Shown: piece by piece, positions 1 through 58,107 of the stretch
Layout: each line of letters starts with the position of its first letter
How positions within the stretch are numbered: position 1 is the stretch's first letter
Assembly (NCBI GenBank): GCA_021815925.1
Contig: JAKAZL010000008.1
Span: 1 to 58,107, forward strand
Length of the DNA: 58,107 nucleotides
Reading direction: 5' to 3'
Origin: Pseudomonadota bacterium
GTDB lineage: Bacteria; Pseudomonadota; Gammaproteobacteria; Steroidobacterales; Steroidobacteraceae
The notes under the pieces: generated by a model
The model's database searches: none
Seen by the model: only the letters and a program-made list of their open reading frames with translations
What the model was told of the DNA's origin: nothing
Made by a program: the position numbers and the translations under genes

Positions 1-155
1 ATCGCAACCAGGGCACCGACTACGGCCGGGTGCTCGCCGGCATTCAGGTGAGCGCCGAGGAGCGCCCCGAGTTCCTGCAGCATCTGAACGAGCTGCACTA
101 CGAGTACGCGGACGAGACCGCCAATCCAGCCTACCGGATATTCCTCGGCGCCTGA
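1..155 (+). CDS. ilvA: Threonine ammonia-lyase (threonine deaminase), C-terminal end only
   Basis: Partial gene entering from the left edge; reading starts at base 3 and ends with TGA at 153-155. The 50 visible residues match the end of the C-terminal ACT-like regulatory domain of biosynthetic IlvA: a Gly-Thr-Asp-Tyr-Gly-Arg-Val stretch, then Asn-Glu-Leu and a Asp-Glu-Thr-x-Asn-Pro-Ala segment before a terminal Phe-Leu-Gly-Ala. IlvA is a PLP enzyme that converts threonine to 2-oxobutanoate, the first step of isoleucine synthesis, and this domain normally carries isoleucine feedback inhibition. The catalytic domain lies outside the window. The call rests on recalled family similarity over a short segment. 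Confidence 0.85.
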   Translation, partial: RNQGTDYGRVLAGIQVSAEERPEFLQHLNELHYEYADETANPAYRIFLGA

Positions 156-168
156 TCTGCAACCGGTC

Positions 169-193
169 CCGGGCGGCCGGACGCATCGCCCGG
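169..193. terminator. Possible bidirectional hairpin between convergent genes
   Basis: A 7-bp inverted repeat (CCGGGCG at 169-175, CGCCCGG at 187-193) with an 11-nt loop lies between the convergent ends of ilvA and the CBS-domain gene. There is no clear U-tract on either side, so a terminator role is only suggested by position. Confidence 0.3.
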
Positions 194-197
194 CGCC

Positions 198-638
198 TCA
201 TCCGTGAATATAACTCTCGAGCTGCTCAATGGTGCGCCGCTGCTCCTCGATCAGAGACTTCACGAGGTCCCCGATCGACACAACGCCGATCACTCGGCCG
301 CCGTCCACCACCGGCAGGTGGCGAATGCGCCGCTCGGTCATCAGAACCATGCACTGCTGAACAGTAGTCTCAGGCGTGACCGTGAGCACCGGCGAGCTCA
401 TGATCTGCGCGACCGGCGTGTCCGCGGACGCCCGCCCACGCAGCACGACCTTGCGGGCGTAGTCGCGCTCCGAGACGATCCCGGCCAGCGCACCGGCGCT
501 CATCACGAGCAGCGCGCCGACGCCGTGCTCGGCCATGGCGCGCACCGCCTCGATAACCGGCGCATCCGGCGCAATACTGAACAGCGTGGCGGGCTTGCTC
601 GCGAGCAGGTGGCGTACGTGAGTCATGTCAGCCTCCAC
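198..638 (-). CDS. Tandem CBS-domain protein
   Basis: A 146-residue cytoplasmic protein made almost entirely of two CBS motifs, about residues 13-70 and 78-138, each with the typical pattern ending in Gly-(Ile/Val)-(Val/Ile)-Ser-x-x-Asp. CBS pairs bind adenosine nucleotides such as AMP, ATP or SAM and usually act as sensors. No catalytic domain is attached, so this is a stand-alone CBS protein of the kind often annotated as a signal-transduction or IMPDH-like CBS protein. The partner is unknown. A second Met at residue 5 (base 626) is an equally possible start. It is convergent with ilvA and appears monocistronic. Confidence 0.85.
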   Translation of the reverse strand: MEADMTHVRHLLASKPATLFSIAPDAPVIEAVRAMAEHGVGALLVMSAGALAGIVSERDYARKVVLRGRASADTPVAQIMSSPVLTVTPETTVQQCMVLMTERRIRHLPVVDGGRVIGVVSIGDLVKSLIEEQRRTIEQLESYIHG

Positions 639-687
639 TGCGGCACGACGCGGCGTGCCGTGACGGGATACTGGGCTGAGCGTACGC

Positions 688-1413
688 CTAGCGGGGAGCG
701 ACCGCCACTGTCATGTTGACGCTGGCGTTCACCGGAATCGTCCCCGACTCGATCGGCGTCGGGGATCCGGGACGAGCGACCGGGATGGCCTGCTGATACA
801 GCCGGGGACCGCCGGGGCCGGACCACGCCCGGCCCGCTCCGCCCGACTCGACCGATACGATGCGCACGACCCTGAGCCCGAGCGCCGCCGCAAGCGCGCC
901 GGCCTCCTCCCGGGCCCGATGCGCCGCGCGGGCCAGGGCGCGCAACCGGACGGCCTGCGGATGGCGCAGGGCAAAGCGCAGGTCCTGCTGCAGGTTGGCG
1001 CCCGCTCCGTTCGCCGCGTCGATCACGGCGGCGATGCGCCCGAGATCATCCAGTCGCACCTGGACCTGGTTGGTCACCGCGTAGCCGGTCGGCGTTGGCG
1101 GCTTGCCGTCGCTGTGGTACTGGTACTGCGGCGCCAGGGTGTAGCCCGTCGTCGTCAGCTGTGCGCCGGGGCCGCTGGCCTTGCGCACCGCGCCGATCAC
1201 CCGAGCGAGGCGGGTGGCGTTGTCCGCGGCCGCGACGTTGGGGCTGGGCGCGACGGTCCTGACACCGACATCAATGTAGACGCGGTCCGGGGCACGGGAG
1301 ACGGTCGCCTCGGCACTGACGCGCACGATCGCGGGGGCAGGGCCGCCCGGGAGCGTCTTGGCGAAGGCCAGCGCCGGCACGAGAACCAGAGCGGGAAGGA
1401 TCAGGTGTTTCAT
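688..1413 (-). CDS. SIMPL domain (DUF541) exported protein
   Basis: A 241-residue protein with a short Sec-type signal peptide (residues 1 to about 18, Lys-His then a hydrophobic core and Ala-Phe-Ala). The rest fits the SIMPL/DUF541 family: an early region on oscillating, paired residues, a central Gly-Tyr-x-Leu-x-Pro-Gln-Tyr motif near residue 105 and a long Ala/Arg-rich helix. SIMPL proteins are periplasmic or outer-membrane proteins of poorly defined role, linked in some bacteria to oxidative stress. It is the last gene of a minus-strand group starting with the hydrolase at 4872, 45 bases after the ABC permease stop, so it is probably co-transcribed. Confidence 0.85.
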   Translation of the reverse strand: MKHLILPALVLVPALAFAKTLPGGPAPAIVRVSAEATVSRAPDRVYIDVGVRTVAPSPNVAAADNATRLARVIGAVRKASGPGAQLTTTGYTLAPQYQYHSDGKPPTPTGYAVTNQVQVRLDDLGRIAAVIDAANGAGANLQQDLRFALRHPQAVRLRALARAAHRAREEAGALAAALGLRVVRIVSVESGGAGRAWSGPGGPRLYQQAIPVARPGSPTPIESGTIPVNASVNMTVAVAPR

Positions 1414-1458
1414 GACCGAGTACTCCGTTGCTCCGCAGGGAAATCGCTGCCACGCGGC

Positions 1459-2634
1459 TCAACCGAGCAGCTTCTCGCGCCGGTACAGCCGGCCGGCGAG
1501 AATCATCAGCGCGACGCCCAGTGCGAGCGTGACAGTTACTGAAATGGCGGTATCGAGTCTCGGCAGCGGCTGGGCCCGCAGCAGGCTCATGATGATGAAA
1601 TGCTGACTGAGCGAGGGCACCGCCATCAGTGCCGGACGCGGCCGCAACCCGAGAATGTTGGCGAAGATGAGCGGCAGCGTCGGCACGAGCAGCACCAGTC
1701 CGACGTAGGTCTGCGCTTCCCGGTAGCTGCGCGTGTAGGAGGCGACGAGCGTCATCAGCGCCGCCCCCACCGGGATCAGCGGCAGACAGCCGAGCACGAT
1801 GCCCGCGGCGACGGCGGGACCGAAATTCACGCTCATGCCGAGCCGGTCGAGGCCGATGTGCCGCAGCGCGAAGGAGAACGCGCCGACGGTCAGAATGAGC
1901 GATACGCCCATCACCGCGCAGGCCGCGAGCATTTTGCCGTACACGAGCTGTTCGCGCTTGACCGGCATCGTCAGCAGCGGCTCGAGCGAGCCGCGCTCGC
2001 GCTCCCCGGCGGTGGTATCGATCGCGATGTACAGACCGCTCATGAGCATGGTGAACAGGATCGCGTAGCTCAGCATACCGAGGACGAGCGCTGCGCGGCT
2101 CTGGGGGGTGGAGATGTCGATCGGATGCAGCGCGATCGGCGCGAGCAGCTGCGGATCGAGACCGCGCGCCACCAGGCGCAACCGCGCGATCGCCCCGCCA
2201 TACATGGCGATCAACGCGCTCAGACGCTGCACGTGGGCCTGGACCGCGCGGTTGGATTCATCGGCATACAGTCGCAGCGGGGCGGGCCGGCCGGCAGCGA
2301 GCCGCGCGCCGAAGTCGCGCGGCACATACAGCAGCGGTCCGTGCGAGCGCTCGACCCGGCGACGCGCCTGGTCGCGGTCGGCCCGCACCGGCTCGATCCG
2401 CACGCCGTACTGACCCAGGAAAGCCACCAGCCGCGGCGCGCGCCGCGCGTGCGCAACCTCGAGCGTGATGGGTCGGTCGCTCGGGGCACCGCCGTGGCGA
2501 ATGGCCAGCGACAGCACCACACCGATCAGCGCGGGCATCAGCAGCGGACCGAGCACCAGTGTTGCGATCAGTGAGCGCCGATCGCGCAGCGTCTCGCCGA
2601 ATTCCTTGCGGAATACCCGCCACACCGCCGTCAC
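1459..2634 (-). CDS. ABC-2 family transporter permease (NatB-like)
   Basis: A 391-residue inner-membrane protein. An N-terminal Lys/Glu/Arg-rich amphipathic stretch and one membrane segment (about 22-44) are followed by a large periplasmic loop, then about five membrane segments between residues 180 and 385. This one-plus-loop-plus-five layout is that of ABC-2 export permeases such as NatB (Na+ efflux). Its start overlaps the stop of the upstream ATPase by 4 bases (ATGA), which implies translational coupling and a shared complex. The substrate cannot be read from sequence; NatB similarity is by architecture only. Confidence 0.82.
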   Translation of the reverse strand: MTAVWRVFRKEFGETLRDRRSLIATLVLGPLLMPALIGVVLSLAIRHGGAPSDRPITLEVAHARRAPRLVAFLGQYGVRIEPVRADRDQARRRVERSHGPLLYVPRDFGARLAAGRPAPLRLYADESNRAVQAHVQRLSALIAMYGGAIARLRLVARGLDPQLLAPIALHPIDISTPQSRAALVLGMLSYAILFTMLMSGLYIAIDTTAGERERGSLEPLLTMPVKREQLVYGKMLAACAVMGVSLILTVGAFSFALRHIGLDRLGMSVNFGPAVAAGIVLGCLPLIPVGAALMTLVASYTRSYREAQTYVGLVLLVPTLPLIFANILGLRPRPALMAVPSLSQHFIIMSLLRAQPLPRLDTAISVTVTLALGVALMILAGRLYRREKLLG

Positions 2635-3368
2635 GTGGAGGTCCCTTCGCGCTCCAGGCCCACCAGCCGCACGAACGCCTCCTCCAGCGAGGGGGTGTCG
2701 GCGCGCACCTTGAGCTCCTCCGGCGTCGCCTGCACGAGCACCGTGCCACCAGCGATCACGATCAGCTCGTCACACAGCGCCGCGACCTCCTGCATGACAT
2801 GACTCGAGAACAGGATGCAGTGCCCCTCGGAGCGCAGCTCGACGAGAATGCGGCGCAGCGTGCGCACGGCCATGACGTCGAGTCCGTTGGTCGGCTCATC
2901 GAGCAGAACATTGCGCGGCTCGTGCACCAGTGCCCGCGCCAGCGCGGTCTTGACGCGCTGTCCCTGCGAGAACCCCTTGGCCGCCCGGTCGGCGAACGCA
3001 TCCATCTCCAGACGGCGGATCAGCTCGGCGGTTCGTGCGCGCCGCACGCGGCGCGCAAGCCCCTGGAGCGCGCCGAAGTACTCGATGTTCTCGCGCGCGG
3101 TAAGGTTCGGATACAACCCCGCGCCATGCGGCAGCACTCCCATGTGGCGGCGGGCCTCGAGGGGCTCGCCGAGAATGCTGATCCCGTCGATCCAGGCCTC
3201 GCCCCCGTCGGGCGCAAGCACCGTGTAGAGCATGCGCAGCGTCGTGGACTTGCCCGCCCCGTTCGGGCCGAGCAGGCCCGTGATGCGTCCGTCGGCGGCC
3301 CGCAAGGTCACCCCGCCGACCGCCGTGACGGTGCCGAACCGCTTGATCAATCCCTGCGCCTCGATCAT
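2631..3368 (-). CDS. ABC transporter ATP-binding protein (NatA-like)
   Basis: A 245-residue ATPase with all nucleotide-binding motifs: Walker A Gly-Pro-Asn-Gly-Ala-Gly-Lys-Ser-Thr near residues 34-42, a signature Phe-Ser-Gln-Gly-Gln-Arg near 133, Walker B with Leu-Asp-Glu-Pro near 157, and the switch His in Ser-Ser-His near 189. It belongs to the NatA/CcmA-type exporters and pairs with the permease that follows by a 4-base overlap. It starts 13 bases after the secreted hydrolase gene. The trio of exported hydrolase, ATPase and permease suggests export or modification of one substrate, but nothing here identifies it. Confidence 0.9.
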   Translation of the reverse strand: MIEAQGLIKRFGTVTAVGGVTLRAADGRITGLLGPNGAGKSTTLRMLYTVLAPDGGEAWIDGISILGEPLEARRHMGVLPHGAGLYPNLTARENIEYFGALQGLARRVRRARTAELIRRLEMDAFADRAAKGFSQGQRVKTALARALVHEPRNVLLDEPTNGLDVMAVRTLRRILVELRSEGHCILFSSHVMQEVAALCDELIVIAGGTVLVQATPEELKVRADTPSLEEAFVRLVGLEREGTST

Positions 3369-3381
3369 GCCGGCATGCCCC

Positions 3382-4872
3382 TCACGGCCCCGGTCCGTTC
3401 AGGGTGAGGAAGAACGGCATCGGCTGCAGCGCCTGGATACACCCGGTGTCCAGACCCGCGACCGAGGCGCGCACGATGAACTGCGCCATGATCCGGTCCA
3501 TGCACGGATCGAGCAGCTGCCCGTGGCCGAACCGCGGAACCACGACGCTCAGGCTGTTCGGATAGCCGCGTGCGGCCTCAGCCGCATAGCGGGGCGGCGT
3601 GATCGGATCGTCGCCCCCGGACAGCAGCAGCACGGGAACGTCCGAGTGCAGCGGCGCGTGAAACGCCACCCCGACCGGTCCCTTGGGCCAGAGCGCGCAC
3701 ACCGTCTGCAACTCGCGCAACGGGGCCGTGCCGAGGAACGTGCTGCGCATCTCGGTGCGCTGCGCGGCGGTGACCCGGTAGAAGGGCACGTCCTCGGAGC
3801 AGACCACGGTGTTGTTCATGCCGACGGCGACCGCGCCGCTGTACAGCCGGTCGATCAGCAGAAACTGCCCGGCGAGCGGGGCGTAGTTGCCGTCGGTCGC
3901 AGCATGCAGATCCAGCGGCAGCAACGCGGCGAGCGCCGGGGTATAGCTGGCGAGCCGCAGCACCTGCCCGAACTGGTAGCTCGTCAGGCGCATCCGTACG
4001 GGGGTCCCACGGGTCGGATCGGACACGGTGAGGGCGACAGGGTGCGCGGCGAGCGCGGCGCTCACCTGCGCGTAGTCGCGCAGTGGATCGCCGAAGCGGG
4101 CCCGGCACGAGGCCGCCGCGGCACACGCGGCGAGGATGCGCTCAAGCGCCTGCTGCGCACTGATGGCGCTCATTGCGCCGATGGGCAGCTGCGGCGGCAC
4201 CACCCCATCGAGGATCATGCTGCGCACGCGCGCGGGAAAGCGGCGCAGGTATTCCTGCGCCACCACCGTGCCGTAGGAGGAGCCGTACAGATCGATCTGC
4301 CGGTAGCCGAGCGCGGCTCGCACGCGGTCCAGATCATCGACGGCCAGATCCGTGGTGTAGTAGCGGACGTGCGCGTGGGTGCGCAGGTGCGCCAGGCACT
4401 GCTCGGCCTGCCGGGCGATCTCGGCGCTCGTCGGCGGTCCGGCATCGGTGCCGCGTGCATGCCCGTGCGGGCACGTGAGCGCATTGGATCCGCCGGTACC
4501 GCGCTGGTCGACCAGGACGATGTCCCGATCGCGGTGGATCAGGGCAAAGGCGCTCGCCACGCTGGCGTAGAAGGTGCCCGCCGCCTCACCGGGCCCTCCC
4601 GCCAGCACGAACAACGGATCGGGACGGGCCACGGTGCTCACCGCCGGCACGACCGCCACCGCGAGGCGGATCTGCCGCCCGCGGGGATCGGCGGGATTCT
4701 CCGCGACGGGCAGTCTGCCGCACTCGGCCTTGACCAGTTGCAGCGCATCGCTCGAGCGCAGCGTGCAGGGCGCGAGCGCCAGGCGCCGCGCCGGCGCGGC
4801 GCGGCCGGCGACTGCCGCGCTCGGTGCCAGCGCCAGCGCGAGAAGCACTAGGGATGCTGCGGTCCGCCTCAC
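3382..4872 (-). CDS. Secreted alpha/beta hydrolase, peptidase S33-like (TAP-like)
   Basis: A 496-residue exported hydrolase with a signal peptide (residues 1 to about 24). The alpha/beta-hydrolase core has an oxyanion-type Gly-Gly-Pro-Gly at 92-95, the nucleophile elbow Gly-Ser-Ser-Tyr-Gly at 197-201 (Ser199), an acid Gly-Gly-Asp-Asp-Pro-Ile near 425 and the catalytic His in Phe-Gly-His-Gly near 456. The inserted lid and C-terminal Cys residues resemble tripeptidyl aminopeptidases and related S33 peptidases that act on short peptides. It is first in an operon with an ABC exporter and a SIMPL protein, and is divergent from mnmG with 68 bases between. Exact substrate unknown. Confidence 0.85.
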
Positions 4873-4940
4873 GGTTACGCATCATAAAGCAAGGCTCCCC
4901 GGCGCGCCGTTTGGGCCGGGCCCCGGGGGTGCACTACACT

Positions 4941-6866
4941 ATGCCGATGCGATTCGCTCATTCGTACGACGTCATCGTCATTGGCGGCGGGCACGCCGGG
5001 ACCGAGGCAGCCCTCGCGGCCGCGCGGATGGGCGCGCGTACGCTGCTGCTCACCCAGAACGTCGAGACGGTCGGGCAGATGAGCTGCAATCCAGCCATTG
5101 GCGGCATCGGCAAGGGCCACCTGGTGCGGGAGATCGACGCCCTCGGAGGTGCAATGGCCCGCGCGACCGACCGCGCCGGCATCCAGTTCCGCACCCTGAA
5201 CGGCAGCAAGGGACCGGCCGTGCGCGCCACCCGGGCGCAGGCCGACCGCCAGCTCTACAAGCGCGCGATCCGTGCGCTGCTCGAGGCCGAACCGCGCCTG
5301 TCGGTGTTCCAGCAGGAGGTGGCCGACCTGCTCGTCGAGGGCCAGAGCGTGCGCGGCGCCCTTACCGTGAGCGGCATCCTGTTCGAGGCGCCCCGCGTGG
5401 TGCTGACGGTGGGGACATTCCTCGGCGGTCGGATCCATGTCGGTCTCGACAACCATGCCGGTGGGCGCGCCGGCGATCCGCCGTCGAACCGCCTCGCCGC
5501 CCGCCTGCGGGAGCTGCCGCTGCGGGTGGGCCGGCTGAAGACCGGCACGCCACCGCGCCTCGACGGGCGCACCCTCGATTATTCACGCATGACGGTGCAG
5601 GAGAGCGACGATCCGCTGCCGGTCTTCTCCTTCCTCGGCCACACCGCCGAGCACCCGCGCCAGATCGCCTGCCACATCACGCACACCACCGAGCGCACGC
5701 ACGAGATCATCCGCGCGGCGAGCGACCGCTCACCGCTGTTCACCGGCGCCATCGAGGGGATCGGACCGCGCTACTGCCCGTCGATCGAAGACAAGGTGGT
5801 GCGCTTCGCCGAGCGCAGCTCGCATCAGATTTTCGTCGAGCCCGAGGGCCTCGACACGCACGAGATCTATCCCAACGGAATCTCCACCAGCCTGCCGTAC
5901 GACGTGCAGGTCGCGCTCGTGCGGAGCATTCCGGGGTTCGAGCAGGCGCATCTGACGCGGCCGGGCTACGCCATCGAATACGACTACTTCGATCCGCGCG
6001 ACCTGCGTCCCTCGCTCGAGACCCGGGTGCTCGGCGGGCTGTACTTTGCCGGCCAGATCAACGGCACCACCGGGTACGAAGAGGCGGCGGCCCAGGGCCT
6101 GCTTGCCGGCATCAATGCGGCGCTCGCGATGCGCGCCGAGGCGCCCTGGGTCCCGCAGCGCAGCGAGGGGTATCTCGGTGTCCTGGTGGATGACCTGGTT
6201 ACTCGCGGCACGCGTGAGCCGTACCGGATGTTCACCAGCCGGGCCGAGCATCGCCTGCTGCTGCGCGAGGACAATGCCGACGCCCGCCTGACGCCGATCG
6301 GTCGACGCCTGGGCCTGGTCGACGACGAGCGCTGGACACTGTTCGAGCTCAAGCAGCGGCGCATCGAGCGCGAGGTGCAGCGGCTGCGCGCGGTGCGGCT
6401 GCGCCCGGACACTGTCGATACCGCCTGGTGCGAGCGGGTCCTCGGCGGGCCGCTCGGCCGCGACGTCTCGGCATTCGAACTGCTGCGCCGTCCGGAAGTC
6501 GGTTACGCGACGCTGCTGCAGGTCATCGGCGCGCCCGATGAGGATTCGCCACGCGAGAACGATGGGCGCATCGCCGCACAGCTGCGCACCCAGGTGGAAG
6601 CGCTGGCCAAGTATGCCGGCTACATCGAGCGTCAACAGGACGAGATCGACCGCCAGCGCCGCAACGAGGAGACCCGCTTGCCCGATGACATCGATTACGC
6701 GGACGTGGCCGGACTGTCGCACGAGGTGCGCGCCCGGCTCTGCGAATACCGGCCGGCAACGGTCGGTCAGGCGGGGCGCGTGCCCGGGGTGACTCCGGCA
6801 GCGGTCACGCTGTTGCTGGTGCACCTGAAGAAGCGGGCGCTGGCACAGGGAATCCGCGTCGCATGA
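4941..6866 (+). CDS. mnmG: tRNA U34 carboxymethylaminomethyl-modifying enzyme MnmG (GidA)
   Basis: A 641-residue FAD protein that with MnmE installs the carboxymethylaminomethyl group on wobble uridine of certain tRNAs. The FAD motif Gly-Gly-Gly-His-Ala-Gly is at residues 15-20. Both MnmG signatures are present: [10 protein letters not shown] near 275, and [12 protein letters not shown] near 370. The C-terminal 120 residues are the helical MnmE/tRNA-binding domain. The frame is open back to 4824, but ATG 4941 (after a G-rich stretch, two codons before another ATG) gives the family's usual length and N-terminus. It overlaps pyrF by 4 bases, an unusual pairing since rsmG often follows mnmG. Confidence 0.97.
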
Positions 6867-7699
6867 GCGCGTTCATCACGCGACTTGAGCGCTGCTGGGC
6901 GCAGAGCGACTCGCTGGTGTGCGTCGGGCTCGATCCGGAAATCGAGCGCTTTCCGCGGCACATCGCCGCGCACGCCTCGCCCATCTTCCAGTTCAACAAA
7001 GCGATCATCGACGCGACGGCGGACCTGGTGTGCGCCTACAAGCCGCAGTTCGCGCACTACGCCGCATACGAAGCCGAGGATCAGCTACAGCGCACCATCG
7101 AGTACATCCACGCCACGTACCCGCGCGTACCGGTGATCCTCGATGCCAAGCGCGGCGACGTCGGCAATACCGCCGAGCGCTATGCCATCGAGGCATTCGA
7201 GCGCTATGGAGCGGACGCGGTGACCGTCAATCCCTACCTCGGCACCGATTCGCTCGAGCCCTACCTGACGCATGCGGACCGCGGCGTCATCGTGCTGTGC
7301 CGCACCTCCAATCCCGGCGCGCGCGACCTGCAGGACCTCATCGTCGGCGGCTCCGGCCAGCGGCTCTACCACGTCGTGGCGGAACTCGCCGCGCGGCAGT
7401 GGAACACACGCGGCAACTGTCTGCTGGTGGTCGGCGCCACCTATCCGCAGGAGCTCGCGCAGGTGCGCCGCATCGTCGGGGACATGCCGCTGCTCGTACC
7501 GGGCGTGGGCGCCCAGGGCGGTGATGTCGCCGCAGCGGTGCGCAGCGGCCAGACCGCCGCGGGCGCGGGACTCATCATCAGCTCCTCGCGAGGAATCCTG
7601 TACGCCTCCGGGGGCGAGGACTTCGCCGCCGCGGCGCGCAGCGCGACCGAGCGGCTGCGCGAACAAATCAACGCGCATCGCGTTCGCCCGGCACACTGA
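6863..7699 (+). CDS. pyrF: Orotidine 5'-phosphate decarboxylase, type 2 subfamily
   Basis: A 278-residue enzyme that decarboxylates OMP to UMP, the last step of de novo pyrimidine synthesis. The catalytic Asp-Ala-Lys-Arg-Gly-Asp motif at residues 94-99 (Lys96), followed by Val-Gly-Asn-Thr-Ala, is the form seen in the longer type 2 subfamily rather than the roughly 230-residue E. coli type. The N-terminal Gly-Leu-Asp-Pro substrate loop (22-25) and a late Ser-Ser-Arg-Gly phosphate site near 241 are also present. Its ATG overlaps the mnmG stop (ATGA), and the next gene begins immediately after its TGA. Confidence 0.95.
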
Positions 7700-9325
7700 A
7701 TGCCCATGGACGGTCGGCTGGTCCGCGGCATCGTGGTCCTGCTTGCGCTCGGCGCGCTCGGCGGGTGCACCGGGCGAGGCGCGCCGGTGGCGCGCACCGC
7801 CGCGGACAACGTGCTCCTGCACGGCCTGGATCTCGAGCCGGACTCGCTCGACCCGCAGAAGGCGCGCTCCGTCGAGGCACAGCGCGTGCTGCGGGACATC
7901 TGTGAAGGTCTGACGACGCTCGACCGGCACGGTCGCCCGGCTCCAGGGATCGCCACCGGCTGGACGGTCAGCGCCGACGGTAAGACCTACACGTTCATGC
8001 TGCGGCACGACGCACGCTGGTCGAGCGGCGCACCGGTGGTGGCGGCGGACTTCGTGGCAGGCCTGCGCCGCCTGGTCGACCCGCACACGGCGTCCGATTA
8101 CGCCGAAGTCGTGAGCGTCATCCGCCATGCCCCCGGCATCATCGCGGGACGACGAGCGGTCACGACTCTCGGGGTTGCCGACCCGACGCCTTACACCGTG
8201 ACGATCCGGCTACGCGCGCCGGCGCATTATCTGCCCGCCCTGCTGGCGCATCCGGCGACCTGTCCGGTCGACCCGGCGTTGCTGCAGCGCTATGGCGCCT
8301 CGTACGCCCAGCCCGGCCACATGCCCTCCGACGGTGCATTCGTGCTGACCCAATGGGTGCATGGGTCCTACATCGAGCTGACGCGCAACCCGGACTACTG
8401 GCGCAATGCCGCCACACGCCTCTCGGGCGTACGCTACGTCATCGCGACCGACGAGAATGCCGAGCTCGAGATGTACCGGGCCGGCGAGCTCGACATCATG
8501 GATGTAGTGCCGCGGACTGAGATGGGCTGGATCCGCTCGCACCTTGGCGGACAGCTGCACATCGAGCCGGAACTCGGCACCTACTATTACGGCTTCAATC
8601 TGCGCCGTGCGCCGTTCAAGGGCGCGCGCGGCCTGCGCCGGGCGCTCACCCTGGTGATCGATCGGGACAAGCTGACACGCTTCGTGCTGCGCGCCGGTGA
8701 GCGGCCCGCCTACAGCTGGGTGCCGCCGGGGACCGACGGCTACCAGGCGCAGGTGCCCGCCTGGAGTCGGCTAGGTATGGCCGCGCGCATCAGCGAAGCG
8801 CGGCGCCTGTACGCCGCGGCCGGTTACTCCGCGGCGCACCCGTTGAGCTTCACGCTCGAATACAACACCGGAGAGATTCACGAGGACATCGCGCTCGCGG
8901 TCGCCTCCATGTGGCGGGAGGCGCTCGGGGTGCGCGTCCGGTTGCGCCGCGAGGACTTCAGCTCCCTGATGCACGATGTCGAGAGCGGCAAGGCCACCAT
9001 GTTCCGCTCGAGTTGGATCGGGGACTACAACGATCCGTACACCTTCGCCCAGTACTTCAAGAGCGACTTCGGCATCAACCTGCCGCACTACGATGATCCC
9101 GCATACGACCGCCTGGTCGACCGGGCCGAAGCCACGCTCGATCCGACGCGGCGCGCCGCCCTGCTCGAGCAGGCCGAGCGGCTGATGCTGCACGACCAGC
9201 CGATCATCCCGCTGTACTTCTACGTCAGCAAGCATCTGGTCCGCCCGCGCGTGACCGGCTGGTACGACAACGTCATGGACGTCACGTACAGCCGGAATCT
9301 CGGCCTGCGGGCCGCCGCGCCGTAA
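7700..9325 (+). CDS. OppA-family peptide/oligopeptide-binding lipoprotein
   Basis: A 541-residue extracytoplasmic solute-binding protein of family 5 (SBP_bac_5). The N-terminus is a lipoprotein signal: Arg residues, a hydrophobic core and a lipobox Leu-Gly-Gly-Cys with Cys23, so it should be anchored in the inner membrane. The mature part starts with the family's Leu-Asp-Pro-Gln region near residue 50, then a long two-lobed domain with a Tyr-Tyr-x-Phe-Asn-x-x-x-x-Pro-Phe segment near 295 and a final Gln-Pro-Ile-Ile-Pro-Leu-Tyr strand near 500. It starts at the base after the pyrF stop. No permease or ATPase genes accompany it, so it either serves a transporter encoded elsewhere or has another periplasmic role. 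Confidence 0.9.
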   Translation: MPMDGRLVRGIVVLLALGALGGCTGRGAPVARTAADNVLLHGLDLEPDSLDPQKARSVEAQRVLRDICEGLTTLDRHGRPAPGIATGWTVSADGKTYTFMLRHDARWSSGAPVVAADFVAGLRRLVDPHTASDYAEVVSVIRHAPGIIAGRRAVTTLGVADPTPYTVTIRLRAPAHYLPALLAHPATCPVDPALLQRYGASYAQPGHMPSDGAFVLTQWVHGSYIELTRNPDYWRNAATRLSGVRYVIATDENAELEMYRAGELDIMDVVPRTEMGWIRSHLGGQLHIEPELGTYYYGFNLRRAPFKGARGLRRALTLVIDRDKLTRFVLRAGERPAYSWVPPGTDGYQAQVPAWSRLGMAARISEARRLYAAAGYSAAHPLSFTLEYNTGEIHEDIALAVASMWREALGVRVRLRREDFSSLMHDVESGKATMFRSSWIGDYNDPYTFAQYFKSDFGINLPHYDDPAYDRLVDRAEATLDPTRRAALLEQAERLMLHDQPIIPLYFYVSKHLVRPRVTGWYDNVMDVTYSRNLGLRAAAP

Positions 9326-9347
9326 ACCGGCCGCCGCGCGGCGACTG

Positions 9348-10802
9348 CTACTTGCGCCAGAACGTGCGCGTGAACAGGACGATGACGCTGAAGATCTCCA
9401 GCCGGCCGAGTAGCATCGCCGTGGTGCAGATCCAGATTTGTGGTGTCGACAGGGCGTGCAGATTCCAGGCGGCGTGGCCCGGAAGTCCGTAGGCCGTGTT
9501 GTTGATCGAGGCGACGACCACCCGGAATGCCGAGTCGAACCCCATGCCGGTGAGCAGCATGGCGAAGACCAGCAGCGCAACGGCCATGAAATAAAGGAAG
9601 ATGAACGCCAGCACCGCGTCGGCCACGCGCGCCGGAATCGGCCGGCGGCCGACGCGCGCCGGAACGACGCCGCTCGGGTGCACCAGCAGCTTCAGTTCCC
9701 GTTCGGCCTGGCGCGCCAGGACCAGCGTGCGGAACATCTTGATGCCACCGCCAGCCGTGCCGGTGCTGCACACGATGCCGGAGAGCAGCAGCATCCAGAT
9801 CGGCGCGAACACCGGCCAGCGATTGAAATTTCCGTGTCCGAACGACACCCACCCGGTGGTCGTGGCCATGGAGATGACGTTGAAGGCGGCATAGCGCAGC
9901 GACGTGTTGAACGTCGGATAGATGCCGTCGGCGAGCAGCAGCAGCGCGATGCCGCCGACGCTGAGCGACAGGATGATCGCCATCGCCTTGAATTCGGGGT
10001 CGTTGCGGTACGGCTTGAGCGTCAACCGGCGCAACGCGACGAAATGCCGGGCGAAATTCATAGAGGCCGCCAGCATCAGCAGCATCAGCACGAATTCCAC
10101 CGCCGGGGAGTGGAAGTACGCAATGCTGGCGTCGTGCGTCGAGAAACCGCCGAGCGAGACGGCCGAGAAGGCGTGGCAGATCGCATCGAACCACGTCAGA
10201 CCCGTTACCCGCAGGCCGACGATGCCAGCGGCGGTGAGCAGTACATAGACCAGCCAGACCGAGCGGGCCGCCTCGGTGATGCGCGGCTCGAGCTTCTGGT
10301 CCTTGACCGGCCCCGGCGCCTCGGCCTTGTACAGTTCCATGCCGCCGATGCCGAGCAGCGGCATCACGCCCATCGCGACCACGATCACCGCCAGCCCGCC
10401 GACCCAGATGAGCGAGCAGCGCCAGAAATTCAGCGATGGCGCCAGGGAATCCAGGCCGGTAAACACCGTCGACCCGGTGGTGGTGAGGCCGGACATCGTC
10501 TCGAACAGCGCGCGGGCGAACGTGAGGCCCGGCATCGCCATCATCAGCGGCAGCGTCGCAGCCATGGCGAGCAGGATCCAACCGACTGTCACCAGCATGA
10601 AGCCGTCGCGCGGCTTCAGCTCGCGACGGTACTTGAACGTCAGGGCCGCCAGACCCGTGCCGATCGTCGAGGTGAGCGTCGCGCACACGAGGAAGGTCGA
10701 CCACAGGCCGTCGCCCGTGACGAGCGAGCAGACAATGGGCAGCAGGTAGACCAGGCCGAATGCGGCCAGGATCAACCCCAGGAAGTAGATGATGCCGAGC
10801 AT
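9348..10802 (-). CDS. trkH: Trk-type potassium uptake membrane subunit TrkH
   Basis: A 484-residue polytopic inner-membrane protein. It shows four membrane-pore-membrane repeats with selectivity-filter-like segments such as Thr-Thr-Thr-Gly-Ser-Thr near 110, Ser-Leu-Gly-Gly-Phe-Ser near 220, Thr-Thr-Gly-Trp-Val near 320 and Asn-Asn-Thr-Ala-Tyr-Gly near 440. It forms the K+ pore gated by TrkA. It lies 11 bases after trkA on the same strand, so the two subunits are co-expressed. It converges on the OppA-like gene with a 22-base gap. Length and filters match the family. Confidence 0.95.
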   Translation of the reverse strand: MLGIIYFLGLILAAFGLVYLLPIVCSLVTGDGLWSTFLVCATLTSTIGTGLAALTFKYRRELKPRDGFMLVTVGWILLAMAATLPLMMAMPGLTFARALFETMSGLTTTGSTVFTGLDSLAPSLNFWRCSLIWVGGLAVIVVAMGVMPLLGIGGMELYKAEAPGPVKDQKLEPRITEAARSVWLVYVLLTAAGIVGLRVTGLTWFDAICHAFSAVSLGGFSTHDASIAYFHSPAVEFVLMLLMLAASMNFARHFVALRRLTLKPYRNDPEFKAMAIILSLSVGGIALLLLADGIYPTFNTSLRYAAFNVISMATTTGWVSFGHGNFNRWPVFAPIWMLLLSGIVCSTGTAGGGIKMFRTLVLARQAERELKLLVHPSGVVPARVGRRPIPARVADAVLAFIFLYFMAVALLVFAMLLTGMGFDSAFRVVVASINNTAYGLPGHAAWNLHALSTPQIWICTTAMLLGRLEIFSVIVLFTRTFWRK

Positions 10803-10813
10803 GCGGCGCGATG

Positions 10814-12184
10814 CTAGGGCGCGGTCCGCATGAACAGCCGCTCGACGGTCTCGATGTGCCGGCGGTCCGCCAGAAACAGGATCAGGTGGTCGTTGGTCTG
10901 CACCCGCGTGTCGTGATGCGCCATGATCACCTCCTCGCCGCGCACGATCGCGCCGATAGCGGCACCCTCGGGCAACGCAATCTCCTCGACCGTCCGCCCG
11001 ACCACGCGCGAACTGTGCTCCTCGCCGCGGGCGACCACCTCGATGGCCTCCGCCGCCCCGCGGCGCAGCGAATGCACGCGCACGACATCGCCTCGGCGCA
11101 CGTGGGCGAGCAGCGCCCCGATGGTGATGACCTGTGGGGTGATGGCGACATCGATGCTGCCGCTCTCGATGAGATCGGCGTACGACGGCCTGTTCACGAG
11201 AGCCATGACCTTGCGCGCACCCAGGCGCTTGGCGAGCATGGCCGAGAGGATGTTGGCCTCCTCGGAATTCGTGATGGCGACGAACACATCCGTGCTGTCG
11301 ATGTTCTCCTCGATCAGCAGCTCCTCGTCGGCAGCATCACCGGCGAGCACGATGGCGTTCTCGAGTTGCTCGGACACGAGCCGCGCCCGGCGGGAATCGT
11401 GCTCGATGAGCTTGATCTGCGCACTGCGCTCGAGCGATCGGGCGAGTCGCAGGCCGATGTTGCCGCCGCCGGCGATGAGAATCCGGCGCACGTGCGCCTC
11501 TTCGCGCCGCAGCTCGTCGATCACGCGACGCACGTCCTCGCGCGCAGCGAGGAAGAACACTTCGTCGCCGGCCTCGATGACCGTATCGCCTTCCGGCGGC
11601 ACGATCCGCGCGCCGCGGTAAATTGCCACCACGCGCGCCTCGGTCTTGCCCAGGTGCTCCGGCAGCTCACGCAGACAGTGCCCGACCAGCGCACCGCCCG
11701 GCTCGGCGCGCGCTCCGGCTAGGCGCACCTTGCCCGAGGCGAACTCGAGCACCTGCAGCGCTCCGGGATGATGGATCAGTCGCTCGAGATACTCGGTCAC
11801 GAGCTGCTCGGGGCTGATAAAAACGTCGACCGGGATAGCCGTCTCGCTGAACAGCTGCGGCTGGGAGGTGTACTCGGCCGAGCGGATCCGCGCGATCTTG
11901 GTCGGGGTGCGGAACAGCCGGTACGCCACTTCGCAGGCGATCATGTTCACTTCATCGCTGTTGGTCAGCGCCACGAGCAGGTCGGCCTCCGCCGCGCCGG
12001 CCGCCTGCAGCACGCTCGGATAGGAGGCGTTGCCGGCGACGGTGTGCACGTCGAGGCGATCCTGCAGGTCGCGCAGCACCTCCTCGTCGCTGTCCACGAC
12101 CGTGACGTCGTTTGCCTCCTCACGGGAAAAATGCCGCGCAACAGTGCGTCCGACCTGGCCTGCGCCGAGGATGAGTATCTTCAT
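10814..12184 (-). CDS. trkA: Trk potassium uptake system peripheral NAD-binding protein TrkA
   Basis: A 456-residue cytoplasmic regulator with two RCK halves. Each begins with a Rossmann Gly-x-Gly-x-x-Gly motif: Leu-Gly-Ala-Gly-Gln-Val-Gly at residues 5-11, and Ala-Gly-Gly-Gly-Asn-Ile-Gly near 237. Each is followed by a TrkA-C ligand-binding domain. It binds nucleotides and gates TrkH. The frame runs further upstream inside uvrD, but the ATG at 12184 gives the standard N-terminus and family length. That ATG overlaps the uvrD stop by 4 bases, so trkA translation is probably coupled to uvrD. Confidence 0.96.
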   Translation of the reverse strand: MKILILGAGQVGRTVARHFSREEANDVTVVDSDEEVLRDLQDRLDVHTVAGNASYPSVLQAAGAAEADLLVALTNSDEVNMIACEVAYRLFRTPTKIARIRSAEYTSQPQLFSETAIPVDVFISPEQLVTEYLERLIHHPGALQVLEFASGKVRLAGARAEPGGALVGHCLRELPEHLGKTEARVVAIYRGARIVPPEGDTVIEAGDEVFFLAAREDVRRVIDELRREEAHVRRILIAGGGNIGLRLARSLERSAQIKLIEHDSRRARLVSEQLENAIVLAGDAADEELLIEENIDSTDVFVAITNSEEANILSAMLAKRLGARKVMALVNRPSYADLIESGSIDVAITPQVITIGALLAHVRRGDVVRVHSLRRGAAEAIEVVARGEEHSSRVVGRTVEEIALPEGAAIGAIVRGEEVIMAHHDTRVQTNDHLILFLADRRHIETVERLFMRTAP

Positions 12185-14400
12185 AGCGGTTCCAGATTCG
12201 CGTACTGCATGACCAGCCACTTCGTGCCCTGCCGCTCGAAGTTCACCTGCACCCGTGCCTGCGGGCCACTGCCTTCGAGGTCGAGGATCACGCCTTCGCC
12301 GAACTTGCCGTGGCGCACGCGCGCTCCGAGCCGGATTCCCGGAATGGGCGGCGTTTCCTCGCGGGGTGCGCGCGGCACATAGCGGGGGCGGCTGACGGGA
12401 ACCGGCTCGTATCCGAGTTCGCGGGCAAAGCGCCCGGAGGCAACCGGGCGGCTGACCTGCAGGCGTGGGCGGATTTCCTCGAGCAGCTCTTCCGGAGTCT
12501 CCTTGATGAAGCGCGACGGCTGACTGAAGCTGTCTATCCCGTGCAGGCGACGCTGTTCGGCGTAGGTGAGGTACAGCTGCTTCATGGCGCGCGTCATGCC
12601 GACGTAGCACAGCCGGCGCTCCTCTTCGAGCCCCTCGAGATCGCCGCTCGAGCGCTGGTGTGGAAACAGACCGTCCTCCATCCCGCACAGAAACACGATA
12701 GGAAACTCCAGTCCCTTGGCGGTGTGCAGCGTCATCATCTGTACACAATCCTCCCAGGCATCAGCCTGGCCCTCCCCGGATTCGAGCGTCACGTGCGCCA
12801 GGAACGCCTCGAGGGGCGGCAGGTCGGAATCGAGACCCTCGCTGTTGAAGCCGCGCGCCGCGCTCACCAGCTCCTCCAGGTTCTCCACGCGCGCCTCGCC
12901 GCGCTCGGCCTTGTCACGCTTGTGGAACTCGATCAGACCGCTGGCGGCGAGCATGCGGTCGACCTGCTCGTGCAGCGCCAGTCCGCGCACCTCCTCGGCA
13001 AGCCGCTCGATGAGCTCGAGGAAGCCGCGCAGCGCCGTCGAGGCCTTCGGGCCGAGGGCTTCGCCGAGACAGGCGTGCGCCGCCTCCCACAGCGGGCAGC
13101 CGGCCTCACGCGCCGCGGAGCGCAGCGTCTCCAGGCTCTTCGCGCCGATGCCGCGGGTCGGCAGGTTCACCACGCGCTCGAACGACGCGTCGTCGCGGCG
13201 ATTGGCGATCAGACGCAGATAGGCGAGCGCATCCTTGATTTCAGCGCGCTCGAAGAAGCGCAACCCGCCATAGACACGGTACGGCACGCGCGCGGCAAGA
13301 AAGGTCTCCTCGAAGACACGCGACTGGGCATTCGAGCGATACAGGATCGCCACGTCGCGGTGCAGCCCACCGTGCGCGACGTGGTCGCGGATGCGCTGGC
13401 AGACGAATTCGGCTTCGTCGCGCTCATTGAATGCCGCGTACAACCGGATGGGCTCGCCGTGCTCGCCGCTGGTCCAGAGCGTCTTGCCCAGCCGACCCGA
13501 GTTGTTGGCGATCAGGCCGTTGGCGGCCGCCAGAATGGAGCCGGTGGAGCGGTAATTCTGCTCCAGACGGAACAGCTTGACGGCGGGAAAGTCGCGACTG
13601 AACTGCTGCAGATTCTCGACACGAGCGCCCCGCCACCCGTAGACCGACTGATCGTCGTCGCCGACAACGAACGGACACCCCTGCGCACCCGCAAGCAGCT
13701 TCAGCCATGCATACTGGATGGTGTTGGTATCCTGGAACTCATCGACCAGCACGTGGCGGAAGCGCTGCCGGTAATGCTCCAGGAGAGCGGGCTGGTCGCG
13801 CCACACCTCATATGCACGCAGCAGCAGCTCGGCGAAATCAACCACCCCGCTGCGTGCACAGGCATCCTCGTAGAGCGCGTACAGCCGGATCATCTGTGCG
13901 CGGATCGGGTCGTTGCCCGCCTTCAGATGCTTGCTGCGGCGGCCTTCATCCTTGTTCGAATTGATGAACCACTGGACCTCGCGCGGCACCCATCGCGTCT
14001 CATCGAGCTGCTGCGCCTTGAGCAGCTTCTTGATGAGCCGCTGCTGGTCTTCCGAGTCGATGATCTGGAAGCTCTCGATGAGTCCCGCCTCGTGCCAGTG
14101 GCGGCGCAGCAGCCGGTGGGCGATGCCGTGGAAGGTACCGATCCACAGCACCCCGGGCGGCATGCCGAGCAGGCTCTCCACCCGCGCGCGCATCTCGCCG
14201 GCCGCCTTGTTGGTGAAGGTAACGGCGAGAATGGCATGCGGGGAGACGCCCTCGGCCTGGATCAACCAGGCGATACGGTGGGTGAGCACCCGCGTCTTGC
14301 CGCTGCCGGCACCGGCCAGCACCAGCACCGGGCCAAGCGGCGCGGTGACCGCGGCCCGCTGGGCCGCGTTCAGCCGCTCAAGGATCGGATCGAGACTCAT
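12181..14400 (-). CDS. uvrD: DNA helicase II UvrD
   Basis: A 739-residue superfamily 1A 3'-5' helicase for nucleotide excision repair and mismatch repair. Motifs in order: Q-motif Leu-Asn-x-x-Gln near 8-13, Walker A Gly-Ala-Gly-Ser-Gly-Lys-Thr near 31-37, Asp-Glu-Phe-Gln-Asp-Thr near 222, Gly-Asp-Asp-Asp-Gln-Ser-Val-Tyr near 250, Gln-Asn-Tyr-Arg-Ser near 285, and Gly-Leu-Glu-Phe plus Val-Gly-Met-Thr-Arg-Ala in the C-terminal third. The last 60 residues form the Tudor-like RNA polymerase-binding domain of UvrD/PcrA. It overlaps trkA by 4 bases and starts 15 bases after gloB. Confidence 0.96.
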   Translation of the reverse strand: MSLDPILERLNAAQRAAVTAPLGPVLVLAGAGSGKTRVLTHRIAWLIQAEGVSPHAILAVTFTNKAAGEMRARVESLLGMPPGVLWIGTFHGIAHRLLRRHWHEAGLIESFQIIDSEDQQRLIKKLLKAQQLDETRWVPREVQWFINSNKDEGRRSKHLKAGNDPIRAQMIRLYALYEDACARSGVVDFAELLLRAYEVWRDQPALLEHYRQRFRHVLVDEFQDTNTIQYAWLKLLAGAQGCPFVVGDDDQSVYGWRGARVENLQQFSRDFPAVKLFRLEQNYRSTGSILAAANGLIANNSGRLGKTLWTSGEHGEPIRLYAAFNERDEAEFVCQRIRDHVAHGGLHRDVAILYRSNAQSRVFEETFLAARVPYRVYGGLRFFERAEIKDALAYLRLIANRRDDASFERVVNLPTRGIGAKSLETLRSAAREAGCPLWEAAHACLGEALGPKASTALRGFLELIERLAEEVRGLALHEQVDRMLAASGLIEFHKRDKAERGEARVENLEELVSAARGFNSEGLDSDLPPLEAFLAHVTLESGEGQADAWEDCVQMMTLHTAKGLEFPIVFLCGMEDGLFPHQRSSGDLEGLEEERRLCYVGMTRAMKQLYLTYAEQRRLHGIDSFSQPSRFIKETPEELLEEIRPRLQVSRPVASGRFARELGYEPVPVSRPRYVPRAPREETPPIPGIRLGARVRHGKFGEGVILDLEGSGPQARVQVNFERQGTKWLVMQYANLEPL

Positions 14401-14415
14401 GACCGGCGCATTCTA

Positions 14416-15204
14416 CTACCAGCGGTTGCGCAGCTCGCGCAGTCGCAGGAACACCGTGCGCGCGTCGGGTCTGGGCTCAAGGGCCGGAAACGCTTCGCGC
14501 AGCCGCTCGATCACGGCCGGGCTGTCTAAGCGCAGAAATGTGTTGATGCGTCGCTCGTCGGCCAGTGTCGTGACGGGCGCAGCGGCAGGATCGCTCGCAC
14601 GGACGCTCGCGAGCAACCTCTCGGCGTGCGGATTGCCCGGTTCTCGATCCAGCGTGAACTCCAGGTTGCGCACGAGGTATTCGTGGCCCGGAAACACCCG
14701 TGTCGCATCCGCCAGGCGCGCGAGCAGGCGGCTGAAGGTCTCGTAAAGCCGCTCAGGATCGCCGCCGTTGTGGCAGTTGCCGGCACCGGCATTGAACAGA
14801 GTATCGCCACTGAACAGCGCCGGCTGCTCACTCTGTGCGAGCAGACACACGTGTGCGAGCGTATGGCCCGGCGTATCGAGGCACTCCAGCTCGAGCCGCC
14901 CGACGCGGATCACATCGCCGGCGCCGAGCCCGCGGTCGACGCCGCCGATGCGGGCTGCGGCCCGCGCATGTGCCAGCACCTTCGCGCCGCTCGCCGCGAC
15001 GAGGCCGGCGTTGCCCCCGGTGTGATCGGCATGCTCATGGGTATTGAGGATCTGCGTGATCTGCCAGCCTCGTCTGCGGGCGGCGTCCCAGCACAGGCGC
15101 CACTCGAGCGGGTCGATGGCGAGCGCCTCGCCGGTCTCGGGGCAGGCGACCAGGTAGTGGAAATTGCGATAGGCGTTGCCCGTCCAGATGCGCTCGATCT
15201 GCAT
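14416..15204 (-). CDS. gloB: Hydroxyacylglutathione hydrolase (glyoxalase II)
   Basis: A 262-residue metallo-beta-lactamase-fold enzyme that hydrolyses S-lactoylglutathione to lactate and glutathione, the second step of methylglyoxal detoxification. The binuclear metal motif Thr-His-Glu-His-Ala-Asp-His is at about residues 55-61. Further metal ligands are the His in Asp-Thr-Pro-Gly-His-Thr near 115, the Asp in Ser-Gly-Asp-Thr-Leu-Phe near 135 and the His in Pro-Gly-His-Glu-Tyr near 170. The C-terminal helical domain matches GloB. It is first in a run gloB-uvrD-trkA-trkH with short gaps or overlaps. Confidence 0.94.
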   Translation of the reverse strand: MQIERIWTGNAYRNFHYLVACPETGEALAIDPLEWRLCWDAARRRGWQITQILNTHEHADHTGGNAGLVAASGAKVLAHARAAARIGGVDRGLGAGDVIRVGRLELECLDTPGHTLAHVCLLAQSEQPALFSGDTLFNAGAGNCHNGGDPERLYETFSRLLARLADATRVFPGHEYLVRNLEFTLDREPGNPHAERLLASVRASDPAAAPVTTLADERRINTFLRLDSPAVIERLREAFPALEPRPDARTVFLRLRELRNRW

Positions 15205-15264
15205 GCGCGCAGCATACCCGATCGGCCGCCCCCCCGGGCCGCTCCGGCAGGAGTCTGAGGCGGA

Positions 15265-16764
15265 TCAGGCCTGCGCCGCAGGCGCCTGCGGTGCGTACCC
15301 GGCCGTGCGGGGCTCCTCGACACGCAGGGTACACAGACCGGCGAGCGCCAGGCTCGCACCACCCAAGACCAGTCCGAAAACGGCGTGGCCGTGGAAGAAC
15401 ACGGCCAGCAGCACGCCGAGCACGCTCGCGGCCAGCAGCTGCGGGATGACGACGAAGAAATTGAAGATTCCCATGTAAATGCCCATCTTCTCGGCCGGCA
15501 GATGATCGGCGAGCAGCGTGTAGGGAAGCGAGAGGATCGAGGCCCACCCGAAACCGACGCCGAGCATTGACAGCAGCAGCCAGTGCGGGTCGCGGATCCA
15601 GACGAAGGAGATGAGGCCGGCGGCTGCGGCCGCGAGGTTGATCACATGCGTCCAGCGCAGCCCGGCCCGGCGGACCATGCGCGGAATGACCAGCGCGGCG
15701 AGCACGGCAAAGCCGTTGTATGCGCCGAACAGCACATCCACCCAGTTGGCCCCGGCATTGTAGGCGGGCGAGAGCGGATTGCTGCTGCCGAACTGCACGG
15801 CGGTGACCGCCGGGGTGGTGTAGATCCACAGCGCAAACATGGCGAACCAAGAGAAGAACTGCACCCAGGCCAGGCGGCGCATAGCCTGCGGCATGCCGTA
15901 GAGATCGGCCAGGACTTGCCGGACCATGCCACGGCTGCGCGCGCGGCTGAGCCACAGGAACAGCACCCCGCCGACGGTCAGTCCGCCGGCCAGGAGATAC
16001 AGCTGCCGGTCGAGGGCGAAGTGACGGATCAGAGCGATGCCGACGGCGCCGACGGCGAGCAGCAGCACGCCCGGGCGCCATGCGCGTGCGACCTCCGGCC
16101 GCGCTGACGGTGGCCGAGAGTCGGCAAAGCCAAGCAGCCGCTCGGGCGGGTATTCGCGCGAGGTCAGCACTGTCCAAAGCACCGCCGTCAGCAGCACCGC
16201 GGCGCCGCAATCGAAGGCGATGCGCACGGTGGCGGGGATCTGCCCCGGAGGTGCGACGTTGGCGACGCCGAAGCGCGCCAGGACCCAGGGTAGAACCGAG
16301 GAGAGCACCGCGCCGACGCCGATGAACAGGGTCTGCAGAGCAAATCCGAGCGGCCGCTGCGCCGTCGGCAGCTGGTCGGCCACGAATGCCCGGAACGGCT
16401 CCATGGAGATGTTGATCGACGCATCCATCAGCCACAGCAGCGTCGCCGCGACCCACAGAGCCGGTGAGTCCGGCATCGCGAGCAGCGCAACGGTGGTGAC
16501 GATTGCCCCGCCAAGGAAGTATGGCCGGCGCCGCCCGAAGCGCCCCCAGGTCCGATCCGAGGCATAGCCGACGATTGGCTGCACGAGCAACCCGGTCAAC
16601 GGGGCGGCAATCCACAGGGCTGGAATCTCCGCCAGGTGCGCCCCGAGTGTCTGGAAGATGCGGCTGACGTTGGCATTCTGCAACCCGAACGCGAACTGGA
16701 TGCCGAGAAAGCCGACCGACATGTTGAGGATCTGCCGGACCGACAGATCGGGCTTGTCGCTCAC
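15265..16764 (-). CDS. MFS sugar transporter (SLC45/GPH-like, probably maltose or maltodextrin)
   Basis: A 499-residue inner-membrane transporter with about 12 membrane segments. The loop with Ser-Asp-Arg-Thr-Trp-Gly-Arg-Phe-Gly-Arg-Arg-Arg-Pro near residue 65 is typical of the glycoside/sucrose transporter group of the major facilitator superfamily. A long central cytoplasmic loop lies near 215-240. The frame continues upstream, but GTG 16764 overlaps the previous stop by 4 bases (GTGA) and gives a normal N-terminus. It ends a four-gene operon with GH31, GH13 and a six-hairpin glycosidase, so the substrate is most likely an alpha-glucoside released by them. Confidence 0.88.
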   Translation of the reverse strand: MSDKPDLSVRQILNMSVGFLGIQFAFGLQNANVSRIFQTLGAHLAEIPALWIAAPLTGLLVQPIVGYASDRTWGRFGRRRPYFLGGAIVTTVALLAMPDSPALWVAATLLWLMDASINISMEPFRAFVADQLPTAQRPLGFALQTLFIGVGAVLSSVLPWVLARFGVANVAPPGQIPATVRIAFDCGAAVLLTAVLWTVLTSREYPPERLLGFADSRPPSARPEVARAWRPGVLLLAVGAVGIALIRHFALDRQLYLLAGGLTVGGVLFLWLSRARSRGMVRQVLADLYGMPQAMRRLAWVQFFSWFAMFALWIYTTPAVTAVQFGSSNPLSPAYNAGANWVDVLFGAYNGFAVLAALVIPRMVRRAGLRWTHVINLAAAAAGLISFVWIRDPHWLLLSMLGVGFGWASILSLPYTLLADHLPAEKMGIYMGIFNFFVVIPQLLAASVLGVLLAVFFHGHAVFGLVLGGASLALAGLCTLRVEEPRTAGYAPQAPAAQA

Positions 16765-19022
16765 GGTGCGCGCGCCTGCGGGAGCGGCGCAATCCTCAGG
16801 GCCCCGATAGCCGCTCGATTGAGCGGGCCGGAGGCCCCGCCCGCGCCGCCGGTGTAATAGGCAAAGCGCGCCAGGTCGCTCATGTTGACGCCACCCGTGA
16901 GGCTGAACGCGCACCGCGCACCCGCCGGAGCACGAAACCGGACCACCGTGGAGGCCTGCACACCCCGGCTCTGCGGCATGACCAGGACACCGCTTTGACC
17001 GGGCGCGCTGCCGCAGCGGATCGTGAGACGCCGCACCGCCGCGGTGATGCCGGTGCTGATCGGCCCGTGGTCGTTGTCGTAGTCGACCCACGCCAGATAG
17101 GTCCCGGCACGCGGCGCACTCCAGCGGCGCGGCCAGCCCGACCCCACCGCGCTCAGCGGGCCGACGCAGCGTGTGCGGCCGTGCAGCGATGACAGGCCAT
17201 CCGCTCCGCGGGCGGTGATGCTGAAGCATTGCAGCCCATCGCGCTGCGGCACCGAGACGCTCCCGGAAATCGGCCCCCAACGCCGGCCATTGACATAGAG
17301 CGTGCCGGGGACCGCGGCGCCGAGGCGCCAGTGCGCGCCATCGGCCGTCACCGTCGGCGCCGGCGGTGTAGCCGGCAGGTACATCGGCGCATCCAGCCGC
17401 AGCGCAGCGGCGACAACATTGCGCCCCGCGAGCTGAACCTGCGTCGCACCACCCTGCTGCCGGACCGTCCCTGCCACCAGCAAATTGCCGGCCAACTGTG
17501 CCGGCCGCACCAGCACGATGCGTCGGCCCGCAAGGGTGAGGCTGATGCTTCGACGGCTGCCGAAGAGCATCGGCACCAGCGCGACGGGCAGCTCGGGGTG
17601 AATGCTGCCGTCGTCCCGTACGCCGAATACGCCCCGGACCACCAAGTCAAGATATGCCGCCACCGACCAGAGCTGGCGGCGTGAGTCAACCACCGGACCG
17701 CCGAGCGGTCCGGGTACGTGCGTCGACTGCCCGAGCAGTGAGAAATTCTCCATGTTCGAGCCGCTGAGCGCCGCACCGCGCATCAGCGAGCGTAGTTCGT
17801 GGACGATCAGGGGCGCATCCTCGATGCGTCGTGCGGCACGCAGCGTGTATTCGCTGACGAACGGCCAGATCGCCAGGTTGTGGTAGATGGGCTGCTCGCG
17901 TCGCTCCGGCCAGATGACCGGACTGCCGGCCGGCCAGGTGGGGTAGCGTGCGAGCGCGCGCCGGGCGCGCCCCGGCGGAGCCACGCCGCTCACGATCGCC
18001 AGGTCGAGGCCGAGCAGATCGTACGCATCATACGCCGCCGGATGCACCCGACCGCCGATGTAGCTCATGTACAGTCCCTGCTGCGGCTGCCAGAAGCGGC
18101 GGTTGATCGCCTGCTTCAACGCGGCCGCCTCCGTCTGGTAGCGGCCGCCGAGGGCGGCATGCCCGCGCGCGCGCGCCATGTCGGCCGCCAGGCGCAGCGC
18201 CTCGAAGTGCAGCACGTTGGTCGAGAGCGAGAACGACTGCGCGATGAACACCACGTTATGCGCCGTCCACTCGGGATAGGTTTGCTGACGCCAGTCGAGG
18301 AAGGAGGTCTCGCCACGGTACAGGCCGACGTGCCGGTCGAAGGCGTAGCGACGATCCTGCCTGAGGGTATCGCGCAGCGCCTGGAATACGGTGCGGGCAA
18401 ACTGGGGTTCGCCGAGCAGGTGCCGGGCGCCGAGGAACCAGACGATCCGGTCGGTGCTGATCGGCCAGCTGCCACCCGACCCGGTGTCCTGCATGACGTA
18501 CAGCCCCGGGCGCACGTCGCTGGCACGCACGGGCGAGACCTTGAACAGCAGCGACGTGCGGGCGCGCGTGGGATCGAACCGCCACAGAGCGAGATCCGTC
18601 GAGTACGACAGATCGCGTGTCCAGGCGAACGGCCAGTCCTTGCCCGCAATGAAGCAGCGGCAGGCAATGGGCCGGCCGTGATTGAAGGCCGGATCCTGGA
18701 TGGCGCGCACCGAGTCCTTGCGCAAATCCGATTGCGCCATGGCGAACAGCGCATCGAACAGCACACTCGCCGTATGTGTTCGATCGCGCTGCGGACCGAT
18801 GAGGCGCGTGCCGGCGGGGGAACGCAGCGCGTAGCGGCCGTCGGCGCGGCGGGTGACCCGCGCTACACGGCCCTGCCAGCGCAGCGTCGTATGCCAATCA
18901 CCGGCCGGCGCCACGGCGGCTGCGGCGGGGCGGCGGGCTGCGCCGAGCACACCGAGCGCACCGAGGCACACGGCGGCCGCCACCCGACGCAGGAACGCTG
19001 CAGTTCGCCTGTCGTGGTTCAT
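16761..19022 (-). CDS. Exported six-hairpin (alpha/alpha-6 barrel) glycosidase, GH15/37/63-like
   Basis: A 753-residue protein with a signal peptide (residues 1 to about 36, ending Ala-Ala-Ala-Val-Ala). The central part (about 90-500) is rich in Trp and aromatic helices, with Phe-Ala-Trp-Thr-Arg-Asp-Leu-Ser-Tyr near 133 and an Ile-Trp-Pro-Glu-Arg-Arg-Glu segment near 370, as expected for (alpha/alpha)6 glycosidases. The last 200 residues look like beta-sandwich modules. I cannot assign a GH family or the catalytic acids with confidence. In the operon it sits between the GH13 lipoprotein (4-base ATGA overlap) and the MFS transporter (GTGA overlap), so a glucoamylase or debranching-type role is plausible. 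Confidence 0.75.
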   Translation of the reverse strand: MNHDRRTAAFLRRVAAAVCLGALGVLGAARRPAAAAVAPAGDWHTTLRWQGRVARVTRRADGRYALRSPAGTRLIGPQRDRTHTASVLFDALFAMAQSDLRKDSVRAIQDPAFNHGRPIACRCFIAGKDWPFAWTRDLSYSTDLALWRFDPTRARTSLLFKVSPVRASDVRPGLYVMQDTGSGGSWPISTDRIVWFLGARHLLGEPQFARTVFQALRDTLRQDRRYAFDRHVGLYRGETSFLDWRQQTYPEWTAHNVVFIAQSFSLSTNVLHFEALRLAADMARARGHAALGGRYQTEAAALKQAINRRFWQPQQGLYMSYIGGRVHPAAYDAYDLLGLDLAIVSGVAPPGRARRALARYPTWPAGSPVIWPERREQPIYHNLAIWPFVSEYTLRAARRIEDAPLIVHELRSLMRGAALSGSNMENFSLLGQSTHVPGPLGGPVVDSRRQLWSVAAYLDLVVRGVFGVRDDGSIHPELPVALVPMLFGSRRSISLTLAGRRIVLVRPAQLAGNLLVAGTVRQQGGATQVQLAGRNVVAAALRLDAPMYLPATPPAPTVTADGAHWRLGAAVPGTLYVNGRRWGPISGSVSVPQRDGLQCFSITARGADGLSSLHGRTRCVGPLSAVGSGWPRRWSAPRAGTYLAWVDYDNDHGPISTGITAAVRRLTIRCGSAPGQSGVLVMPQSRGVQASTVVRFRAPAGARCAFSLTGGVNMSDLARFAYYTGGAGGASGPLNRAAIGALRIAPLPQARAP

Positions 19023-21106
19023 TGCGCGAGTATCACCGCGGAGTCTGCGGGCACGGCCACCTTCGCCTCACCGTGGGCGATGAGGTACGTGGCATCCGAG
19101 AGCAGATCCTTCACTGTCGAGCCATCGATCATGCTGAGCTCGCCGACCGGCACCGTCACGCTCTGCCGGCTCGCACCCGCGTTCAGCACCACGGCGATGC
19201 GATGCCGTGCATCGAACCGACCGTACATGTAAACATCGTCGGCGTCATCCGTCCCGAGTGTCATGAACGACCCGGTCCGCAACGCCGTGTATCTCCTGCG
19301 GATGGCGATCAGCTCGTGCGCCAGGGCTACCGGCGGATCGGCAAGCGTCGCCTTTGCCCAATCGAAGGTTCGCCGGTCATCGGGATCGTTGCCGCCCTGC
19401 ATGCCGTATTCATCCCCGTAATAGATCGTCGGCGTGCCAATGTACGTGAACTGGAAAACCATCGCCAGTTCGGTCTTGGCGAGACTGCCGCCGCAGCGCG
19501 TCGCGAATCGCGGCGTGTCATGCGAGCCGAGCGCATTGGTCATCGTCTCCAGGGCATTTGTCGGGATGTCGGCTCGCGCCGCGCGCAGCCGCGCATCGAA
19601 CTGCGTCACGTTCAGCGCGGCCGCGCGGCCGCTCTCGTTGACGCCGCATAGCCACTCGGACAGAGGATCGGTGAACCCGTGATAGTTCATCGCGCCGTCC
19701 CACTGGTCGCCCTCGTCGAGCCACGGCGCCGGGTCATTCCAGTATTCCCCGAGAATCTCCGCATCGGGATTGACCGACCGCACCGCGGCGCGCAGCTCCC
19801 GCATGATCTGGTGGTTCGTGGCATCGCTGCCACCGTGGCCGTCGGCATCGAGCAGCTGCGCTGAATCCAGTCGCCAGCCGTCTATGCCGTAGGGCGCCCG
19901 CAGATAAGTCTGCACCACCGAGCGCGGGCTGCCGTAGATCTGCTCTCGCACCGGCGAGCCAGGTCCGCCGTAATTGAGTTTGGGCATCGTCGGCGCGAGA
20001 CCGAGAAAATTCGAGTAATCGCGCGGCCAGTGCTGAAACGTGTACCAGGAGAGGTAGGGACTCGAGCGGGACTGGTAGGCGCCCGTCACCCGGCAGCGGC
20101 GTGCATCGTAGGTCTGTCGCCCAAACCAGCAATTACTGTCGCCGGTGTGGTTAAAGACGCCGTCGAGAATGAGGTATCCGCGCGGGTCGTGCGCGCTGCG
20201 GTGCAGATCGCGGATCAGCCTGCGCAGGTCCGCCATGGTGCCGAATGCGGGATCGATTTCGTAATAGTCCGCCGTGTCGTATTTGTGGTTCGACGGTGCC
20301 GCGAAGATCGGTGTCAGATACACGATGTCCGCCCCCAGCGTCTGCCGGATGTAACCCAGCTTCTGATCGATGCCGGCCAGATCACCGCCGAAGAACACTT
20401 CCGCGTTGCAGCCGGAAACCGCGGCATAAGGGCTCGCACCCCAGGCATGCCGTTCGGTTGCGCATCCGGCGTACGTGTATGCGCCGCTCGTGATGTCGTT
20501 GGCCGGGTCACCGTCGAAGAACCGGTCGACGAATATCTCGTACATCACGCCGCTTTTCATCCAGTCCGGCGTCTTGAATCCCGGCACGATGAAGAAATCA
20601 CCGCTCGCTGGCTGGGTCGCGCTCACCCCGTCGGCGTTGTACCAGACGGTCTGCGATCCGTTGCTGATCTCGAAGCGATAGCGCTTCGGTGCAGCGCCGG
20701 CGGGGATCGTGCCGCGCCAGTCCTCGAACCGGCCGGTCGGATCGATGCTCGCGACCCGCATGGGTACGTAATGATGCGCCCCGTCCGCCGTGTCGTAGTA
20801 TTCGATGTTGACGGACGTGGCGTTGTCACGCGCCGCGCGCAGCGTGACGGTGACGGCATCGGTCGCGTCCGGCTCCGGATTGCTGTCGTAAAGCGGGCCC
20901 TGGTCGGCGAACAACTCGGCTGTCTCGAGCAGCGGCACGCCACCGGTGGATCTCGACAGTACCGCACCGCCTCCACCGGCACCACACCCCGCGAGCGTCA
21001 GCGCAATGGCGACGATCCCCGCTGCCAGGGCGTGACGCGCGAGCCCGCCATCCCCCTCGCCTCGATCGCGCGCGGACTCTCCAGCTTCGCTCCGACCGGT
21101 CCGCAA
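19019..21106 (-). CDS. GH13 alpha-amylase/neopullulanase-like lipoprotein
   Basis: Starch-active lipoprotein. A hydrophobic stretch ends in a lipobox Leu-Ala-Gly-Cys, followed by a Gly-rich linker, a CBM34-like beta domain of about 120 residues and a GH13 barrel. Catalytic residues: nucleophile Asp in Trp-Arg-Leu-Asp-Ser, acid/base Glu in Leu-Gly-Glu-Tyr-Trp, and third Asp in Ser-His-Asp-Thr-Pro-Arg. A final beta domain closes the chain. The start is uncertain. The frame is open upstream into the GH31 gene; I give a TTG at 21106, just after the GH31 stop. Alternatives are TTG 21127, or ATG 21217 with a GGAGAGG-like site, which would overlap GH31 by 74 bases and add a long pre-signal segment. 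Confidence 0.88.
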   Translation of the reverse strand: MRTGRSEAGESARDRGEGDGGLARHALAAGIVAIALTLAGCGAGGGGAVLSRSTGGVPLLETAELFADQGPLYDSNPEPDATDAVTVTLRAARDNATSVNIEYYDTADGAHHYVPMRVASIDPTGRFEDWRGTIPAGAAPKRYRFEISNGSQTVWYNADGVSATQPASGDFFIVPGFKTPDWMKSGVMYEIFVDRFFDGDPANDITSGAYTYAGCATERHAWGASPYAAVSGCNAEVFFGGDLAGIDQKLGYIRQTLGADIVYLTPIFAAPSNHKYDTADYYEIDPAFGTMADLRRLIRDLHRSAHDPRGYLILDGVFNHTGDSNCWFGRQTYDARRCRVTGAYQSRSSPYLSWYTFQHWPRDYSNFLGLAPTMPKLNYGGPGSPVREQIYGSPRSVVQTYLRAPYGIDGWRLDSAQLLDADGHGGSDATNHQIMRELRAAVRSVNPDAEILGEYWNDPAPWLDEGDQWDGAMNYHGFTDPLSEWLCGVNESGRAAALNVTQFDARLRAARADIPTNALETMTNALGSHDTPRFATRCGGSLAKTELAMVFQFTYIGTPTIYYGDEYGMQGGNDPDDRRTFDWAKATLADPPVALAHELIAIRRRYTALRTGSFMTLGTDDADDVYMYGRFDARHRIAVVLNAGASRQSVTVPVGELSMIDGSTVKDLLSDATYLIAHGEAKVAVPADSAVILAQ

Positions 21107-21143
21107 CGATGCAGCGCCGAGGCTCAAGCGTGGTGCGGACGGC

Positions 21144-23513
21144 TCAGGGCCGGTGCGGACGCAGGTCCGCGGAATGGATTCGAACGTGCATGGCGCGGCC
21201 GGCTGCCGTTTCGACATAAGTGACCTCTCCGAATCGGTCCTGACCGGCTGCCCAACACATCCGGGGGCACTTCCCGAGTGCAGCACGGTCGGCGACTTCG
21301 GTCAGCGGTCGGCCGTCGAGGCTGACGCTTCGCGCCCGCGTATCGTGCACAGCAAAGACAAAGTGACGCAGCGCCGGCTGGTACGAGCCTCGGGGCGCGC
21401 CGACCGTCAGGTCGATCCCCGCGGGGTTGCGCTCGACCGCGATGCGCTGCAGGAAGTATTCGTCGTGCTCGTAGGCGTAGTTCCGCCCATTGTCGTCGTA
21501 GTAGTCGAAGTGACTCGGATGTCGGGCCGGGAACACCTGCACGGTGACCGTGGTCACGGGGTGTTGCCTCACGTACTGCAACAGCGGCTGAGTCGGAATG
21601 ATCGCGCCGGCGCGGATAAACAGCGGAATGTCCGTCCAGTTTTCGCTGTCGAGCTGCAGCGTCACGGTAGCGCCACCGTGATAGACCTTCCCGGTGAAGT
21701 AGTTCGTCCACCGACCGCGCGGCAGGTACAGGTGCTTGATCCGCTGGTGACGCCGGACCACCGGCGAGACGAGTAGCCATCGACCGAACATCCACGCCCG
21801 GTAATCATTGCGCACGCGCGGATCATGCGGCCAGGAGAACATCAGCGGACGCACGATTCCGATGCCGGCGACGTGCTCGTGCCAGGCGTACGAGTAGATG
21901 TAGGGCATCAGCCGGTAACGCAGGTCGAGCGCCGCGGTTGCGGCCCGCGCTGCGGTCTGGCCGTAGATCCAGGGCTGGCGCCGCTGCAGATCGCTGCCGT
22001 GGACACGGCAGATGGGCACGAAGGCATCGAATTGAATCCAGCGCGCATAGTTCTCCGCGGAGGGGTGGCCGTGGAATCCGCCACCGTCCATACCCCACCA
22101 CATCTCCCCCACGTCGATCGCGCTCAGCATGCGCTGGCGCTGCGCGGCCATGCTGGCGAATCCGCTGTGGATGTCACCGGACCACAGACCGTAGGCGTAG
22201 CGTTGCGCGCCCAGCCAGAAGTTGCGGTTCAGCGACCACACGCGCGCCTTGAAGTACTTGCGCTGGCCGTCGTACAGCGCACGCTCCATGTTGAAGAACT
22301 GCTTGTCGTCCCCGGTCTCATCGGCCTCGTCGTTCCACCAGCCCGCGATTCCGGTCGCGAAGCTGTGACGCAGCACCGGGTTGAAGAACCATCGGCGCGT
22401 CGCGGGGTTGTCGAAGTCGAGGGTCTTGACCGGTCGATGCGAGAAGTAATCGATGCTGACCTTCTCGCCCGGAATCCACAGGTGATGTGCGGTCGCGTAC
22501 TCACCCTCGATGGTATCGACGTGGATGCGCGGCTTCATGATGCCGATCAGGTGGACACCGAGCGCCGTCAGCTCGCGGTCCAGCTTGCCGCTCGGTCCAT
22601 CCGGGAAATTGCGGGTGTTCCAGCGAAACTCCCCGTAGTCGTTCTGACCCCAGGCCTTCCAGTCGAAGTCGAGCGAGAAGGCGTCGAGCGGAATGTGCAG
22701 GGCGCGGTAGCGGCGCACGATGTGCAGCAGGTCGCGCTCATTGATGCCCCACTGGCTGTTGATGAAGCCAAACGACCACTTCGGAAACAGCGGCGCGTGC
22801 CCGGTGAGGATGTCGAGCGCTGAGAAGATCTGCCGCGGCGAGCCGATGATCAGGTAGTAATCCGGATCGGGTCGCGTCTGACGCAGGACGCGGATGCGCC
22901 CCGGGGTGAGATCGAAGAGTGTCTTCTGGCTGTCGAGCAGCACGGCGAAACCCGCCGTGCTCCAGACCAGCGGCGCGCCGGCATCGCCCTGCGCGCCGGC
23001 CGTGGCGAGCTGGCGTCCGTCACGCAACAGGCCGGTCCGCGCCGGCTCGAACGCATTGAAGCCGTGCACGCCGTAAAGCGGCGCGTCCGCCGGCGAGAAG
23101 CGCAATGCAAGGGTGCCGTGCGCGAGACTGCCGAGGTGCGCTTCGCTCATGATGGGCGAGGTCGAATGACGGCGAAAGATCTGCAGTCCATCCGACCCGC
23201 CGTCGAACACCACACGCAGGGCGCCGCTCTCGATCACCAGCCGTGCACCACTTGCGCGGACGGTCACCCGCCCCGTCGCGGCACTCGGTACGCGCGGCGA
23301 CATCACCAGGTCCGGTGGCGAGGCTTGCCCCTGCGGCAGAAAATGCACACGCAGTACGTTGTGGCGCACCAGCACGATGTGCACCGTTCCGCCCGGGAGC
23401 GTGACATCGGCTCCCGTCGGCAGCGTCGCGATGGCGCCGCGCGCCGCTGGCGCCCCGCAGGCGGCCAGCAGGCTGGCGGCCGCGAGCGCGACGCATCGAT
23501 GTCCAAACCTCAT
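21144..23513 (-). CDS. GH31 alpha-glucosidase/alpha-xylosidase-family lipoprotein
   Basis: A 789-residue glycosidase. The signal peptide ends in Leu-Ala-Ala-Cys, a lipobox. An N-terminal beta-sandwich precedes the GH31 barrel. The nucleophile Asp lies in Gly-Trp-Trp-Asn-Asp-Glu-Ala-Asp and the acid/base Asp in Trp-Ser-Gly-Asp-Ile-His-Ser-Gly, both typical of GH31, followed by two beta domains. It should release glucose from non-reducing ends of alpha-glucans or maltodextrins, judging by neighbours; alpha-xyloside activity cannot be excluded. ATG 23513, preceded by a GAGGGGG site, is chosen over an upstream ATG that lies in the operator. It heads the GH31-GH13-GH-MFS operon. Confidence 0.92.
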   Translation of the reverse strand: MRFGHRCVALAAASLLAACGAPAARGAIATLPTGADVTLPGGTVHIVLVRHNVLRVHFLPQGQASPPDLVMSPRVPSAATGRVTVRASGARLVIESGALRVVFDGGSDGLQIFRRHSTSPIMSEAHLGSLAHGTLALRFSPADAPLYGVHGFNAFEPARTGLLRDGRQLATAGAQGDAGAPLVWSTAGFAVLLDSQKTLFDLTPGRIRVLRQTRPDPDYYLIIGSPRQIFSALDILTGHAPLFPKWSFGFINSQWGINERDLLHIVRRYRALHIPLDAFSLDFDWKAWGQNDYGEFRWNTRNFPDGPSGKLDRELTALGVHLIGIMKPRIHVDTIEGEYATAHHLWIPGEKVSIDYFSHRPVKTLDFDNPATRRWFFNPVLRHSFATGIAGWWNDEADETGDDKQFFNMERALYDGQRKYFKARVWSLNRNFWLGAQRYAYGLWSGDIHSGFASMAAQRQRMLSAIDVGEMWWGMDGGGFHGHPSAENYARWIQFDAFVPICRVHGSDLQRRQPWIYGQTAARAATAALDLRYRLMPYIYSYAWHEHVAGIGIVRPLMFSWPHDPRVRNDYRAWMFGRWLLVSPVVRRHQRIKHLYLPRGRWTNYFTGKVYHGGATVTLQLDSENWTDIPLFIRAGAIIPTQPLLQYVRQHPVTTVTVQVFPARHPSHFDYYDDNGRNYAYEHDEYFLQRIAVERNPAGIDLTVGAPRGSYQPALRHFVFAVHDTRARSVSLDGRPLTEVADRAALGKCPRMCWAAGQDRFGEVTYVETAAGRAMHVRIHSADLRPHRP

Positions 23514-23658
23514 GACCGTCCAGTCCCCCTCAACGCACCATCGCGGCGAGCCGCGCTCTGCGGGTCGCGGCCCGCATGCATAGCGGCTCTCGGGTGCGGG
23601 CCCCCGCCGGAGCGCTCGCGGCAGAATGCGTCCCGCCCACCGGAGCACGCAACGTTCC

Positions 23659-23674
23659 GCATACGTATTCATGC
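23659..23674. promoter_or_regulatory. Putative LacI/MalR-type operator A
   Basis: Reads GCATACGTATTCATGC on the plus strand, so CATGAATACGTATGC toward the GH31 gene. It is centred on the palindrome TACGTA and lies about 150 bases upstream of the GH31 start. The same 13-base core occurs three more times, all upstream of other genes of this locus. Assignment to the linked LacI regulator is inference. Confidence 0.7.
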
Positions 23675-23708
23675 CGGCCGGCGAGCATCGTGGACCGCTG
23701 CGGCGCCT

Positions 23709-25217
23709 TCAGTCTGCGGCGGCGGCACAGTGCTCGGCGATGAATCGCTCGTGGCTGCCCATGTGGTCCGTGGCGCCGCGGATCAGAGCGGCGAGGTTGC
23801 CGAGGAATTCGCCGAGCTGTTCGGCCGGCAGGTTGTCTGCGACCGGGTGATGGCGCCGCGGCACGATGCCCTGCCCGATCATGACCTGCAGCCACGACTG
23901 CTCGGTGAACAGCTCCTCGTTCTCGCGGAAGATCTGCCCGGTCGCCTCGAAGATGGCGAGCTTGCGTGCAAGCGCTTCCGGCGCGGGCAGGGCTGCGCAA
24001 TGTCGCCAGAACGCGGTGTCGCGTCGCTCCGTAGCCCGGAAGTGCAGGACTAGGAAATCGCGCACCTGGGTATACTCCTCGGACACCTTGCGGTTGTAGT
24101 CTTCGATGACCGCCGGATCGAACCCCCGGTCGGGGAACATCGCCAGCAGCCGACTGATGGCCGATTGCGCGAGATGAATGGCGGTCGATTCGAGCGGCTC
24201 GAGAAAGCCTGCCGCCAACCCGATGGCCACACAGTTGCGCACCCACGAGCGGCGCCGCACGCCGGCGCCGAAGCGGATGAGCCGCGGCTCGCCGAGCGGC
24301 TTGCCCTCGAGGTTCGCGAGCAGCAGCGCGGCGGCCTCGTCGTCGCTCATGTACTCGCTGCAATAGACGTGGCCGTTGCCGGTGCGGTGCTGTAGCGGAA
24401 TGCGCCACTGCCAGCCGGCGGGGCGTGCATTCGCCTGCGTATACGGCCGCAGCGTCCCCGTCGAGGCGCTCTGCACGGCGAGCGCACTGTCGCACGGCAG
24501 CCAGGCTCGCCAGTCCTCCAGCTCGCTGCCGAGCGCCTGCTGAATGAGCAGACCCCGGAAGCCGCTGCAGTCAATGAACAGGTCCGCCTCGACCCGCTCG
24601 CCACTGTCCAGCACGATCGAGTCGATGAACCCGTCGTCGCCGCGCAGCTGCACGTCGACGATCTTCCCCTCGGTGCGCTTCGCCCCGCGCTGCTCGGCGT
24701 ACTCGCGCAGCATCCGCCCGTAGCGCGCCGCATCGAAGTGGAATGCGTATTTCGGGCCAGCCACCGGGCTGTTGCCGATGCGCTCGATGCGCGCCATGCG
24801 ATGGGCCTTCGCGGCGACCGCGTTGAGCGAATAGGTCCACAGGTCCGCCGCAGCCGGCTGCTCGCGGCTGCGCAGCCAGTAGTGCTGAAACGGCAGCGGC
24901 CCGAGCGGCAGTCCCACTTCGCCGAATGCATGCAGGTAGGAGTGCCCGATCCGCAGCCAGTCGTTGAATTCGATGGCCAGCTTGATCGTTCCGCTCGTCG
25001 CTCTGAGCATCGCGTCCTCGTCGATCCCGAGAAACGCGTTGACATTGCGGATCTGCGGAATGGTCGCCTCTCCGACGCCCACCGTACCGATCGCCTCGGA
25101 TTCCACGACGCGCACCTGCAGGCTCGCCGACATCGTGCGCGCGAACACGGCCGCCGCGAGCCAGCCCGCGGTGCCGCCGCCGACGATCACCACGCGCTTG
25201 ATCGGCAATTGACTCAT
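23709..25217 (-). CDS. Flavin-dependent tryptophan halogenase-family protein
   Basis: A 502-residue FAD protein of the PrnA/RebH halogenase family. The FAD motif Gly-Gly-Gly-Thr-Ala-Gly is at 13-18. Lys79, the position of the catalytic lysine in PrnA and RebH, is present. The halogenase signature Trp-x-Trp-x-Ile-Pro is at 269-274, and Phe-Leu-Glu-Pro-Leu-Glu-Ser-Thr, which holds the active-site Glu, lies further on. Motifs for halide and hypohalous acid chemistry thus look intact. It follows the TonB receptor by 108 bases with an intrinsic terminator between. Such genes recur beside TonB receptors of sugar loci, but their substrate there is not known to me. ATG 25217 is chosen for its family-like N-terminus; ATG 25247 also fits. 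Confidence 0.9.
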   Translation of the reverse strand: MSQLPIKRVVIVGGGTAGWLAAAVFARTMSASLQVRVVESEAIGTVGVGEATIPQIRNVNAFLGIDEDAMLRATSGTIKLAIEFNDWLRIGHSYLHAFGEVGLPLGPLPFQHYWLRSREQPAAADLWTYSLNAVAAKAHRMARIERIGNSPVAGPKYAFHFDAARYGRMLREYAEQRGAKRTEGKIVDVQLRGDDGFIDSIVLDSGERVEADLFIDCSGFRGLLIQQALGSELEDWRAWLPCDSALAVQSASTGTLRPYTQANARPAGWQWRIPLQHRTGNGHVYCSEYMSDDEAAALLLANLEGKPLGEPRLIRFGAGVRRRSWVRNCVAIGLAAGFLEPLESTAIHLAQSAISRLLAMFPDRGFDPAVIEDYNRKVSEEYTQVRDFLVLHFRATERRDTAFWRHCAALPAPEALARKLAIFEATGQIFRENEELFTEQSWLQVMIGQGIVPRRHHPVADNLPAEQLGEFLGNLAALIRGATDHMGSHERFIAEHCAAAAD

Positions 25218-25257
25218 CGGCTTCCCGGGCACGAGAACCGGCGACATGTTACCACGC

Positions 25258-25296
25258 ACAAAAAGAGCGACCCCGCCGGCTCGCGTCGGCGGGGTC
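25258..25296 (-). terminator. Intrinsic terminator between TonB receptor and halogenase genes
   Basis: A perfect 10-bp stem (25269-25278 with 25287-25296, GACCCCGCCG and its complement) with an 8-nt loop. On the minus strand it is followed within about five bases by a run of five U (25264-25260). It lies 30 bases after the receptor stop and should end or attenuate receptor transcripts before the halogenase gene. Confidence 0.75.
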
Positions 25297-25325
25297 GGAG
25301 GGGGAACAGGTCCGACCGCCCGGCG

Positions 25326-28280
25326 CTACTTGAAGTTATAGGAGAACCCGACCGAGTACACCCGGCCGTATTGCTCCCAGGTCTGCACCTGGCGCGGATC
25401 GTTGTTCTGGTAGGTCTGCATGCCCTGATTGGTGAGATTCGATCCGGTGGCGATCAGGGTCAAGCCATCGAGCATCCCGCGCTGGAACGCGTAACTGAGC
25501 TGCGCATCAACCGTCGCCTGACCGGCCACGATCTGCTCCACGCGTGTCGCGCTGATGCCGAACACGCGCCCGAGGTAGCTCGAGCGGATGCTGTCCGATA
25601 CGTTCGCCTGGAAGCCGCGGTACTGGTAGTACAGCGTGAAGTTCTCGTCCCACTTCGACAGCCCTTCGACAGTCACCGGCTGCGTATTGCCAGGGTAGTA
25701 CACCGCGCTGTTCGTGCGGTCGACGCTCGCCAGGACACCGAAGCCGTTCAGCCAGCGGGTGAAGTCCCCGAGTGGCAGGTTGGTGGCCACCTGCCAGCCA
25801 TAGATATGCCCGGTCCCCTGGTTGTTCGGCACCGTCAGGATGCCGTAGGTGGTGCCGAGCACCGCCTGCTGCGCCGGGGTCAGGTATCCCGACGCGTAGG
25901 GCGCGAAGTTCGCGAGCACCGCGGCATTCGGATTGATGTAATCGGTTAGATCGAGGTAGTAGCCGGACAGCTGCACGTACCCGGCACCGCCCGTGGCGCA
26001 CAGCGAGGAGTTCTTGTCCTCATTTCCCGTGCAGGCGTACCCGCCACCGCCGGAGAAGTAGTGCTCCAAGCTGAGGTTGTAGTTGGTGGACATGGTCGGC
26101 AGCAGGGCTGGATTGCCCCCTGTGCCGCTGAAATAGGCCAGGTTCGGATTGGGGTTGGTCAGTCCACTGACGTTCGTCGACACACCCAGGCTGGCGCTCA
26201 TATTGTCCATGCGCGGTCGCGACATCGTGCGTGCAACGCTTGCGCGGATGTCGTTGTTGTGCGGCAGCGAGAACACCAGGTTCAGACTCGGCAGGTAGCG
26301 CGTGTAGCTGGTTCCGCCCATGGTCGGCAGCAGGACGGTGGTCGCCGAGCCACCAGTGGTCGAGCCCGGCGCCACGCGCTGCCCCTCCGAGGTCTGTCCG
26401 GTATGCGCCACCTGCAGGCCGAAGTTGCCGCGCAGGCCGACCGACTCACCGAGATCGGCGTGCAGGTTGAACTGCAGGTATCCGGTGGTGTCGTTCTCGT
26501 TCACGATCCAGTTCGGCGGCACGGCGATCGAGGAGAGTGACGTCGGGTATTCGACGAGCTGACCGTTCGCGATAAGCGAGAACGGGTTGTACATCACCTG
26601 CGGACCGATGCCCATGAAGCCGAGCGCATCGGTGGTCGGCTGCAGTGCGCTCGCGGGGATCGGGGCAGTCTGGGTCGGGGTGCAGGTGCTGGTGATGACG
26701 ACACCGCAGCTGGCACCCGGCAGGACCAGGAAGGCCTGGCTGATGGAGTAGCTCTTGTTTCGCCGGCGGCGGTCGACACCGAGCTCCATGCTCGAGATCG
26801 GTCCGCTCTGGAAGTAGTGAGTCGCCGCGAGCCGCACATTGGCGATGTAGTCCTCGGTGTGCGGCTGGTTGATGAATCCGGCCTGGACCAGGTTGGCGCC
26901 GGCGCCCCAGCCCTGCGGGTCGGTCAGGACGATGTTGCTGCCGCCGATGCCCTGAGAGGGAAACAGATACAGCTCGCCATTGCCGCCCTCGGAGAAGTTG
27001 ACGTTCGTGCCGGCGAGCGTGGCTTCATTCGCGGGACCGTTGTAGCCGTATCCGGAGTAGGATTCGAGGAACATGTCGTCGCGCTCGGCACGGCTGTAGC
27101 TGCCGTTGAGGCTGGCCACCCAGTTGTCGGCCAGGCGCAGGTGGTTGTGCCAGATGACGTTGTAGACACGCGCCTGGTAGTGATTGTAATCGTTGCGGAT
27201 GACCGGATAGACGTTCTGGAATGTTCCGGTCTTGTAGAAGCCGTTGACCAGCGTGCCGGGGACGATGGTCTCGTGGCTGCCATAGCCGAGCGGGAATTCC
27301 GCGCCCTTGGCCTGCTGCGTCTCGTTCGTGTTCTCGTAGGTCAGGTCCAGCGTGCTCGTGAACCCGCTCCAGGGGTGCCATTCGACGCCGCCGAGGAAGC
27401 CATTGCGCACGAGCATGTCCGAGATGTTGTAGTTCTTGGACCCGCCGATGATGAGCGCGTTATTCGGCTGCGTTGTTGCGTAGCCCCACGGCGCCTGGTG
27501 CAGGATGTGTGAAGGATTTGCCTCCAGATCAACGCCGAACGTCACGCCCAGGGTGTGGTGCAGGAACTGGTCGGCGAACACGCCGTTGATGTCGTGACCG
27601 GAGTCGCTGACGCCGGGTCCCGGCATCACCTGGTTGGGCGTAATCCACTGGTAGTTGGCATTAATGGTCGCGACTGGCTTTGACTGCGACAGCGGTCGCA
27701 TCGTTTTCATGTCCACGGTGCCGGCGATGCCAGGGTCGATCATGTCAGCGCTCGGGCTGAAGTGCACGATGACGGCGGTGAACCAGCTCGGCGGATACTG
27801 ATCGAGCTGTACGTCGCGGTTGTTCGCGGTGCTCGGCTGAATCGTTCCATCAACCTGGGTCGAGATGAAATCGGAGCTCATGCCGTGGATGGTCAGCTCC
27901 TGCGGTCGTCCGTTGACCGTCTGAACGGCGAGACCCGGGAGACGTCCCAGGGCGTCGGCGATGCTGGTGCCGGGAAGCTGTCCGATCTGCTGTGAGGAGA
28001 CCGCCTCGACGATCGAGTTCGCATTCTTCTGGATCGCAATGGCGTTCTGTAGGCTGCTGATGAAGCCGTTGACGACGACCTGGTGCAGCATGTCTTCGTG
28101 CAGGACCTGCTGCTTGGCGCTTTTGCCGTCGATCTTCTGGGTCTGGGCCGTGTTCTGCGCGCTCGCGTTTTGCGGCGCGGCGAACGCGGTCGCCGGCATG
28201 GCCGCAGCGACGGCGGCGGCGCCGAAGCAGGCGGTCGCGACCGCCATCTCAAGAATAGTGCGCTTGCGTGTGGTAATCAC
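25326..28280 (-). CDS. TonB-dependent receptor, probably for maltodextrins
   Basis: A 984-residue outer-membrane receptor. A signal peptide (about residues 1-36, ending Ala-Phe-Ala-Ala) precedes a short N-terminal extension, a plug domain starting near residue 60 with the typical Leu-Pro-Gly-x-Ser-Ile-Ala-Asp-Ala-Leu stretch, and a large beta-barrel rich in Tyr, Asn and Gly. The chain ends in alternating aromatic residues (Gly-Phe-Ser-Tyr-Asn-Phe-Lys); the final Lys is atypical. GTG 28280 after a run of G residues is preferred over the open extension to 28391. Operator B lies about 140 bases upstream. Substrate assignment comes from the neighbouring glycosidases and operators, not from the receptor itself. 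Confidence 0.93.
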   Translation of the reverse strand: MITTRKRTILEMAVATACFGAAAVAAAMPATAFAAPQNASAQNTAQTQKIDGKSAKQQVLHEDMLHQVVVNGFISSLQNAIAIQKNANSIVEAVSSQQIGQLPGTSIADALGRLPGLAVQTVNGRPQELTIHGMSSDFISTQVDGTIQPSTANNRDVQLDQYPPSWFTAVIVHFSPSADMIDPGIAGTVDMKTMRPLSQSKPVATINANYQWITPNQVMPGPGVSDSGHDINGVFADQFLHHTLGVTFGVDLEANPSHILHQAPWGYATTQPNNALIIGGSKNYNISDMLVRNGFLGGVEWHPWSGFTSTLDLTYENTNETQQAKGAEFPLGYGSHETIVPGTLVNGFYKTGTFQNVYPVIRNDYNHYQARVYNVIWHNHLRLADNWVASLNGSYSRAERDDMFLESYSGYGYNGPANEATLAGTNVNFSEGGNGELYLFPSQGIGGSNIVLTDPQGWGAGANLVQAGFINQPHTEDYIANVRLAATHYFQSGPISSMELGVDRRRRNKSYSISQAFLVLPGASCGVVITSTCTPTQTAPIPASALQPTTDALGFMGIGPQVMYNPFSLIANGQLVEYPTSLSSIAVPPNWIVNENDTTGYLQFNLHADLGESVGLRGNFGLQVAHTGQTSEGQRVAPGSTTGGSATTVLLPTMGGTSYTRYLPSLNLVFSLPHNNDIRASVARTMSRPRMDNMSASLGVSTNVSGLTNPNPNLAYFSGTGGNPALLPTMSTNYNLSLEHYFSGGGGYACTGNEDKNSSLCATGGAGYVQLSGYYLDLTDYINPNAAVLANFAPYASGYLTPAQQAVLGTTYGILTVPNNQGTGHIYGWQVATNLPLGDFTRWLNGFGVLASVDRTNSAVYYPGNTQPVTVEGLSKWDENFTLYYQYRGFQANVSDSIRSSYLGRVFGISATRVEQIVAGQATVDAQLSYAFQRGMLDGLTLIATGSNLTNQGMQTYQNNDPRQVQTWEQYGRVYSVGFSYNFK

Positions 28281-28415
28281 TAGAACCCCCCCAACGAATG
28301 ATGATGCCCCGCCCCGATCCGGTCCGGTCCGATTGCGGCCCGGCCCTGCGCCGCCAGAGCGCGCAGTAGAACTGTTGGGCATGATTCGCAACGACCCGGT
28401 CTAAAGCAAGCGGCT

Positions 28416-28431
28416 GCATACGTATTCATGC
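28416..28431. promoter_or_regulatory. Putative LacI/MalR-type operator B
   Basis: GCATACGTATTCATGC, identical over 16 bases to operator A and in the same orientation relative to its target gene. It lies about 140 bases upstream of the TonB receptor GTG. Confidence 0.7.
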
Positions 28432-28474
28432 GCTCCACGCGCGGCAGCCCGGACGTTTGATCGGCTGCCGAGAG

Positions 28475-28488
28475 ATGAATACGTATGC
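28475..28488. promoter_or_regulatory. Putative LacI/MalR-type operator C
   Basis: ATGAATACGTATGC on the plus strand, oriented toward the GH13 alpha-glucosidase gene and about 100 bases upstream of its ATG. Its 13-base core is shared with operators A, B and D. Confidence 0.7.
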
Positions 28489-28499
28489 GAAACTGATGC

Positions 28500-28512
28500 T
28501 GAATACGTATGC
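28500..28512. promoter_or_regulatory. Putative LacI/MalR-type operator D
   Basis: TGAATACGTATGC on the plus strand, about 75 bases before the GH13 ATG. It repeats site C after about 25 bases (start to start 24), so the pair lies on nearly the same DNA face roughly two and a quarter turns apart. Confidence 0.7.
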
Positions 28513-28584
28513 GGCGGCGGCGCCCACGGCCGAAGCGCCGCCGAGCTGTGTCAGAGTAGAATGACGGACACGTAGAACACGAGC

Positions 28585-30201
28585 ATGACTGACAATCGAT
28601 GGTGGCGGGGGGCGGTGATCTATCAGATCTATCCGCGCAGCTTTCAGGACAGCAATGGCGATGGCGTCGGCGATCTGCCGGGCATCATCGATCGGCTCGA
28701 TTACATCGCCGGGTTGGGTGTGGACGGGATCTGGATCTCGCCGTTCTTCAAGTCGCCGATGGCCGATTTCGGCTACGACGTGTCGGACTTCCGCGCGGTC
28801 GACCCGATGTTCGGTACGCTCGCGGATTTCGACCGGCTGGTGAGCGAGGCGCACCGGCGCGGACTGCGGGTGATGATCGACCAGGTGCTGAGCCACACCT
28901 CCTCACAGCATCCGTGGTTTCTGCAGAGCCGCGAGAGTCGTGACAACCCGAAGGCCGACTGGTACGTGTGGGCTGATCCGCGTCCCGACGGATCGCCGCC
29001 GAACAACTGGCAATCGATCTTCGGCGGCCCGGCCTGGCGCTGGGAGCCGCGCCGCCAGCAGTACTACCTGCACAACTTCCTCGAGTCGCAGCCGGATCTG
29101 AACTTTCATCACCGCGAGGTGCCAGCCGCGATGCTGGACAGCCTGCGGTTCTGGCTGCAGCGCGGCGTCGATGGCGTCCGACTCGATGCCATCAATTTCT
29201 GCTACCACGACCGACTGTTGCGCGACAACCCGGCGAAGCCCGAGAGTGAGCGCACCGGGCGCGGCTTCAGCCCCGACAATCCGTACGCTTACCAGTACCA
29301 CTGGTACAACAATACACAGCCGGAGAATCTCGCCTTCCTGGAACGACTGCGCGACGTGCTGGACGATTATCCGCAGGTCGTGGCGCTCGGGGAGATCTCC
29401 TCCGAGGACTCCCTCGCCACCATGGCCGAATACGTGGGTGATGCCCGGCTGCACATGGCCTACTCGTTCGAGCTGCTGACCGAGGAGTACACCGCCACGC
29501 ACATCCGCGAGACGGTGGAGGCGCTCGAGCGGCGAATGCCGCACGGCTGGCCGTGCTGGACGATCTCCAACCACGATGTGGCCCGGGTGCTCACGCGCTG
29601 GGGCGGAGAGCGCGCCGATCCGCGCATGGCGACGCTGCTGAGCGCGATGGTCTGTTCGCTGCGCGGCTCGGTGTGCGTGTACCAGGGCGAGGAGCTCGGG
29701 CTGCCCGAGGCGGGGGTTCCGTACGAGGCGCTGCGCGACCCCTTCGGGATCGCGTTCTGGCCGAACTTCAAGGGCCGTGACGGTTGCCGGACCCCGATGC
29801 CCTGGCAGAACAGCGCCGGCGGCGGGTTCAGTACGGCTACGTCCTGGCTACCGGTACCGCCGGAACACCTCGCGCTGGCCGTCTCGGTGCAGGAGGCCGA
29901 TCCGGATTCGCCGCTGAACGGCTTGCGGCGATTCCTGCGCTGGCGCCACGGGCAGCCCGCGCTGCGGTGGGGCGAGATCCGCTTTCTGACCCTCCCGGAG
30001 CCTGTCCTCGCCTTTACCCGACGCCTCGAGGATCAGACGATCCTCGCCGTCTTCAATCTCGGCGGGGACATGCGGCAGATCGACCTGCCGGTGCACGGAG
30101 CGCTGCGCGCGCTGCCCGGACACGGGTTGACCACAGGTCGACTCCAGGAGCGGCAGGTCACCCTTCCCGGCCATGGTGTCCTGTTCGCCACAATGGCGTG
30201 A
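28585..30201 (+). CDS. GH13 alpha-glucosidase (oligo-1,6-glucosidase/AglA-like)
   Basis: A 538-residue cytoplasmic enzyme with no signal peptide. The TIM barrel starts at once with Val-Ile-Tyr-Gln-Ile-Tyr-Pro-Arg-Ser-Phe (11-20). The calcium-type loop Asp-x-Asn-x-Asp-Gly follows at 22-27. Catalytic residues: Asp201 in Val-Arg-Leu-Asp-Ala, Glu270 in Leu-Gly-Glu-Ile, and Asp331 in Ser-Asn-His-Asp-Val. The pattern fits the alpha-glucosidase/oligo-1,6-glucosidase branch of GH13 (subfamily 23-like). It would cleave imported maltose or isomaltose to glucose in the cytoplasm. It is divergent from the TonB receptor with two operator copies in front. Confidence 0.93.
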   Translation: MTDNRWWRGAVIYQIYPRSFQDSNGDGVGDLPGIIDRLDYIAGLGVDGIWISPFFKSPMADFGYDVSDFRAVDPMFGTLADFDRLVSEAHRRGLRVMIDQVLSHTSSQHPWFLQSRESRDNPKADWYVWADPRPDGSPPNNWQSIFGGPAWRWEPRRQQYYLHNFLESQPDLNFHHREVPAAMLDSLRFWLQRGVDGVRLDAINFCYHDRLLRDNPAKPESERTGRGFSPDNPYAYQYHWYNNTQPENLAFLERLRDVLDDYPQVVALGEISSEDSLATMAEYVGDARLHMAYSFELLTEEYTATHIRETVEALERRMPHGWPCWTISNHDVARVLTRWGGERADPRMATLLSAMVCSLRGSVCVYQGEELGLPEAGVPYEALRDPFGIAFWPNFKGRDGCRTPMPWQNSAGGGFSTATSWLPVPPEHLALAVSVQEADPDSPLNGLRRFLRWRHGQPALRWGEIRFLTLPEPVLAFTRRLEDQTILAVFNLGGDMRQIDLPVHGALRALPGHGLTTGRLQERQVTLPGHGVLFATMA

Positions 30202-30239
30202 AGCGCGGGCAGCCGCGCCAGGGCGATCGATCGGTATCC

Positions 30240-30255
30240 GTTGCTTACTAGCAAC
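30240..30255 (+). terminator. Small hairpin after the GH13 gene
   Basis: GTTGCT, a 4-base loop TACT, then AGCAAC, followed by an AT-rich stretch with four T at 30264-30267. A weak terminator for the alpha-glucosidase gene is possible; being an inverted repeat, it could also be a protein site ahead of lacI. Confidence 0.35.
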
Positions 30256-30265
30256 AGATTAGATT

Positions 30266-30294
30266 TTGGGCAACACCTGATCATGACTTAGACT
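30266..30294 (+). promoter_or_regulatory. Possible sigma-70 promoter for the LacI gene
   Basis: TTGGGC at 30266-30271 and TAGACT at 30289-30294, spaced 17 bases, in an AT-richer patch between GH13 and lacI. Matches to consensus are moderate. No copy of the TACGTA operator is present here, so no autoregulation through that site is seen. Confidence 0.35.
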
Positions 30295-30438
30295 AGCTCC
30301 CGGGCCACCAATTTCTTGGGTGCGGGGGGCGGCCGGTGGGCCGTGCAGATCCAGGTGAGCGACGCGCAGGCATTCCGATCGGCTTCGAGCGCCGAGGCAG
30401 AACACCCGGACACCGGGTCGCCGGCGGGAGCCGTGCGC

Positions 30439-31503
30439 GTGGCTGAAAAGCGTCGCAAGCCCAATTCACTCGATATCGCGCACCTGGCGGGCGTATCGCA
30501 ATCGACCGTTTCGCGCGCGCTGCGCGGCGACCCGATGGTCTCCTCGGCCACGCGCGAACGGATCCTCGGATTTGCCCGTCAGCTCAACTACCACGTCGAC
30601 AAGAACGCCTCGAGCCTGCGGCGCCAGCACACTGGAACGCTGGCGTTGCTGTTTTTCGAGGATCCCACCACTGACGACTCGGCGATCAACCCCTTCTTCC
30701 ACTCGATGCTCGGCTCGATCATCCGCGCCTGCTCGCGGCAGGGGTACGATCTGCTCGTGTCGTTCCAGGACCTGCTGCGTGACTGGCTGGCCGACTACGA
30801 GGACAGTCACAAGGCCGACGGCATCATTCTGCTCGGTTATGGTGACTACCTCGCCTACCGCGACCGCCTGGAGACATTGATCGCGCACGGTGCGCACCTG
30901 GTGCGCTGGGGGCAGGTGCTGCCCGATCACCCGGGGATCTCGATCGGCTGCGACAACGTGGCGGGTGGCCGCCTCGCCGCCGAGCATCTGCTGCGCCTCG
31001 GCCGACGCCGCATTGCCTTCATCGGCGAGATCGCGCCCTCCGCGCCCGAGATGGCAGACCGCCACCGCGGTTACCACGAGGCACTGCTCGCGGCAGGCTT
31101 GGCGCCCGATCCGTCCCTGCAGGCCGGCGCCGTCTCCACCGAGGCTTCGGGACACCAGGCACTGCGCACGCTGCTCGAACGCGGGCGGGAATTCGACGCG
31201 GTGTTCGCTGCCAGCGACCTCATCGCCATCGGCGCGCTTGGGGCGCTCGCGGCCGCGGGCCGGCGCGTGCCGCAGGATGTGGCGGTGGTCGGATTCGATG
31301 GCATTCCGATGGGCGCGGTCACGCGGCCCGCGCTCACCACGGTTTCCCAGGGCACTCAGCGAGCCGGCGAGGTGCTGGTGCAGTGCCTGATCAGCCAGAT
31401 CGAAGGCCGACCGGCCGAGAGCATGATTCTCTCGCCGCAACTGGTGGTCCGCGAGTCCTGCGGCGGTGCGGCTCATCCAACGGCTGCGGCGATCCTCTCA
31501 TGA
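30439..31503 (+). CDS. LacI-family transcriptional regulator (MalR-like)
   Basis: A 354-residue regulator. The N-terminal LacI helix-turn-helix with hinge helix spans about residues 10-65 (Asp-Ile-Ala-His-Leu-Ala-Gly-Val-Ser-Gln-Ser-Thr-Val-Ser-Arg-Ala-Leu). A periplasmic-binding-protein-like sensor domain follows, ending with Val-Gly-Phe-Asp-Gly-Ile-Pro near 300. GTG 30439 with GGGAG eight bases upstream places the HTH at the usual distance; the frame is open back to 30316. The gene lies in the same direction as the GH13 gene and probably binds the four TACGTA-centred operators, presumably released by a maltodextrin or glucose-type effector. Effector and sites are inferred. Confidence 0.92.
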   Translation: MAEKRRKPNSLDIAHLAGVSQSTVSRALRGDPMVSSATRERILGFARQLNYHVDKNASSLRRQHTGTLALLFFEDPTTDDSAINPFFHSMLGSIIRACSRQGYDLLVSFQDLLRDWLADYEDSHKADGIILLGYGDYLAYRDRLETLIAHGAHLVRWGQVLPDHPGISIGCDNVAGGRLAAEHLLRLGRRRIAFIGEIAPSAPEMADRHRGYHEALLAAGLAPDPSLQAGAVSTEASGHQALRTLLERGREFDAVFAASDLIAIGALGALAAAGRRVPQDVAVVGFDGIPMGAVTRPALTTVSQGTQRAGEVLVQCLISQIEGRPAESMILSPQLVVRESCGGAAHPTAAAILS

Positions 31504-31997
31504 ACCACACCTACCTGTTCGAGCCCGGGATCTGGATCGGCACCGGGACATTCTGGCGCGAGGATGGCGAGCCGCTGCCGGCAGAGTGTCGCACCGAGAT
31601 CGCTCACCAGAGCGATTGCTGGCTGATCGCCGGATCGCTCAAGGTGTTGGGCTCACCGCCGGTCGAGTTCCGCAACGCCTATTCGATCGAGCCGCCGGCC
31701 CGCAAAGGCGGCTGCCTGCGCTGGACTTCGGAGAACGCCACGCTCGGCAAGGTCGAGGGAACCTTCTCGGTGCTCGAGCGGTGCATCCTGTCGCTGTACA
31801 GCTGCGGACCGGCCGGGTATCACGGAACGGAGCACTACGGCCGCATCGACGCCGATCACTACCAGGCCTCCGGTGTGCTGCTGCTCGCCGCCCGGCGCCT
31901 GTCAGCCTGGGAGATTCTGCTTACCCGCGAGCCAGCGCCAGCAGCTGCGTGGTCGGCAAATAATGATCGACCAGCAGCGCCGCGAACAGCCACATGA
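31500..31997 (+). CDS. Conserved-looking protein of unknown function behind lacI
   Basis: A 165-residue protein with no signal peptide or membrane segment. It is rich in beta-prone, Gly/Trp/Tyr-containing stretches, suggestive of a lipocalin-like or beta-barrel fold, for example Trp-Ile-Gly-Thr-Gly-Thr-Phe-Trp near residue 12 and Cys-Gly-Pro-Ala-Gly-Tyr-His near 102. I do not recognise a named family with confidence. Its ATG overlaps the lacI stop (ATGA), so it is translationally coupled. The last 26 codons run antisense across the end of ctaB, and the tail past residue 140 is Ala/Pro-rich and looks less constrained, so the original stop may have been lost. Function unknown. Confidence 0.7.
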
Positions 31998-32844
31998 GAT
32001 AACTGATCGAGTAGCGGAACAGCCGCATCGGCAGCTGCGGCTGCGGGGCGAACTTCAGCCGCGCGGCGTAATACAGGAAGCGCGCCCCGAGTAACAGCGC
32101 GGACCCCAGGTAGATCAGCCCACTCATGCCGGTGATGAACGGCAACAGCGTCGCCACCAGCAGCAGCACCGAGTACAGCAGGATCTGCAGGCGGGTGTAC
32201 TCGATCCCGTGCGTGACCGGCAGCATCGGAATCCCGACACCGGCGTATTCGTCCCGGCGCGCGATGGCAAGCGCCCAGAAATGTGGCGGTGTCCACACGA
32301 ACACGATCAGAAACAGCAGCAGCGCGTGTGGGTCCACCGAGTTGGTGACGGCAGCCCAGCCGAGCACCGGAGGGGCGGCGCCGGCGGCACCACCGATCAC
32401 GATGTTCTGCGGCGTCGCGCGCTTCAGCCAGGCGGTGTAGATCACCGCGTAGCCGATGAGCGAGACGAAGGTCAGCGCCGCCGTCAGCACGTTGACCAGG
32501 AATGAGAGAATCAACATGGCGAGCACGCCGAGCGCGCCGGCGAACAACAGCGCGCCGCGCTCGGTCAGCTGTCCGCGCGGCAGCGGCCGCGAGCGCGTGC
32601 GCGACATCTGCTCATCGATCCGCCGATCGAGCACGTGGTTGATGGCCGCTGCACATGCCGCCGCGAGCCCGATGCCGAGCGTGCCCCACAGCACCGCCCG
32701 CAGCGGCGGCCAGCCGGGGCTCGAGAGCAGCGTCCCGACGAGCGCTGTGAAGGCGATGAGCGCGACGATGCGCGGCTTGGTGAGCTCCAGGTAGCGCCGC
32801 CAGGAGACGGGGGCAACGCTCGCCATTTGCGGCAGGCTGTTCAC
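31921..32844 (-). CDS. ctaB: Heme o synthase (protoheme IX farnesyltransferase)
   Basis: A 307-residue UbiA-superfamily membrane enzyme with about eight or nine membrane segments. The prenyl-diphosphate motif Asn-x-x-x-Asp-Arg-x-x-Asp lies near residue 70 with Arg-Thr-Arg-Ser-Arg-Pro-Leu-Pro just after it, as in CtaB/Cox10. It farnesylates heme b to heme o for the aa3 oxidase. It follows ctaA by 15 bases on the same strand. ATG 32844 is used; ATG 32826 is also possible. The 3' end overlaps the convergent unknown gene by 77 bases. Confidence 0.95.
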
Positions 32845-32859
32845 CCGGGGCCGCGCCGA

Positions 32860-33903
32860 TCAGAGCCGCGCCGCGCGTAGCGTGCGCAGCTTGTGAACCA
32901 GCGCCAGCACCGCCATGAACAGCAGCGCTGCGCCCGCCGTGTGGGCAGTGGTGATGCCGATCGGGAAACTCTCCAGCACCATGGTGATGCCGATGGCGAG
33001 CTGCAGCACGAGCGCTGCAAGAACGGCGTACGCGTACGGCCGCGCCCCCGACAGCGCCCGCCGGCCGATGATGTACCCGCTCGCACCGACCAGGGCCACC
33101 GTCACGGCGAGCGCTCCGAGCCGATGCGTGAAGTGAATCGCCACCCGTGCCGGGTTCGGCAGGATGCCACCCTGGTAATCCACCCACAGCGACCGCCACA
33201 GCACGAAGGCGTCGTGAAAGTCCATGTGCGGCGGCCACCAGTAGCCCTCGCACTTCGGAAAATCCGGGCAGGCGTACTGGGCGTAATTGGCACTCGTCCA
33301 GGCGCCGAGGAAGAACTGCACCGCCAGCACGGCCAGCCCGAGCAGCGCGAGTCGGTAGGCGAACTGCAGCGCTGCGGCGGCCGGTGCCGGCGGGGCGCGG
33401 GGGCTCGCCGGCCCGCCGCGCTGCAGTGCCAGCCACAGCCACCACAACAGGCCGAGCGTCGTCATGCCGAACAGCAGGTGCAGCGTCACGATGGGTGGCT
33501 TCAGCAGCCACGTGACGGTGAGCATACCGAGCAGCGCCTGCGCAACGACCGTCGCGAACAGCACCAGGGCGTAGGAGCGTCCGACGATGCGCCCGCGCGA
33601 GGCCAGGGCGAGCGCCGTGATCACAGTGATGATCAGACCGAGGCTGCCGGCCGCGTAGCGATGAATCATCTCGTGCCACGCGTCATCGACGTTGAGTGGC
33701 CGGCCGGGATAACGCGCCTGAGCGCTCGCGCTGTCGGCCGCACCGGTCGGCGTCAGATGTCCGTAGCATTCCGGCCAGTCCGGGCAGCTGATGCCCGAAT
33801 TGGTCAGGCGCGTGTAGGCGCCCAGCACGATGACCACCAGGCACAGCAGCACGGCAACCAGCGACAAGCCGCGGATCCAGCGCTCGACGGATGCGGGGAT
33901 CAA
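32860..33903 (-). CDS. ctaA: Heme A synthase (COX15/CtaA)
   Basis: A 347-residue membrane protein with eight predicted membrane segments in two four-helix halves. An early Thr-Arg-Leu-Thr-x-Ser-Gly segment near 30 and paired His residues at helix ends (for example Glu-Met-Ile-His-Arg near 78, Leu-His-Leu near 137, and Thr-His-Arg near 260) match heme A synthase. It oxidises the C8 methyl of heme o to give heme a. It is co-directional with ctaB, which supplies its substrate. Confidence 0.94.
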   Translation of the reverse strand: MIPASVERWIRGLSLVAVLLCLVVIVLGAYTRLTNSGISCPDWPECYGHLTPTGAADSASAQARYPGRPLNVDDAWHEMIHRYAAGSLGLIITVITALALASRGRIVGRSYALVLFATVVAQALLGMLTVTWLLKPPIVTLHLLFGMTTLGLLWWLWLALQRGGPASPRAPPAPAAAALQFAYRLALLGLAVLAVQFFLGAWTSANYAQYACPDFPKCEGYWWPPHMDFHDAFVLWRSLWVDYQGGILPNPARVAIHFTHRLGALAVTVALVGASGYIIGRRALSGARPYAYAVLAALVLQLAIGITMVLESFPIGITTAHTAGAALLFMAVLALVHKLRTLRAARL

Positions 33904-34005
33904 ACGGGACGACTCCTCAGGAATTGGCGGTTATGGTATCGCATCCGCCCCGCGCTTTGGATCGTTCCGCCGCCCGGCGCGCGTGCCCCACCGGCGCCGG
34001 GTGGC

Positions 34006-34740
34006 TCAGGGGCTGCGCCGCCGCAGACTCAGGACCAGCCAGATGACCACCGCCGCCGCGGCGAGTCCCCACCACTGAATCGCATAGCCCCAGTTTTCCC
34101 GTGCCGGCATGCCCGGCAGCTGCCAGCGGCGCACGTAGCCCCCGGGGACGCTCGGGTCGAGCAGCAGAATGCGCCGCTCCAGCGGTCGTCCGAGCACGGC
34201 GCGCAGTTCAGCCGTACGCGGGAAGCTGGTCACCTTGGGCCAGTGCGGCCCCGGGGGGGGCGGGGCGCGCCCGAAGGACAGCCCCGCCGCCGGCAACCGC
34301 CCGACCCGTCCGGTGATCATCCGTGGCGCGCCGGACTGCAGCGCCACGTCGGGCAGTCGGGCTCGACTGCCGGTGAAGGGCACCCAGCCCCGGTCGACCA
34401 GAATCGTGCGCCCGTTCGCTCGCCGCAGCGGCGTGAGCACCTGGTAGCCGTCCATTCCGTCCTGGATGCTGTTGTCGAGCAGGAACTGATGCGCGCCGTC
34501 ATAGACTCCGTGCACGCTGACCCGCTGATAATCCGGCACTGAGGCGAGCGGCGCGCCGTTGAGAGCCACCACGCGGGCCGCTCCGCGCTCGAAGCGGGCA
34601 TACTGCGCTGCGCTGGCTTCCCCGAGGCGCCACTGCCAGCGGCCGAGCAGGCCGAACAGCCCGGCCAGCAGCGCCATCACGGCCGTCAGCGCCAGCGAGG
34701 GAGCAAAAATCCGTCGCCCAGATCCGTCGTTCCGCGTCAT
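34006..34740 (-). CDS. SURF1-family cytochrome oxidase assembly protein
   Basis: A 244-residue protein with one membrane segment at each end (about 15-35 and 215-235) and a periplasmic middle, the SURF1 layout. Typical points are Gly-x-Trp-Gln near 38 preceding the loop, the Leu-Val-Asp-Arg-Gly-Trp-Val motif near 125, and a Tyr-x-x-x-Trp-Trp-Gly-like end. SURF1 (Shy1) helps insert heme a into subunit I. ATG 34740 is preferred to a GTG four codons upstream. It lies between the oxidase genes and ctaA, 102 bases before ctaA. Confidence 0.9.
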   Translation of the reverse strand: MTRNDGSGRRIFAPSLALTAVMALLAGLFGLLGRWQWRLGEASAAQYARFERGAARVVALNGAPLASVPDYQRVSVHGVYDGAHQFLLDNSIQDGMDGYQVLTPLRRANGRTILVDRGWVPFTGSRARLPDVALQSGAPRMITGRVGRLPAAGLSFGRAPPPPGPHWPKVTSFPRTAELRAVLGRPLERRILLLDPSVPGGYVRRWQLPGMPARENWGYAIQWWGLAAAAVVIWLVLSLRRRSP

Positions 34741-34779
34741 TGTGATCGCCACACCCGCCGCAACCGGTACAATGGTGCC

Positions 34780-35001
34780 ATGCCACCGCTGTTCCGGCTG
34801 CTGATCATCGTGTCACTCGGGGCGATCGTCGCCAGCCTCGGCTCGGCGCTGTTTCACCTGGCGCGCGGCACGGAGGATGACTCGGGCAGAATGGCGCGGG
34901 CGCTCACCGTGCGCATCGCGCTGTCGCTCGGGCTGTTCGCGCTACTCATGATCGCCTGGTACGCCGGGCTCATCTCGCCCCACGCGGTCGTGCCACGCTG
35001 A
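34780..35001 (+). CDS. Twin-transmembrane protein, DUF2909 family
   Basis: A 73-residue protein with two membrane helices (about 5-27 and 45-65) and a short charged loop with Asp-Asp-Ser. Length and layout match the DUF2909 family, which is commonly found among cytochrome oxidase genes and whose role is undefined. It is transcribed opposite to its neighbours, divergent from the SURF1 gene, with only 39 bases between the chosen starts. Confidence 0.82.
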   Translation: MPPLFRLLIIVSLGAIVASLGSALFHLARGTEDDSGRMARALTVRIALSLGLFALLMIAWYAGLISPHAVVPR

Positions 35002-35057
35002 GCGGGCGGCGAGCGCCGCTCAGGTGCGCAGGCCACCCGAGCGACGGCGGGACCGGC

Positions 35058-35933
35058 TTACAGCCAGTACACGAAGATGTACAGGCACAACCACACCACG
35101 TCGACGAAGTGCCAGTACCAGGCGACCGCCTCGAAGGCGAAGTGCTTGTCCGGAGTGAAGTGCCCGCGCAGCACGCGCAGCCAGATCACCAACAGCATGA
35201 TCGCGCCGATGGTCACGTGCAGGCCGTGAAAGCCCGTGAGCATGAAGAACGTCGAGCCGTAGATGCCGGTCGTCAGGCGCAGATTCAGGTGCGTGTACGC
35301 CTCGCCGTACTCGTGGATCTGCATGCCGACGAAGGTGAAGCCGAGGATGAAGGTCAGCGCCAGGAACACCGTGAGCGTGCGCCGCTTGCCGGCGCGCAGC
35401 GCATGGTGCGCAATGGTTACCGTCAATCCGCTGGTCAGCAGGATCAGGGTATTCAGCGCCGGGATACCCATCGGATTCATGACGCCGAAGTGCTCCCCGC
35501 CCACGTGCGCCGGACCGTTGGTCGGCCATGCCGCCTCGTAATGCGGCCAGAGCAGCAGGTTGGTGAGCGCCTTGACGCCTTCGCCGCCGAGCCACGGGAT
35601 GGCGAACATGCGCACGTAAAACAGAGCGCCGAAGAACGCGGCGAAGAACATGACCTCGGAGAAGATGAACCACATCATGCTCAGGCGGAACGAGCGATCC
35701 TCGCGGAACCTGAACACGCCGTGTTGGTTCTCCCCGATCACCGTCGAGAACCAGCCGGCGAACATGAACGCCAGCAGCACCGGCCCGGGCAACAGCACCC
35801 AGGCGCCGGCGGCACCGTCGAGATAGAGCACGGCACCGACCATGAGCACGAACAGCGATACGGCCGCCACGATGGGCCATGGACTGCCGTGCGGAACGTA
35901 GTAGTTGCTGCCGTCAGCGTGAGCGTCTGTCAT
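35058..35933 (-). CDS. ctaE: Cytochrome c oxidase subunit III
   Basis: A 291-residue protein with seven membrane helices. It shows the Phe-Thr-Val-Ile-Gly-Glu-Asn... loop, the Glu in a Phe-Ser-Glu-Val-Met-Phe-Phe helix near residue 92 conserved in subunit III, and the late Gly-Phe-His-Gly-Leu-His-Val motif near 237 with Trp-Tyr-Trp-His-Phe-Val-Asp-Val-Val-Trp near 270. It stabilises proton uptake in the aa3 oxidase. It lies 34 bases after the small membrane protein gene in the operon ctaC-ctaD-small ORF-ctaE. Confidence 0.95.
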   Translation of the reverse strand: MTDAHADGSNYYVPHGSPWPIVAAVSLFVLMVGAVLYLDGAAGAWVLLPGPVLLAFMFAGWFSTVIGENQHGVFRFREDRSFRLSMMWFIFSEVMFFAAFFGALFYVRMFAIPWLGGEGVKALTNLLLWPHYEAAWPTNGPAHVGGEHFGVMNPMGIPALNTLILLTSGLTVTIAHHALRAGKRRTLTVFLALTFILGFTFVGMQIHEYGEAYTHLNLRLTTGIYGSTFFMLTGFHGLHVTIGAIMLLVIWLRVLRGHFTPDKHFAFEAVAWYWHFVDVVWLCLYIFVYWL

Positions 35934-35967
35934 AGTGCACTTTCCTGTCTGCGATCTACCGCGGCGC

Positions 35968-36123
35968 TCAACGGTGCGCGCGCATCACCGTCATGACGAT
36001 GAATCCGACGTAAAACGCCGCCGCGATCAACGAGACCACCCAGGTGGTCAACCGCACCCTGCGCCGCTGCAAAGCGGTGAGGCCACGGACGTCAGCGCGT
36101 TCGGCCGATGAGGTATCGGGCAC
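35968..36123 (-). CDS. Small single-span protein between oxidase subunits I and III
   Basis: A 51-residue protein from GTG 36123, with GAGG about nine bases upstream, starting 10 bases after the ctaD stop. A charged N-terminal half (Arg-Arg-Arg-Val-Arg) precedes one membrane helix (about 26-45) ending in Arg-Ala-His-Arg. Position and size match the short cytochrome oxidase assembly proteins often found after ctaD. An assembly factor role is inference. The frame is open back to 36405 inside ctaD, which I regard as a shadow. Confidence 0.65.
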   Translation of the reverse strand: MPDTSSAERADVRGLTALQRRRVRLTTWVVSLIAAAFYVGFIVMTVMRAHR

Positions 36124-36133
36124 CGGTCTGTCC

Positions 36134-37741
36134 TCAGTGCTCGGCGCCACGCGCCAGCACCGCTGCCGAGGGTGGCGTCGTCCAGGAGTGGTACGGCGCC
36201 GGCGAGGGCAACTCCCATTCCAACCCGCGGGCACCTTCCCACGGCGAGTTGGCTCCGACCGGCTTTCCGGACCGCACACACTTCCAGATGATGTAGGGGA
36301 ACAGTACCTGGGAGGCGCCGAAGATGAATCCACCGATGGACGAGACCATGTTCCAGTCGGTGAACTGTGGCGCGTAATCCGGTATGCGGCGCGGCATGCC
36401 GGCAAGCCCCAGGAAGTGCTGCGGGAAGAACAGCACGTTGACGAAGATCACCGACAGCCAGAAATGCCACTTGGCGAGCCGCATGTCGTACATGCGTCCG
36501 CTCCACTTCGGCAGCCAGTAGTAGACCCCGCCGAAGATGGCGAACACCGCTCCGGGCACGAGCACATAGTGGAAGTGCGCGACCACGAAGTACGTGCCGT
36601 GATACTGGTAGTCCGACGGCACGAGCGCCAGCATGAGTCCCGAGAATCCGCCGATGCTGAACAGGAACAGGAAGGCGATCGCGAACAGCATCGGCGGCTC
36701 GAACGACAGCGAGCCGCGCCACATGGTCGCGACCCAGTTGAACACCTTCACCCCGGTGGGCACGGCGATCAGCATGGTCGAGAGCATGAAGAACAGCTGC
36801 GCCGCCACGGGCAGGCCCACCGTGAACATGTGGTGGCCCCAGACGATGAACGACAGGAAGGCGATCGAGGCGGTTGCATAGACCATCGCCTCGTAACCGA
36901 ACAGCGGCTTGCGCGAGAACGTCGGGATGATCTCGGAGACGATGCCGAAGGCCGGGAGGATCAGGATGTAGACCTCCGGATGGCCGAAGAACCAGAACAC
37001 GTGCAGGAACAGCACCGGATCGCCGCCGCCGCCAGCGTTGAAGAAGCTGGTGCCGAAGAAATGATCGGTCAGCTGCATCGTCACCGCGCCGGCGAGCACC
37101 GGCATCACCGCGATCAGCAGATAGGCGGTGATCAACCAGGTCCACACGAACAGCGGCATGCGCAGCAGGTTCATGCCCGGGGCGCGCAGGTTCATGATGG
37201 TGACGATGACGTTGATCGCGCCGAGGATGGAGGAGATACCCATCAGGTGGATGGCGAAGATCAGCATCGGGAAGGCGGCGCCGAACTGCTGCATCAGCGG
37301 CGGGTACATGGTCCAGCCGCCGGCCACCGCCCCGCCCGGCACGAAGAACGAGGCAATCATCAGGCTGAACGCGAACGGCAGGATCCAGAAGCTCAGGTTG
37401 TTCAGCCGCGGCAGCGCCATGTCCGGCGCGCCGATCTGCAGCGGGATCATCCAGTTCGCCAGCCCCACCCAGGCCGGCATGATGGCCCCGAAGATCATGA
37501 TCAGGCCGTGCATGGTGGTGAGGGAGTTGAATACCGATGGATCGAACAGCTTCATGCCCGACTTGAACAGCTGCGCGCGGATGGCCATCGCCGCAAGCCC
37601 GCCGATGAGGAACATGGTCCCGGCGGCGATCAGGTACATCGTGCCGATGTCTTTGTGGTTGGTGGCGAACACCCAGCGCCGCCAGCCGTGCGGCTTGTGG
37701 TCGTGATCGGCATGTGCGGCGGTGTCGTGCGGCTCGGCCAT
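36134..37741 (-). CDS. ctaD: Cytochrome c oxidase subunit I (aa3 type)
   Basis: A 535-residue heme-copper oxidase subunit with about 12 membrane helices. The low-spin heme His is in His-Gly-Leu-Ile-Met near residue 80. The CuB/Tyr centre is in Gly-His-Pro-Glu-Val-Tyr-Ile-Leu (near 260, including the A1-type proton-channel Glu) and Trp-Gly-His-His-Met-Phe (near 310). The K-channel Lys is in Phe-Ser-Arg-Lys-Pro-Leu-Phe-Gly-Tyr. The heme a3 and heme a ligands are in the His-Phe-His-Tyr-Val segment near 400. It reduces O2 and pumps protons. It starts 75 bases after ctaC. Confidence 0.97.
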   Translation of the reverse strand: MAEPHDTAAHADHDHKPHGWRRWVFATNHKDIGTMYLIAAGTMFLIGGLAAMAIRAQLFKSGMKLFDPSVFNSLTTMHGLIMIFGAIMPAWVGLANWMIPLQIGAPDMALPRLNNLSFWILPFAFSLMIASFFVPGGAVAGGWTMYPPLMQQFGAAFPMLIFAIHLMGISSILGAINVIVTIMNLRAPGMNLLRMPLFVWTWLITAYLLIAVMPVLAGAVTMQLTDHFFGTSFFNAGGGGDPVLFLHVFWFFGHPEVYILILPAFGIVSEIIPTFSRKPLFGYEAMVYATASIAFLSFIVWGHHMFTVGLPVAAQLFFMLSTMLIAVPTGVKVFNWVATMWRGSLSFEPPMLFAIAFLFLFSIGGFSGLMLALVPSDYQYHGTYFVVAHFHYVLVPGAVFAIFGGVYYWLPKWSGRMYDMRLAKWHFWLSVIFVNVLFFPQHFLGLAGMPRRIPDYAPQFTDWNMVSSIGGFIFGASQVLFPYIIWKCVRSGKPVGANSPWEGARGLEWELPSPAPYHSWTTPPSAAVLARGAEH

Positions 37742-37816
37742 GGGGCAACCTCGCTTGGAAAGGCGGAATGTCTCTAAGAGCTATGTATTCGGAATCGCGG
37801 CGCGGCTCGGTTCAGC

Positions 37817-38692
37817 TCAGCTGCGGCTCGTGGGCTGGGCAGGAGCGCCGGCGGAGGCCTCGCTCTGCACGGCCGACTGCTGCTTCAACCACGCCTCGAA
37901 GGCTGCCGGGCTGACTGCGTGCACGACGATGGGCATGTACGCATGATCGCGGCCGCAGAGTTCCGTGCACTGGCCGCGGTACGTTCCGGGCCGGTCGGCA
38001 GCGATGGTGAACGATGCCTGGTTGATGTAGCCCGGGATGGCGTCCCGCTTCACCCCGAGATCGGGCACCCACCACGAGTGGATCACGTCGACCGAGGTGA
38101 TGAGCAGGCGGACCTTCTCGCCGACCGGCACGACCAGGGGGTGATCGACGCTGAGCAGGTAGTGCCGCACGCTGCTGGGGCCGAGCCCCGAGTGCAGCTG
38201 ACGGGCCAGATTGCTGCTCTGGGACAGCTTGGAAATCAGGCTCACGTTCGTGCCCAGGTACTGGTAGCGCCAGCCCCACTGGAAGCCGGTGACGCGGATG
38301 CTCACCTGCGAGTCAGTGTTGTTGTTGATCCTGACCAGCAGGCGCGCGGCTGGCACCGCCATGCCGACGAGGATCAGCACCGGCACCGTGGTCCAGACGA
38401 CCTCGACCTTGGTGCTGTGCGTCAGGGAAACATCGGGCACCGCGCCGCGGGCCTTGCGATGGAAGATGAGCGACCAGATCATCACTCCGAACACCACCAC
38501 CGCGATGCCGACGCACACCCAGAACGCCATCATGTGCAGGGCGTAGATCCGGTTGCTGACATTGGTCACGCCGTGCGGCAAGTTCAATTCGTCCCATCCT
38601 GACCTGCCCCATGCCGGCATGCCGCCCCCGGCGAGCAGGAGCGCCAGCGATCCGAGCAGTTTCCCGAAAGTTGCACGCTTCATCGTTGTCAT
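37817..38692 (-). CDS. ctaC: Cytochrome c oxidase subunit II
   Basis: A 291-residue protein with a signal sequence (about 1-28), two membrane helices (near 50-72 and 95-117) and a periplasmic cupredoxin domain. The CuA ligands are clear: Cys-x-Glu-Leu-Cys-x-x-x-His-x-x-Met near residues 240-251, with an earlier His in the Val-Ile-His-Ser-Trp-Trp segment near 205. It accepts electrons from cytochrome c. No cytochrome c domain is fused at the C-terminus. It is first of the structural oxidase genes, 73 bases after a DUF2244 gene. Confidence 0.96.
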   Translation of the reverse strand: MTTMKRATFGKLLGSLALLLAGGGMPAWGRSGWDELNLPHGVTNVSNRIYALHMMAFWVCVGIAVVVFGVMIWSLIFHRKARGAVPDVSLTHSTKVEVVWTTVPVLILVGMAVPAARLLVRINNNTDSQVSIRVTGFQWGWRYQYLGTNVSLISKLSQSSNLARQLHSGLGPSSVRHYLLSVDHPLVVPVGEKVRLLITSVDVIHSWWVPDLGVKRDAIPGYINQASFTIAADRPGTYRGQCTELCGRDHAYMPIVVHAVSPAAFEAWLKQQSAVQSEASAGAPAQPTSRS

Positions 38693-38765
38693 GCCCCTGT
38701 CCGCGCGTTCCGCACCATGCGGGTGTTGCGCGCTATACCAACCGAACCTGAATCCGCTGTTCCGC

Positions 38766-39251
38766 TCACCCGTGACCCACAGCCAGAGGTGGGGACTCGT
38801 TGACCCGTCCGACCGCCCGTCGCAGCCGCAGCGCGAGCCCGCGGCGCTCTTCGTCCGTGAGGAACTCGCCCAGCTCGCAGGCGCGCCCGTGCGACTCGAT
38901 GGTCAGCCGGGTTGGATGCAGCCGCGAGGCCGGATGGCTCAATTTAATCTGCGCCCAGTGGCGCTGGAAGACGACGTGTCGACAGACGTGACGGTCGTGC
39001 AGCTCGATGCTGACGTCGGATTCGGTGATCGTGACGATCTCGGCCTGGAAGCGCCGCTGCAGGCTGCCGTTGAGCGCCCAGCCGAGCGCCAGCATCTCGG
39101 CGACGGCAATCAGCAGGATCGGCCAAAGGCCGAAGGCGGTGAATACCGCGCCGATCCCGAGGGTGAATACCCCAAGAATCGCGAAAAATACCAGGGCGCC
39201 CCGCAGCGATAGCGAGCAATTCGGGCAAAGGACGATGCGCAGCGAAGGCAT
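38766..39251 (-). CDS. DUF2244 membrane protein
   Basis: A 161-residue protein with two adjacent membrane helices (about 15-37 and 42-60) and a soluble beta-rich tail containing His-Asp-Arg-His-Val and a Trp-Ala-Gln-Ile-Lys-Leu segment, matching the DUF2244 family. Such genes often sit next to ctaC in proteobacteria, but their role is not known to me. An early Cys-Pro-Asn-Cys pair at residues 9-12 could bind metal; this is speculative. The likely promoter for the oxidase cluster lies in the gap 39252-39437, where I see no clear consensus. Confidence 0.82.
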   Translation of the reverse strand: MPSLRIVLCPNCSLSLRGALVFFAILGVFTLGIGAVFTAFGLWPILLIAVAEMLALGWALNGSLQRRFQAEIVTITESDVSIELHDRHVCRHVVFQRHWAQIKLSHPASRLHPTRLTIESHGRACELGEFLTDEERRGLALRLRRAVGRVNESPPLAVGHG

Positions 39252-39437
39252 GTCGTACTTGGAACTGGCCTGCTCAGTTGCTCTGATGGATCCGGCCTTG
39301 CGGCCGTCCCGGCAATCTCCCCCCGGCGATGTCCCTTGACCGGCGTGGCGTGCGCTCCGTTGCTCAAGGCCGAAGCACGGCGCCGCGTCGGCATCCCCTA
39401 TTGACGAATGTCATGGTATTGCGCCCCGCAGGGCGAT

Positions 39438-40121
39438 TCAAGACCAGTCGGCAAGGCGGGCGGCGGTGGCGGCGAGGTCGGGCAGTCCCTGGGCACGGGT
39501 CAGTGCTGGAATCTCGGCGAGCGGCGGCCCGCACAGCGCGCGCAGGGTGGCCAGGTTCTCGGCTGCGCGGTCCATGGCCGGATCGATGCCGTTCGCCACC
39601 CATCCGGCGAACTTCGCCCCATGGCTGCGAATGGATTCGCAGCTCAGCAGTGTGTGATTGAGGCAGCCCAGACGCAGCCCCACCACCAGGATCACCGGCA
39701 GCGCGAGGGCGTCGGCGATATCGGCCATCCCCTGCTGCGGCCCGATCGGCGCCAGCCATCCGCCGGCTCCCTCGACGATCACGTAGTCGGCGCGGTCGGC
39801 GAGCGCCGCATGGCACGCCCGAATGTGCTCCAGGTCGATGGCCACACCAGCCTCGGCCGCGGCGATGTGCGGCGAGATGGGCGGATCGAAGCAGTACGGA
39901 TTGACGGTCGTATACGGCGCCGGCGCGGAGGCCTCCGCGATCAGCGCGAGCGCGTCCTCGCTGCGCAGCCCCTCGGGCGTATGCAGCGCACCCGATGCGA
40001 CCGGCTTCATCACCGCCACGCGCAGTCCCCGGCGCGCCAGCGCGCGGGTCAGCGCCGCGGAAAAGACCGTCTTGCCGACACCCGTGTCGGTGCCGGTGAC
40101 GAAGAAGCCGCGGGCGCTCAC
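39438..40121 (-). CDS. bioD: Dethiobiotin synthetase
   Basis: A 227-residue ATP-dependent carboxylase that closes the ureido ring of dethiobiotin. The P-loop Gly-Thr-Asp-Thr-Gly-Val-Gly-Lys-Thr is at about 10-18, with Lys-Pro-Val-Ala-Ser-Gly near 41 and the Val-Glu-Gly-Ala-Gly-Gly segment near 115, all family hallmarks. GTG 40121 with GGAGG just upstream overlaps the bioC stop by 4 bases; the frame is open further upstream but only inside bioC. Last gene of the biotin operon. Confidence 0.94.
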   Translation of the reverse strand: MSARGFFVTGTDTGVGKTVFSAALTRALARRGLRVAVMKPVASGALHTPEGLRSEDALALIAEASAPAPYTTVNPYCFDPPISPHIAAAEAGVAIDLEHIRACHAALADRADYVIVEGAGGWLAPIGPQQGMADIADALALPVILVVGLRLGCLNHTLLSCESIRSHGAKFAGWVANGIDPAMDRAAENLATLRALCGPPLAEIPALTRAQGLPDLAATAARLADWS

Positions 40122-41032
40122 GGGCGCCTCCGGCGGCCGATCCGGCCCGGCGGGATGTGCACTTCGGCGCCCGATCCGCCGCTCGCGTGCGCCGCTCCAT
40201 GTGACGCATGCATGCGCTCCAGGCCGTCGCGGGTGGCCCAGGCCGCCGCGTAGATCACCTCGTACGTGGCCGGCAGCCGCCCGTCCCGGCGGTGCATCTC
40301 GTAACGCTCGCTCATGCGCCGCAGCCGCCCTTTGCCCGTCAACGTGCGCGACCGGCCCGCCGTCACGTTGCGCGCACCGATGGCCTGCAGGTCGCGCATC
40401 AGCCCGACCACATGCTCGTACGTCACGGTCACACGCTCCACGTCGAGCACCGGCTCGCTGAACCCGGCCCGCATCAAGGCCTCGCCGATGTCGTGCACGT
40501 CGAGAAAGCGGTTGACGTGCGGGCGCCCATCCTCGTCCCACGCTTCGCGCAGCTCGCGCAGCGTGTCGGGACCGAAAGTGCTGAACGTGAAGAATCCTTC
40601 GGGCTTGAGCACGCGCCGTACCTCCGCAAGCACCCCGTCAGGCGGGTCACACCACTGCAGCATCAGATTGCTGAACACCACCTCCACGCTCGCCGCGTGC
40701 AGCGGCAGACGGCCGGCATCGGCGCAGATGCGCTCGAACCGCCCGAACCAGCGCTGGTGCCGGGCCGCCTGGCGGAGCATCCCGGGGGCGAGATCGAGCG
40801 CCATCACCCGCGCGCGCCGGTAGCGACGCTTCAACTGCGCGCTCAGACGGCCCGTACCGGCTCCGAGATCCAGCACCACCGAGGGCGTGAAGGCAAACGG
40901 CTCGAGCCGCGCGAGCAGTTCCTCGCCGACGCGCGCCTGCAGCAGCGCAGCGGTCTCGTAGCTCTCGCCCGCTCGGTCGAAAGTATTGCGCACCGCGGCG
41001 CGCTCGAGTGCGAAGGGATCGGAACGGTTCAT
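40118..41032 (-). CDS. bioC: Malonyl-ACP O-methyltransferase
   Basis: A 304-residue SAM-dependent methyltransferase that masks malonyl-ACP as its methyl ester to start pimelate synthesis. The N-terminal Phe-Asp-Arg-Ala-Gly-Glu-Ser-Tyr is BioC-like, and motif I Val-Leu-Asp-Leu-Gly-Ala-Gly-Thr-Gly is near 55-63. Post-motif I is Ala-Leu-Asp-Leu-Ala near 80, and Asn-Leu-Met-Leu-Gln-Trp near 125 matches BioC. It is about 50 residues longer than E. coli BioC, with an extended Arg/Gly-rich C-terminus. Coupled by 4-base overlaps to bioH before it and bioD after it. Confidence 0.92.
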   Translation of the reverse strand: MNRSDPFALERAAVRNTFDRAGESYETAALLQARVGEELLARLEPFAFTPSVVLDLGAGTGRLSAQLKRRYRRARVMALDLAPGMLRQAARHQRWFGRFERICADAGRLPLHAASVEVVFSNLMLQWCDPPDGVLAEVRRVLKPEGFFTFSTFGPDTLRELREAWDEDGRPHVNRFLDVHDIGEALMRAGFSEPVLDVERVTVTYEHVVGLMRDLQAIGARNVTAGRSRTLTGKGRLRRMSERYEMHRRDGRLPATYEVIYAAAWATRDGLERMHASHGAAHASGGSGAEVHIPPGRIGRRRRP

Positions 41033-41826
41033 GGCAGGGTCAGAAAATCCGCGAGCAGGTCGGCCACTTCGGGTGTGTGGGACAGGAACGGAGCATGGGC
41101 CGCACGCCGGATCTCGGCAAAGCGGGCGTGCGGCAGCGCGGCCGCGAGCGCGCGGGTCGCCGCCGGCAGCAGGACCCGGTCGTACTGACCGGCGATCGCC
41201 AGCGTCGGCGCGCCGATCGCGCCGAGCTCACCGCGCAGGTCCGTGGTGCGCAGCAGCTCCAGCCCCGCCGCGAGCGCTTCGGGCCGCGCCTCGCCATGAT
41301 CGAACAGCGCGGCGCGCAACTGCTCGAGCACCGCCTCACCGGCAGCGCTGCCGCGCACCTGCAGGTCGAGAAACTCGCTCACCGTGCGCCGGTAGTCGCT
41401 GCCCAGCCCCTCGGCGAGCCGTAGCAGGCGCGCCTCGGGGGTGCCGTGCGGCCAGTCGGACGCGGCCGTGAAGCGCGGCGTCGCGGCAATCAGCGCCAGA
41501 TGTGCGGGCGACCCCAGTCCCGGCGGCGGCTGCGCGGCCCACGCGAGCGCGAGTTCGGCGCCGAGCGACCAGCCGAGCAGGTCGTAAGGCTCCCGGCCGA
41601 TCAGCGGCGCGACCGTCCGGGCGATCCGCTCCGTCTGAGCGTGCAGCGAGGCGTACTCGGCGCGCCACGGACTGCGCCCGTGCCCGGGCAGATCGACGGC
41701 GATCAGCCGCAACCGCTGCTCGAGCGCCGCGCCAAGCGTGTCCCACACGCGCACGTTCAAACCCCAACCGTGCAACAGCACCAGCGCGGGGCCCACGCCG
41801 CGCTGCTCGACGTACAGCTCACTCAT
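41029..41826 (-). CDS. bioH: Pimeloyl-ACP methyl ester carboxylesterase
   Basis: A 265-residue alpha/beta hydrolase that removes the methyl group from pimeloyl-ACP methyl ester. The nucleophile elbow Gly-Trp-Ser-Leu-Gly has Ser87, with Leu-His-Gly-Trp-Gly near 18-22. The acid Asp is in Gly-Gln-Tyr-Asp near 210 and the catalytic His in Ala-Ala-His-Ala-Pro near 240. Length and motifs match BioH. It overlaps bioF and bioC by 4 bases on each side. Confidence 0.93.
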   Translation of the reverse strand: MSELYVEQRGVGPALVLLHGWGLNVRVWDTLGAALEQRLRLIAVDLPGHGRSPWRAEYASLHAQTERIARTVAPLIGREPYDLLGWSLGAELALAWAAQPPPGLGSPAHLALIAATPRFTAASDWPHGTPEARLLRLAEGLGSDYRRTVSEFLDLQVRGSAAGEAVLEQLRAALFDHGEARPEALAAGLELLRTTDLRGELGAIGAPTLAIAGQYDRVLLPAATRALAAALPHARFAEIRRAAHAPFLSHTPEVADLLADFLTLP

Positions 41827-43025
41827 GCCGGCTCCGCCGCGACGTCCGCGCGCACCTCGCGACAGACGCGTCCGAGCGCCTCGGCGAGCGCATCCACCTG
41901 CGCCTCGCTGTGCGCGGCGGTCAGTGTCACGCGCAGGCGTTCCTCACCGGCCGGCACGGTGGGCGCGCGGATCGCAACCACCCAGAAGCCCGCCTCGCGC
42001 AGGGTCTGCTGGGCTTGCAGGACCGCCCGCGCGCTGCCGAGCGGCACCGGCTGAATCGGCGTCACCGACTCGCACAGCGGCACGCCGGCCGCCCGCGCGG
42101 CGGCCCGGAAGCGGGCCGTGAGCGCGAGCACCCGCTCGCGGCGCCACGGCTCGCGCTGCGCGATGGCCAGCGCGGCGCGCGTTGCCGCCGCGACCGGCTG
42201 GGGCAGCGCGGTGGTATAGACATACGGCCGGGCCCTCTGGACCAACAGCTCGATCAAGGCAGCGCTCCCGGCAACGAACGCGCCAGCGCAGCCGAATGCC
42301 TTGCCCAGCGTCCCGACCAGCACCGGCACCTCCCCCGCCGACAGACCGGCGAGCTCCAGCGCGCCGCGGCCGGAGGGCCCGAGCACGCCGATACCGTGTG
42401 CGTCGTCGACCACCAGCCAGGCGGCATGCGCGCCGGCGGCGCGGGCCAGCTCGGCAAGCGGCGCAACGTCGCCGTCCATGCTGAAGACCCCATCGGTGGC
42501 GAGCACCGCGGTCGGCCGCACGCTCGCCTCGAGCAGGCGGGTCGCGTGTGCGGCATCGGCGTGCGCGTAGCGTCTGAAGCGCGCCCCCGAGAGCAGCGCG
42601 CCGTCGATCAGCGAGGCGTGGCTGAGCCGATCGAGCAACACCGCCTCGCCGCGCTGCGCCAGCGCGCTCACGACGCCGAGGTTGGCCATGTATCCGGTGG
42701 AAAAGAGCAGCGCGCGCTCGCGGCCGGTGAACGCCGCCAGCGCCTCCTCCAGCGCTGCGTGCTCGGCGCCGTGCCCGCTGATGAGATGAGAGGCCCCGCT
42801 GCCGGCGCCCGAGCGCGCGGCGCAGGCTGCCATGGCCGCCGCCGGCTGCGGGTGGCCGGCGAGCCCGAGGTAATCGTTGCTGCTGAAGTCGACGAGCCGC
42901 TGACCCGCGATGATCAGCTCGGCGTGGCTGCCCGCCGCCGGGTACGCCTCCACCGTATGGCGGCGGCGGTGCAGGTGCGCGCGTTCGAGCTGCGCGAGCA
43001 GCGGCTCAAGGGGCTGTCTCTGCAT
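41823..43025 (-). CDS. bioF: 8-amino-7-oxononanoate synthase
   Basis: A 400-residue PLP enzyme that condenses pimeloyl-ACP with alanine. The N-terminal Phe-Ser-Ser-Asn-Asp-Tyr-Leu-Gly begins near residue 47, as in E. coli BioF. Asp-Asp-Ala-His-Gly (PLP contact) lies near 205 and the Schiff-base Lys in Gly-Thr-Leu-Gly-Lys-Ala-Phe-Gly near 235. ATG 43025 gives the family-like N-terminus and overlaps bioB by 20 bases; ATG 43055 would add 10 residues and overlap by 50. It ends in a 4-base overlap with bioH. Confidence 0.94.
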
Positions 43026-44067
43026 GGTATCCCGCGCGCGCGCAGGGGCGCTCATCGTCCACCGCGGGCGAGATCTGCGCCGCGATGTCCGCAGGACCCT
43101 CTTCGGTCTTCAGTCCCAGTCGCTCGAACAGCCGGCGATCGCGCTCGACGTCGGGATTGCCGGTCGTGAGCAGCTTCTCTCCGTAGAAAATCGAGTTGGC
43201 GCCCGCCATGAAGCACAGCGCCTGCATCTCATCGCTCATGGTCTCGCGACCGGCCGACAGCCGCACGTGCGAGCGCGGCATGAGCAGGCGCGCCACGGCG
43301 ATCGCCCGGACGAACTCGAACGGATCGAGCGACGCGCTGCCGGCGAGCGGCGTGCCGGCGACCTGCACCAGCTGGTTGATCGGCACGCTCTCGGGATGCT
43401 CGGGCAGGTTGGCGAGCGTGCGCAGCAGCTCAGCGCGATCCGCCGGGGACTCGCCCATGCCGAGAATGCCGCCGCAGCAGACTTTTAGATCGGCCGCGCG
43501 CACCGCCGCCAGCGTGTCGAGCCGGTCCTGGTAGGTGCGCGTCGTGATGATCTCGCCGTAGAACTCCTCGGAAGTGTCGAGATTGTGGTTGTAGTAGTCG
43601 AGGCCGGCGGCCTTCAGCTCGAGCGCCTGTGCCGGGGTGAGCATGCCGAGCGTGGCGCAGGTCTCCATGCCGAGCGCGCGGACTTCGCGGACCATCGCGG
43701 CGATCACCTCAAGCTCCTTGGCCTTGGGCGAGCGGTAGGCTGCGCCCATGCAGAAGCGGGTGGCGCCGGCGGCCTTGGCGCGCTGCGCCCGCTCGCGCAC
43801 GGCGGCGACCTCCATCAGCGCCTCGCGCTCGAGCCCGGTCTCATAGCGCACGCTCTGCGGACAGTAGGCGCAGTCCTCGGGACAGGCACCGGTCTTGATC
43901 GACAGCAGCGTGCTCATCTGCACCGTGTTGGCAGCATGATGCTCCCGATGCACCCGCTGCGCCTGCAGCAGCAGGTCGAGCAGCGGCAGGGCGAGGAGAC
44001 CTTCGACTTCCGCGCGCGACCAGTCGTGGCGGATGGCGCCGAAAACGGCGGGAGGGCATGCAGTCAT
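43006..44067 (-). CDS. bioB: Biotin synthase
   Basis: A 353-residue radical-SAM enzyme that inserts sulfur into dethiobiotin. The 4Fe-4S motif Cys-x-x-x-Cys-x-x-Cys is at Cys62, Cys66 and Cys69, in Cys-Pro-Glu-Asp-Cys-Ala-Tyr-Cys. Other BioB landmarks are Tyr-Asn-His-Asn-Leu-Asp-Thr near 165, Cys-Cys-Gly-Gly near 205 (a [2Fe-2S] ligand) and Arg-Leu-Ser-Ala-Gly-Arg near 275. First gene of bioB-F-H-C-D. bioA, needed for the step between BioF and BioD, is not in this window. A TTGACA hexamer lies about 65 bases upstream on this strand, but I see no convincing -10. Confidence 0.97.
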
Positions 44068-44272
44068 GGGCAGTCCGGGGTCGGCGGATCACGTTCCGCG
44101 CCGCGCATGTTCCGGGCGGTGGCTGCAATTGTCAACGGATGAGCGCCCATCAAGTCGACGATTGGCCATCTCTTGTTCATTCAGACGACGCGGCGACGCA
44201 GCCAAGCCCCGCGCGGCACCGGCTGGACGCGCGGGCTCCCCGAACGTGACCTTGGCCGTGCGCGGGTGCGCC

Positions 44273-44614
44273 TCAGACCCAGCGCTTCAGCCGCCGGCCC
44301 TCGATATCGGTGAACGAGCCGGAGAGGATCATGATCAGGTCGATCAGCACCCACACGCCGAGGCCGCCGGCCGTCACCAGCATCAGGATACCGGTGCCGA
44401 TCTTGCCGGCGTAGTAGCGATGCGCGCCGAGGTAGCCGAAGAAGATGCAGAGCAGAAACGCCGGCAGGACGAGCTTCTCCGACTCCCCGGCGAGCAACTG
44501 GCGTGCGCCACAGCCGGGGCAGTTCGCGGCGCTCTCGTGGATCTGCCGGCCGCAGACGCGGCAGAAGACCATGCCGGCGTTGGCCGTCGTGTTGGGATCG
44601 GCATTCATGTTCAT
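44273..44614 (-). CDS. Zinc-ribbon plus TM2-domain membrane protein
   Basis: A 113-residue protein. Residues 18-36 hold a Cys-x-x-Cys ... Cys-x-x-Cys zinc ribbon (Cys-Arg-Val-Cys and Cys-Pro-Gly-Cys). Residues 48-100 form a TM2 domain: a first helix, the Gly-x-x-Gly-Ala-His-Arg-Tyr-Tyr-x-Gly turn, and a second helix ending in Asp-Leu-Ile-Met. TM2 proteins are widespread small membrane proteins of unclear function. It follows ubiA on the same strand, with a strong hairpin between. Confidence 0.88.
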   Translation of the reverse strand: MNMNADPNTTANAGMVFCRVCGRQIHESAANCPGCGARQLLAGESEKLVLPAFLLCIFFGYLGAHRYYAGKIGTGILMLVTAGGLGVWVLIDLIMILSGSFTDIEGRRLKRWV

Positions 44615-44657
44615 CGCTCACCCCTTTCGCCTCAGCGCCCCCCGGGCGCGCGGTGCG

Positions 44658-44690
44658 CCGGTTCGGGCCGCCCCAGGCGGCCCGAACCGG
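44658..44690. repeat. Perfect 15-bp inverted repeat with 3-nt loop
   Basis: Left arm 44658-44672 (CCGGTTCGGGCCGCC), loop CCA, right arm 44676-44690. It lies between the ubiA stop and the TM2 gene start. It would form a very stable hairpin in RNA from either strand. No U-tract follows on either side, so it is not a standard intrinsic terminator; it may instead protect an mRNA end or bind a protein. Confidence 0.75.
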
Positions 44691-44736
44691 TCGCCCGTGA
44701 CGAAAACACCGCCGGCGCGCAAAAGTTGCGGGCCGC

Positions 44737-45666
44737 TCAGCGCGCGTACACGTAGTGCAGCGCCACGCCGATGAAGATCGCCATGCCCACGTAGTTGTTG
44801 TTCAGAAATGCCCGCAGGCAGGCAGCCGGTTCGCGCCGGCGAATCAGCCACTGCTGATAGACGAACAGCCCCGCCACGACGATGAGCCCGGCCGTGTACC
44901 ACGTGCCGAGCTTCAAGTCGTGGCCGGCGAGGGCGAGCGCGACGAGCATGATCGCCTGCAGCACTCCGATCAGCAGCCGGTCGAGATCGGCGAACAGCAG
45001 AGCGCTCGACTGGATGCCGACTCGGCGGTCATCGTCGCGGTCGACCATGGCGTACTGCGTGTCATACACCACCGCCCAGATCACCGCCGCGATGTACAGC
45101 ACCCAGGCCACCCGCGGCACGGCACCGAGCTGGGCGGCGAAGGCCATCGGGATGCTCCAGCCCCCGAAGGACAGCCCCAGGTACAGTTGCGGCAGCGGGA
45201 AGAAGCGCTTCACGAACGGATAGGAGGCGGTGAGCGCGGCGCCGATCACGGCGAGTTCGATGGTCAGACGATTCAGGCGCATCACCAGCCACAGCGCCGC
45301 GACCATCAGTACCAGGAACAGGCCGAGCGCCTCGGCGGGAGAGACTCGGCGCGCGGCGAGCGGACGGTCACGCGTGCGTCTGACGTGCGGATCGATGTTG
45401 CGATCGGCGAAGTCGTTGATGATGCAGCCGGCGGCACGCATGATCACCACGCCGACCACGAAGACGATGAGCACGCCCGGATCGGGTCGCCCGCGCCCGG
45501 CGATCCACAGTGCCCACAGCGTCGGCCACAGCAGCAGCCAGGTGCCGATGGGCCGGTCGAAGCGGGCCAGCCGGCCGTACTCCTCGATCCGCCGTGCCAC
45601 GCGGTGCAGGAGCGGCGCCTCGCCCGGCCCGCGGTTCTGACCGACTTGATCGATCGCAGCTGACAT
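44737..45666 (-). CDS. ubiA: 4-hydroxybenzoate octaprenyltransferase
   Basis: A 309-residue membrane prenyltransferase of ubiquinone synthesis. The first Asp motif Asn-Asp-Phe-Ala-Asp-Arg-Asn-Ile-Asp is near 85, with Arg-Thr-Arg-Asp-Arg-Pro-Leu after it. The second, Asp-Thr-Gln-Tyr-Ala-Met-Val-Asp-Arg-Asp-Asp-Asp, is near 200; both are UbiA hallmarks. About nine membrane helices. It follows recG by 5 bases. ubiC, a frequent partner, is not seen. Confidence 0.95.
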   Translation of the reverse strand: MSAAIDQVGQNRGPGEAPLLHRVARRIEEYGRLARFDRPIGTWLLLWPTLWALWIAGRGRPDPGVLIVFVVGVVIMRAAGCIINDFADRNIDPHVRRTRDRPLAARRVSPAEALGLFLVLMVAALWLVMRLNRLTIELAVIGAALTASYPFVKRFFPLPQLYLGLSFGGWSIPMAFAAQLGAVPRVAWVLYIAAVIWAVVYDTQYAMVDRDDDRRVGIQSSALLFADLDRLLIGVLQAIMLVALALAGHDLKLGTWYTAGLIVVAGLFVYQQWLIRRREPAACLRAFLNNNYVGMAIFIGVALHYVYAR

Positions 45667-45671
45667 CGGCC

Positions 45672-47771
45672 CTACCCTACCCTCCCGTATTGCTCGCCGC
45701 CGGCGATCCAGCGGGCCGAGAGCGCCGCGATATTATCCGGATAGTCGCTGAGGAGCACCTCGGCGGCCGCCTGCACCCGCGGCAGCAGGTCGGCATCGCG
45801 CATCAGGTCTGCGACCCGCATCTGCGCCAGTCCGGTCTGCCGCGTGCCGAGCAGCTCACCGGGTCCGCGCAACTCGAGGTCGCGACGGGCGATCTCGAAG
45901 CCGTCATTGGTCCGGCGCATGACCTCCAGCCGGCGGCTCGCGAGCGGCGAGAGCGGCGCGCGGTACAGCAGCACACAGCTGCTCGCCGCCGCGCCACGAC
46001 CCACGCGGCCGCGCAGCTGGTGCAACTGCGCGAGCCCCATGCGCTCGGCATTCTCGATCACCATCAGCGTCGCGTTCGGCACGTCAACGCCGACCTCGAT
46101 GACCGTCGTCGCCACGAGCAGCTGGATGCGGCCGGCCTGGAAGGCGAGCATCACCTCGTCCTTCTTCGCCGCGCTCAGCCGGCCGTGGACGAGACCGACG
46201 CGCACCTCGGGCAACGCTTCGGCCAGCACGGCGGCGGTTTCCTCCGCCGCCTGGGCGCGCAGCTCCTCGGACTCCTCGATCAACGGACAGACCCAATACA
46301 CCTGCCGGCCCGTGCGGCTGGCCTGCGCGACGCGCGCCACGACCTGATCGCGGCGCTGTTCCGGCACGACCACGGTCTGCACCGGCGTGCGCCCGGGCGG
46401 CAACTCGTCGATCACCGAGACGTCCAGATCGGCGTAGGCGGTCATGGCGAGCGTGCGCGGGATGGGCGTGGCCGTCATGATGAGCTGATGGGGGAAGCGG
46501 CCACTTGCGCGACCCTTCTCCTGCAGGCGCAGCCGCTGCTGCACGCCGAAGCGATGCTGCTCGTCGACGATCACCAGCGCCAGATCGGCGAACTCGATGC
46601 CCTCCTGGAACAACGCGTGCGTGCCGATCACCACCCGCACCTCGGCGGAGGCGACCGCCTCGAGCGCGCTGCGCCGGGTCCGTGCCGGCTGGGCGCCCGA
46701 GAGCAACGCCACCGGCAACCCGAGCGGCTCGAACCAGGCGCGGAAATTGCGCGCATGCTGCTCGGCGAGCAGCTCGGTCGGCGCCATCAGGGCAGCCTGC
46801 AGGCCACTGCCGGCGGTCCGCGCCGCTGCGAGCGCTGCCACGACGGTCTTGCCGCAGCCGACATCGCCCTGCACCAGGCGGACCATCGGCCGCTCGGCGC
46901 GCAGGTCGGCCTCGACTTCGGCGAGCGCGCGCGCCTGTGCACCGGTCAGCTGAAAAGGCAGCGAGGCCAGCAGCCGCGCGGCGAGCCCGTCGGCATCCTC
47001 GAGCGCGCGCGCCGGATCGGTCCGGGTGGTGCGTTTCAACAGCCGCAGGTTCGCCTGGTGCGCCAGCAGCTCCTCGAAGGCCAGCCGCCGCTGCGCCGGG
47101 TGGCGGCGGGCGGAGAGTTCCTCGAGCCGGGCGTTCTTCGGCGGCCGGTGCACGTAATGCAGCGCCTCGCGCAGCGATGGCAGATGCAGATCCTCGAGCA
47201 GCTCGCGCGGCACCCAGTCGCGTACGCCGGCCGTGTCGAGCTCGCGCAGCGCCTGTCCGATCAACATGCGCAGGCGTCCCTGGGTCACCCCTTCGGTGAG
47301 CGGATACAGTGGCGTCAACGTGTCCTCCACCGGCTCGGAGCGCTCGCTGACCCGCCGGTACTCCGGGTGGACCATCTCCAGGCCCTGCGGCCCGCGCCGC
47401 ACTTCCCCGAAACAGCGCAGCCGCGCACCACGCACCAGACCCTCCTGCTGGCTGGCCGAGAAGTGGAAGAACCTGAGCGTGAGGAATCCGCTGCCGTCGG
47501 ACAGCCGCGTCAGCAGCTGGCGTCGGCGGCGGAACACCACCTCGGTCAGCTGCACCTCGCCTTCGATGAGCGAGCGCATGCCGGGATAGAGCTCCCCGAT
47601 GCGCCGGCACTCGGTGCGGTCGTCATAGTCGACGGGCAGGACGAACAGCAGATCCTGCACCTGCGCGATGCCGAGGCGGCGCAGCCGCTCGGCGAGCGCG
47701 TCCCCGACGCCGCGCAGTGCGGTCACCGGCCGCTGTTCGCTCGCCCCGGTCGTGCGCGCCGCCTCAGCCAA
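45672..47771 (-). CDS. recG: ATP-dependent DNA helicase RecG
   Basis: A 699-residue branch-migration helicase. An N-terminal wedge/OB domain (residues 1 to about 260) begins with a Gly-Val-Gly helix-hairpin segment. Walker A Gly-Asp-Val-Gly-Cys-Gly-Lys-Thr lies near 300, Asp-Glu-Gln-His-Arg-Phe-Gly-Val near 400, and Gly-Arg-Val-Gly-Arg-Gly near 600, then the RecG C-terminal domain. The start is uncertain: TTG 47771 overlaps the ridA stop by 8 bases and gives a normal length; GTG 47726 is the main alternative. The frame is open back to 47825 within ridA. Confidence 0.94.
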
Positions 47772-48147
47772 GGTGCAGGATGCACTCCGCCTCGACGCGC
47801 GCCCCACGCGGCAGCTGCGCCACACCGACCGCGGCGCGCGCCGGATAGGGCTGCGGGAAGTACTGCGCCATGATCTCGTTGACCTTGGCGAAGTGCGCCA
47901 GATCGGTCAGATAGATGTTGACCTTGACCGCCTGCGCCAGCGTGCCGCCGGCGGCGCGAGCGACCGCATCGAGGTTGTCGAACACCCGACGAATCTCGGC
48001 CTCTATGTCCCCCGCCACCAGCTCCTTGGTGGCCGGATCGAGGGGAATCTGCCCCGACAGATACACCGTATCCCCGGCGCGCACGGCCTGGGAATACGTG
48101 CCGATGGCCGGCGGCGCCTTGTCGGTATGAATGATCGTGCGGCTCAT
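47764..48147 (-). CDS. ridA: RidA-family reactive enamine/imine deaminase
   Basis: A 127-residue protein of the RidA/YjgF family, which hydrolyses reactive 2-aminoacrylate-type intermediates from PLP enzymes such as IlvA. Family points: Gly-x-Tyr-Ser-Gln-Ala near residue 16, Ser-Gly-Gln-Ile-Pro-Leu-Asp near 31, and the active-site Arg in Val-Ala-Gln-Leu-Pro-Arg near 110, then Val-Glu-Ala-Glu. ATG 48147 gives the usual N-terminus; a Met four codons earlier would nearly abut the spoT stop. It lies between spoT and recG, all co-directional. Confidence 0.93.
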
Positions 48148-48155
48148 GCTTGTCC

Positions 48156-50378
48156 TCATGCGGTATGGGAATTGGAATCCGTCTCGTCGAGCTCCTCGCT
48201 GTCAGCGCGATCGCCGCGCGCATGCGCGGCGATCGTACGGCTGACGCGCGTCACGTCCGGCAGGCGGCGGATGACGCGCATCACGCGCGCCAGCTGCTTG
48301 CGGTCATGCACCTTCAGCTCGAAGGTCAGAATCGAGGCGTCCCCCTCCTGCTCCTCGATCGAGACGTGATGGATGTTGGTATCGGCGCTGGCAATGGCCG
48401 CGGCCACCCTGGCGAGCACGCCGGTGCGGTTGACCACATCGACGCGGATCTCTGAATTGAACAGCCGCTCGGGGGCGGACTGCCAGCTCACCGGCAGCCA
48501 CTTCTCGGGATGCTTGCGGTAGTCCTCGACGTTCACGCAGCGGTCGCGATGGATGACCACGCCGCGACCGGCGGAGAGAAAGGCAAACACCGGGTCGTTG
48601 GGCAACGGGAAACAGCAACGCGCGTACGTCACCAGCAGTCCCTCGGTGCCGGCGATGGCGAGCGGCGCGGCCATGGGCGCGCCCTGCTCCGCGGTGCCTG
48701 CCGGCAGGAGCCGGCGCGCCACCAGGGGCGCGAGGCGCTCGCCGAGCCCGATCTTCTCGTACAGCTCGTCCAGGTCCTTCATGCCGAGTTCCCCGAGCAT
48801 GACCTCGCGGGTCGCGGCCGGCACGCTCTCCAGGAACAGGCCGAATTCCGTCAGCGACTGCGTCAGCAGCCGCTGGCCGAGCGCGATCGCCTCGCTGCGG
48901 CGCAGGCTCTTCAGGTAGTGCCGGATGGCGCTGCGCGCCTTGGCGGTCACCACGAAGCTCACCCAGGCGGGATTGGGCACGGCGCCCTTGGCCGTGATGA
49001 TCTCGATGGTCTGGCCGTTGCGCAGCACCGTGCGCAGCGGCGTCAGACGCCGGTCCACCTTGGCGGCGACGCAGCGGTTGCCCACGTCCGTGTGCACGGC
49101 GTAGGCGAAATCCACCACGGTCGCGCCGCTCGGCAGCCGCAGGATCTTGCCCTTCGGGGTGAATACGTAGACCTTGTCGGGATACAGGTCGACCTTGACG
49201 CTCTCGAGGAACTCCTCCGAGCTGCCGTCCTCCTGCAGTTCCACCAGGCCCGAGAGCCACTCTCTGGCTCGCGCCTGCTCCATCGAGCCGGCGTCCTCGC
49301 CCGATTTGTACTTCCAGTGCGCGGCGATGCCGGACTCGGCCACGCGGTGCATGTCCTCGGTGCGGATCTGCACCTCGATCGGCACCGCGTTGGGGCCGAA
49401 CAGCGTCGTGTGCAGCGACTGGTAGCCGTTCACGCGCGGTATGGCGATGTAATCCTTGAACCGGCCGGGCATCGGCTTGAACACCGAATGCACCACGCCG
49501 ATGGCACGGTAACAGGTATCGAGCTCATCGACGATGATGCGCAGGCCGTAGACGTCCACGATTTCCGTGAGCGAGGCGCGCTTGCGCAACATCTTCTTGT
49601 AGATGCTGTAGATGTGCTTCTCGCGCGTCTCCACCCGCGCCTCGATACCGTGCTTCGCCAGGGCCGCCGACAGCTGCTGCTCGATTTTCTGCAGGAACTC
49701 CTTCTGGTTGCCACGCGCCTTGCGCAGCGCGTGCTCGAGCACGCGGTAGCGCTGCGGGTACAGCGCGCGGAAGCCGAGTTCCTCGAGTTCCAGCTTGAGG
49801 TTATACAGGCCGCAGCGCTCGGCGATCGGCGCGTAGATGTCGAGTGTCTCGCGGGCGATGGCCCGACGCCGGTGCGGCGGCATCGCCTGGATCGTGCGCA
49901 TGTTGTGCGTACGGTCGGCGAGCTTGACCAGGATGACGCGCAGGTCGCGCACCATCGCGAGCAGCATCTTGCGGAACGACTCCGCCTGCGCCTCCTCGCG
50001 ATTCTTGAACTGGATGGCATCGAGCTTGGTCACCCCGTCGACCAGCTCGGCCACGTCGGCACCGAAGCGCTCGACGAGCTGGTCCTTGGGCGTCGGGGTG
50101 TCCTCGATGACGTCGTGCAGGATCGCCGCGATCAGGGTATCGGCATCGAGGCGCAGGTCGGCGAGGATGGCCGCCGTCGCGACCGGGTGGGCGATGTACG
50201 GCTCGCCGGAGAGGCGCTTCTGCCCCTCATGCGCCGAGGCACCGAATTCCGCCGCGGCGCGGACGCGGGCGACCTGGTCGGCCGGCAGATAGCTGCCGAC
50301 GTTCGCCAGCAGCTCCTTCAGTCCCGGAGTACGCCTTCCGCCGGGAAGCAGCCCGAGGAGGGAAGACGCATAGTCCAT
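48156..50378 (-). CDS. spoT: Bifunctional (p)ppGpp synthetase/hydrolase SpoT
   Basis: A 740-residue RSH enzyme. The N-terminal HD hydrolase domain retains His-Asp-Val-Ile-Glu-Asp-Thr at 88-94, so hydrolase activity should be intact. A synthetase domain (about 240-350) carries Tyr-Gln-Ser-Leu-His-Thr and the Glu-Val-Gln-Ile-Arg-Thr strand. A TGS domain (about 410-470), a helical region and a C-terminal ACT domain (about 660-730) complete the long RSH layout. It controls the stringent response alarmone. It follows rpoZ by 56 bases, the standard gammaproteobacterial order. Confidence 0.95.
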
Positions 50379-50434
50379 AGCTCAGGGGTCAGCCGTGACA
50401 CTGCGCCGCACCGCTGCCGACCGCTCGCCGGGCG

Positions 50435-50725
50435 TTACTCGCCCAGACCGAACTGGGGAGCGCGGAATGCGGACTGCATGTCCAGTTCCGGCACGTCCGG
50501 GGCGGGCGGCTCGGCCGGCGGCGGCTCCGGCTCGCGCAGCATCTCGACCGTGACGTTGCCCGCGGCGATCTCGCGCAGCGCAACCACCGTCGGCTTGTCG
50601 TTCTCGACGGCGATGGTCGGCTCGGCCCCATTGGCCAGACGCCGGGCGCGCTGCGCCGCCAGGATCACCAGCTGGAACAGGTTATCGACGTTTTGCAGGC
50701 AGTCTTCGACGGTAATGCGGGCCAT
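50435..50725 (-). CDS. rpoZ: RNA polymerase omega subunit
   Basis: A 96-residue protein beginning Met-Ala-Arg-Ile-Thr-Val-Glu-Asp-Cys, with Asn-x-Phe-x-Leu-Val and Ala-Ala-x-Arg-Ala-Arg-x-Leu in the first helices, as in E. coli omega. The C-terminal third is Pro/Glu-rich. Omega helps assemble RNA polymerase and forms part of a ppGpp site with beta-prime. It lies between gmk and spoT. Confidence 0.95.
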
Positions 50726-50781
50726 GGCGACACTTAAATATGAATGATTGGGTGGGCACGGCTGGCGCCCAGGGGTCCCCT

Positions 50782-50787
50782 ACTATA
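50782..50787 (-). promoter_or_regulatory. Possible -10 element upstream of rpoZ
   Basis: TATAGT on the minus strand in the 78-base gap between gmk and rpoZ, a local AT-rich spot in GC-rich sequence. No good -35 is visible, so an extra promoter for rpoZ-spoT is only tentative. Confidence 0.35.
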
Positions 50788-50803
50788 CGGCAAGGGCGGG
50801 TGC

Positions 50804-52042
50804 TCAGGCCAGCAGCCGGGCGAGCAGCGCGGTCAGCTCCGGCCGGTAGGCGGCCAGCCCCTCCGCCCGGCCCGTGACGATGCGCACCAGATCGTCCACG
50901 GCCCGCTCGAAATCATCGTTGACCACGACGTCGTCGAACTCGCTCCAGTGCGCCATGTCGCCGACCGCCTCGTGCAGGCGCCGCTCGATCACCGCAGCGG
51001 AATCCGTGGCTCGGCCGCGCAGGCGCTGCTCGAGCGCCTCGCGCGAGGGGGGCAGGACAAAGATGGTATGGCACTCGGGCAGCGCCGCGCGCACCTGGCG
51101 GGCGCCCTGCCAGTCGATCTCGAGCACGATGTCGGTGCCCGCGGCGAGCTGCCGCTCCACCGGCTCGCGCGCGGTACCGTAGTAGTTGCCGAACACCTGG
51201 GCATGCTCGAGAAAGCGCCCCTCGGCGACCATACGCTCGAACTGCTCCACGGAGACGAAATGGTATTCGCGGCCGTCGGTCTCCGTGGCGCGCTGCGGCC
51301 GGGTGGTGTGGGAGATCGACAGGCGCAGCGCGGGCTGGCGCTCGAGCAGGGCCCGCACCAGCGAGGTCTTGCCCGCTCCCGAGGGTGCTGCGAGCACGAA
51401 CAGCTGGCCGCGCCGCGGCACCTGCGGACCCTCCGCGGCGGGCCCGGCGGCCAACAGCTCCCGGCTGCGCGCCGCGAGCTCGCGCAGCGCCTGCCCGCGA
51501 TGACTCGCGGCGTTCTTCTCCGCGGGGGTGAGCTGCGCGGCGGTCCGCGCCGATCCGAGCGGCTGAAAAATCGGGTCGTAGCCGAAACCGCCCGTGCCGC
51601 GCGGCGCGAGCGTGATGCGCCCCTCCCAGCGGCCCGTGGCGAGGAGCGGGTTCGGATCCTCGCCGCTGCGCACCAGCGCGATGACGCACTGGTAGCGTGC
51701 GCCGCGCGCCTGCTCGGGTACGCCGGCGAGTTCGGCCAGGAGCTTGCGCACATTCGCCTCGTCACTGGCGCCCTCGCCGGCGTACCGGGCCGAGAAGACG
51801 CCCGGCCGTCCCTGCAGCGCGTCGACTTCGATCCCGGAGTCATCGGCAAGCGCCGGCAGGCCGGTCAGCCGCGCCGCGTGACGCGCCTTCAGCAGCGCAT
51901 TGTCCCGAAACGTCACCCCGGTCTCGGGTGGCGTGTCGATGCCGAAGGCCGCCTGCGGCAGCACGGCGAGGCCCGAGGGAGCGAGCAGCTCCGCCAGTTC
52001 CCGGAGCTTGCCCGCGTTGCCGCTGGCCAGAACGACTTTCAC
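50804..52042 (-). CDS. rdgB-gmk: Fused XTP/dITP pyrophosphatase (RdgB) and guanylate kinase (Gmk)
   Basis: One 412-codon frame covering two normally separate enzymes. Residues 2 to about 192 are RdgB, which hydrolyses dITP and XTP to prevent mutagenic incorporation: Ser-Gly-Asn-x-Gly-Lys at 7-12, Ala-Asp-Asp-Ser-Gly at 66-70, Gly-Phe-Gly-Tyr-Asp-Pro-Ile-Phe at 152-159, and Ser-His-Arg-Gly-Gln-Ala at 180-185. Residues about 212-412 are complete Gmk, which phosphorylates GMP to GDP: P-loop Ala-Pro-Ser-Gly-Ala-Gly-Lys-Thr at 219-226, Ser-His-Thr-Thr-Arg-Pro at 244-249, and Ile-Asp-Trp-Gln-Gly at 309-313. The linker of about 20 residues has no stop. GTG 52042 overlaps the rph stop by 4 bases. An internal GTG at codon 208 could yield separate Gmk. 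Confidence 0.9.
51419..51434 (-). promoter_or_regulatory. Internal ribosome binding site and GTG start for Gmk inside the fusion
   Basis: GGAGG at 51434-51430 on the minus strand, an 8-base spacer, then GTG at 51421-51419 in frame. Translation from here would give a 205-residue Gmk beginning close to the usual family start, before Gly-Gln-Leu-Phe-Val-Leu. It suggests a recent loss of the rdgB stop or dual products. Confidence 0.5.
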
Positions 52043-52758
52043 GCCTCGATGGCCCGGCTCTGCAGCGGGAACAGCCGCTCGATGCCGCCGGCGGCGAGCG
52101 CGAGCATCGCGTCGAGCTCGTGCCGACGGAAGGCGTGGCCCTCGGCCGTGCCCTGCACTTCGATGAACGCACCGCCGTCGTTCATCACCACGTTCATGTC
52201 CACCTCGGCCTGCGAGTCCTCCGCGTAATCCAGGTCGAGCACCGGGAGTCCGCCGACGATACCGACCGAGACGGCCGCCACCTGGCCGTGCAGCGGCGTG
52301 CGGGCTATCAGCCGCCGACGCTCCAGTGCCCGGCACGCCTGCGCCAGGGCGACGAAGCCGCCGGCGATCGAGGCCGTACGGGTGCCGCCATCGGCCTGCA
52401 GGACGTCGCAGTCGACGGTGACGGTGCGCTCCCCGAGCGCCTTCAGATCGACCACGGCGCGCAGCGAGCGGCCGATCAGGCGCTGAATCTCCAGGGTGCG
52501 GCCACTCTGCTTGCCGCGAGCCGCCTCACGCGCCGAGCGCGTATGGGTCGCGCGCGGCAGCATGCCGTACTCGGCGGTGATCCAGCCCTGGCCCTTGCCG
52601 CGCAGAAACGCCGGCACGGTCTCCTCGACACTGGCGGTGCACAGCACCTGGGTATCGCCGAACTCGACCAGCACCGCCCCCTCGGCATGCTTGGCGAAGC
52701 GGCGCGTGAAGGTCACGGGCCGCATCTGGTCGGCATCGCGTCCACTCGGTCGGGTCAT
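52039..52758 (-). CDS. rph: Ribonuclease PH
   Basis: A 239-residue phosphorolytic 3'-5' exoribonuclease that trims tRNA 3' ends. It starts with Arg-Pro-Ser-Gly-Arg, has Gly-x-Gly-Trp-Ile-Thr-Ala-Glu-Tyr near 55-63, Thr-His-Thr-Arg near 71, and [15 protein letters not shown] near 85-99. [14 protein letters not shown] lies near 115-128, all RNase PH hallmarks. Full length. It overlaps the rdgB-gmk GTG by 4 bases and lies 14 bases after the PP2C gene. Confidence 0.96.
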
Positions 52759-52772
52759 CTGTGCGCTCGCTG

Positions 52773-53522
52773 CTATTTATCGCCGAGCCACCGCAATGCG
52801 GCAGCCGAGGTGTTGTCACTGCCGCTACCGGCGCGCCGCACGGCCCGCCGGGCCAGCTCGAGCACCTTCTCGCGCAGTGGCGCGGGAGGTGGACCGAACT
52901 CGCTCGCGAGCTCCTCGTCCTTCAGCGGCCCCCAGAGGCCATCGCTGCACACGAGCAGCACGTCGCCGGATTCGAGCGGCCGGCGGCGCGTGAGCGCCAT
53001 GTCGGGCAGAATCGGGCCGCCGCCGAGGCAGCATTCAACATAATTGCGCATCGGATGGGCCTGTGCCTGCTCGGCGGTGATCAGTCCCTCGCGCAGCAGC
53101 CCCTCGACGTGACTGTGGTCACGGCTGCGCCCGACGAGCTTCGCGCCGCGCACGTGGTAGATGCGGCTGTCGCCGATATGCGCCCACCAGGATGCGCCGT
53201 GCTGCACCAGGCACAGCGCGCAGGTGGCGCGCGGGCGCTGGTCGATTGGCGCATCGGCGCCGAGCTTTACGACCGCATCGTGTGCGCGGCCGAGCGTCAG
53301 GTGCAGAAACCCCAGTGGGTCGAACAGTGGCTGCGCGGTCTGCCGGAACGCCTCGATGATGGTCTGCCGGGCGACTTCCGCGGCGCGTCCGCCATCGGCA
53401 TAGCCGCCCATGCCGTCGACGACGAGCAGCAGCGCCGCGTGCTCGCTCACCGAGACCGCAACCCGGTCCTGATTCTCCCCGCGTCCGCCCTGCAGGCTGA
53501 CGTCGGCGTAGTCGATCCGCAA
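52773..53522 (-). CDS. PP2C-family serine/threonine protein phosphatase
   Basis: A 249-residue metal-dependent phosphatase. PPM motifs: Asn-Gln-Asp-Arg near residue 17, Val-Val-Asp-Gly-Met-Gly-Gly near 34-40, His-Ile-Gly-Asp-Ser-Arg-Ile-Tyr near 114-121, Cys-Ser-Asp-Gly-Leu-Trp near 192, and Gly-Ser-Asp-Asn-Thr-Ser near 235. No membrane segment or sensor domain. It starts at TTG 53522, giving Met-Arg-Ile-Asp-Tyr; no better start is visible. It heads the minus-strand run PP2C-rph-rdgB-gmk-rpoZ-spoT and is divergent from yicC. No partner kinase gene lies in the window. Confidence 0.9.
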
Positions 53523-53598
53523 TTGACGCCCGTATATCTGTTAAAGTTCGGGGCCCGCTTTATATCACCCCAGGCCGCCGGGAGCGTAGCGTTTCCAC
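53523..53598. promoter_or_regulatory. Divergent promoter region between PP2C and yicC
   Basis: A 76-base gap that is clearly AT-richer than its surroundings, with GATATA-like and TTTATAT stretches facing both ways. It probably holds divergent promoters, but no clear -35/-10 pair stands out. Confidence 0.4.
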
Positions 53599-54462
53599 TT
53601 GATTTCCAGCATGACAGGCTTCGCTCGGCGCGAGAGCTCCGGACCCTGGGGCAGTCTCGTGTGCGAGCTGCGCAGCGTCAATCACCGGTTTCTCGAAACC
53701 GGCTTCAGACTGCCCGAGGAGCTGCGCGCGGCGGAAGGGGATCTGCGCCAGCGCCTCGCCCAAGAGGTGCGGCGCGGCAAGGTCGACTGCACGCTCACCT
53801 ACCGGCCGACGCAGGCCTCGGCGGCGAGCCTTGAGGTGGACACGCTTGCGCTCGAGCGACTCACCGGCCGCATCGGCGAGCTCGGCCGGGCCTTCCCGGC
53901 CGGCTCGGTGAACCTGCTCGAGGTCCTGCGCTGGCCCGGCATCCTGAAGGACCCCGGTACCGGTGGCGAGGCGCTGCTCGCGGCGGCCCGGGAGCTGTTC
54001 GAGGACGCGGTGGCGGAGCTGTGCGCGGCGCGCAACCGCGAGGGAGAGAAGCTGCGCGAGGTGCTCGAGCAGCGCTGCGCGGCGCTCGAGGTCCTGGTCA
54101 AGCAGGTCCAGGGACGCCTCCCCGAGGTGCAGGCCCGCCTCACCACGCGGGTCCGTGATCGGATCAAGGAGCTCGCCGCAGGGGCCGACCCGGACCGGCT
54201 CGAGCAGGAGATCGCGCTCCTGCTGCAGCGACTCGATGTCGATGAGGAGCTCGAGCGGCTCGCGGGCCACATCACGGAGGTCCGCCGCGTGCTCACGGGG
54301 CGTGAGCCGGCCGGCCGGCGGCTCGACTTCCTGATGCAGGAGCTGAACCGCGAGGCCAATACGCTCTCCTCGAAGTCGCAGGACCTCGAGACCACGCGCT
54401 GCGCGGTGGACATGAAGGTCCTGATCGAACAGATGCGCGAGCAGGTGCAGAACGCGGAATAG
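53599..54462 (+). CDS. yicC: YicC-family endoribonuclease
   Basis: A 287-residue protein with the YicC N-terminal domain (about 1-160: Ser-Met-Thr-Gly-Phe-Ala-Arg, then Arg-Ser-Val-Asn-His-Arg-Phe near 26-32) and the C-terminal DUF1732 domain (about 200-287, ending with Glu-Ala-Asn-Thr-Leu-x-Ser-Lys). YicC-type proteins are RNases reported to act on small RNAs. TTG 53599 is chosen because it gives the family's usual Met-Ile-x-Ser-Met-Thr start; ATG 53611 would truncate it. In many relatives gmk follows yicC directly; here they are separated and on opposite strands. Confidence 0.95.
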   Translation: MISSMTGFARRESSGPWGSLVCELRSVNHRFLETGFRLPEELRAAEGDLRQRLAQEVRRGKVDCTLTYRPTQASAASLEVDTLALERLTGRIGELGRAFPAGSVNLLEVLRWPGILKDPGTGGEALLAAARELFEDAVAELCAARNREGEKLREVLEQRCAALEVLVKQVQGRLPEVQARLTTRVRDRIKELAAGADPDRLEQEIALLLQRLDVDEELERLAGHITEVRRVLTGREPAGRRLDFLMQELNREANTLSSKSQDLETTRCAVDMKVLIEQMREQVQNAE

Positions 54463-54571
54463 GATCCGGGTGCGTCCGTTGATATCCGCGGAAGATGCGT
54501 TAAGCCCCTGAGTTTCAGTGGTTTTTAGCCAGATTCGTCCGCTGGCGTCCAATCTCGTCTGAGCTAGTCTT

Positions 54572-54620
54572 GTAGCTGGATCGGTAGCTGGTTTGTAGCT
54601 AGATCCGTGGCTGGGATTCG
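54572..54620 (+). repeat. Short imperfect tandem repeats of GTAGCTGG type, left side of accessory patch
   Basis: Four consecutive units of about 11-14 bases: GTAGCTGGATCG, GTAGCTGGTTT, GTAGCTAGATCC, and GTGGCTGGGATTCG. They lie between yicC and the restriction-related genes, and related units occur at 57714-57738 and 57921-57949. The 54463-54571 stretch before them shows no gene. Confidence 0.65.
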
Positions 54621-54630
54621 ACGAGCAAGG
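54592..54630 (+). repeat. Left imperfect direct repeat flanking the accessory patch
   Basis: 39 bases that align with 57918-57956 in the same orientation at about 27 identical positions, including TTGTAGCTAG and ATTCGACGA blocks. The two copies enclose about 3.3 kb. They could be attachment or duplication remnants. Confidence 0.5.
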
Positions 54631-54637
54631 GGTGTGC

Positions 54638-54847
54638 CTATCCAGCAACAGCCTTCTTGATGTCGGCAGCCGCGAGGGTTGCCCGCATTAACCTCTCTCG
54701 GTCCACCTCCCTGACATGCGCAATGTCGTTTCTTACAGGCGCGATTGCCGAGACAGCGTCGTTCAAATGTCCCTTTGTTTCCTTACTCCATAGAAACGTT
54801 CGCCCCACGACGTCGGAGATACTTCTATGTGTAAGCCGTGGAAGCAA
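54638..54847 (-). pseudogene. HEPN-like C-terminal fragment in a frame shifted from the Mrr-N-like gene
   Basis: A 69-codon frame (TTG start) overlapping the 3' end of the next gene by 85 bases in another frame. It contains Arg-Asn-Asp-Ile-Ala-His near residue 39, fitting the Arg-x4-His motif of HEPN domains, in a helical context ending Ala-Asp-Ile-Lys-Lys. The same frame is open upstream for about 17 more codons. It reads more like the natural C-terminus of the upstream protein than a separate gene, implying a one-base frameshift near 54850-54880. Family assignment is by motif only. Confidence 0.45.
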
Positions 54848-55569
54848 TTGCCCAAGGTAATCGATCGGAACTCTACATCTTCCTTCTCCGGATCAGCACC
54901 AAGCGCTGTGTATTCTTCGGTCGAGACGGCGCCTTGTACGGCGATGCGGAGCCTGCCCTTCCTGAAATCGAGCGCGATCAGCCTACCGGTCAGCAAGCGC
55001 AGTCCTCGCGGTGTCTCCCTCACAATCCAGCCGCCTGGCCGCTCTTCGTCTGCGTTCTCGATTGCAAATGCCGTTAGCTGAAGGACGGCCTGCCGCGTCT
55101 CGGGGTCGCCGAACGCGTCATCCATCTTGCGGGCAACTCGCGCCATTACTTCTGGTCGCGAGGCCCACGCCTTTGTCATCTCGTCAAATGGAGGGGTGCC
55201 GGAGATTGCTGCGCTTGCATTCCGACGCCCCTTCAAGAACTGCGCGACGGCTGGAAACTCCTTGGCAAGATACGCAACATCTAGCGAGGGAGGTGCGCTG
55301 GCGAGTAGTTTGCGCCCAAGATCGGAGATGCGAAATTTCCCTGCGCCCGTCGCATCGAGTAGCCCGGCCTTTCGCAGATACGTGGATGTCCAGGCAACTC
55401 GGTTGTACAGCCTGGTCTGACCAGACTTGAGCAAGATCTGCCTTTCCTCCGGCGAAACGTTGAATTCGTTCCCGAGCGTCTCAACTGATTCGGCCAGTGA
55501 GTGGGTGTTCCCATCGGAACACAGCCGGAGAAGGGGCAGCATGAGCGTCTGGAAATCTGGAATTGCCAT
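54763..55569 (-). CDS. Protein with Mrr N-terminal-like winged-helix domain, possibly frameshifted
   Basis: A 268-residue protein. Residues 1-90 resemble the Mrr N-terminal domain (Mrr_N): a start of Ile-Pro-Asp-Phe-Gln-x-Leu-Met-Leu-Pro-Leu-Leu, then Asn-Arg-Val-Ala-Trp-x-x-x-Tyr-Leu-x-Lys-Ala-Gly-Leu-Leu and Ile-x-Asp-x-Gly-Arg, as in type IV restriction enzymes. The Mrr nuclease domain (Asp...Gln-x-Lys) is absent; residues 110-240 are of unknown type. A strong AAGGAG site lies nine bases before ATG 55569. The last 25-30 residues look out of character and the neighbouring frame continues with a HEPN-like end. It follows an hsdM relic by 48 bases. Confidence 0.65.
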   Translation of the reverse strand: MAIPDFQTLMLPLLRLCSDGNTHSLAESVETLGNEFNVSPEERQILLKSGQTRLYNRVAWTSTYLRKAGLLDATGAGKFRISDLGRKLLASAPPSLDVAYLAKEFPAVAQFLKGRRNASAAISGTPPFDEMTKAWASRPEVMARVARKMDDAFGDPETRQAVLQLTAFAIENADEERPGGWIVRETPRGLRLLTGRLIALDFRKGRLRIAVQGAVSTEEYTALGADPEKEDVEFRSITLGNCFHGLHIEVSPTSWGERFYGVRKQRDI

Positions 55570-55617
55570 TCTGCGCTTCTCCTTAGGCCGTAATCGGTCA
55601 CAAAGACTTCTATCAAC

Positions 55618-55782
55618 TCACCGATTGCATGTATTCAGGATGAAGTCGAGGACAACATGCTTGTACTCGGCTGCGTCCATGTTGTTGCGCAGTGCATCCG
55701 CAGCGGCCCACAGCTCGGCCTCGAAGCCGAGGTTGGCGGTGGTGGCACTGCCGCCAGCGCCCTTCTTGGTTCTTCTCGCCAT
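55618..55782 (-). pseudogene. Truncated HsdM: N-terminal relic of a type I DNA methyltransferase
   Basis: A 54-codon frame starting Met-Ala-Arg-Arg-Thr-Lys-Lys. Residues 17-45 match the start of the HsdM N-terminal domain: [12 protein letters not shown] and [11 protein letters not shown]. Intact HsdM then continues with Gly-Leu-Ile-Phe-Leu-Lys-Tyr; here it diverges after Val-Val-Leu and stops nine codons later. The SAM-binding and catalytic Asn-Pro-Pro-Phe motifs and hsdS/hsdR are missing. The junction lies about 55-75 bases before the Mrr-N-like gene, so a deletion probably joined the two loci. Confidence 0.75.
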
Positions 55783-55791
55783 GAGACTTCC

Positions 55792-56328
55792 CTATCGATC
55801 GAGCGCCAGCATCCTGACGAAACCGGCGATCCGCTCGGCTTCGGCGCTGGTCAGGTCATTCGGAATATTGATCAGAGTTACGACAACGCCTGGCCGAACG
55901 GGAACCGAAGAACGATAGGTTCCCGCAACGTCGTCCGGGGCTTGTTCCGTGGCGTCCCTTGTCACGGGCTCGCTGTTGGCGGACCCCTTGTCCTTCTTGC
56001 GTGGCGCGCTGGTGGTGCGGGTCTTGATCGTGAAGTTCGCGGGATCCTCGCGCCAGTTGAGGAACAACTCGACCGCGCGCCGAACCCGGCGGCCGTACTC
56101 CTTTAACGACGTGGGATTGAAATCCTTGGCGCGCTTGTTCGTGAAGCGCTTGATGGCCGTGTCGAGGTCCAACTGGCTCAGGTCGGCCTTCTCATCGTCA
56201 GAGAGGATGGCGAGGACATTTCTCGTCGCGACGGCCAGGGCCTGGGCGGTGGCTGCCGGCATGAGCCCCTTGTCGCCGGCATGGTCAAGAAATTCCAGCA
56301 GATCGTCCGCCGAGTACCCATTTGCCAT
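55792..56328 (-). CDS. RM-locus-associated protein with recombinase SAM-like domain
   Basis: A 178-residue protein from ATG 56328. The first 110 residues are helical with a pattern like the N-terminal core-binding domain of tyrosine recombinases (Thr-Ala-x-x-Tyr/Leu-x-x-Arg-Val-x-x-Ala), including Lys-Glu-Tyr-Gly-Arg-Arg-Val-Arg-Arg-Ala near 75. A charged linker and a short Val-Val-Thr-Leu-Ile-Asn-Ile-Pro strand with Ala-Glu-Arg-Ile-Ala follow. No catalytic recombinase domain is present. Similar short proteins precede hsdM in some type I systems, as this one does (9 bases before the relic). Its role there is unknown to me, perhaps regulation. Confidence 0.6.
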   Translation of the reverse strand: MANGYSADDLLEFLDHAGDKGLMPAATAQALAVATRNVLAILSDDEKADLSQLDLDTAIKRFTNKRAKDFNPTSLKEYGRRVRRAVELFLNWREDPANFTIKTRTTSAPRKKDKGSANSEPVTRDATEQAPDDVAGTYRSSVPVRPGVVVTLINIPNDLTSAEAERIAGFVRMLALDR

Positions 56329-56380
56329 GACAATATTCCTACGGTATATTGGCTGCCAGACGGAAATATAACGTATTGAT
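56329..56380. promoter_or_regulatory. AT-rich divergent promoter region
   Basis: The 52 bases between the divergent SAM-like gene and the ATPase gene are much AT-richer than the genome around them and contain GGTATATTGG and AAATATAAC. Divergent -10 elements are likely, but no full consensus pair can be fixed. Confidence 0.45.
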
Positions 56381-57613
56381 ATGGCCGACGCAAACATCCA
56401 CTACCCGCGGGTCATTCAGCCCCAGCTGAGTGCCGACCTGACGCTGTACCCCGTGGTTGCGGTGATGGGGGCGCGGCAGGTCGGCAAAAGCACTATCTGC
56501 CAGGAAATCGCTGAAGCACAGGACTTCGCGCGGCGAACGCTCGATGACCGCGACGTTCGCGAACAGGCCATTGCGGACCCCGAAGGGTTCCTGGCGGACC
56601 TCGGCGACGGTGGGGCTTTCATCGACGAGGTGCAACGGGCTCCGGACCTGATGCTGGCCATCAAGGCTGTCGTCGATCGGGACGGGCGAATGGGCCAATA
56701 CCTGGTCAGCGGGTCGAACCAGCCCAATGTCGGTCAGTCCGTCAGTGACTCCCTGGTGGGGCGCGCAACGTACCGCACGCTCCGGCCCCTGACGCTGAGC
56801 GAACTGCGCTTCGACGAGGAACTCCGGGGCTGGAGCTTCCTGTTCGGTCCCGACGAAGCTGCGGTGATCGCCGAGCTTGAACGACGGGCCGCCTCCAGCG
56901 GGGCCTTGGATTGGCAAGCCGTCGTCAGGACGGGAGGGTTCCCTCGGGCCGTGGCAGCCCCCGCGGATCAGCGCCTGCGGGTACTCGACGACTACGTGGA
57001 GATCTTTTCCCGCCGCGACATCCTGGAGATCCTCGAAGTCGAGTCAGCTCCGCGACTGGAAGCCTTCGTGCGACTGACGGCCGCAAGAACCGGGCAGGAA
57101 CTCAATGTGACTGGCCTGTCCAACGACCTGGGCACACCGGTCACCACCATCCGGCGATGGCTTGAAGCGCTCCAACGCAGCTATCTCATCGAACTCATCC
57201 CGCCGTATTCGAGAAATTCAGGGCAGCGTGTGATCAAGGCGCCGAAGCTGTACAGCGTCGATGCCGCGCTCGCCCTGGCGGCCTCGCGCGAGACCGCCCC
57301 GACGGGCTTCCACCTGGAGACCCTGATTGCCAGCGACTTGCTCGTCTGGCGGGATGGCTCGCCGTCCCGTGATCTCCACCACTGGCGACTGAGCTCAGGT
57401 CAGGAGGTCGATTTCATTCTGGAGGAGAACGGGCAGCTGCTACCCGTCGAGGTCAAGGCGGGCAACTCGGTCGGTGCAGACGAAGCGCGGCACCTGGTCA
57501 CTTTTCGCGAACGTCACGCGAATACGCCGCGGGCTGTCTTGCTGAGTTGCGATCCGCAGATCAGAGTCATCAGGCCGGGCATACTTGCGTGTCCGTGGTG
57601 GGCGGTCATGTGA
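56381..57613 (+). CDS. AAA_14/DUF4143 ATPase
   Basis: A 410-residue protein. The N-terminal AAA domain has Walker A Gly-Ala-Arg-Gln-Val-Gly-Lys-Ser-Thr at 30-38, Walker B Phe-Ile-Asp-Glu-Val-Gln at 80-85 and a sensor Val-Ser-Gly-Ser-Asn. A winged-helix segment follows near 245-275, and the C-terminal DUF4143 domain contains a Glu-Val-Asp-Phe-Ile-Leu ... Val-Glu-Val-Lys-Ala-Gly pattern (near 345-365) like a PD-(D/E)xK nuclease core. These ATPases are common in accessory regions; their exact role is not settled. It may be defence- or stability-related, but that is inference from location. Confidence 0.88.
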   Translation: MADANIHYPRVIQPQLSADLTLYPVVAVMGARQVGKSTICQEIAEAQDFARRTLDDRDVREQAIADPEGFLADLGDGGAFIDEVQRAPDLMLAIKAVVDRDGRMGQYLVSGSNQPNVGQSVSDSLVGRATYRTLRPLTLSELRFDEELRGWSFLFGPDEAAVIAELERRAASSGALDWQAVVRTGGFPRAVAAPADQRLRVLDDYVEIFSRRDILEILEVESAPRLEAFVRLTAARTGQELNVTGLSNDLGTPVTTIRRWLEALQRSYLIELIPPYSRNSGQRVIKAPKLYSVDAALALAASRETAPTGFHLETLIASDLLVWRDGSPSRDLHHWRLSSGQEVDFILEENGQLLPVEVKAGNSVGADEARHLVTFRERHANTPRAVLLSCDPQIRVIRPGILACPWWAVM

Positions 57614-57993
57614 CGCGACACCTGATTCGGCTGATTGCAAGGTTGGGCTTCGGCCAGTTGAAACCCTGAAGATTTCGGCTTGCCGTGTCGCGGAAATTGC
57701 AGAACTTTGGTGTGTAGCTGGCGATGTAGCTAACGAGGTTGGACGATCGTGAGTCCTTTTCTGAATCAGACACATGCACGCGCAGCGCGCGAGCAGGCGC
57801 AGAACGCCGAATTGCGTTCGGGGATGTCGAGGGGCGTCCATCGCCGTCCCGAATACCCTGCATGTCTAGTGTTTTTGGCCACAAATGGCCGCAGCCATAC
57901 AGCTCCACATCGGCCATCTTGTAGCTAGCCGGGTAGCTGCTATTCGACGAACTGCGGCGCGCCCGCCTCGTCGAACTGCCGCCTATCGAGCAG
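57614..57993. other. Gene-free stretch with repeats at the right side of the patch
   Basis: 380 bases with no convincing coding frame. It holds an 8-base inverted pair (CGCGACAC at 57614-57621 and GTGTCGCG at 57685-57692), and two clusters of GTAGCT-type units at 57714-57738 and 57921-57949. No tRNA or integrase end is recognisable. Confidence 0.55.
57918..57956 (+). repeat. Right imperfect direct repeat flanking the accessory patch
   Basis: Counterpart of 54592-54630 in direct orientation, with TTGTAGCTAG and ATTCGACGA blocks conserved. It includes two GTAGCT units starting at 57921 and 57933. Confidence 0.5.
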
Positions 57994-58107
57994 TTAAATC
58001 GGTGTAGTTGGTGACACAGCCTCCAGGCAGTACTCGTTGCTGCTGCTGTCGACTACCCGCACCAGTTGAATGAGAAACGGGTCGAACTGCAGCTGATTGT
58101 TACCACC
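57994..58107 (-). CDS. Unidentified protein, C-terminal 37 residues only
   Basis: A frame open from the right edge to TAA at 57996-57994. The segment has [15 protein letters not shown], then Glu-Tyr-Cys-Leu-Glu-Ala-Val, which reads like real protein with balanced composition. I do not recognise the family. The bulk lies outside the window, so this is tentative. Confidence 0.35.

Follow-up and report, generated by a model that had tools for sequence, protein, structure and literature searches.

RdgB and guanylate kinase appear to be made as a single bifunctional protein in a group of uncultured bacteria, probably Steroidobacteraceae

RdgB, which destroys damaged purine nucleotides, and guanylate kinase (Gmk), which is needed for the making of GTP, are usually separate proteins in bacteria. 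The locus described here raises the question of whether the two can be made as one protein, and of how such an arrangement could have come about. The window, i.e. the whole 58,107-nucleotide stretch of DNA that was analyzed, contains on its minus strand a reading frame that runs from a GTG codon at position 52042 to a TGA codon at positions 50806-50804 and comprises 412 codons with no internal stops (the fused rdgB-gmk gene, 50804..52042). Its 412-residue product consists of a complete RdgB (residues 1-191), a linker of ~20 residues and a complete Gmk (residues 212-412), an arrangement that an earlier note on this DNA had claimed and that both the reading of the frame and the Pfam matches confirm. 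Within its own genome (2.73 Mb in 143 contigs, 93.8% complete) the RdgB and Gmk families have a single match each, and both matches lie in the fused gene; the two genes also form one open frame in 28 further genomes. Judged from these sequences, RdgB and Gmk appear to be made as a single bifunctional protein in a group of uncultured bacteria that are probably Steroidobacteraceae.

The RdgB/ITPase domain (51470..52042, minus strand) was assigned to residues 1-191 from its match to PF01725 and its alignment with E. coli RdgB. The Pfam family Ham1p_like (PF01725) matches residues 3-191 over positions 1-185 of its 186-position profile (E = 1.6e-63, 214 bits versus a cut-off of 22.5), and residues 2-189 align without gaps, over 188 residues, with the solved structure of E. 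coli RdgB (1k7k). The NCBIfam model for RdgB/HAM1 (TIGR00042) scores 175 versus a curated cut-off of 145; the narrower NCBIfam model NF011397 scores 209, which is below its own cut-off of 234. The catalytic positions N9, K12, E40, K52, D67, D68, FGYD 153-156 and SHR 180-182 are invariant in 29/29 fused proteins. Apart from N9 and K12, we take the roles of these residues to be those of their counterparts in the E. coli enzyme (DDSG, FGYD and SHR). N9 and K12 correspond to N10 and K13 of E. coli RdgB, whose roles are described in PMC8893687.

The guanylate kinase domain (50807..51409, minus strand; PF00625) occupies residues 212-412 and includes the P-loop SGAGKT as well as the C-terminal tail. 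The Pfam family Guanylate_kin (PF00625) matches residues 213-389 over positions 3-179 of its 182-position profile (E = 7.3e-51, 173 bits versus a cut-off of 25.2), the NCBIfam guanylate kinase model TIGR03263 scores 238 versus a curated cut-off of 160, and residues 211-412 align with E. coli Gmk (2an9), covering residues 3-206 of its 207-residue chain. All 29 fused proteins have G222, K225, T226, R248, R251, E279, Y288, T290, D310, R344 and R355 in common, which we take to serve in the P-loop and in GMP binding. The Gmk half is probably active, since it is the sole gmk found in its own genome.

An open frame of this kind could also result from an assembly or sequencing error that removed a stop codon or a frameshift, and two features of the record would suit such an error, as the genome is divided into 143 contigs and the junction is GC-rich. 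The earlier note had proposed that the fused length be sought in relatives, and had named a hidden stop or frameshift, or relatives that all have separate genes, as findings that would speak against a fusion. Neither was found; the frame recurs in 28 other assemblies that are 66-100% identical over the protein and mostly differ in their linkers, and with so many assemblies carrying it an error is vanishingly improbable and was rejected. The 58 genomes of the genus divide into 29 with one open fused frame, 22 with separate genes, one that is ambiguous, five that are uninformative (four have no match, and G044 has 41 residues at a contig end) and G020, in which the frame stays open across the rdgB-gmk junction on both of two contig fragments and which is the 30th genome (G denotes genomes and L loci). 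Pfam matches for both domains are present in 29/29 fused proteins. A search of the 29 fused genomes gave no further gmk or rdgB with a full score, and six of them have a weak second match with 29-33% identity. Among named records the fusion is carried by JAKCEJ010000003.1 (G008), JAJYDK010000034.1 and JANWJS010000001.1 (G032), all three of which are MAGs.

Three other genomes have junctions that deserve separate description. The two G020 contigs, L041 and L042, differ in their linkers, and directly behind the P-loop one contig runs into unrelated sequence; G020 is probably a mixed MAG. In G033 (L047 / L214) the gmk frame takes in the rdgB C-terminus with its SHR and a long linker in which an ATG is preserved, and the rdgB body lies in a different frame; this may be due to a frameshift or an assembly error, and the locus may represent a further fusion or a broken one. 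In G046 (L032 / L211) rdgB terminates at its usual stop, the frame that opens at the old ATG closes again after 7 codons, and a later GTG seems to be the gmk start; start-like stretches are repeated at this junction.

The occurrence of the fusion outside the genus was surveyed in sets of genomes that overlap and that each sample part of their group. The family survey (200 genomes, 159 of them outside the genus) contained no RdgB-spanning fusion outside the genus among the matches listed; in seven of its longest rows, three stop-free and four with a stop, the stretch has no RdgB match, and YicC is upstream in four. With at most four candidates scored per genome, the fusion was found in 0/368 other genomes of the class (E<=1e-88), in 0/397 other genomes of the phylum (E<=1e-80) and in 0/388 genomes of the phylum to which an Alkalibacillus genome belongs (E<=1e-62, a survey run without a positive control). 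The order survey (396 genomes, at most four candidates each) gave 23 genomes with a match at E<=1e-100, all of them from the genus that carries the fusion and including G046 with its stops. In a scan of named genomes, 18 of the 80 loci listed have both genes, three fused (L066-L068) and 15 on opposite strands. The earlier note had known of no well-described RdgB-Gmk fusion, and none is described among the literature matches listed, which cover the full text of open-licence papers; the main text of PMC4921024 contains none of the terms 'guanylate', 'gmk', 'rdgb' or 'ham1'. The fusion may be a new architecture of known enzymes, possibly one that is already present, unremarked, in automatic protein databases.

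The genes that surround the fusion carry a record of how it may have originated. Domain matches in the neighboring genes agree with the earlier note in placing the fused gene upstream of rpoZ (50435..50725, minus strand; PF01192) and spoT (RelA/SpoT family, 48156..50378, minus strand; Pfam). On its other side are rph (RNase PH, 52039..52758, minus strand; Pfam), which has a 4-nt GTGA overlap with the start of rdgB, and a PP2C-family phosphatase gene (52773..53522, minus strand; PF13672), which is the first gene of the presumed operon. The divergent yicC (53599..54462, plus strand; Pfam) follows, and would be the upstream neighbor of gmk in the ancestral order, as judged from synteny. Beside yicC lies a gene for a protein with an Mrr N-terminal domain (PF14338; 54763-55569, minus strand), and after it a 201-aa frame that matches no Pfam family (55792-56397); together these form a possible island beside the locus. 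In the unfused loci L033, L034, L044 and L051 (G001, G002, G025 and G043), rpoZ-spoT is absent from the stretch or more than 1 kb from gmk.

In the outgroup loci L058 and L061-L063 the gene order is rdgB, rph and PP2C on the minus strand and then yicC and gmk on the plus strand. The same order is found in G010 (L037), a genome of the same genus, but with 5 kb between yicC and gmk. In 20/22 genomes with separate genes, rdgB stands directly before gmk in the same orientation, the exceptions being G005, where the two are on different contigs, and G010. The yicC gene is visible in 16 of those 20 genomes and always points the opposite way; it is also inverted in this locus, in L042 and in L066-L068, and the remaining fused loci end short of it. 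Most separate relatives have a 4-nt ATGA overlap between rdgB and gmk, and the distance from the rdgB stop to the gmk match downstream is 207 nt in G038 and 179 nt in G050. The synteny suggests that rdgB and gmk are adjacent because of one inversion of the yicC-PP2C-rph-rdgB segment, after which rdgB would have stood immediately ahead of gmk on the same strand, and gmk would no longer have been part of the yicC transcript. The course of the inversion within the genus is only partly traced, because G005 and G010 fall into one group together with G038 and G050 (support 97). The earlier note had held that the fusion arises naturally where rph-rdgB adjoins gmk-rpoZ-spoT; the adjacency itself stands, but not its standing as the natural or usual state, as the outgroups have the divergent arrangement and an inversion would explain the other.

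Two independent fusions were suggested by FastTree, which on RdgB nests four unfused genomes (G010, G033, G038 and G050) within the smallest clade that contains the fused RdgBs (support 0.935) and splits the fused genomes on Gmk (0.649) and on RdgB and Gmk together (0.483). This origin was not upheld by IQ-TREE, in trees that contained 28 of the 30 fused genomes (all except G013 and G020). The 28 form one clade with support 100 in the tree of five neighboring proteins (YicC, PP2C, Rph, RpoZ and SpoT; 49 taxa), with support 100 when all seven proteins are used and with support 89 for RdgB and Gmk together. An RpoB tree that contained 18 fused genomes gave the fused clade a support of 77, and on this tree the branch of G010 is very long (1.6), probably as a result of contamination. 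A single fusion, with no reversal seen, is the most likely reading of these trees; in one clade, the stop of rdgB and the start of gmk would have been lost and the two frames joined.

The separate loci also indicate how gmk may have been transcribed before the frames were joined. In 15/15 overlap-type separate loci tested, the final codons of rdgB contain the hexamer TATATT 7-8 nt before the gmk ATG. The hexamer is read there in two frames (GYIAAP and GVYSRP are examples), and apart from it TATATT occurs on neither strand in the 80,616 bp of these 15 loci, in which TAT makes up 13% of Tyr codons and ATT 6% of Ile codons. The count covers 15 of the 17 overlap-type loci; of the two left out, G027 has TATATT and G016 has TATAGT at the same place. 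TATATT before gmk was recorded in the unfused relatives at L033, L034, L039, L040, L043-L046, L048, L050-L052 and L054-L057, and G033, G038 and G050 showed none before gmk. This hexamer is likely the -10 box of a leaderless gmk transcript, kept at the level of the DNA, and none of the 29 fused genes has it within the 84 nt that precede the P-loop. A box scan located two further hexamers in this locus. The first, TATAAA (53559..53564, minus strand), is a candidate -10 box before PP2C-rph-rdgB-gmk and is present ~42 nt before PP2C in 25/28 fused and 15/15 separate loci (19 hexamers sought, no shuffled control); the three loci that lack it, L186, L189 and L210, are on contigs that break off close to PP2C or within it. 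The second, TATAGT (50782..50787, minus strand), is a candidate -10 box of rpoZ-spoT; this hexamer or a variant of it is found 33-65 nt before the rpoZ match in 28/28 fused and 15/15 separate loci (also with no shuffled control), and rpoZ-spoT may therefore have its own promoter. Because a consensus scan of the locus found no sigma-70-type site, these boxes, which are resemblances in sequence, are rated as candidates only. The simplest reading is that the fusion moved gmk onto the PP2C-rph-rdgB transcript, and Gmk would now be made mainly or only within the fusion, in a 1:1 ratio with RdgB, from the promoter before PP2C-rph.

To what extent the product stays in one piece depends on the linker (51410..51469, minus strand), which comprises ~20 residues (192-211). 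Over residues 190-210 the fused proteins have a mean pairwise identity of 0.27 and a median NG86 dN/dS of 0.95 (391 usable of 406 pairs, 29 genes); the median pairwise dN/dS is 0.17 in the RdgB domain and 0.17 in the Gmk domain (29 fused genes). By this codon measure both domains are under purifying selection, and the linker is near neutral yet its frame is kept. Linker length takes five values, and the tree of the 28 fused genomes requires five or more changes, all of them multiples of three. In the linker region 0 of 744 codons in frame are stops; the absence of stops is not evidence by itself, as the other frames there also have few (1-7 of 715-744). An internal GTG (51419..51421, minus strand) could serve as a start for free Gmk, as it has GGAGG at 51434-51430 with a spacing of 8 nt and is in frame, 11 codons before APSGAGKT; free Gmk could therefore also be started in this genome. 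The frame could thus be open while the cell also or mainly makes free Gmk by initiation at GTG 51421, or cleaves the linker, whose flexible and unconstrained appearance would permit this. However, the GTG with GGAGG occurs only in this genome (G000) and the near-identical G013 (2/29), 5/29 fused genes have no ATG, GTG or TTG at all between SHRG and the P-loop, and a start with a Shine-Dalgarno match of at least 4 nt is present in that interval in 6/29, this gene included, and missing in 23/29. No independent Gmk start between SHRG and the P-loop is common to the 29 fused genes, and we consider production of free Gmk, or cleavage, unlikely. A real bifunctional protein, with an intact RdgB, a flexible and nearly unconstrained linker and an intact Gmk, and with a history of a single inversion and fusion, is in our estimate highly probable; it would act as two autonomous enzyme domains on a tether.

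Such a protein need not have been selected for. With rdgB and gmk already side by side on a single transcript, losing the stop could have been harmless and the fusion a neutral accident, an account that is compatible with the bifunctional protein proposed above and that we consider rather probable. It is consistent with the probable single origin, the near-neutral linker, the adjacency and overlap in relatives, and the fused genes themselves, from which the TATATT box is gone and the starts are mostly gone; a neutral fusion would not easily be undone, as gmk would by then lack a start and a promoter of its own. Against it may be set the persistence of the fusion across RpoB identities down to 0.91 within the clade, although this does not separate a neutral from a selected origin.

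RdgB is a pyrophosphatase of non-canonical purine NTPs whose products are IMP, XMP and dIMP, and substrate channeling between the domains is unlikely because these products are not the regular substrate of Gmk. Selection could have acted through another form of coupling, in which the tethered RdgB clears ITP and XTP near their source, or in which RdgB dimerization changes the assembly or control of Gmk. The proposed source is side reactions of Gmk on IMP and XMP, which are plausible and would lead via Ndk to ITP and XTP. Such coupling would fit the absence of any reversal in the 28 fused genomes on the tree and the fact that both partners are nucleotide-pool enzymes; in addition, Gmk assembly is reported in PMC6783271 to determine (p)ppGpp sensitivity. 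However, a linker dN/dS near 0.95 shows no constraint on the linker, and no fusion was seen in the surveys outside the genus, so that we regard selected coupling as quite improbable. A fuller version, in which the fusion is a selected sanitation-synthesis unit that tethers Gmk to the RdgB dimer, alters its assembly or control and removes non-canonical purines arising from the GMP to GDP step, would be more doubtful still. The claim of the earlier note that the locus sits at the center of (p)ppGpp control is unsupported, as rpoZ-spoT may have its own promoter and PMC6783271 reports that Gmk is not inhibited by (p)ppGpp in Proteobacteria.

In these bacteria an essential kinase is now apparently without its own start and promoter and forms the second half of a house-cleaning enzyme, an architecture that would naturally tether pool sanitation to GTP synthesis. 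Because the ancestral order, the inverted order, the overlap and the fusion are all found in one genus, the steps that lead from divergent operons to one protein are readable and can be tested.

Each half of the fusion closely resembles a known enzyme. The RdgB half shares with E. coli RdgB (1k7k, 2pyu) a full Ham1 domain and its catalytic residues, whereas its C-terminus does not end but runs on into the linker and Gmk. Similarly, the Gmk half shares with E. coli Gmk (2an9) the full domain, the P-loop, the GMP-binding motifs and the C-terminal tail, whereas its N-terminus is tethered to RdgB and the fused genes have no conserved start codon for it. Ham1 domains joined to other proteins are also known. 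The model NF002698 (328 positions) describes a Ham1 domain joined to another stretch, and the RdgB half described here matches its positions 130-316; in NIb-HAM1 of some potyvirids, according to PMC8893687, Ham1 is joined to a polymerase to give a polymerase-pyrophosphatase. In both cases the partner is not guanylate kinase, but the Ham1 domain is covalently joined to it, as it would be to Gmk here.
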